Source: Gammaproteobacteria bacterium
Lineage (GTDB): Bacteria; Pseudomonadota; Gammaproteobacteria; SG8-11
Length of the DNA stretch: 32,982 bases
Direction: 5' to 3'
Assembly (NCBI GenBank): GCA_024641505.1
Contig: JAHECY010000042.1
Location: 1 to 32,982 of the forward strand
In this document: in pieces, positions 1 to 32,982 of the stretch
How the letters are laid out: the number at the start of each line of letters is the position of its first letter
Numbering within the stretch: position 1 is the first letter of the stretch
Program-made: the position numbers and the translations under genes
Notes under the pieces: generated by a model
The model's database searches: none
What the model saw: the letters and a program-made list of their open reading frames with translations, nothing else
Told to the model about the DNA's origin: nothing

Positions 1-1809
1 CCGGGACGGGTCGAGGCTCTGCAAGAACTTGCTGTCGCCGATCAAGCCGCGGATATCCCGGCCGGTGGCGTCGATGATGCGTTGCACCACGGGATAGCTT
101 TCCGGGTGCACGCTGGAATTGTCCAGCGGATTGTCGCCGCCGACGACACGCAGGAAGCCACCGGCCTGTTCGTACGCTTTGGCGCCCATGCGCGGTACTT
201 TGAGGATTTGCGCGCGATTCTTGAAAGCGCCGTGTTCGTTGCGATACTGCACGATGTTCTCCGCCAGCGAGGCGGCCAGGCCCGCGACCCGTGACAATAA
301 CTGCGGTGAGGCGCTGTTAATGTCAACGCCTACGGCGTTTACGCAGTCTTCCACTACCGCGTCGAGTTTGCGCGCCAGTTGCGTCTGGCCGACGTCATGC
401 TGGTATTGGCCGACACCGATGGATTTCGGGTCGATTTTCACCAGTTCCGCCAGCGGATCCTGCAGACGGCGCGCGATGGACACGGCGCCGCGCAGTGACA
501 CATCGAGCTCGGGCAATTCCTTGGAGGCCAGTTCCGATGCCGAATACACCGAGGCGCCGGCTTCGGAAACCACGACCTTGCGTGCGTTGAGTTGGGAATA
601 TTTCTGCAACAGTTCGGCCGCGAGCTTGTCCGTTTCCCGGGAAGCGGTGCCGTTACCGATGGCGATGAGTTTCACCTGGTGCTTGATGCATAACGCCGCC
701 AGCACTTCGCGCGCCATATCCCATTGGTTTTTAGGCACGTGCGGGTAGATGGTGGCGGTGTCCAGCACCTTGCCGGTATCGCTCACCACCGCCACTTTGA
801 CCCCGGTGCGCAGACCCGGGTCCAGGCCCATGGTACTGTGGTTGCCGGCCGGCGCCGCTAGCAGCAGATCGCGCAGATTGTGGGCGAAGACATTGATGGC
901 TTCATCGGATGCGGCTTCCTTGAGGCGCGTTTTTAATTCCACTTCCAGGCTGCCGCTGATGCGTACACGCCATGCCCAGCGCACCGATTCCTGCAGCCAA
1001 TGGTCGGCGGCGCGGCCACGATCAACAATGGAGAAATGACCGGCGATCATGTCTTCGCAGGGATGACGCGCTTGTGTTTCGACGTCGCTCAACTGCAGGT
1101 ATAAGTTGAGTATGCCTTCGTTACGGCCCCGGAACATGGCCAAACCGCGGTGTGAGGGAATTTTGTTGATGGCTTCGCAGAAATCGAAATAGTCGGCGAA
1201 CTTCTTGCCTTCGTCTTCCTTGCCTTTGACCACTTTCGACACCAGCATGCCCTGCGACCAGAGAAATTCGCGCATGCGTCCCAGCAGCGGCGCGTCTTCG
1301 GAGAATATTTCCATCAAGATCTGACGCGCGCCGTCCAGCGCCGCGGCATTGTCGGCGACGCCTTTGTCGACGTCGATAAAGCCGGCAGCGGTTGCTGCCG
1401 GGTCCAGCGTGGCATCCTTGAGCAAGGCCAGCGCCAGGGGTTCGAGTCCGGCCTCACGGGCGATTTGAGCCTTGGTGCGCCGCTTTTTCTTGTAAGGCAG
1501 GTACAGGTCTTCGAGCGTGCTTTTAGTATCGGCGGCCAGTAACGACTGCTGCAGTTCCTTGGTGAGTTTGCCCTGTTCCTCGATGCTTTTGATAATGGCG
1601 CCGCGGCGCTCATCCAGTTCCCGGATATAGATCAGGCGCTCCGCCAGGTGGCGTAGCTGGGTGTCATCAAGACCGCCGGTCACCTCTTTGCGGTAACGGG
1701 CGATGAAGGGTACGGTGGCGCCGTCATCGATCAACTGTATGGCGTTGGCGACTTGTTGTTCCTGCACGGCAAGTTCCGTGGCGATACGAAAACTGGGGGA
1801 CTGCATCAT
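1..1809 (-). CDS. tex: Tex family RNA-binding transcription accessory protein (3' end outside window)
   Basis: Tex is a cytoplasmic nucleic-acid-binding protein linked to transcription. The visible 603 codons begin with MMQSPSF and run in frame to the left edge, so about the last fifth of a protein of roughly 770-780 residues is missing, including the expected S1 RNA-binding domain. Seen: a Tex N-terminal helical region ([18 protein letters not shown] near residues 27-44), a YqgF/RNase H-like domain from about residue 326 ([15 protein letters not shown]), and helix-hairpin-helix segments around 490-545 ([20 protein letters not shown], then [20 protein letters not shown]). The start at 1809 has AGGAG seven bases upstream; a second ATG follows directly at 1806. 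The family call is secure; the precise cellular role of Tex is poorly defined. Confidence 0.95.
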
Positions 1810-1930
1810 TACCGAGCTCCTGGACTGCGGGGGAAACGCAGCAGATTTTAGCACAGCAAGACCTCGGGAAGGCGTGGGTTCCAGGTGTGGTTGCTGTACA
1901 TTTGGGCGCTCGGCTGGTGTTCGACCGGGG

Positions 1931-2341
1931 CTATTTTTTAGGGGATTTGAGTTTGATTTTGGGTGGGTAGAGCCGTAAATGCTTATCGTGCAGGGAAAAA
2001 GGCTGGTCGGTATCGAGTTCCAGGTTAACAAAATCTTTCAGGTCAAGACCCGGCAGCGGTGGCGGAGTTGGGGCGCTCAGCCATTTTCCCTGTTGCAGAT
2101 AAAAGTACACATTTCGGTTGATGTCGAAATAAATTTCTGCGCCGGGATAATAGCGATAGCCGTGCTTGGCACGGTAGCCATGGGCGGGTGCGTGGGCGGG
2201 TGGGCCCTTGGCGAACAGCAGCATGCCATTGTCCGGATGGGCGGCCGCTACCGGCGACAATCCCGAGATGGCCAGTGCCGCGCATGCCGTTGCTGCCACA
2301 AGGTGTTTCTGCCAGTGCATTCGGTTTAGTTCCGGGGTCAT
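1931..2341 (-). CDS. small secreted protein of unknown function
   Basis: I cannot assign a function. The protein (136 residues from this ATG) has a charged N-terminus, a hydrophobic segment and an AAA cleavage site before HPDNG, so it is probably exported by Sec. The mature part is rich in His, Pro, Tyr and Lys, with a Tyr-rich stretch ([20 protein letters not shown]) ending in QQGKW, a pattern found in small exported proteins of unknown function in proteobacteria. It ends in a basic tail (KIKLKSPKK). The start is uncertain: ATG at 2341 or 2320, both without a strong ribosome site; a TTG at 2380 is also in frame. It lies 43 bases downstream of pilU on the same strand and may share its transcript. 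Confidence 0.65.
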
Positions 2342-2384
2342 GTCGGTAACATGATAATGCCGGCTGCCATGAAAATACAATGCA

Positions 2385-3521
2385 TCAGTTCGCCGCGGCC
2401 GTTTCCGTGTCCTCCTCGGTATGGTTTACCAGGCTGAGGCCCGAGCTGGCGACTTTGTCCTTGCCCTTGCTGAGATTGATTTGCAGGCGCACATTGTTTT
2501 GCGAATCGGCATTTTTAACCGCTTCATCTTCGGTGATCTTGCCTTCGCGAAACAGCTTGAGCAAGGCCTGGTCGAAGGTTTGCATGCCGATGCCGGTGGA
2601 TTTCTCCATAACTTCCTTGATCAGGGACACTTCGCCTTTGTAGATCAACTCCTGTACCCGTGGCGAGCCCAGCAGAATTTCGATGGCGGCCGCCCGTTTG
2701 CCGTCCACCGTGGGGATCAGGCGTTGCGATACAAACGCCTGCAGGTTCAACGACAAATCCGTAAACAACTGGTTGTGGCGTTCCTCGGGAAAGAAGTTGA
2801 TGATGCGATCCAGTGCCTGGTTGGCGTTGTTGGCGTGCAGCGTGGAAATGGCCAGGTGACCGGTTTCCGCGAAGGCCAGGGCGTATTCCATGGTTTCCGC
2901 ATCGCGGATCTCGCCGATCAGAATCACATCCGGAGCCTGACGCAGGGTGTTCTTCAGTGCTTTTTCGAAGGAATCCGTATCGACGCCCACTTCCCGCTGA
3001 CTGATGATGGATTTCTTGTGATTATGAAGATACTCGATCGGGTCTTCGATAGTGATGATGTGGCCGCCGGTAGTGCTGTTACGATGATCGATCAAGGCCG
3101 CCAGAGAGGTGGACTTGCCCGAGCCGGTACCGCCGACGAACAATACCAAACCCCGTTTTACGGTGATGACTTTCTTCAGTACCGGCGGCAGGCCCAGCTT
3201 ATCCGCATTGGGTATCTCGGTTTTAATGTTGCGCACCACCAGCGCGATATTGTTTCGTTGCTGATAGATGTTGATACGGAAGCGGCCAATACCCGGCTCG
3301 GAGATCGCCAGGTTCATTTCCGGGGAGTGTTCGAACTGTTTTTGCTGTTCCTCATTCATTACCTGATAGGCGATTTCCTTGGTGCGAAACACCGTGAGCG
3401 TCCCCTGCTCAATGGGTTTCAGGGTGCCCTGGAATTTGGCGCTGGGCGGAGCGTTAGGGATGAGATATAAATCGGAGCCGTCGTTTTTAACGAGAATTTT
3501 CAGATAATCTTTGAAATCCAT
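2385..3521 (-). CDS. pilU: type IV pilus retraction ATPase, PilU subfamily
   Basis: A cytoplasmic hexameric ATPase of the PilT/PilU family that helps depolymerise type IV pili for twitching motility. The 378-residue product has Walker A GGTGSGKS (130-137), the Asp box IITIEDPIEY (155-164), the Walker B region VILIGEIRD (199-207) and the His box STLHANN (226-232). PilU is preferred over PilT because of the length, the N-terminus (MDFKDYLKILVKNDGSDLYL), the absence of the PilT AIRNLIRE-type motif, and an acidic C-terminal extension (HTEEDTETAAAN). GGGGGAG precedes the ATG. In many gammaproteobacteria pilT lies directly upstream of pilU; here the upstream 430 bases hold no gene and the next gene is ppnN, so pilT must be elsewhere or absent. 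Confidence 0.93.
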   Translation of the reverse strand: MDFKDYLKILVKNDGSDLYLIPNAPPSAKFQGTLKPIEQGTLTVFRTKEIAYQVMNEEQQKQFEHSPEMNLAISEPGIGRFRINIYQQRNNIALVVRNIKTEIPNADKLGLPPVLKKVITVKRGLVLFVGGTGSGKSTSLAALIDHRNSTTGGHIITIEDPIEYLHNHKKSIISQREVGVDTDSFEKALKNTLRQAPDVILIGEIRDAETMEYALAFAETGHLAISTLHANNANQALDRIINFFPEERHNQLFTDLSLNLQAFVSQRLIPTVDGKRAAAIEILLGSPRVQELIYKGEVSLIKEVMEKSTGIGMQTFDQALLKLFREGKITEDEAVKNADSQNNVRLQINLSKGKDKVASSGLSLVNHTEEDTETAAAN

Positions 3522-3950
3522 TGGTCTCCCCCGAGTAACTAGTTGATTGCCTGGCTTATGTATTACGGCGCCGCCTCGGTTGTAGCGTCCGGAGGTCCGG
3601 GTGCTTTAACATTTTTTCGTGATAAGGCAGCGCAAAAAAAATTATTTGACGTCGGTTGCGGGAATGGCAGGGAAGCGCTTGACAGTTGCGTGGGCCCGGT
3701 TGCGCTTGATTCCGGGTTTTGGGATGGCTACGCCATTGATTCTTATGATTAATGATGCGTGGTTGTGGCGGTTTGAGGCGGCCGCGCCATGGGTTGTATA
3801 TATAGTATAGATGGATTACGGGTCACTGGCATGGCGGCTCATGGGCGTGCCAGGAACGGATGGTGGTGCCGGTGACGGCATCCCTGATATTTTCAGGCGG
3901 CGGTTACTGGATAGCGTAACGGTGGCGTATCGCCGCACCCATGAGTCTGG
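3522..3950. other. intergenic region pilU / ppnN, no convincing gene
   Basis: This 429-base gap lies between ppnN (ends 3951) and pilU (starts 3521), both on the minus strand. It must hold the pilU promoter, but I cannot place it with confidence. Two short plus-strand frames (3543-3752 and 3619-3810) lack ribosome sites and are probably chance. One contains the string LFDVGCGNGREA, which resembles motif I of SAM methyltransferases; nothing after it continues that fold. An A8 run is present near 3636-3643. Confidence 0.5.
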
Positions 3951-5321
3951 CTATTTCACGATGCGATAGCAGGGGGAGTAGTGCTTGCCCGGAAGTTTCA
4001 TGCGATGTTGCTGCACGAAAAACTGGAGCAAGGCATCCAGCGGTTCCATGATCGAAGGTTCACCACGGATTTCAAACAAGCCGTGCTGTTCGATGGCGCG
4101 AATACCTTCGTCCTTGACATTACCGGCGACGATGCCCGAAAACGCTTTGCGCAGATTGGCCGCCAGTAAATGACTGTCCTGGTTCTTGTGCAGTTCCAGA
4201 TTGTGCATGTTTTCGTGGGTTGGCACGAACGGGGTTTGCAGTTCCTGTTCAATTTTCAGCAGCCAGTTGAAGTAGTACGCGTCGCCCTTGGCGCGGCGGT
4301 ACTCACGTACCAGGTCAATGCCCTTGACCATTTCCCGGGCGACGCTGGCGGGCTCATTGATGATGATCTTGTAGCGTTTGCGCGCTTCCTGGCCCAGGAT
4401 ATTGCCGATGAACTGGTCGATTTCACGAAAATAGTCGGCGGCATCTTCTGGCCCGGTGAAAATCAGCGGGAACGGTATGCCTTTGTTGTCCGGATGCAGC
4501 AAGATGCCGATGGCGTAGAGTATTTCTTCCGCGGTACCAACACCGCCGGGGAACACCACGATACCGTGACCGGTTCTGACAAAAGCTTCCAGGCGTTTTT
4601 CGATGTCCGGCATGATCACCAGGTCGTTGACGATGGGGTTGGGTGACTCCGCGGCGATAATTCCCGGCTCGGTAATGCCCAGATACTGGCCGTTGGTGAT
4701 GCGTTGTTTGGCGTGGCCGATGGTGGCGCCTTTCATCGGACCCTTCATGGCGCCGGGACCACAACCCGTGCAGATATCCAGGCCGCGTAGGCCCATTTCA
4801 TGCCCCACTTCCTTGGTGTATTCATATTCCTTGCGCGAAATGGAATGACCGCCCCAGCAAACCACCAAATTGGGCTGGGCATTGGGGCGCAGAATTTTCG
4901 CGTTACGCAATATGTGAAATACCGCGTTGGTGATGCCGGCGGAATTCGTGATATCGAATTTGGGATTATTGTTGATTTCATCGTCAACATAGATAATGTC
5001 GCGCAACACCGCGAACAGGTGTTCGTTGATGCCCCTGATCATCTTGTGATCGACAAAGGCGCTGACGGGCGCGCCGATGACTTCCAGTTTGATGCCGCGT
5101 TCAACGGGAATGATGCGAATGTCGAAAGATCGGTACCGTTCCAGCAGTTCCTTGCCGTTGTCCATGTAATTGCCGCAATTCAGCACCGCCAGGGAACAAT
5201 TTCGGAAGGTGTTGTACAACCCACCCTGACTGGTGTCCAGTAAACGGCCGACTTCCAGTTTGGAAAGAATATCCAGGCGGCCCATTGGGGAGATGCGGGC
5301 GTCGATTACGTCATATTTCAT
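3951..5321 (-). CDS. ppnN: pyrimidine/purine nucleotide 5'-monophosphate nucleosidase PpnN
   Basis: PpnN (formerly YgdH) cleaves nucleoside monophosphates to base and ribose 5-phosphate; in E. coli it is allosterically controlled by (p)ppGpp. The product (456 residues from this start, E. coli 454) matches the family throughout: FRNCSLAVLN, CWGGHS, CTGCGPGAM, MPDIEKRLEAFVR and the LOG-type Rossmann signature FPGGVGTAEE, then RAFSGIVAGNVK and a C-terminal QHRMKLPG motif. The start MKYDVIDARISP is chosen because it aligns with the E. coli N-terminus. An upstream ATG at 5390 would add a basic 23-residue leader encoded partly by an A9 run (5333-5341). Neither start has a clear ribosome site. It is followed by a long gap and then pilU; no operon partner is evident. 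Confidence 0.92.
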   Translation of the reverse strand: MKYDVIDARISPMGRLDILSKLEVGRLLDTSQGGLYNTFRNCSLAVLNCGNYMDNGKELLERYRSFDIRIIPVERGIKLEVIGAPVSAFVDHKMIRGINEHLFAVLRDIIYVDDEINNNPKFDITNSAGITNAVFHILRNAKILRPNAQPNLVVCWGGHSISRKEYEYTKEVGHEMGLRGLDICTGCGPGAMKGPMKGATIGHAKQRITNGQYLGITEPGIIAAESPNPIVNDLVIMPDIEKRLEAFVRTGHGIVVFPGGVGTAEEILYAIGILLHPDNKGIPFPLIFTGPEDAADYFREIDQFIGNILGQEARKRYKIIINEPASVAREMVKGIDLVREYRRAKGDAYYFNWLLKIEQELQTPFVPTHENMHNLELHKNQDSHLLAANLRKAFSGIVAGNVKDEGIRAIEQHGLFEIRGEPSIMEPLDALLQFFVQQHRMKLPGKHYSPCYRIVK

Positions 5322-5809
5322 GGGGTTCGTTGGCTTTTTTTTTGTGCCGGGATGTTTGATGCGGCGGATATTGTCGGCTGAAATACTCATAAAGGGCAAG
5401 ATCGTTTTTAATAAATGTTCGGCCTCTTGGTTGCCGGTGTACTGAGTACCTGCCGGCGATACCAGGTGGGTTGTCAGAGTGGAAGCGCGCCCCGATCATG
5501 CTGGTACAGATGCGCTGGTCATCGTCACTATAAGTATATCGGCAGCAGCGCTCCCGGACTTCAATGCGCGTGTGACGCCGGATGTACGAGCGCACCAATG
5601 ATTCCGCCTGGATCGACTGTCGCAGCCCGCGACCCTGCAGGAGTCCGGTTGCCATCGTGGCGCATGTGTCACCGCAAGCGATGAAAATGTTGCGTGGGCG
5701 ACAGTCTATTATCGCGACGGCATAAAGGATTTACCCGGTACTGTCTGTTAGCATACGATACTTGCGCAAGCTTGTAACCGAGAACTTCCGACCAGGAGCA
5801 ATACCCACC
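5322..5809. other. divergent intergenic region ppnN / lipoprotein gene
   Basis: Nearly 490 bases separate ppnN (minus) from the propeller lipoprotein (plus). Promoters of both must lie here, but no strong -35/-10 pair stands out. Open frames present (5311-5655 minus, 5415-5684 plus) have no recognisable domain and unusual composition. No repeat or RNA gene was recognised. Confidence 0.45.
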
Positions 5810-6925
5810 ATGGATCGCGCCAAGGCTTACCGTTTCCTTCCCTGCTTACTTTGCCGTTGGCTGGTGGTGAGCGTGTTGCTGACGGCGGTTGCTTGCGCCG
5901 GTGGTGGTAGCAGCGGCGATGAGGGTGGTGCAAGCGGCGGTACCGGCGAGCGCGGCGCCGGTGATGGCGCAGACGATAACGGCGGTGGCGGCGCCTCCGG
6001 CGGCACCGGCACCGGCACCGGTACCGGAGCTGGCACCGACGCTAACGGCACCACGGGCCCGGCTGGTCCCGGGACCAACGAGGACGGCTATCGCAATACG
6101 GGTAGCGACAAATGGCAAGTCATGAATTCCGGCACCTTCAACACCTTGGCCAATGTCTGGGGCACCGCGGCAAACAGTCTCTATGCCGTGGGTATCCAAG
6201 GTACGCTCGTGCATTACGACGGCCAGACCTGGACACCGACCACGCTGGACACCGAGCTGCCGTTCACCGATGTGTGGGGCAGCTCGGACCGGGATGTCTA
6301 CGCCGTGGGTTTGGGAAAGAGCTATCACTACGACGGTGTCTCCTGGAGTGCTTTTACGCATCCCAGTGAGCAGGGGCTGAGCAGTGTTTGGCTGAGTGGG
6401 CCCCGGGACATCTACGTTTTGGACGCGGCGGACCGGATCTATCACAGCATCGATGGCAAACGCTGGGACCTCGTGTATGACGACTCCGACTCCGTAGTGT
6501 TGGATCTCTACCAGGTGCGGGGTAGCGCCGCGGATGATATTTATGTGGCGGGCGCACCCAGTTTGCATTTTGATGGCGCGCGCTGGTCGCTGGTGGATAT
6601 CGGTACCGCCACCAATAGTTCCCAAAGCGTCTGGGTGAACAATGCCAGCGACGTATACTACCTGGTTTACGACGATGTTTACCATTTCGACGGTAACGGC
6701 TGGTCCGCGTCTCATACCGCCGCCAATACCTACATGAAGCGCATCTGGGCGGCGTCCATGAGCGCCATCGTCGTCGTCGGCGACGGCGTGTTTCGTTACG
6801 ACGGCGCGTCCTGGACGTCTGATATCGATCGTACTACCGGCAATATTTATGGTGTCTGGGGTGCCTCGGCCACGCAAGTATTCGGCGTCGGTCAGGCCGG
6901 CCGCGCCATCATTTTTGTGCCGTAA
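5810..6925 (+). CDS. putative lipoprotein with seven-repeat beta-propeller-like domain
   Basis: Function unknown. From the ATG at 5810 the product has 371 residues: a hydrophobic signal region ending in LLTAVAC with Cys29 as a plausible lipidation site, a flexible Gly/Thr/Ala/Asp linker to about residue 100 (including GTGTGTGTGAGT), then seven repeats of about 35-45 residues. Each repeat has the pattern VWG-x(5)-D/S-VYAVG...YHYDG-x-x-W. Repeats of the type 'WG...DVYAVG...HYDG..W' are common in large families of secreted myxobacterial and other proteobacterial proteins. Seven units fit a seven-bladed propeller exposed outside the inner membrane, perhaps binding a partner or polymer (inference). 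The TTG at 5762 is rejected as the start; GGAG lies about 12 bases before the ATG. The stop is followed by a palindromic terminator. Confidence 0.8.
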   Translation: MDRAKAYRFLPCLLCRWLVVSVLLTAVACAGGGSSGDEGGASGGTGERGAGDGADDNGGGGASGGTGTGTGTGAGTDANGTTGPAGPGTNEDGYRNTGSDKWQVMNSGTFNTLANVWGTAANSLYAVGIQGTLVHYDGQTWTPTTLDTELPFTDVWGSSDRDVYAVGLGKSYHYDGVSWSAFTHPSEQGLSSVWLSGPRDIYVLDAADRIYHSIDGKRWDLVYDDSDSVVLDLYQVRGSAADDIYVAGAPSLHFDGARWSLVDIGTATNSSQSVWVNNASDVYYLVYDDVYHFDGNGWSASHTAANTYMKRIWAASMSAIVVVGDGVFRYDGASWTSDIDRTTGNIYGVWGASATQVFGVGQAGRAIIFVP

Positions 6926-6949
6926 GGCGCGTATTACGCACCGGTTTTT
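6926..6949 (+). terminator. palindromic hairpin plus T-run after the lipoprotein gene
   Basis: The stem GGCGCGTA/TACGCACC (one internal mismatch) is followed by GG and five T. It starts immediately after the TAA of the lipoprotein gene. It is a copy of the palindrome also found at 6987-7001 and 29308-29322. Confidence 0.6.
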
Positions 6950-6986
6950 ACGATGTCTGCGCGGCTTCGTTATAGAAAATTGCGTG

Positions 6987-7001
6987 GTGCGTATTACGCA
7001 C
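6987..7001 (-). repeat. intergenic palindrome GTGCGTATTACGCAC
   Basis: A perfect inverted repeat with 7-base arms around one T. It lies one base beyond the TAG of the transporter gene on the minus strand, so it can form a hairpin at the end of that transcript. No strong T-run follows on the minus strand (only ATTTT about 15 bases further). Together with the copy at 6927-6941 it gives two convergent palindromes in a 77-base gap. Confidence 0.7.
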
Positions 7002-7002
7002 T

Positions 7003-8436
7003 CTACAGCACCCTGGGTAACACCGTGAGGATGAAAAGCGTGATCAGCGCGGTACCCAGCAGGTTCAATCCGAAGCCCGCCTTCGCCATTTGCGGTATGG
7101 AGATCTGGCGGCTGCTGTAAACGATGGCGTTGGGGGGCGTGGCCACCGGTAGCATGAAGGCATAGGACGCGGCGACGGCGACCGCGGTCATGGTGATCAG
7201 GGGATTGATATCCATGGCCACCGCCAGCGCGCCCATGACCGGGATCATCAGCGAGGCCGTGGCGGTGTTGGATGTCACCTCGGTGAGAAACACCACGAGC
7301 AGCACGATGGTGGCGATTAACACAACCGCGTCCGTGCCCTGCAATACCACCAGCGCATTGGCCAGCCATTGGGTGAGGCCGCTGGCGCTGAAACCCTCAG
7401 CCAGAGCGAAACCGCCGCCAAACAGGATAATGATGTCCCAGGGAATGGTCACGGCGGTCTGCCAGTCGAGCAGAAACTTTCCCTGCTTGAAGTCGACCGG
7501 AATGATAAACAGCGCCACCGCGCCGGCCATGGCAATGGTCGAATCCGTTACCAGCTTCAGGCTGTCCAGCGTGATAAAGCCGCGCGTGATCCAGGCGCCG
7601 GCGACCAGAATGAAAATCGCCAGCACCATTTTTTCTTCCCGCTTCATGGCACCCAATTGCGACAACGCATCCCGGATAGCGCCGTGACCACCAAATTGTT
7701 CCAGGGCGGCGGTGGGGAACAGTATGCGAGTCAGGTACCACCAGGTGCATAGCAGCATGATGACCGATAAGGGCAGGGCGAACAGCATCCAGTCCGCGAA
7801 ACTGATGCTGATCCCGTAAGTTTTTTCCGCGATGCCCGCCAGGATGGCGTTGGGGGGGGTACCGATGAGGGTCGCGACGCCGCCGATGGACGCGGCATAA
7901 GCGATGCCCAGCATCAATGCCGTGCCGAACGGCGTGGCGCCTGCGGGGGCGGCAGCGCCGGCCGGCTGAATTTGCTTAATCACCGCCAAGCCGATGGTTA
8001 ACATCATCATGGCGGTGGCGGTATTGCTTACCCACATGGACAAAAAAGCGGTGGCGAGCATAAACCCCAGAATGATGCGCCGGGGCGTGGTGCCGATGAT
8101 AAGGATGGTGTGCAGGGCGATGCGTTTGTGCAGTTGCCATTTTTCAATGGTAACCGCGATCAGAAAACCGCCCATGAACAGATAGATCAGGTGATTGGCG
8201 TAGGCGCTGGTGACTTGCTGGGAGCTCATGACGCCCAGCAATGGGTACAGGGCAATGGGCAGCAACGCGGTGGCCGGAATCGGAATGGCTTCGGTAATCC
8301 ACCATACCGCCATCAGCACCGCGATCGCCGCTACCGCCATGGCCGCGGGCGACAGCATGGCGGGGGTGGGCAGGAGCAGCAGTAGCATAAACAGCGCCGG
8401 TCCCAGCAACAGACCGATCCAGCGACGCCGCTCCAT
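7003..8436 (-). CDS. DASS (SLC13) family sodium/anion or dicarboxylate symporter
   Basis: A 477-residue inner-membrane carrier with about a dozen hydrophobic segments. The DASS signature appears twice, as expected for the two-fold family fold: SMWVSNTATAMMM around residue 133 and TEVTSNTATASLMIP in the C-terminal half; the SNT motifs form the sodium and substrate sites. The N-terminal WWITEAIPIPATALLP segment and APPNAI/TPPNAI loops also fit. Substrates in this family include succinate, malate, citrate and sulfate; the sequence alone does not decide, but a position 46 bases downstream of citrate synthase on the same strand favours a TCA-cycle dicarboxylate (inference). GGCAGGTG precedes the ATG. 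Confidence 0.9.
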   Translation of the reverse strand: MERRRWIGLLLGPALFMLLLLLPTPAMLSPAAMAVAAIAVLMAVWWITEAIPIPATALLPIALYPLLGVMSSQQVTSAYANHLIYLFMGGFLIAVTIEKWQLHKRIALHTILIIGTTPRRIILGFMLATAFLSMWVSNTATAMMMLTIGLAVIKQIQPAGAAAPAGATPFGTALMLGIAYAASIGGVATLIGTPPNAILAGIAEKTYGISISFADWMLFALPLSVIMLLCTWWYLTRILFPTAALEQFGGHGAIRDALSQLGAMKREEKMVLAIFILVAGAWITRGFITLDSLKLVTDSTIAMAGAVALFIIPVDFKQGKFLLDWQTAVTIPWDIIILFGGGFALAEGFSASGLTQWLANALVVLQGTDAVVLIATIVLLVVFLTEVTSNTATASLMIPVMGALAVAMDINPLITMTAVAVAASYAFMLPVATPPNAIVYSSRQISIPQMAKAGFGLNLLGTALITLFILTVLPRVL

Positions 8437-8482
8437 CAGCGCACCTGCCGTCGGTGAAGCGCCATCTCAGGTGCCGCTGCGG

Positions 8483-9775
8483 TTATTCCTGGCGTCGCGG
8501 ATAATCCCGCTTTGCTTCGCCGATATAGACTTGCCGGGGCCTGCCGATGCGCTGTTCTTCATCTTCCATCATCTCCATCCATTGGGCAATCCAGCCGGCG
8601 GTGCGCGCGATGGCGAAAATTACCGTGAACATATTCAGGGGAATGCCCAGGGCGCGCAGGATAATACCGGAATAAAAGTCAACGTTGGGGTAAAGTTTGC
8701 GCGCCTGAAAGTAATCGTCTTCCAGGGCGATACGCTCCAGTTCCATCGCGATTTCGAACAGCGGTTGATTTTCGCTGCCCTGTTCGCGTAACAGGGAGTG
8801 GCACATCTGGCGGATGATTTTCGCGCGCGGATCATAATTCTTGTAGATGCGATGGCCGAAACCCATGAGGCGGTAAGAATCGTTCTTGTCCTTGGCGCGA
8901 GCCACGAACTTGGCGATTTGTTTCGGGTCCTCGATTTCTTCCAGCATGTGGATGACCGCCTCATTGGCGCCGCCGTGAGCGGGGCCCCACAGACACGCAA
9001 TGCCCGCCGCCACGCTGGCGAAAGGATTGGCGCCGGAACTGCTGGCCAGACGTACCGTGGAGGTGCTGGCATTCTGCTCATGGTCCGCGTGCAAGATAAA
9101 GATCAGTTCCAGGGCCTGGACGGCGATGGGATTGATTTCAAAGGGGGTGCTGGGTATGGCGAACATCATGCGCAGAAAGTTTTCGACATAACCCAGAGAG
9201 TTTTGTGGATACATGAAGGGCTGGCCAATGGAGTACTTATAGCTGTCCGCGGCAATGGTTGGCATTTTGGCGATCAGCCGATGAGCGGAAATTGCTCGAT
9301 GTACCGGGTCGGCCACGTCGGTGGAATCATGATAGAACGCGGACAAGGCGCCGACCACGCCGACCATGATCGCCATGGGGTGTGCGTCATGGCGGAAGCC
9401 CGTGTAAAAACGCCGCAGTCCCTCGTGGATCATGGTGTGGCTGAGAATAATGCTATTGAAGTCTTCCATTTCCTGTTCGTTGGGTAATTCGCCATACAGC
9501 AGTAAATAGCTCACTTCGAGAAAATTGCTGTGCTCCGCCAGTTGTTCGATGGGATAGCCCCGGTACAGGAGCACGCCCGCTTCACCGTCGATGTAGGTGA
9601 TGGCGCTGCGGCAACTGGCAGTGGACATGAATCCCGGGTCATAGGTAAATGCCCCCATCTGGCTGCCCAGCTTACGGATGTCAATGCCCGGCGGACCCAT
9701 GGTGCCCTTGATCAGGGGCAGTTCCCCGGTTTTGCCGGTTTCGTTATTGGTGACAGTGACGGTAGGTTCCGCCAT
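8483..9775 (-). CDS. gltA: citrate synthase (type II)
   Basis: Condenses acetyl-CoA and oxaloacetate to citrate in the cytoplasm. The product has 430 residues (E. coli 427) with the bacterial type II layout: an N-terminal beta domain ([20 protein letters not shown]), the [10 protein letters not shown] segment, the catalytic His in [12 protein letters not shown], the [14 protein letters not shown] loop and the catalytic Asp in NVDFYSG. The start MAEPTVTV at 9775 has GGAGG six bases upstream, so in-frame extension up to 9868 is rejected. The transporter gene follows at 46 bases and may be co-transcribed. Type II enzymes are often NADH-regulated; that is family knowledge, not visible here. Confidence 0.97.
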
Positions 9776-10013
9776 AGAGGCCTCCGAGCACATTGGATAA
9801 GTTGAACAAGTGTAGATACCGGTAACACTGTGGTAGTCGATAGCTGCTTTGCTGCGCACGCAATACACATGCCAACGACTACCAGAGCGCCACGTCAGCG
9901 TGACTTCGTGTTAGTCACTAGCATACACTGCTTTGACTGATTATCGAAGGTGCGGCGGCCGGGCAACTGGCGTGACCGTGCTATTGGTTACCATGAAGAA
10001 ATGGTGGTTTCCC

Positions 10014-10553
10014 GTGACTGTACGTGACTATAATGGAATGCTGCCGGCATGTGCTACCGGCGTGTATATCGATCCGACGGCATTGGTGATCGGCGACGTC
10101 CATCTTGGTGCTCATGCTTCGGTATGGCCGATGACCGTGGTGCGTGGCGACGTCAACAGCATCCATATCGGTGCACACACCAATATTCAGGATGGCAGTG
10201 TGTTGCACGTGACCCATCGTTACCCGGAATTGCCGGCAGGACACGGGTTGCGGATCGGTGACCATGTTACCGTGGGCCACAAGGTTATCCTGCACGGTTG
10301 CGTCGTTGGTGACCGTTGTCTGATCGGTATGGGTGCGATCATCATGGACGGCGCCCAAGTATCTTCTGACGTGCTGGTGGGTGCCGGCAGCCTGGTGCCT
10401 CCCGGCAAGGTGCTGGCGAGCGGTTACCTCTGGCTGGGGAGTCCGGTACGCAAATCCCGGGAGTTGACCGACGGGGAGCGGGACTGGATACGTTACTCGG
10501 CCGGTCACTATGTCAAACTCAAGGACGATTATCTGCGCAGCCAGACGTGCTGA
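10014..10553 (+). CDS. yrdA: gamma-carbonic anhydrase-like hexapeptide-repeat protein (YrdA family)
   Basis: A left-handed beta-helix protein built from hexapeptide repeats (IGDVHLG, IGAHTNI, IGDHVTV, VGDRCLI). Metal-ligand histidines of the gamma-carbonic anhydrase family are present in SVLHVTH and in GHKVILHGC. E. coli YrdA matches over the whole length, including RGDVN, TNIQDGS and LGSPV. Trimeric, zinc-binding and cytoplasmic by family knowledge; many YrdA-like proteins show little anhydrase activity, so the reaction is not certain. I chose GTG at 10014 (MTVRDYNGMLP) because it matches family N-termini and has GGTGG upstream; ATG at 9993 is the alternative. It is divergent from gltA across about 240 bases. 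Confidence 0.88.
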   Translation: MTVRDYNGMLPACATGVYIDPTALVIGDVHLGAHASVWPMTVVRGDVNSIHIGAHTNIQDGSVLHVTHRYPELPAGHGLRIGDHVTVGHKVILHGCVVGDRCLIGMGAIIMDGAQVSSDVLVGAGSLVPPGKVLASGYLWLGSPVRKSRELTDGERDWIRYSAGHYVKLKDDYLRSQTC

Positions 10554-10587
10554 CCGGCAACGCGTGTGTGAAATCCGAAATTGCCGG
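10554..10587 (+). terminator. possible hairpin after the carbonic anhydrase-like gene
   Basis: CCGGCAA at 10554-10560 pairs with TTGCCGG at 10581-10587, immediately after the stop codon. No clear T-run follows, so intrinsic termination is uncertain. Confidence 0.3.
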
Positions 10588-10694
10588 CCAATTGTTTCTG
10601 CGCATTTCGTCCTGATTGGTTTCAGGGGGCAGGATATGGATAGATCTGAAATGTCGGTACCAAGAATTCGGTGAAATTTGCTGTTATTAGCGAG

Positions 10695-11351
10695 TTACTT
10701 TTTATTCTCAGCAGGTTTCATTTTTCTCTGTATGTCATTGATCAGCTTTCCGAGCTCCCCCGGTTCCATTTGCTTATTGAAGATATCTTCTATTGCGATA
10801 AGCTGTTGGTTTCGTTGATCCGGCAGGTAGGTGTTGATCACGCCGATATAACCGGCAAACGAAAAACCTTTCGCTACTTTAAATGCATAACCGCCATAAG
10901 GTGGCGACTGGTTTCTGTGCAAGATTGCCGCTGAAAAATCGTTAACGTTTTCTGGCTTGATTTCGTAAAGTCTTACGTTATTACTTTTTGAATCGAAGGT
11001 TCGTATGCTGACTGACTCGCCAAAGTTTACATACAGAACGCTTGACCGATGCCCCATATACCAAAATGCCTGATAGTCTATCAAGATTGCTACTTTCACC
11101 ATCGCCATATCGATATCGGAAAACAGCTCGTCAGGCAGAAACATATCTCTTGAATTGCCTGTATGGTAATAGGCATCATTAAAATATTTCAGCATGGTGT
11201 CGTAATCCGGCACATTATTGGCTTTGAACACGGTGGCATAGCTCAAATCCCATGCAAACGGATTGTCGGCGGCTTGCGCACAGGTTGCCGCAACTAGCAG
11301 GAATTGGCCGAAAAATGTCGATAACAAGAAATTAATGATAAATTGGCGCAT
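10695..11351 (-). CDS. exported protein of unknown function
   Basis: I do not recognise this family. From ATG at 11351 the product has 218 residues with a clear signal peptide (hydrophobic LLSTFFGQFLLVAATCAQA, cleavage before ADNPF), so it is probably periplasmic. The mature part is mixed alpha/beta in appearance with several aromatic stretches (YQAFWYMGHRSSVLYVNFG, PPYGGYAFKVAKGFSFAGY) and a basic C-terminus (RKMKPAENKK). The gene is visibly richer in A and T than hemB and aroE beside it, which may mean a different origin. It starts 14 bases after the aroE stop, so it is likely expressed from the hemB-aroE transcript. The open frame continues upstream to 11690, but that part overlaps aroE and is discarded. 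Confidence 0.75.
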   Translation of the reverse strand: MRQFIINFLLSTFFGQFLLVAATCAQAADNPFAWDLSYATVFKANNVPDYDTMLKYFNDAYYHTGNSRDMFLPDELFSDIDMAMVKVAILIDYQAFWYMGHRSSVLYVNFGESVSIRTFDSKSNNVRLYEIKPENVNDFSAAILHRNQSPPYGGYAFKVAKGFSFAGYIGVINTYLPDQRNQQLIAIEDIFNKQMEPGELGKLINDIQRKMKPAENKK

Positions 11352-11365
11352 GGGAACCGTAATCC

Positions 11366-12232
11366 CTATGCCTGAGATGCGGAGGCGGCCATCCGGCGAC
11401 GTACCTCCGCGATTACCGGTGCGGTTTGCGGTTTGATCTTGCGCCAGATGAAAAATGCTTCCGCCGCTTGTTCCACCAGCATGCCCAAGCCATCGGCGAC
11501 GATGGTTGCGCCCTGTTGACGACACCAGACCATGAACACGGTGGGCGCGGCGCCGTACATCATGTCGTAGCACAGGGTTGCCGGGGTCACCAGGTGGCGG
11601 GGCAGGGGCGGCAGTGCACCTTGCAGACTGGCGGCGGTGCCGTTGATCAGGATATCGCAGGGGGCGTCGATCAATTCGTCGAAGCCGCAACCCTGGATCG
11701 GACCCAGGTGCGCGCAGGCGTGGGCCAGTTCCTGGGCGCGGCTGGCGGTGCGGTTGGCAATGATGACCGATGCCGGGGCCAGTGCCAGTAGCGGTCCCAG
11801 CACACCGCGCACGGCGCCGCCCGCACCCAATATCACAATGTGCTTAGCCGCCAGCGGTGTGGCCAGGTTGCTGGTGATGTCCTGTACCAAACCGGTGCCA
11901 TCGGTATTGTCACCGATGGCGCTGCCGTCCGGGGCAAAGCTGATGGTGTTCACCGCGCCGGCGAGTTGCGCCCGGGGAGTGCGCGTTGCCACCCATTCCC
12001 ATGCTTCCTGCTTGAATGGCACGGTGATGTTGAGACCTTTACCGCCGTTCGCCTGGAAATTTCCCACCGCCTGGGCAAAACCTCCCGGGTCGACCTGGAT
12101 TGCAGTGTATTCCAGGCGTTGCCCCGTTTGTCGGGCAAACAAGCTGTGAATGAGCGGCGATTTACTGTGGTGGATGGGGTTGCCCATCACCGCGTAAAAA
12201 TCCTTTTGTTTGTCGAAATCCAGTAATGACAT
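11366..12232 (-). CDS. aroE: shikimate dehydrogenase (NADP)
   Basis: Reduces 3-dehydroshikimate to shikimate in the chorismate pathway. The product has 288 residues. Seen: the shikimate site AVMGNPIHHSKSPLIH, the catalytic Lys in NITVPFK, the NTDGTG motif with its Asp, the dinucleotide loop GAGGAVRG and the NADP-preferring NRTASRA motif, and the C-terminal GLGMLVEQAAEAFFIW. The start MSLLDFDKQKDFYAVMG is chosen by alignment; the frame extends to 12295 but would overlap hemB. hemB ends 22 bases upstream and an unknown exported protein gene starts 14 bases downstream, so a hemB-aroE-orf unit is likely. Confidence 0.95.
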   Translation of the reverse strand: MSLLDFDKQKDFYAVMGNPIHHSKSPLIHSLFARQTGQRLEYTAIQVDPGGFAQAVGNFQANGGKGLNITVPFKQEAWEWVATRTPRAQLAGAVNTISFAPDGSAIGDNTDGTGLVQDITSNLATPLAAKHIVILGAGGAVRGVLGPLLALAPASVIIANRTASRAQELAHACAHLGPIQGCGFDELIDAPCDILINGTAASLQGALPPLPRHLVTPATLCYDMMYGAAPTVFMVWCRQQGATIVADGLGMLVEQAAEAFFIWRKIKPQTAPVIAEVRRRMAASASQA

Positions 12233-12254
12233 GCGGCTTAACGCTTGCGCCGGA

Positions 12255-13310
<1,056 letters not shown>

Positions 13311-13339
13311 TTATACAAGGAAAACGAGCGGAGAGGACA

Positions 13340-13374
13340 CCCGTTCCCGGCGCGTCATCCGTGCCGGGAACGGG
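13340..13374 (-). terminator. strong hairpin between adk and hemB
   Basis: CCCGTTCCCGGC (13340-13351) and GCCGGGAACGGG (13363-13374) form a perfect 12-base stem with an 11-base loop, just downstream of the adk stop on the minus strand. There is no T-run, so it may be a transcript-stabilising hairpin or an attenuating structure ahead of hemB. Confidence 0.55.
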
Positions 13375-13388
13375 GTCGGGGCAGCGGT

Positions 13389-14600
13389 TTAACGCTTTTT
13401 CTTGGCGGCGGTTTTCTTGCCGGTCTTTTTCTTGGCAGCGGGTTTTTTGGCCGTCGTTTTCTTGGGTGCTGCTTTTTTAACCGCCTTTTTCTTGCTGGCG
13501 ACCTTTTTCTTGGGAGCCGCCTTCTTGGCGGTGGTCTTCTTCTTAGGCGCTACTTTCTTCTTGGCGGCCACTTTCTTGCCAGTAGCTTTCTTTACGGCCG
13601 CTTTTTTCGCAGTGCCTTTCTTGGCCGCGGCTTTCTTTGCCGTCGCCTTTTTGGCGGTGGTTTTCTTCGCAGCGGATTTCTTGGCCGTCGCTTTCTTCGC
13701 TGTTGTCGCTTTTGGTTTGGCTTTGGCCTTGGCCGTGGTTGCCTTCGCGGTCGTCTTGCCTGCGGCCTTCTTGGTGGTGCTTACCGCCTTGGCCGTGGTC
13801 GCTGCTACCGCAGTCTCCGCGGGAGCCGCTGCTGGTTTTGCCGGTGCGGGTTTTTTGGCCGGGGTTTTGGCAGTGGATACCGGTGTCGATGCGGGTTTAC
13901 GTTCTGGAAGATCGACCTTGGGCGCGCTGAACATAGTGTCGATATTTTGTTCAGGTGCTTCGTCGATGGTTTTGCACAGGGCGGCGTAGATATCATTGAT
14001 TTCGCCGGTGCCCGGTACCGTACGCAATTTGTTCTGGTTCTTGTAATAGGCAATCAAGGGCGTGGTTTGGGCTTCGTAGAGTTTCAGCCGGTTACCGATG
14101 GTTTCCTCGTTGTCATCCGCCCGGTGGTGCAGGACGCCGCCGCATTTATCGCACCGGTCCTCCAGTTTGGACGGCGAACTATAGATATTGAACACCGCGC
14201 TGCAGGATTCGCAGGTACGCCGACCGGTAATGCGCTGTATTAGAATATCGAAATCTACTGTTATATGGACTGCCAGCTGCAGGGGGATGCCCATTTGGTC
14301 CAGCAAACCATCAAGCGACTCCGCCTGGATCAGGTTGCGTGGGAAACCGTCGAGAATAAATCCGTCCCGGGTATCCTGCTGCGCCAGACGTTCCTTGATC
14401 ATTTCCAGCACGATCTGGTCGGAGACGAATTGACCGGAATCGATAATCGATTTGGCTTGGATGCCCAGAGGTGTCTGGTTTCTGACGGCGGCACGTAGAA
14501 GATCACCTGTGGAAATTTGTGGTACATGATATTTTTCAGTAAGTAATTTGGCTTGTGTACCTTTGCCGGAACCCGGCGCGCCTAATAGTACGATTCTCAT
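13389..14600 (-). CDS. adk: adenylate kinase with a long histone H1-like C-terminal tail
   Basis: Residues 1 to about 220 are a complete adenylate kinase (ATP + AMP to 2 ADP): P-loop GAPGSGKGT (7-15), STGDLLR, DGFPRN (84-89) and a long LID with four zinc-ligand cysteines (130, 133, 150, 153) followed by HHRADDNEETIGNRL. Most E. coli-type enzymes lack these cysteines. From about residue 235 to 403 the frame continues without a break into a Lys/Ala/Thr/Pro tail of repeated TAKKA, AAKK and APKKK units, like histone H1 tails and bacterial H1-like proteins. The ATG at 14600 has GGGAG upstream. An internal ATG (residue 223, position 13934) has no ribosome site, so a separate histone-like protein is less likely. 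The tail could bind DNA, RNA or polyphosphate; its role is unknown. Confidence 0.93.
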   Translation of the reverse strand: MRIVLLGAPGSGKGTQAKLLTEKYHVPQISTGDLLRAAVRNQTPLGIQAKSIIDSGQFVSDQIVLEMIKERLAQQDTRDGFILDGFPRNLIQAESLDGLLDQMGIPLQLAVHITVDFDILIQRITGRRTCESCSAVFNIYSSPSKLEDRCDKCGGVLHHRADDNEETIGNRLKLYEAQTTPLIAYYKNQNKLRTVPGTGEINDIYAALCKTIDEAPEQNIDTMFSAPKVDLPERKPASTPVSTAKTPAKKPAPAKPAAAPAETAVAATTAKAVSTTKKAAGKTTAKATTAKAKAKPKATTAKKATAKKSAAKKTTAKKATAKKAAAKKGTAKKAAVKKATGKKVAAKKKVAPKKKTTAKKAAPKKKVASKKKAVKKAAPKKTTAKKPAAKKKTGKKTAAKKKR

Positions 14601-14726
14601 TTTTCTCTGCCACTCCCTACGGTTGAATTTGTTTTCTGGGCAGCAACACTGCAACCCCCTACGTGCCTGCCCCAAGAAGAACCGCAATAAATCATCGGGA
14701 CTTCGATTGCGAAGCCGGCACTACCC

Positions 14727-14742
14727 GGTGCGTGCCTGCACC
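14727..14742 (-). repeat. degenerate copy of the GGTGC..GCACC palindrome family
   Basis: GGTGC-gtgcct-GCACC, flanked by CTACCC on the left and CTAC on the right; read on the minus strand it begins GTAGGGTGC like the copy after ubiB. Only part of the motif is conserved, so membership is tentative. Confidence 0.35.
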
Positions 14743-14901
14743 CTACGCTGACATGACAGCAAAACTACTCCCAAACCCGCACAAACGTCAATATATACAC
14801 GCACGCTAACTATACATTCTCTGGTGTTCGTGTACAGTAGTTTGGCCCAAACAAATAGAAATGATGAACCTGGGTAATGAAAGATTTTATCGCCCAGGCT
14901 A

Positions 14902-14929
14902 TTGGTTTCATCAAACAGGCCAATATAAT
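14902..14929 (+). promoter_or_regulatory. sigma-70-like promoter of the PPi-phosphofructokinase gene
   Basis: TTGGTT (14902-14907), a 16-base spacer and a consensus TATAAT (14924-14929). Transcription would start near 14936, giving a leader of about 40 bases before the ATG at 14975. Confidence 0.55.
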
Positions 14930-14974
14930 GGGGCCTCCAAAAATGTAGAAATTAAAGAGCAGGGGAGAAGTGAT

Positions 14975-16240
14975 ATGGCGGCAAAAAATGCGTTTTATGC
15001 CCAGTCCGGGGGTGTTACAGCGGTGATCAATGCGTCCGCGTGCGGTGTTATCGAAACCGCTCGCAAATACAAAACTAAGATCGCCAAGGTTTACGCGGGG
15101 CGCAACGGTATCATTGGTGCGTTAACTGAAGATCTGATCGATACCAGCAAGGATTCCGCCTCGGCCATCGCCGCGTTACGCCATACGCCTGCCGGAGCGT
15201 TTGGCTCGTGTCGATATAAGTTGAAGGGCCTGGAGCAGAACCGGGCGGAATATGAGCGCCTGATCGAAGTCTTCGAAGCCCACAATATCGGCTATTTTTT
15301 CTACAATGGCGGCGGTGATTCCGCGGATACCTGCCATAAAGTTTCTCAATTGTCGCAGCAGATGGGCTATCCCATTCAAGCTATTCATGTTCCCAAGACC
15401 GTGGACAACGATCTGCCAATCACGGATAACTGCCCGGGCTTTGGCTCCGTCGCCAAATACATCGCGGTATCCACCCGCGAAGCCAGTTTTGATGTGGCCT
15501 CCATGGCGAAAACATCCACCAAGGTATTCGTTCTGGAAGTCATGGGGCGTCATGCGGGCTGGATTGCCGCCGCGGGCGGCATGGCATCCGATAAGGAAAC
15601 CGATATTCCAATTGTGATCCTGTTCCCTGAAATAGCTTTCGATCGGGATAAGTTCCTGGCAAAGGTCGATGGCATGGTGAAAAAATACGGTTATTGCTCC
15701 GTCGTGGTCTCCGAAGGCGTCAAGGGCGCGGACGGCAAGTTTCTCTCGGACCAGGGATTGCGGGATGCGTTTGGTCATGCCCAATTGGGAGGTGCTGCAC
15801 CGGTGGTCGCCAATATCGTCAAAGACGGTTTGGGCCTGAAGTATCACTGGGGTGTTGCAGATTACCTACAACGGGCGGCACGTCATATTGCATCCAAGAC
15901 CGATGTGGCGCAGGCTTACGCCATGGGCAAGGCGGCGGTGCAATTTGCCGCCAAGGGGCACAACGCGGTGATGCCTACCATCAAGCGCGTCTCCAATAAG
16001 CCCTACAAATGGACCGTGGACATGGCGCCGTTGGACAAAGTGGCCAATGTGGAAAAAATGATGCCTGAAAACTTCATTACCAAGGACGGCTTCGGGATCA
16101 CCGACAAATGCCGCCAGTACCTGGCACCCCTGATCAAGGGCGAAGATTATCCTCCTTATAAAGACGGTTTGCCTAAATACGTTCGCTTGAAGAACGTGGC
16201 GGTGCCCAAGAAACTGAAGAATAAGTTCGAAGTGAAATAA
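14975..16240 (+). CDS. pyrophosphate-dependent 6-phosphofructokinase
   Basis: Transfers phosphate between PPi and fructose 6-phosphate, reversibly, in the cytoplasm. The 421-residue product has the phosphate-donor loop NGGGDSADT (111-119), where Asp occupies the position that is Gly in ATP-dependent enzymes, and PKTVDND (140-146), where Lys replaces the Gly of the ATP type. Both exchanges mark PPi dependence. MGRHAGW (190-196) binds fructose 6-phosphate. The ATG at 14975 follows GGGGAGAAG and a promoter, so the in-frame start at 14861 is rejected. The gene converges with hppA and is near ppa; in methanotrophs PPi-PFK and membrane pyrophosphatase genes are known to be linked. A strong terminator follows. 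Confidence 0.94.
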   Translation: MAAKNAFYAQSGGVTAVINASACGVIETARKYKTKIAKVYAGRNGIIGALTEDLIDTSKDSASAIAALRHTPAGAFGSCRYKLKGLEQNRAEYERLIEVFEAHNIGYFFYNGGGDSADTCHKVSQLSQQMGYPIQAIHVPKTVDNDLPITDNCPGFGSVAKYIAVSTREASFDVASMAKTSTKVFVLEVMGRHAGWIAAAGGMASDKETDIPIVILFPEIAFDRDKFLAKVDGMVKKYGYCSVVVSEGVKGADGKFLSDQGLRDAFGHAQLGGAAPVVANIVKDGLGLKYHWGVADYLQRAARHIASKTDVAQAYAMGKAAVQFAAKGHNAVMPTIKRVSNKPYKWTVDMAPLDKVANVEKMMPENFITKDGFGITDKCRQYLAPLIKGEDYPPYKDGLPKYVRLKNVAVPKKLKNKFEVK

Positions 16241-16271
16241 TAATAAGACAGGGAAGGGGGAGAGGGAGGAT

Positions 16272-16306
16272 AAACCGCCATGCAGAGCATGGCGGTTTCT
16301 TTTTTA
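16272..16306 (+). terminator. rho-independent terminator of the PPi-PFK gene
   Basis: A perfect 12-base stem AAACCGCCATGC/GCATGGCGGTTT with an AGA loop (16272-16298), followed by CTTTTTT. It lies between the convergent PFK and hppA genes; no T-run exists on the hppA side. Confidence 0.92.
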
Positions 16307-16319
16307 TGACGGGCCGATC

Positions 16320-18326
16320 TTAGAGCGACAGCAGTGGCGCGATCACCAGGCTGACGATGGCCATGACATTGATCAAGATGTTCATGGCGGGACCGGAGGT
16401 GTCCTTGAAGGGGTCACCCACCGTGTCACCGACCACCGCGGCTTTATGAACATCGGACCCTTTGCCACCCAAATTGCCTTTTTCGACGTATTTCTTGGCA
16501 TTGTCCCAGGCGCCACCGGCATTGGCCATGGTCAGGGCCAGCAGCACGCACCCCAGCAGGGCGCCGCCCAGCATTCCCCCCAGCGCCTCGGCGCCGAGTC
16601 CAAAACCCACCACTGGCGGCGCGGCCACCGCCAGTACGCCGGGCAGAATCATTTTCCGAAGCGCGGCGCGGGTGGCGATATCCACGCACCGGGCGTTGTC
16701 CGGTTGTGCCTTGCCTTCCAGCAGGCCGGGTATTTCCCGGAACTGGCGCCGGATCTCCTGGATCATATCGAACGCGGCTTCACCCACCGCGGTCATGGTG
16801 AGCGCGCCCACCAGAAAGGGGAAAATTCCGCCGATGAACAATCCTACCAGCACATTCGCGCTGTTGAGCGTTAACGTGAAGCCGGGATTGTGGTGCGCCA
16901 CGGTCTCGACATAGGCGGTAATGATGGCCAGGGCCGCCAAGGCGGCCGCGCCGATGGCGAAGCCTTTACCGATAGCCGCGGTGGTGTTGCCGAGCTCGTC
17001 CAGGGAATCGGTGATCTTGCGGGTCTCGGCGCCAAGTTCCGCCATTTCCGCAATTCCGCCGGCGTTATCCGCCACCGGCCCGTAGGCATCGATCGCCATG
17101 GTGATACCCACCGTCGCCAGCATGCCCACCGCGGCGATGCCCACCCCGTACAGCCCCACCAGGTGATTTGCGATGAAGATGATGGCGCAAATGGTCAGCA
17201 TCGGGACCACTACCGATTGCATGCCGACCGCCAGGCCGGCGATCATCACGGTGGCCGGGCCGGTTTCGCCGGCATGGGCGATATTGCGTACCGGTTTGCC
17301 CGCGGTGTAATACTCGGTCACCAGTCCGATGATGATGCCGCCGACGGCGCCCACCAGCACCGCGCCCCACACCTTGCCGTTGACGTCGGTGCCGGTAATG
17401 ACGAAGTAAGCGGCGATAATGAACAACAACGCGGCACCGATGGTGCCGATGCGCAAGGCGACATCGGGAGATTTTGCGGAAAACACGTTGACCATGGCGA
17501 TCCCCAGAATCGAACACACCAGGCCTGCCGATGCCAGCATCAGGGGTAATGACATCAGGTGCGCCTGGGAACCCAGATTGCCCAGCACCGACATGGACAG
17601 GGTGGAAGCAATGGCAATGGTGGCGATAATGGCACCGCAATAGGATTCAAAAATATCCGACCCCATGCCGGCCACGTCGCCCACGTTGTCGCCCACATTG
17701 TCGGCGATCACGCCGGGATTCCGGGGGTCATCTTCCGGGATGCCCGCTTCGATCTTGCCCACGAGATCAGCGCCCACGTCAGCGCTCTTGGTGAAAATGC
17801 CACCCCCCACACGGGAGAACAATGCCACCGAGGAGGCGCCCATGCCGAAACCGTGAATGGCGTGTGCCGTATCCGGATCACCGCCGAAGGCTATGTAAAG
17901 AACGCCGAGACCCAGTAAACCCACGGAGGCCACGGTCAGCCCCATGATGGAGCCACCAAAAAACGCGGTGGTCAGAGCGGCGGCGGCACCGTGAGTATGG
18001 GCCGCGGTGGTGGTGCGGGCATTGGCCTGGGTGGCGGTATACATACCAATATACCCGGCGATACCGGAACAGAAGGCGCCCACGGCAAATGCCAGTGCCG
18101 TTTTCCAGCCCAGGAAGACCCATAACAAGGCGGCGACAATCAGTGCGAACGGTCCCAGAATGGAATATTCCCGGCGCATGAATACCATGGCGCCCAAGTG
18201 GATGGCATCGGCTATTTCAGTTACCCGGCCGGCCAGCACCGGCGTCGCTTTGACGCGGTTGTAAATAAAAAATGCCACGATCAGGCCAAACACCCCCAGG
18301 CCGGGTGGCAGATAAGTAATATCCAT
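16320..18326 (-). CDS. hppA: membrane-bound ion-pumping pyrophosphatase
   Basis: Hydrolyses PPi and pumps H+ or Na+ across the membrane, or runs in reverse to make PPi. The 668-residue protein has many transmembrane segments and the family motifs [11 protein letters not shown] (183-193) and DNVGDNVGD (209-217), plus the C-terminal [14 protein letters not shown]. At GNTTAA the second Ala (near residue 451) replaces the Lys of K+-independent enzymes, so K+ dependence is expected. The gating Glu is Glu227 in SDIFESY, one helical turn before the plant H+-PPase position, as in Na+-pumping forms; ion choice is therefore open. AGGAGGAG precedes the ATG. It converges with PPi-PFK and is divergent from ppa. 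Confidence 0.96.
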
Positions 18327-18617
18327 TACTCCTCCTCAAGTTTTTGTTGTAATTAGGGATTATCAGGGTACATCATCCCTGGAACATGGGCCCCAGATAG
18401 TCTCGAATCGATTGTAGCGATTGCGTTCTTGGGGCAAAAGGCTTTTCCAGGTCAAATTACGTTTTTAGCATTTGGACGACATGCGCAGACCGATAACAAT
18501 CTTGGACGCCGAGCGGTGCTGGCGCGAGGTGTGCGCTCTGTGCTTTATGGAGTCCGCATGACGGTGGTATGCTGGCCCCCCCCCAATCAATGACGAAAGA
18601 AATCGCTGGAGAACACC
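18327..18617. other. divergent promoter region hppA / ppa
   Basis: A 291-base gap. On the minus strand TACAAT (18411-18416) with TTGCCC or TTTGCC 15-16 bases upstream is a weak hppA promoter candidate, giving a leader of about 75 bases. On the plus strand an extended -10 and a C9 tract precede ppa (separate entry). No open frame or RNA gene was recognised. Confidence 0.4.
18545..18584 (+). promoter_or_regulatory. putative ppa promoter with C9 tract at the start site
   Basis: TTATGG (18545-18550, poor -35), a 17-base spacer, and TATGCT (18568-18573) preceded by TGG as an extended -10. Nine consecutive C (18576-18584) cover the predicted start point. GGAGAAC and the ATG of ppa follow within 35 bases. 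Confidence 0.4.
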
Positions 18618-19166
18618 ATGATTCTGGAACGCGTGCCGCCCGGTAAAAATATTCCCAACGACATCAATGTTATCATCGAGATCCCCGCCCACAGTGACCC
18701 GGTGAAATATGAGGTGGATAAAGACACCGGCGCCATGTTCGTCGACCGTTTCATGAACACCGCCATGTTTTATCCCTGCAATTATGGCTACGTGCCTCAT
18801 ACCTTGTCGGAAGACGGTGATCCCGTGGATGTGCTGGTGGTGACACCGATTCCGCTGCTGACCGGTTCGGTGATTCGATGCCGTCCCGTAGGTTTGTTGC
18901 GAATGACTGACGAGTCCGGCGTGGACGTGAAAATTCTTGCGGTGCCGGTGGACAAACTCAGTCCTCTGTACCGGGACGTCAACAGTCACCGGGATTTGCC
19001 GTCGTTACTGCTGGATCAAATCGCGCACTTTTTCGACCATTACAAGGATCTGGAGCCCGGTAAATGGGTCAAGCTCGACGGTTGGTTCGGCCCCGATGAA
19101 GCCAAGCAGGAGATCGTCGATGGTGTCGCACGCTACCAAACAGCACCGGAAAAACCCGCGTTCTGA
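18618..19166 (+). CDS. ppa: soluble inorganic pyrophosphatase (family I)
   Basis: Hydrolyses cytoplasmic PPi to phosphate and so drives biosynthetic reactions. The 182-residue product has the family I layout: [25 protein letters not shown], the metal-binding signature [10 protein letters not shown] (near 65-74), [20 protein letters not shown] and the C-terminal [24 protein letters not shown] precedes the ATG. Having both a soluble enzyme and the HppA pump next to each other, with a PPi-PFK, means PPi use must be balanced; a strongly active Ppa would drain the pool that PFK and HppA need, so regulation at the promoter is of interest. Confidence 0.96.
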
Positions 19167-19175
19167 TCATGGGGG

Positions 19176-19191
19176 CTCACGGTGGCGTGAG
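19176..19191. terminator. small hairpin between convergent ppa and moaD
   Basis: CTCACG-gtgg-CGTGAG, a perfect 6-base stem in the 51-base gap between the two stop codons. There is no T-run on either side; it could act for both genes. Confidence 0.3.
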
Positions 19192-19217
19192 TTGCGGTGA
19201 GCGACCCAAGGTTAGGA

Positions 19218-19451
19218 TCAGCCACCGGTGACGGGAGGAAAAAAAGCGATTTCGTCACCGTCCTGTACCGGGTGATTGGATTTCACGTATTCCATGTTAA
19301 CGGCGATCAGGGTATTGGGTGGGATGGGCAGGCCGTTGGCGACCCGGGCCCACACTTCTGCCGCAGTCATGCCGGTCTGGGAGGCAACGTGGTCATCACC
19401 GCGCCCCAGTTGTTCGCGTAAGCTGGCAAAGAATTTCACAGTGATGCTCAT
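19218..19451 (-). CDS. moaD: molybdopterin synthase small subunit (sulfur carrier) MoaD
   Basis: A 77-residue ubiquitin-fold protein (MSITVKFFASLREQLG...) ending in the diagnostic PPVTGG; the terminal Gly-Gly is thiocarboxylated and donates sulfur to molybdopterin in complex with MoaE. EIAFFPPVTGG is the typical C-terminus. AGGCAGG lies upstream of the ATG. moaE, which normally follows moaD, is not downstream: the next gene is ppa, in convergent orientation. moaC is divergent from moaD across 114 bases. moaE and moaA must be elsewhere if the pathway is complete. Confidence 0.93.
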   Translation of the reverse strand: MSITVKFFASLREQLGRGDDHVASQTGMTAAEVWARVANGLPIPPNTLIAVNMEYVKSNHPVQDGDEIAFFPPVTGG

Positions 19452-19565
19452 CGCCTGCCTCTAAGTGGTGGTTTACATTCCCGGTGGAGACATTCTAAAC
19501 TCATTGGCTGACGATTTTCTAGCCGAAGTTCCCGCAACCGGGGAGCGAATGCGACAGGTGACCCG

Positions 19566-20051
19566 ATGACCAAGCTTACCCATATCGATATTTCCGGTGC
19601 GGCCCATATGGTAGACGTGGGTGATAAGCCCGACAGCCGTCGCAGCGCGGTGGCGGAGGGTTATATCACCATGCTGCCAGCGACTCTGGCGGCCGCGTTG
19701 GCTGGTAACAATAAAAAAGGCGATGTTTTTGCCACGGCGCGTATCGCCGGCATCATGGCCGCCAAAAAAACCGCAGACCTGATCCCGCTGTGCCATCCTC
19801 TGGCGTTGACCCACGTATCAGTGGAACTGGCGCCGGACGCGGCGAACGCACGCATTCACTGCCAGGTGAGCGTACGCACCGCCGGCAAAACCGGCGTGGA
19901 AATGGAAGCGTTGAACGGGGTGCAGGTGGCATTGCTCACCATTTATGACATGTGCAAGGCCCTGGATCGGGGCATGCGCATCATGGACGTGGGGTTGGTG
20001 GAAAAGCACGGCGGCAAGTCCGGCAGCTGGCGCCGCGCGGATTCGGACTGA
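19566..20051 (+). CDS. moaC: cyclic pyranopterin monophosphate synthase MoaC
   Basis: Converts the MoaA product 3',8-cyclo-7,8-dihydro-GTP to cyclic pyranopterin monophosphate, an early step of molybdenum cofactor synthesis. The product is 161 residues, the same as E. coli MoaC. Motifs: [15 protein letters not shown] near the N-terminus, [19 protein letters not shown] with the active-site Lys and His, [14 protein letters not shown] and [16 protein letters not shown] lies before the ATG. It is followed by a CDF transporter at 16 bases and is divergent from moaD. No molybdenum-cofactor riboswitch was recognised in the gap. Confidence 0.96.
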
Positions 20052-20067
20052 GCGGCGATCGCACCCT

Positions 20068-20970
20068 ATGGCGCACCATCATCACGAGCATGGTCATCAA
20101 GGGGGACACCGGGGTGCCTTGAAGCTGGCCCTGGGTCTGACTTTTTCGTTCGCGGTCGTGGAGATCGGTGGCGGTTGGCTGGCGCAATCCCTGGCCTTGT
20201 TATCGGATGCGGGGCATATGTTTACCGATGCGTCGGCGCTGGCGATCGCGCTGTTTGCCGCGTGGCTCAGCGCGCGTCCGGTATCCAGTCGCCATTCCTA
20301 TGGACTGGGACGCGCGGAAGTAATTGCGGCATTGATCAACAGCGTGTTCATGCTGGTGGTCGTCACCGGTATCGTTATTTCCGCCGTGCAACGTTTGCAG
20401 ACGCCTCGCATCGTGGATGGCGGCATTGCGCTGGGCGTAGCGACCCTGGGGCTGGTGGTTAATGGCATCGTATTGTTCACGCTCAGCCGCGGTGAGCAAA
20501 CCCTGAATACGCGGGCCGCTTTATTGCATGTGATGGGCGATTTACTGGGGTCGCTGGCGGCGATCATCGCCGGCGCCGTGGTGCTGTTCACCGGTTGGTA
20601 TCCTATCGATTCGCTGTTGTCGTTGTTGATCTGCGGCGTCATCCTGATCTCGAGTGTACGCCTGCTGCGCGAAGTGGTGGGTGTGATCATGGAAAGCGTG
20701 CCGGCGGATCTGCAATTGCCGGACGTGGGCAATGCCCTGGCGGCGGTGCCGGGCGTGATGTCGGTGCATGATTTGCATATCTGGACCCTGTCCAGCGGCC
20801 GTACCGCGCTGTCCGCTCACGTGGTGGTAGAGGATCTGCGCCAGTGGCCGGATCTGCTGTATGGCTTGAGCCAGTTGCTGCAGAACCGTTTCGCTATCGG
20901 GCATATCACCCTGCAGCCGGAGCCACGTGCGCAAGTGGTGCACACCATCCTGCGGGACAAGCGATGCTGA
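20068..20970 (+). CDS. cation diffusion facilitator (zinc/cobalt-type) exporter
   Basis: A 300-residue inner-membrane metal/proton antiporter. It starts with a His-rich segment (HHHHEHGHQGGH) likely to bind metal, followed by six hydrophobic segments. The metal-site motifs are LLSDAGHMFTDAS in the second helix and HVMGDLLGS in the fifth, the HxxxD pattern typical of Zn/Cd/Co exporters, then a cytoplasmic domain with SVHDLHIWTLSSG. The frame is open from 19945, but the part before ATG 20068 overlaps moaC and is discarded. It follows moaC by 16 bases, probably in one transcript. No metal-regulator gene is adjacent. The metal cannot be told from sequence; Zn2+ is most likely. Confidence 0.93.
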   Translation: MAHHHHEHGHQGGHRGALKLALGLTFSFAVVEIGGGWLAQSLALLSDAGHMFTDASALAIALFAAWLSARPVSSRHSYGLGRAEVIAALINSVFMLVVVTGIVISAVQRLQTPRIVDGGIALGVATLGLVVNGIVLFTLSRGEQTLNTRAALLHVMGDLLGSLAAIIAGAVVLFTGWYPIDSLLSLLICGVILISSVRLLREVVGVIMESVPADLQLPDVGNALAAVPGVMSVHDLHIWTLSSGRTALSAHVVVEDLRQWPDLLYGLSQLLQNRFAIGHITLQPEPRAQVVHTILRDKRC

Positions 20971-21086
20971 GTGTGTGGCACGGTCGCGAGGCCAGGCCCG
21001 CGGCCGAAGTGGCGGGCCGGGTTCCGGTAGCGGATAGTGCGGGGCTGGTGGGTGTCGGGCACGGGATGATGGCGGAATTATCATGA
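20964..21086 (+). CDS. doubtful small ORF overlapping the CDF gene stop
   Basis: ATG at 20964 overlaps the CDF stop (ATGCTGA) and opens a 40-residue frame that ends 13 bases before dapF. It has no recognisable domain or membrane segment. The overlap would permit translational coupling, but coding status is unproven; in many relatives a small lipoprotein gene (lptM) and lysA lie upstream of dapF, and this does not resemble either. Confidence 0.2.
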
Positions 21087-21099
21087 GTCACTAAACAGT

Positions 21100-21936
21100 A
21101 TGACCAAAACTTATAACTTCACAAAAATGCACGGCTTGGGCAATGATTTCGTGGTGTTCGACGGTATCAACCAGCAACTCGATTTGACGCCTGGGCAGAT
21201 CCAGCGGTTGGCGGATCGCCACTTCGGCGTGGGCTGCGATCAGGTGCTGCTGGTGCAGGCCAGTCCGCGCGCGGATGCCGCGTTCAGTTACCGCATTTTT
21301 AATGCTGATGGCTCCGAGGTGGAGCAATGTGGCAATGGCGCCCGGTGTTTTGCCCGGTTCGTACGGGACCGCGGTTTGATCGACGCGCGGGAATTTCGCG
21401 TTGTCACCCGGGGTGGCGATCTGGTGCTGCATATTGAAGACAATGATGAAGTGACGGTCGCCATGGGGGTGCCGCGGTTCGCGCCGGCGGACATTCCCTT
21501 CGATGCGCCTCGACGTGAATCCTGTTACGATATCGACGTGCAGGGCCATCGGTATATGATCGGCGCGGTGTCCATGGGCAATCCCCATGCGGTGCTGCAG
21601 GTGCCTGACACGGCCACGGCGCCGGTGGCGACATTGGGGCCGTTAATGGAGAAGCATGTCCGTTTTCCCAAGCGCGTCAATGTCGGATTCATGCAGGTGC
21701 TGGATCGGGAGCGCATCCGGCTGCGCGTGTTTGAGCGCGGGGTGGGTGAGACCCTGGCCTGCGGCAGCGGTGCCTGCGCAGCGGTGGCGGTAGGGATCGA
21801 CCAGGGATTGCTGGCATCGCGGGTGCAAGTGGAGTTGCCAGGGGGCGTTCTTTCCATCGCCTGGCGTGATGCGCAAACGCCCGTCTTGATGACGGGTCCG
21901 GTGGCATATGTTTTTGAGGGTCAGATCAGCTTATGA
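21100..21936 (+). CDS. dapF: diaminopimelate epimerase
   Basis: Interconverts LL- and meso-diaminopimelate for lysine and peptidoglycan synthesis, without a cofactor. The 278-residue product has both catalytic cysteines, Cys77 in EQCGNGARC and Cys221 in ACGSGAC, and family motifs [28 protein letters not shown] and RVNVGFMQ. It opens a tight unit dapF-DUF484-xerC: its stop overlaps the next ATG (ATGA at 21933-21936). This arrangement is conserved in gammaproteobacteria. Confidence 0.97.
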
Positions 21937-22622
21937 AAACACAGGTGCATTCCTTAGCCGCGGTGGATGAGCAGGACGTAGTGAGATTTCTGCAAAACCA
22001 TCTGGATTTTTTCAGATCCCACAGCCAATTGCTCGAGGATCTCGAAGTGCCCCATGAAACCGGCCGCGCCGTCTCCCTGGTGGAGCGGCAGCTGGGCTTG
22101 TTGCGGGAGCATAAACGCCAGCTCAAGCATCAATTGCAGGAGTTGATGCAAATCGCCCGGGAAAACGATCAGCTTGCCCAGCGCATGCATGAGCTCACCC
22201 TGAAATTGATCAATACCCATTCCATTGATGAATTGATCACCACCGTACACGCCTCCCTGCGCAAGGATTTCGGCGTCGATGAGGTTGCTTTGTGGTTTTT
22301 CAGCGTGCCGGAGGAGTTGGGTCTGATGCAGCATGCCGCGTTATTCGATGCAGATTATCGCGTGCGCAACGATTTCGAGAACATTCTGCGGGAACGAAAG
22401 TCGGTGTGCGGCCGTTTTCGCCGGGAACAGGTCGAGTTGCTGATGCCGGGCGCCGATGCCGTCATGGAGTCCATGGCCTTGATGCCGTTGTATGATCAAA
22501 AATTGCTGGGTTTGCTGGTGTTGGGCAGCAGTGATATGCGCCGGTTTCATGCGGGCAAGGGCACGGACATGCTGCAGCGCCTGGGTGAGTTGATTAGCGC
22601 GGTCGTTCGTTTTTACGTGTGA
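21933..22622 (+). CDS. DUF484 family protein
   Basis: A 229-residue cytoplasmic protein of the DUF484 family, always found between dapF and xerC in many gammaproteobacteria. The N-terminal part is helical ([20 protein letters not shown], then [20 protein letters not shown], a likely coiled coil), and the C-terminal part is GAF-like ([19 protein letters not shown]). The biochemical role is unknown. The start ATG overlaps the dapF stop and the stop TGA overlaps the GTG start of xerC, so all three are probably translationally coupled. Confidence 0.93.
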
Positions 22623-23548
22623 TCCGTCACGGCGTGGCGGAGCATAATGAATTTCCGGCATGGCTGGAGAAATTCCTGCAGCATCTCGCCTGTGAAAAGC
22701 GTTATTCACCTCATACCTTGAGTAATTACCAGCGTGATCTCCGCAATTTTCTGCAACATCTGGCAGCCGAGTCGCTGGCGCAGTGGAGCGAGCTGCGCAA
22801 TTTCCATGTCCAGTCTTACATCAGCTGGCGCCACCGCAATGGCATGGATGGACGCAGTTTACAACGTGAATTATCGGCGATTCGCAGTTTGTGTCGCTAT
22901 TTGCAGCGGGAAGGCGTGATCAGCGCGGACCCGGCGCTGTTAATCCGGGCGCCGCGCAGCAAAAGCGCATTGCCGGATACCCTGGATGTGGACCAGGTCG
23001 CGCGTCTGTTGCAAGCCGGCGATCTCGTGGACCCACTGGCAATGCGGGATGTGGCGATCATGGAGCTGATGTACTCCTCCGGATTGCGTCTGGCGGAGTT
23101 GGTGGGATGCAATGTCAACGATCTGGATGCCAGCGCCGGGTTGTTGCGGGTGCTGGGTAAAGGGTCCAAGGAGCGTATCGTGCCGGTGGGTCGCAAGGCT
23201 CTGGAGGCGGTAGCGCATTGGTTGCCGGTGCGTCAGGCCATGGTGGGACCTGAAGAAGCGGCGCTGTTTGTCAGTATGCGTGGCACGCGTATCGCGCGGC
23301 GTACTGTGGAAGTCCGGATCAAACAGTGGGGTATCCGGCAGGGTATGGAAATCCCGGTATATCCCCACAAATTACGCCATTCGTTCGCCAGCCATCTCCT
23401 GGAATCCGGCGGGGACCTGCGGGCGGTGCAGGAGTTGCTGGGGCATGCCAATATCAGTACCACCCAGGTTTATACCCATTTGGACTTTCAGCGCCTGGCG
23501 CAGGTTTATGACAAGGCGCATCCCCGGGCGCGCAAGAAAACCCGTTAA
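22619..23548 (+). CDS. xerC: tyrosine recombinase XerC
   Basis: XerC acts with XerD at dif to resolve chromosome dimers. The 309-residue product has the N-terminal SAM-like core-binding domain (YSPHTLSNYQRDL) and the catalytic domain with all expected residues: Arg157 (SSGLRLAEL), Lys181 (GKGSKER), His250 and Arg253 (HKLRHSFA), His276 (LLGHANIS) and Tyr285 (YTHLDF). Translation starts at GTG, overlapping the DUF484 stop as GTGA. In relatives a HAD phosphatase (yigB) often follows; here a non-coding repeat region and hslV follow instead. Confidence 0.96.
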   Translation: MIRHGVAEHNEFPAWLEKFLQHLACEKRYSPHTLSNYQRDLRNFLQHLAAESLAQWSELRNFHVQSYISWRHRNGMDGRSLQRELSAIRSLCRYLQREGVISADPALLIRAPRSKSALPDTLDVDQVARLLQAGDLVDPLAMRDVAIMELMYSSGLRLAELVGCNVNDLDASAGLLRVLGKGSKERIVPVGRKALEAVAHWLPVRQAMVGPEEAALFVSMRGTRIARRTVEVRIKQWGIRQGMEIPVYPHKLRHSFASHLLESGGDLRAVQELLGHANISTTQVYTHLDFQRLAQVYDKAHPRARKKTR

Positions 23549-23579
23549 TGGGTGTGCACGCCGGAAAAAACAATATCTC

Positions 23580-23760
23580 TCTCGCCAAGGCGCAAAACTG
23601 CCAAGAAAAGCATTAAAATGCTCGGTAGGACATAGGGTTATTGCGTTATGTCCGGGCGCCATTCAGTCATCCGCGGCGGACCGCCCAGCAGGGTATTAAA
23701 AAAATGCTGACCCGCACCATAAAGTTATAGTGTGCAGCGTGGCTTTGCGCCTTGGTGAGA
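23580..23760. repeat. 181-bp element with inverted terminal repeats and internal hairpins
   Basis: TCTCGCCAAGGCGCAAA (23580-23596) is matched in inverse orientation by TTTGCGCCTTGGTGAGA (23744-23760) with one mismatch. Inside are AGCATT-aa-AATGCT (23609-23622) and GGACATA...TATGTCC (23628-23653). The outer motif (cgccaaggcgcaaag) resembles one I recall as a frequent intergenic repeat in various proteobacterial genomes; whether it is a mobile MITE-like element here is inference. Confidence 0.5.
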
Positions 23761-23822
23761 ATAAGTGATTTGGGGTGATAATTTACGACAGTTCGGTTGC
23801 TCGGGCAGCAGTGATCTTCAGG

Positions 23823-23831
23823 TGGTACAAT
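23823..23831 (+). promoter_or_regulatory. extended -10 upstream of hslV
   Basis: TGGTACAAT, an extended -10 element, 58 bases before the hslV ATG. No good -35 is spaced correctly, which is tolerated with an extended -10. Confidence 0.35.
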
Positions 23832-23888
23832 TGGCCCTCGTTGGCCCCGCCGGGGGCATCGCGTTCAGCACACCAAAGAAGGTTACGC

Positions 23889-24425
23889 ATGTTTAAAGGT
23901 ACTACCATATTGTCCGTACGCCGCCCCAATCAGGTGGTGTTGGGTGGCGATGGCCAGGTGTCCTTGGGAGACACCGTGATGAAGGGAAATGCGCGCAAAG
24001 TGCGGCGTTTGTTCAACGACCAGGTGATTGCGGGTTTTGCCGGCGCCACCGCCGATGCGTTTACTCTGTTTGAACGCTTCGAGGGCAAGCTTGAGAAGCA
24101 TTCCGGCAATATGACCCGTGCTGCGGTGGAATTGGCCAAGGATTGGCGTACCGACCGCATGCTGCGGCGTCTGGAGGCCCTGCTGGCGGTAGCGGATCGC
24201 AAAGTGTCGCTGATTATCTCCGGCACCGGCGATGTGATAGAACCGGAGCACGGTATCATCGCCATCGGTTCCGGGGGGGCTTATGCCAAAGCGGCGGCGC
24301 GCGCCTTACACGACAACACCGAACTCAGCGCGCGTGATATCGTCGACAAGGCTTTGATGATCGCCGGCGAGATATGCATCTATACCAACCAGAATTTGAC
24401 GATTGAAGAACTGGAAATTAGTTGA
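23889..24425 (+). CDS. hslV: ATP-dependent protease proteolytic subunit HslV
   Basis: The dodecameric threonine peptidase of the HslUV (ClpQY) protease. The 178-residue product matches HslV throughout: GTTILSVRR with catalytic Thr5, [50 protein letters not shown] and IGSGGAYA. A short propeptide MFKG precedes the Thr, so processing is needed; E. coli HslV begins MTT, while many other bacteria have such a propeptide. GAAGG precedes the ATG at 23889; the open frame from 23775 covers the promoter region and is not used. hslU follows 13 bases later. Confidence 0.97.
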
Positions 24426-24438
24426 GCAGAGTTGAATC

Positions 24439-25773
24439 ATGTCACAAATGACCCCACGGGAAATTGTCGAAGAGCTGAACAAGCACATTATCGGCCAGGA
24501 TGACGCCAAGCGCGCAGTCGCCATTGCCTTGCGTAACCGCTGGCGGCGCAGTCAGGTGGACGGTGCGCTGCGCAACGAGATCACGCCGAAGAATATTCTG
24601 ATGATCGGGCCGACCGGTGTCGGTAAAACGGAAATCGCCCGGCGTCTGGCGAAGCTGGCGCAGGCACCTTTCATCAAGGTGGAAGCCACCAAATTCACCG
24701 AGGTAGGGTATGTGGGTCGGGATGTGGAGTCCATTATTCGGGACCTGATGGAGGTTTCGGTAAAGATGGTTCGGGAAGTGGCCATGGGCAAGGTGCGGCA
24801 CCGGGCGGAAGAGGCGGCCGAAGAAAGAATTCTGGATATCCTGTTGCCGCCGCCCCGTGGCGGTTTCGGTTTTGAGCAGGAACAAAAGCCCGAAGAAAGT
24901 AACACGCGGCAGAAATTCCGCAAGATGCTGCGCGAAGGCGCGCTCGATGACAAGGAAGTCGATATCGAATTGTCGGTGGCTTCGGTAGGCGTGGAAATCA
25001 TGGCGCCGCCGGGCATGGAGGAGATGACCAGCCAATTACAGTCGATGTTTCAGAATATCGGTGGCGGCCGCACCAAGACCCGGCGTCTGCGGGTCAAGGA
25101 TGCGTTCAAGATATTGAGCGATGAAGAGGCATCCAAGATGGTCAACGACGATGAGTTGAAAACCTCGGCGTTAACCACCGTGGAGCAGAATGGTATCGTG
25201 TTTCTGGATGAAATGGACAAGATTTGCCGCCGTGGCGAAAGCAGCGGCCCCGATGTGTCGCGGGAAGGCGTGCAACGGGATCTTTTGCCGCTGGTGGAGG
25301 GCAGTACCGTAACCACCAAGTACGGCATGGTGAAAACCGATCACATTCTTTTTATCGCATCCGGCGCCTTCCATTTGTCCAAACCCTCGGATCTGATTCC
25401 GGAGCTGCAAGGGAGATTGCCGATTCGCGTGGAGTTGCAACCCCTGAGCGTGGAGGATTTCGTGCGTATCCTCACGGAGCCGGACGCTTCCCTGGTGAAA
25501 CAATACAGCGCTTTGATGCAGACCGAAGGCGTGGCCCTGGAGTTTACCGGCGATGGAATCGCGCGCATCGCGGAAGTTTCCTGGCAGGTTAATGAATCCA
25601 CAGAAAATATCGGCGCCCGACGCCTGCACACGGTGATGGAACGCATGCTCGAGGAAGTGTCGTTCTCGGCCGCGGACAGCGCGGGTCGGACGATCACCAT
25701 TGACGCCGCTTATGTCGATCTGCACGTGGCCGCTCTTGCCAAGGATGAAGATCTCAGTCGTTATATTCTCTAA
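24439..25773 (+). CDS. hslU: HslUV protease ATPase subunit HslU
   Basis: AAA+ unfoldase that feeds substrates into HslV. The 444-residue product has [27 protein letters not shown] at the N-terminus (shown in parts: [10 protein letters not shown] and GQDDAKRAV), Walker [10 protein letters not shown] (57-65), [15 protein letters not shown] with the pore GYVG loop, an I-domain rich in charged residues, Walker [11 protein letters not shown], and the C-terminal DEDLSRYIL by which HslU docks on HslV. It follows hslV directly and precedes the DUF971-ubi genes, probably one transcript. Confidence 0.97.
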
Positions 25774-25788
25774 CAGGAGAAAAGTACT

Positions 25789-26148
25789 ATGTCCGGTCCC
25801 CGGCCTACGGAAATTAATTTACACCAGAAATCAAAAGTTCTGGAGATCACGTTCGACGACGGCAAGAATTTTCGCTTGCCCTGCGAGTATCTGCGCGTGT
25901 ATTCACCTTCCGCGGAAGTGCGCGGCCATGGGCCGGGCGAAGAAGTGTTGCAGCTCGGCAAAGAGCAGGTGAATATCGAGAAGATCGAGCCGGTGGGCAC
26001 CTACGCTATCGCGCTGCATTTTGACGACGGTCATAATACCGGTATCTATTCCTGGGATACCTTGTACCAGTTGGGTACGCGCCAGGATGCCTTGTGGCAG
26101 GAATACCTGGATCGTCTCGCCAAGGCGGGGCATAAACGTAAAGTGTGA
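25789..26148 (+). CDS. DUF971 (GBBH-like N-terminal domain) protein
   Basis: A 119-residue protein made almost wholly of the DUF971 domain, which is related to the N-terminal domain of gamma-butyrobetaine hydroxylase and also occurs in Fe-S carrier proteins. Motifs: [23 protein letters not shown] in two parts (LEITFDDG and LPCEYLRV) and [19 protein letters not shown]. The function is unknown. Between hslU and ubiE it is a conserved neighbour in many proteobacteria. AGGAGAAAAG precedes the ATG. Confidence 0.9.
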
Positions 26149-26188
26149 CGGCTGGGCGTCAGCCCGGGATGTCATAGAGGAGTTGCGA

Positions 26189-26953
26189 ATGTCGGAGCAG
26201 CAGGTGCCGGACGGTGACTTGACCGATTTCGGATTTACCAAAGTACCGCTGGCGCAGAAAGCGTCACGGGTGGCGGAAGTGTTTCATTCCGTGGCCGCGA
26301 GCTACGATGTCATGAATGATTTGATGTCGCTGGGTGTGCACCGTATCTGGAAGCGTATCGCGGTCAGTCATTGCAGTTTGCGCCCTGGTGACCGGGTGCT
26401 GGATCTGGCCGGCGGTACCGGCGACCTGGCGGCCTTGATGGCGCCCCAGGTGGGGGATGCGGGCCAGGTGGTGCTGGCGGACATCAACGCCTCGATGTTG
26501 CAGCATGGGCGCAGTCGCTTGATCGATAAAGGTCTGGTGCACAATGTGCGCTATGTGCAGGCGGACGCCGAAGCTCTGCCGTTTCCCGACAACCATTTTT
26601 CCCATATCACCATCGCTTTCGGTCTGCGCAATGTCACCCAGAAAGAACGCGCGCTGCAGGCCATGTATCGGGTGCTCAAGCCCGGTGGCCGGGTGCTGGT
26701 GCTGGAATTTTCCAAGCCGGTGTTGCCGGCGCTCAGTAAAATTTATGATGTCTATTCTTTCTCCGTGCTGCCGGTAATGGGTCGGTTGGTGGCCAAGGAT
26801 GAAGCCAGTTATCGTTACCTGGCGGAGTCCATACGCATGCATCCCGATCAGGATACCCTGCTGCGCATGATGGAGGCGCAGGGTTTTGAAGGCTGTCGCT
26901 ATTTTAATCTTACCGGCGGTATCGTGGCGCTGCACGAAGGATTTAAATATTAG
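26189..26953 (+). CDS. ubiE: ubiquinone/menaquinone C-methyltransferase UbiE
   Basis: SAM-dependent methyltransferase that adds the C2 methyl group of the ubiquinone precursor (and demethylmenaquinone in some species). The 254-residue product has [20 protein letters not shown], the SAM motif [45 protein letters not shown] and LEFSKP, then the C-terminal [12 protein letters not shown] and [16 protein letters not shown] lies before ATG 26189; the longer frame from 26021 overlaps the DUF971 gene. ubiJ and ubiB follow, the standard ubiEJB order. Confidence 0.97.
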
Positions 26954-26965
26954 GAGCAGGTACCG

Positions 26966-27625
26966 ATGACCGGAGTCGCAACTGAACCGTCCCGCGCGCG
27001 CGTCGCCCCGCGCCTACCCGCACCATTGCTGGCGTTGCTGGAGCACGCGCTCAATAAGGCCATCAGTCTGGATGTCAGCGGTACTCCGGACCTGGCGGCG
27101 TTACACGCCAAAACCATCGCCATTGAACTGTCCGGTCTGGAATTGACGCTCTATGCGCGCATCTTCGATCGCCAGGTGCGTTTGCAGTCCCAGGCGCCGT
27201 CGCGGGTGCACGCGACCATTGCGGGGTCGCCCCTGGCGCTGGCGCGTTTGGGATGGGCCGGCGACCGGGCGGGCATATTACAGGGTGATGTTACCCTGTC
27301 CGGCGATATGGATGTGGCGCGCGCATTACAGAAACTACTGGCGGCAGCCGATATCGATCTGGAGGAGGAGCTGTCACGCCATGTCGGCGATGTGTTCGCC
27401 CATCAGATCGGGAATTCGGTGCGCGGCATGATGCGGTGGGGCCGGGAAGTGGCGCGTCGCCTGGAGTTAGACAGCGGTGAGTATCTGGTGGAAGAAAAAT
27501 ACCTGGTACCGGCCCGGTGCGAGGTGACGGGTTTTCTCGATGACGTGGATGCGCTACGCGCCGATCTCGAACGTCTTGAGCAACGCTGGCAACGCCTGCA
27601 AGCATCAATGATGTCCAAACCTTGA
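26966..27625 (+). CDS. ubiJ: ubiquinone biosynthesis accessory factor UbiJ
   Basis: UbiJ (YigP) is an SCP2-domain lipid-binding protein of the soluble Ubi complex that holds the hydrophobic quinone intermediate. The 219-residue product has the SCP2 fold region at about 20-130 ([13 protein letters not shown], then [11 protein letters not shown], and [12 protein letters not shown]...[19 protein letters not shown]) and a charged C-terminal helix ([18 protein letters not shown]). It starts 12 bases after ubiE, with GGAGCAGG before the ATG. Position between ubiE and ubiB supports the assignment as strongly as the sequence does. Confidence 0.93.
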
Positions 27626-27659
27626 ATCCTGTTACCGACAAGATGGCGCATACACCCCT

Positions 27660-29306
27660 GTGAAACACTTCGTCCATATCCTGCGACTAATGTACATCAA
27701 CCGGGTGCTGGTGCGCCGCGGTCTGGATGAAATCGTTCTGGCCACGCATCTGTTTCGCCCGTTGCGTTTTACCCTGTACCTGCAGCCCTGGCATTGGTTC
27801 CGGCGCAATCAGGACCCGGCGGGCGTGCGCCTGCGCCTGGTGCTGGAGGACTTGGGGCCGATCTTCGTCAAGTTCGGACAGATTCTGTCGACGCGCAAGG
27901 ACCTGCTGCCGGAGGAGTACGCCCGGGAACTGGCGCGCCTGCAGGACAAGGTGCCGCCGTTTCCCGGCGAGCAGGCCGTGGCCATCATCGAAAAATCTTT
28001 TGGCAAACCGATTGGTGACGTGTTCGCGGTTTTTGACGTGCAACCGTTCGCTTCGGCATCCATTGCTCAGGTGCATGCGGCGCGTTTGCCGGACGGTACC
28101 GAAGTCATCGTCAAGGTGGTACGCCCGGGGATCGAAAAAACCATCAAGCGCGATATTTCCCTGATGAAGACCATTGCCGAATGGGCTGAGCGCTATACCG
28201 CCATTGCCCGGCGTCTGCATGTGTGCGAAGTGGTATGCGACTTCGAGAAAACGCTGTATGACGAGCTGGACATGGTGCGCGAAGCGTCTTCCGCTTCCCA
28301 GTTGAAGCGAAATTTTGCCGGTTCGAAGTTATTGTACGTGCCGGAAGTGTACTGGGCTTACACCCGCAAGCGGGTGATGGTGATGGAGCGCATCAGCGGC
28401 ATTCCGGTGGGTAATATCGATGCACTGCGGGCGGCGGGTATCGATCTGCGCTTGTTGGCGGAGAACGGGGTGGAGGTGTTTTTCACCCAGGTGTTCTCCC
28501 ACAATTTTTTTCACGCGGATATGCATCCGGGCAATATTTTCGTCGGGCCGGACGGCCGCTATATCGCCATTGACTTCGGGATCATGGGTTCCTTGCGCGA
28601 TGTGGATCAGCGCTACCTGGCGGAGAATTTTCATGCTTTCTTCCGCCGGGACTACCGGCGCGTGGCGGAATTGCACGTGGAGTCCGACTGGGTGCCCAAG
28701 GATACCCGGGTGGATGAGTTCGAGGCGGCAATTCGCACCGTGTGTGAACCGATCTTCGAGCGCCCCTTGCGCGAAATTTCTTTCGGCCATTTGCTGGTGA
28801 ATTTGTTTCAAACCGCGCGCCGCTTCGATATGGAAGTGCAGCCGCAGTTGGTGCTGTTGCAGAAAACGCTGTTGAATATCGAGGGTCTGGGGCGGCAATT
28901 ATATCCGGAGCTGGACCTGTGGGTGACCGCGAAACCTTTTCTGGAGCGGTGGATGCTGGACCGGGTAGGGCCCAAGGCGTTTTTCAAGGCGGTGGTGCGC
29001 AACACGCCCTACTGGGTGGAAAAGCTGCCGGAGTTGCCCGGCATGATTCACGATTTTTTAAATGAAAGCCGCAATACCGAAGCACGCGAGGAGCAGCGAC
29101 GCCTGGATGTGGAAAAGCTGAGCCGCGAGCTGCGCCGCTCCAATCGGCTGACCTTTCGCGCCGTCACCGGGTCAACGTTGATTCTCAGCGCCGTGCTGAT
29201 ACTGGTGATGCACACCGGACAGTTCACCTCCTTGAGTGGTGTGCCGGTACCCACCCTGCTGCTCGGCGGTCTGGGCGCATTGATCCTTATCTTCTCGTGG
29301 TCATAG
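27660..29306 (+). CDS. ubiB: ubiquinone biosynthesis ATPase/kinase-like protein UbiB
   Basis: A member of the atypical ADCK/UbiB protein-kinase-like family required for ubiquinone synthesis; it acts as an ATPase at the inner membrane. The 548-residue product has the KxGQ motif ([10 protein letters not shown], Lys71-Gln74), the Ala-rich loop [10 protein letters not shown], Lys152 in [19 protein letters not shown] and the DFG motif (IAIDFGIMG). Two C-terminal hydrophobic helices ([15 protein letters not shown] and [15 protein letters not shown]) anchor it. It begins at GTG; an ATG ten codons later (27690) would shorten the conserved N-terminus. The stop codon is part of a repeated palindromic motif. 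Confidence 0.96.
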
Positions 29307-29307
29307 G

Positions 29308-29332
29308 GTGCGTATTACGCACTGTTTTTTTT
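29308..29332 (+). terminator. palindrome plus T8 after ubiB
   Basis: The perfect inverted repeat GTGCGTATTACGCAC (29308-29322) followed by TG and eight T, one base after the ubiB stop. A good intrinsic terminator for the hslV-ubiB transcript, and the third copy of this palindrome in the window. Confidence 0.8.
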
Positions 29333-29399
29333 AAAGTAGAAACAAAGACCCGGTCACAGCGGGCTCCGTCCAGGATTTCCCGCCAGCTCTTCGTAGCGG

Positions 29400-29411
29400 T
29401 AGGGTGCGTTC
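29400..29411 (+). repeat. partial copy of TAGGGTGCGT repeat
   Basis: TAGGGTGCGTTC shares the left half of the motif at 29304-29314 (TAGGGTGCGT) but lacks the inverse arm. It may be a decayed copy of the same family. Confidence 0.35.
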
Positions 29412-29501
29412 ACCCCGGAAATTTAATGTGGTAAAGAAAATGGGGGCGACAAGGTATTGATGTGCATGCACAATAGCCCGTAAGCTTGCGGCTGTTGCGC
29501 C

Positions 29502-29591
29502 GGAGAGGTGCCAGAGTGGCCGAATGGGCTTGACTCGAAATCAAGTGTGGGGGTAACCCCACCGAGGGTTCGACTCCCTCCCTCTCCGCCA
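29502..29591 (+). tRNA. tRNA-Ser (anticodon CGA)
   Basis: A 90-base gene folding as a class II tRNA: acceptor GGAGAGG/CCTCTCC with G discriminator and encoded CCA, anticodon stem CTTGA/TCAAG with loop CTCGAAA (anticodon CGA at 29536-29538), a long variable arm (GTGGGGGTAACCCCAC) and T-arm GAGGG-TTCGACT-CCCTC. It reads UCG codons. Confidence 0.97.
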
Positions 29592-29767
29592 TATTTTCCA
29601 AAGGGGGCCGCAGGCCCCTTTTGGAAAATAATCTAAGGTGGAGGCGAACCCTCGGTTCTAAAAGGTGGTTCGACAAATCGGCAGGATAGCCGATTTGGTC
29701 GCGCGCAGCGCGCCCGCAGGGCGAGGGTCCAGGGAGGGACCCGAGACACTCCCTCCCTCTCCGCCAT
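29573..29767 (+). repeat. 20-bp direct repeat of the tRNA-Ser 3' end flanking a hairpin-rich segment
   Basis: ACTCCCTCCCTCTCCGCCAT occurs at 29573-29592 (end of the tRNA) and exactly again at 29748-29767. Between the copies are the 17-base hairpin at 29593, AAATCGGC/GCCGATTT (29675-29696), GCGCGC-A-GCGCGC (29701-29713) and GGGTCC/GGACCC (29725-29742). There is no gene inside. Confidence 0.8.
29593..29629. terminator. long hairpin directly after tRNA-Ser
   Basis: ATTTTCCAAAGGGGGCC and GGCCCCTTTTGGAAAAT form a 17-base stem (one G-T pair) around GCA. The GC-rich core ending in TTTT fits an intrinsic terminator for the tRNA; because it is symmetric it could also act on the opposite strand. Confidence 0.8.
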
Positions 29768-29813
29768 CGTATTCGGTTCCTTGGTTTCAAGCGCAGTAAA
29801 GTTTGGTAGTGAC

Positions 29814-30974
29814 ATGAGTTTGTTGCAGTTTCCAGCAGTACCGCCGTTGTCCTTGTACATCCACATACCGTGGTGCGTACGCAAGTGCCCCTATTGCGAT
29901 TTCAATTCCCACGAGCGCGGGGAAGATATGGATGAGTATGCCTATGCGCAGGCGCTGATCCACGATTTGGAGCTATCGTTGCCCGAGGTGTGGGGGCGCA
30001 AGTGCTATTCGATGTTCATCGGTGGCGGCACCCCCAGTTTATTGTCACCGCGCATTTATGATGAACTGTTGTCCGCGATTCGAGCCCGACTGCCGCTGCT
30101 GCCGGATTGCGAGATCACCCTGGAAGCCAATCCCGGCACCGTGGAGCATGGTCGTTTTGCGGAGTATCGCGCCTGCGGCATCAACCGCTTTTCCCTGGGG
30201 GCGCAAAGCTTTGACGATACCTGTCTGGAACGTCTGGGGCGCATTCATAATGCGGCGCAGACTCGCCTGGCCATCGAGGAATTACATCAGGCCGGTTGCG
30301 ACAACTTCAATATCGATCTGATGTTCGGTCTGCCGGGGCAGGACCCGGCGCAAGTGCTGGTCGACGTCGAGCAGGCGATCGCCGCGCACCCGGCGCATAT
30401 TTCCTATTATCAGCTGACCCTGGAACCCAATACCTATTTTGCCGCGCACCCGCCGCAGGTGCCCGATGACGATGTGCGGTGGCGCATGCAGGAAACCGGT
30501 ATTGCCCGTCTGGCGGAAGCCGGCTATGCCCGCTATGAAATATCGGCCTACAGTCGTGCCGGCCGGCAGTGCCGTCATAACCTGAACTACTGGACGTTTG
30601 GCGACTATTTGGGTATCGGTGCCGGCGCCCACGGCAAGCTCACCTACGGCGCGCGTCAGGAAGTGCAGCGCCAGCACAAGCACCGGCATCCGGATGCCTA
30701 TGTGCAGCATACACTGGCCGGCACGCCCGTGGCCGGAACTCGCGCTTTGTCGGCCCATGATCTGCGTCTGGAGTTTATGATGAACGCCTTGCGTTTGTGC
30801 GACGGATTCGCGAAAACAACATTTGCGGAACGTACGGGGCAGCCATTATCAACTCTGTCCAGGGAGCTGGCGCTGGCCGAGCAGCAGGGTTTGGTCGAGA
30901 TCACTCTGGATCGGGTACGGCCCACGGAACGGGGTCTGAACTTTCTCAACGATCTGCTGGCGTTGTTTGTGTAG
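29814..30974 (+). CDS. hemW: radical SAM haem chaperone HemW (HemN-like)
   Basis: HemW binds haem and a 4Fe-4S cluster and is thought to deliver haem to apoproteins; older annotation calls it oxygen-independent coproporphyrinogen III oxidase-like. The 386-residue product has the cluster motif CVRKCPYC (Cys21, 25, 28) followed by DFNSH, then FIGGGTPSLL, LEANPGTVE, GINRFSLGAQSF, NIDLMFGLPGQ, the Tyr-rich YEISAYSRAG and the C-terminal HemN-type domain. HemW proteins have this DFNSH extension. The ATG at 29814 is taken; the upstream frame to 29781 has no ribosome site. Its last 29 bases overlap the stop end of the convergent LysM gene. Confidence 0.94.
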   Translation: MSLLQFPAVPPLSLYIHIPWCVRKCPYCDFNSHERGEDMDEYAYAQALIHDLELSLPEVWGRKCYSMFIGGGTPSLLSPRIYDELLSAIRARLPLLPDCEITLEANPGTVEHGRFAEYRACGINRFSLGAQSFDDTCLERLGRIHNAAQTRLAIEELHQAGCDNFNIDLMFGLPGQDPAQVLVDVEQAIAAHPAHISYYQLTLEPNTYFAAHPPQVPDDDVRWRMQETGIARLAEAGYARYEISAYSRAGRQCRHNLNYWTFGDYLGIGAGAHGKLTYGARQEVQRQHKHRHPDAYVQHTLAGTPVAGTRALSAHDLRLEFMMNALRLCDGFAKTTFAERTGQPLSTLSRELALAEQQGLVEITLDRVRPTERGLNFLNDLLALFV

Positions 30975-32982
30975 CGGGAAGGCGCGGTTTATCTTCCAGA
31001 CGCACGATATCGCCGGGGAAGATCAGGTCCGGGTTCTTGATCTGGCTGAGTTTTGCCAGCTCCGGGTACAGGTAGGGGTTGTTGAAGTAGTGTTTGGCGA
31101 TTTGCCACAGCGTGTCGCCCTTGCGCACATGGTGCGTAAAGTAAATGCCTTGCTGGGTGGTTTGGCTGGTGTTGGCATCCCGGTTTGCGGGTGCGGGGCT
31201 CGTGGTGTCGCTTGCGGGGCTGATCTGTTCCCTCTCGATCACCAGTCGATGTTCCGATAAATCAATCGCAACTATACGTTTCCCCGACGCCGCGTCATCG
31301 GTGACGCTAATTGCAGGCGTTGCCGCCGAGTCGGATGATGCAGTTACCGGCGGCGTCTGTGTAACCACGGTAGGATGTGCGCTGGTTGCTTCCTGGGCGT
31401 GGCGCTTCGCTTCCATGAGGGTGTCGGTGCCCGGGGGTGCTGTGGCCCGTGGGGGCGGCAGGGTCAGCAGTACGATACCAATCAATACCGCGATGCCGAG
31501 AAAAACCATTGCCACGGTGAATGCGCGCGGACGCTCTGCGTCGACGACATGATTCCGGTTCGTGGTGGGGCCAGCAACGGGGTGGGTGTTTGCGCCTGTT
31601 GCCGTAACAGTACCAGTACCAGTGCCAGTGCCAGCATCAGCATCAGCATCAGCATCAGCATCAGCATCAGCATCAGCTCCGGTGCCGATAACGCCGACAG
31701 TCACCGTGGCCATGTTGGTGACAGCCCCGACATCAGGCTCCGGGCCAGTGCTGGTGATGGCGCCAATATTCGAATTAGTGCTGGCATCGGCACCAAATCC
31801 GGAGTCTGTGTCTGGTGCCGGCGCGCCCATGGAGAAGTAGGCGCTTGCTTGCGAAGTATCGAGGTGCCGCGGTGTGTAGGAGTGCGCCCCAGCAGTCATT
31901 TCGAATTTCTGTGTCTCTGCTACCTCTGCTACCTCTGCTACCTCTGCTACCTCTGCTATCTCTGCTATCTCTGCTATCTCTGCGCTCCGTGACTTGTCTT
32001 CGGTTTCTGCCAAGGTTGAGACGGTGCCCGGCAGGTGGCTTGCGGCATCGGTTGGCAACGCCGGCGCGAGGTGACTGTCGGAGGAGGGTGCGGTGTGCGT
32101 GGCGCTGGGATGTGCTGCGAATTCTTGATAGGTGTCACCAGAGTAAGCGTTGGTAGTTAACGTATCGGGTTCGGTCGTCTCCGCGGGCGTAGCCGTCGAC
32201 GTCAATAGACCGCGGTATTCGTATTTGGCTTCAGTATCGGCTGCTGCCGTGTGCGCGACGTCCTGCGCTGCCGCATGTGCGTCGTCGGTCGTGGCTCCGA
32301 GCATGTAGTCCTGGGTGAATCTGGAGGCCGTGGATGGCGTGGATGCGTGATCGGTGTCTGCGCCCGATAGTGGATGATCCTCCGTATCCAGAGTGCTGGC
32401 GTCGCTTGGCGAGTTATCGTGCAGTGCATAGGCGGCGTGATGCATGCGCGCGGCGGCGTATTGTTGCCCGCCGGTCAACGATCCATCGAGCTCGCCGGTA
32501 TCCGCCAGCTCAGTTGCCGGTACGGTAGCGGGTGTTGGCGCTGGTGCGTCCAGTGTGGCGATCGCTGCGGGGATTGCCGCCTCCGGCGCTGTGCTTGTCT
32601 CGGCTTCGGGTGTCGATTGTTGCGCGCTGTCGACCGCCATATCCAAGTCTTCTGGTTCGGTGGAGATCTGTCGGATGTCGTTTTCAAAGATGTTGTGTGT
32701 CGGTGGCTGTTCCGTCACGGGGGCGGGTGCCGCAGCGTGCGCATGGTTCATACCGGCTACATCAAATGCCTCAGCAACCTCAGCAACCTCAGCAACCTCA
32801 GCAACCTCAGCAACCTCAGCAACCTCAGCAACCTCAGCAACCTCAGCAACCTCAGCAACCTCAGTAACCTCAGTAACCTCAGTAACCTCAGTAACCTCAG
32901 TAACCTCAGTAACCTCAGTAACCTCAGTAACCTCAGTAACCTCAGTAACCTCAGTAACCTCAGTAACCTCAGTAACCTCAGT
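30946..32982 (-). CDS. LysM-domain membrane protein with low-complexity repeats (5' end outside window)
   Basis: The frame is open for 678 codons to the right edge, so the true start is outside; an internal ATG at 32751 has no good ribosome site. Seen from the C-terminus: a LysM domain (YFTHHVRKGDTLWQIAKHYF then NPDLIFPGDIVRL, about 55 residues), a Thr/Ala/Pro linker, one transmembrane helix (VAMVFLGIAVLIGIVLLTL, nt 31455-31522), and a very long acidic Ala/Thr/Asp/Glu region on the other side. With one helix, LysM would be periplasmic and the acidic region cytoplasmic (inference). The acidic part contains 7 copies of a 9-bp unit, 7 copies of a 6-bp unit, and a 9-bp array at the right edge. 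FimV/TsaP-like proteins also join LysM to a membrane helix, but the order here differs. Function unknown. Confidence 0.85.
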   Translation of the reverse strand, partial: TEVTEVTEVTEVTEVTEVTEVTEVTEVTEVTEVTEVTEVTEVAEVAEVAEVAEVAEVAEVAEVAEVAEVAEAFDVAGMNHAHAAAPAPVTEQPPTHNIFENDIRQISTEPEDLDMAVDSAQQSTPEAETSTAPEAAIPAAIATLDAPAPTPATVPATELADTGELDGSLTGGQQYAAARMHHAAYALHDNSPSDASTLDTEDHPLSGADTDHASTPSTASRFTQDYMLGATTDDAHAAAQDVAHTAAADTEAKYEYRGLLTSTATPAETTEPDTLTTNAYSGDTYQEFAAHPSATHTAPSSDSHLAPALPTDAASHLPGTVSTLAETEDKSRSAEIAEIAEIAEVAEVAEVAEVAETQKFEMTAGAHSYTPRHLDTSQASAYFSMGAPAPDTDSGFGADASTNSNIGAITSTGPEPDVGAVTNMATVTVGVIGTGADADADADADADADAGTGTGTGTVTATGANTHPVAGPTTNRNHVVDAERPRAFTVAMVFLGIAVLIGIVLLTLPPPRATAPPGTDTLMEAKRHAQEATSAHPTVVTQTPPVTASSDSAATPAISVTDDAASGKRIVAIDLSEHRLVIEREQISPASDTTSPAPANRDANTSQTTQQGIYFTHHVRKGDTLWQIAKHYFNNPYLYPELAKLSQIKNPDLIFPGDIVRLEDKPRLPATQTTPADR
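31635..31676 (-). repeat. hexanucleotide CATCAG x7, encoding Asp-Ala
   Basis: Seven exact copies of CATCAG inside the LysM gene, read on the minus strand as alternating Asp and Ala. It is followed on the left by short GT/GCC-type units encoding Gly-Thr. Unit length is a multiple of three, so copy change keeps the frame. Confidence 0.9.
31921..31983 (-). repeat. 9-bp tandem repeat x7, encoding Ala-Glu-Val / Ala-Glu-Ile
   Basis: Four copies of TACCTCTGC followed by three of TATCTCTGC. On the minus strand these read AEI x3 then AEV x4. The two variants lie in separate blocks. Confidence 0.92.
32769..32982 (-). repeat. 9-bp minisatellite, about 23.8 copies, running off the window
   Basis: Ten copies of CCTCAGCAA (32769-32858) followed by thirteen full copies of CCTCAGTAA and a partial one to the last base. 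In the LysM frame these encode Glu-Val-Ala and Glu-Val-Thr. The right end of the array is not seen. Confidence 0.95.

Follow-up and report, generated by a model that had tools for sequence, protein, structure and literature searches.

Adenylate kinase (Adk) is an essential, soluble, energy-balancing enzyme. The zinc-LID Adks, e.g. 1ZIN and the Bacillus subtilis enzyme (1P3J), have their fold, motifs and four-cysteine (Cys4) LID in common with the protein described here, but stop at ~217 residues, whereas the present protein adds a 169-residue tail. The alphaproteobacterial proteins of NF010381 (PRK13808), which NCBI names merely 'adenylate kinase', are likewise Adks with a Lys-rich C-terminal tail; however, their tails are shorter (~70-96 residues), their cores lie in another clade and lack the Cys4 lid, and their origin is separate. 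The present protein scores 187 bits against NF010381, under the 426-bit cut-off, and is not a member. No Lys-tailed bacterial Adk was found described in open-licence PMC papers.

Histone H1-like tails are better known from other bacterial proteins. AlgP/AlgR3 and PhaF of Pseudomonas carry a DNA-binding, granule-organizing H1-like Lys/Ala/Pro tail similar in size to that of the Adk, but their N-terminal part is helical or phasin-like, where the present protein has an enzyme. KPAA peptides of AlgP bind DNA in vitro, its 154-residue KPAA tail is required for the spacing of polyphosphate (polyP) granules, with which the protein associates, and in cells lacking polyP kinases it seems to contact the nucleoid as a whole (PMC9239181). 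Actinobacterial topoisomerase I (TopA) is also an enzyme with an H1-like Lys-repeat C terminus, and its lysine repeats stabilize it on DNA (PMC7398561); the substrate of TopA is DNA, whereas Adk has no known DNA substrate. The H1-like proteins of Chlamydia (HC2) and Burkholderia, the profiles of which match the Adk tail weakly and below curated cut-offs, are stand-alone nucleoproteins, unlike the fused tail. With AlgP, PhaF and TopA already known, the Adk fusion is a new variant among H1-like-tailed proteins.

Results

Gene and protein architecture

The locus (Table 1) lies in a gammaproteobacterial stretch of 32,982 nucleotides, here called the window. The original prediction, of a zinc-LID Adk running without interruption into a Lys/Ala/Thr tail of about 170 residues, was confirmed in the form of one ORF, the main ATG of which is preceded by GTAGGGAG. 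A frameshift or stop between core and tail is excluded, because relatives carry the same architecture with open frames and differing tail lengths; frameshift, misassembly and read-through are likewise ruled out as origins of the fusion by the many independent assemblies, including closed genomes, that share it.

Table 1. Features of the adk-tail locus and its neighbors in the window
Feature	Position	Strand	Evidence or remark
adk-tail ORF	13389..14600	-	403 aa + stop; ATG at 14600, stop 13389-13391, zero internal stops over 403 codons
Adenylate kinase core, residues 1-214	13959..14600	-	Profiles, active-site residues, pLDDT ~92, PDB fold match 1zin
Zinc LID, residues 127-162, Cys 130/133/150/153	14115..14222	-	Pfam ADK_lid
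Linker, residues 215-234	13899..13958	-	pLDDT <50 from residue 221 on
H1-like tail, residues 235-403	13392..13898	-	Composition, pLDDT ~48, 15-nt/5-aa periodicity
Internal ATG (Met223), judged non-start	13932..13934	-	No Shine-Dalgarno-like sequence; Met confined to close relatives L005-L008
Strong, terminator-like hairpin just past the stop	13336..13377	-	Fold z-score -3.9 for 13250-13400
Intergenic region of the divergent adk-tail/pfp pair	14601..14860	.	Larger if pfp starts at 14975
Phosphofructokinase-family gene (pfp), divergent	14861..16240	+	PF00365; likelier start ATG 14975
Membrane H+-pyrophosphatase (hppA)	16320..18326	-	PF03030
hemB, downstream of adk-tail	12255..13274	-	PF00490

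The core matches Pfam ADK over residues 5-190 (E 6.5e-55) and ADK_lid over 127-162, exceeds both NCBIfam adk equivalog cut-offs (NF001380, 283.7 versus 251 bits; TIGR01351, 245.6 versus 168 bits), and is ~43-47% identical to solved Zn-Adks, with 1zin the nearest fold. None of the 18 active-site positions checked, among them P-loop K13, R36, D84, R88, R123, R160, R171, D162 and D163, departs from the canonical residue, so that, as judged from its residues, the tailed Adk of this genome looks catalytically intact; LID cysteines C130, C133, C150 and C153 place it in the zinc-LID subgroup. The AlphaFold model, built on a shallow alignment of 19 rows, combines a confident core with a tail devoid of secondary structure. 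The same genome has a second, tail-less adk broken over contig ends (L229, G000:C162 18034-18556; L230, G000:C2 1-338), and a similar break occurs in a relative, G001 (L233, L234).

The tail (residues 235-403) is composed of Lys (0.355), Ala (0.308), Thr (0.154) and Pro (0.071) in a loose five-residue period, with one Glu, one Arg and a net charge of ~+60. It thus belongs to the H1-like class, i.e. long, predicted disordered, Lys/Ala/Pro(Thr)-rich C termini in which acidic and aromatic residues are nearly absent, although profiles for stand-alone H1-like proteins match it below their cut-offs (PF07382 (HC2), 27.3 versus 40 bits; NF038053 (hist_H1_lk_Burk), 30.1 versus 80 bits), the weak Chlamydia HC2 match covering residues 313-401. 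Other H1-like arms were met in passing. L231 (G000:C172, 235-aa frame) and L232 (G001:C6) are a small protein with a helical-looking N terminus and an H1-like Lys tail, which is conserved in the sister genome and is possibly phasin-like or AlgP-like. L235 (G024:C543), by eye a DksA-like protein, has a Lys-rich N-terminal extension of ~250 residues and is thus a further case of an H1-like arm on a housekeeping protein.

In the window tail Lys is encoded by AAG 32 and AAA 29 times, and Ala and Thr each use all four codons; since the Lys, Ala and Thr codons are mixed, the tail is not fresh repeat slippage. Across the tailed Adks K/(K+R) is 0.90 in tails versus 0.39 in cores, and 0.86 versus 0.34 in those loci whose GC content exceeds 60%. 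For L247/L248, the close pair with the least saturation, the tail dN/dS (w) is 0.11 (dS 0.31, dN 0.03), several dS values among the pairwise estimates being saturated. Recent replication slippage is ruled out by the mixed synonymous codons, the Lys/Arg bias against GC and the low w, and by these sequence measures the tail is under purifying selection. Of 98 complete tails, 59% terminate in Arg, which accounts for 3% of residues inside the tail; the separately evolved alphaproteobacterial tails also end in Arg (RAKR).

Distribution of tailed adenylate kinases

Prevalence was estimated with a 213-residue core query across 370 Gammaproteobacteria genomes, and not from the search whose seeds included tail peptides. 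Among the matches listed, cores at least ~58% identical lie mostly in open frames of 300-560 aa, and divergent tailed Adks are undercounted. With 113 loci fetched with their flanks and 210 distinct Adks measured, and with a tail defined as at least 60 aa with K+R of at least 20%, 110 of the 210 distinct adk loci are tailed (median tail 182 aa, range 69-317). The original prediction had called for the breadth of the fusion to be mapped, and it proves to be conserved across 39 family codes in 90 sampled gammaproteobacterial genomes, with carriers including Chromatiaceae, Sedimenticola and a Lamellibrachia endosymbiont. The accompanying view that no established Adk has such a tail does not hold, given this wide distribution and the basic-tailed Adks already in NF010381. 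The tailed protein is the sole Adk in ~35 well-completed genomes, a count that depends on completeness, as do all per-genome adk counts, many of the records being metagenome assemblies.

On the core tree the tail requires seven changes, five of them forced by well-supported branches, and 93 of the 101 rows of one large clade (support 86, not starred) are tailed. Tail loss is also seen within the tailed clade, and some lineages can thus do without the tail. The alphaproteobacterial NF010381 members over the cut-off, with ~70-96 basic C-terminal residues, have a separate origin on the tree, and a Bacteroidia MAG holds another tailed Adk (L064). A divergent Adk-like protein, L236 (G014:C29; 548-aa open frame, Walker A GSGKRTQA), has a long Lys/Arg tail, and its genome also carries a tail-less adk.

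Tailed copies with altered active sites

Cores were called degenerate when at least two of the 18 aligned active-site positions were changed. Of the 52 tailed genomes that contain a further adk, 8 have a degenerate tailed copy, as against none of the 35 well-completed genomes whose sole adk is the tailed one (p 0.019); for at least one change the figures are 11/52 and 0/35 (p 0.0025). After six families were sampled more densely and added, the pooled counts are 26/79 with a second adk versus 0/36 with the tailed copy alone (p 2e-5), these being, like all the degeneracy comparisons, Fisher tests that ignore phylogeny and shared ancestry. There are 27 distinct degenerate tailed Adks, and a second, tail-less adk is present in 26 of the 26 checkable genomes, the 27th copy (L049) having no genome-wide adk count.

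The changes range from R88E (L186, L193), K13R with R36N (L210) and D33A with R160G (L199) to 7-11 of the 18 positions in L325-L327, at 34% identity. From their residues we infer that catalysis is lost in the degenerate copies, though D33E and T31S may be mild. Loss is uneven across the active site: per-site loss is 0.67 at D84, 0.43 in the AMP site and 0.30 in the P-loop, but 0.08 for the LID/ATP residues. Similarly, identity to the intact consensus is 0.49 in the AMP-binding region, against 0.71 for tail-less homologues, whereas in the LID it is 0.63 against 0.46. The Cys4 set, which is also found in tailed gammaproteobacterial Adks, is retained in 27 of 27 degenerate copies, their median tail is 191 aa, and their cores evolve with w of 0.13-0.14 (L255/L256, L254/L258; dS ~1.5). 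The possibility that these are dying pseudogenes is rejected on the open frames, the retained cysteines, the long tails and the low w.

The degenerate state needs four changes on the tree, three forced by starred branches, although deeper placements may be wrong given the long branches of these copies; in families f42 and f117, intact and degenerate copies occur inside one genus on well-supported branches. Among tail-less Adks 1 of 146 is degenerate, namely L214, which adjoins pfp and was apparently once tailed.

Gene neighborhood

The hairpin past the stop is probably a terminator, and no Rfam family matched at the adk-tail locus. The PF00365 neighbor is probably PPi-dependent. A divergent pfp adjoins adk in 87 of the 210 distinct loci, tailed and tail-less, including 11 loci where the linkage occurs without a tail, and it adjoins nearly all degenerate copies whose flank reaches far enough; no pfp neighbor was found for the NF010381 Adks. 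In the raw table (74/32/11/86) tail and pfp look associated, but the sign test over five independent pairs is flat, and joint evolution of the tail with pfp linkage is rejected on that test. It may be that pfp adjacency is older than the tail. Elsewhere in the window, a tRNA gene (29502-29588, plus strand) is the sole Rfam match, and two minus-strand ORFs, 5846-7369 (507 aa) and 10695-11690 (331 aa), have no Pfam match and may be spurious.

Discussion

The reading that we favor, with a probability of about one half, is that the disordered polycationic tail tethers a zinc-LID Adk, active or degenerate, to polyanions, likeliest chiefly the nucleoid. By analogy with AlgP, PhaF and TopA it can be inferred that the tail binds polyanions. 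DNA, RNA, polyP and anionic lipid are indistinguishable as partners by sequence; our guess is that the nucleoid is the main one, with polyP second and RNA third. The tail would act as an electrostatic tether, chiefly to the nucleoid and possibly to polyP or RNA. In genomes whose sole Adk is tailed, the tether would hold an active enzyme; in those that also have a tail-less Adk, the tailed one would repeatedly have been demoted to a pseudo-Adk that drops the AMP site and D84 while most LID/ATP residues, the zinc ligands and the tail stay.

The originally proposed tethering to nucleoid, ribosomes or polyP is thus plausible, but a tie of energy charge to DNA is not the whole story, the tail outliving catalysis in many lineages. 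Because the tail is retained after active-site residues are lost, the tailed protein probably has a selected role beyond phosphotransfer. The tethered fold may do more than interconvert 2 ADP and ATP + AMP, e.g. by responding to nucleotides as a protein of the nucleoid or of granules; since tailed pseudo-Adks are retained, the value of the tethered object would lie in its fold, which perhaps reads ATP, as well as in its enzyme activity. A tentative extension, which we think may well be wrong, is that ancient polyanion-tethered Adks of Gammaproteobacteria repeatedly gave rise, once a second Adk was acquired, to non-catalytic, histone-tailed pseudo-Adks that keep only the ATP side and serve as nucleotide-reading nucleoid or granule proteins.

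Specific binding to polyP granules, placing the Adk at the conversion of polyP-derived AMP, ADP and ATP, is a rather unlikely alternative to nucleoid tethering. It draws on the location of AlgP, an H1-like protein, on granules the spacing of which needs its tail, on neighbors (pfp, H+-PPase) that suggest PPi metabolism, and on a review according to which PPK1 overproduction in Escherichia coli enhanced adenylate kinase activity and expressed polyP:AMP phosphotransferase activity (PMC3163519); however, substrate channeling cannot explain degenerate tailed copies, and pfp linkage occurs without the tail too. Binding to RNA or ribosomes, so that adenylates are balanced near translation, is unlikely: Lys-rich tails can bind any nucleic acid and composition is non-discriminating, but nothing is specific for RNA, binding to which would by itself leave the loss of the AMP site unexplained. 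The divergent pfp beside nearly all degenerate copies, and the retention of LID/ATP residues with loss of the AMP site, would also fit a nucleotide-responsive pfp regulator that binds DNA at the shared promoter and reads ATP. We consider this improbable, in that the protein has no sequence-specific DNA-binding domain and its tail is expected to be non-specific, while tail-less pfp linkage exists and the independent-pairs test gives no tail-pfp coupling.

The variable tail length (69-317 aa) and five-residue periodicity are what a neutral low-complexity tail, grown by replication slippage and merely tolerated, might display, but such an origin is hardly credible in view of the preference for Lys over Arg despite GC pressure, the mixed synonymous codons, the tail w of 0.11, and retention of the tail both deep in one large clade and in degenerate copies. 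Finally, the in-frame ATG at 13934 could be an internal start for a separate basic protein, making the fusion incidental. It had been predicted that no ribosome site precedes this ATG, and indeed no Shine-Dalgarno-like stretch was found before it; Met223 is conserved only within the window's own family, and the internal start was rejected as highly improbable.

Polyanion tethering of the Adk fold, the reading preferred here, would bear on how a textbook soluble enzyme is regarded, in that in many Gammaproteobacteria the only Adk bears a histone-like tail of about the length of its catalytic core. The genomes with a second Adk provide a natural experiment, in which the tailed protein can lose its active site but keeps its tail; because tailed copies can lose active-site residues in this way, the tethering role would be separable from catalysis. 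The tailed Adks thus offer a concrete test of whether the bacterial chromosome or polyP granules may be sites at which the adenylate energy state is read or buffered.
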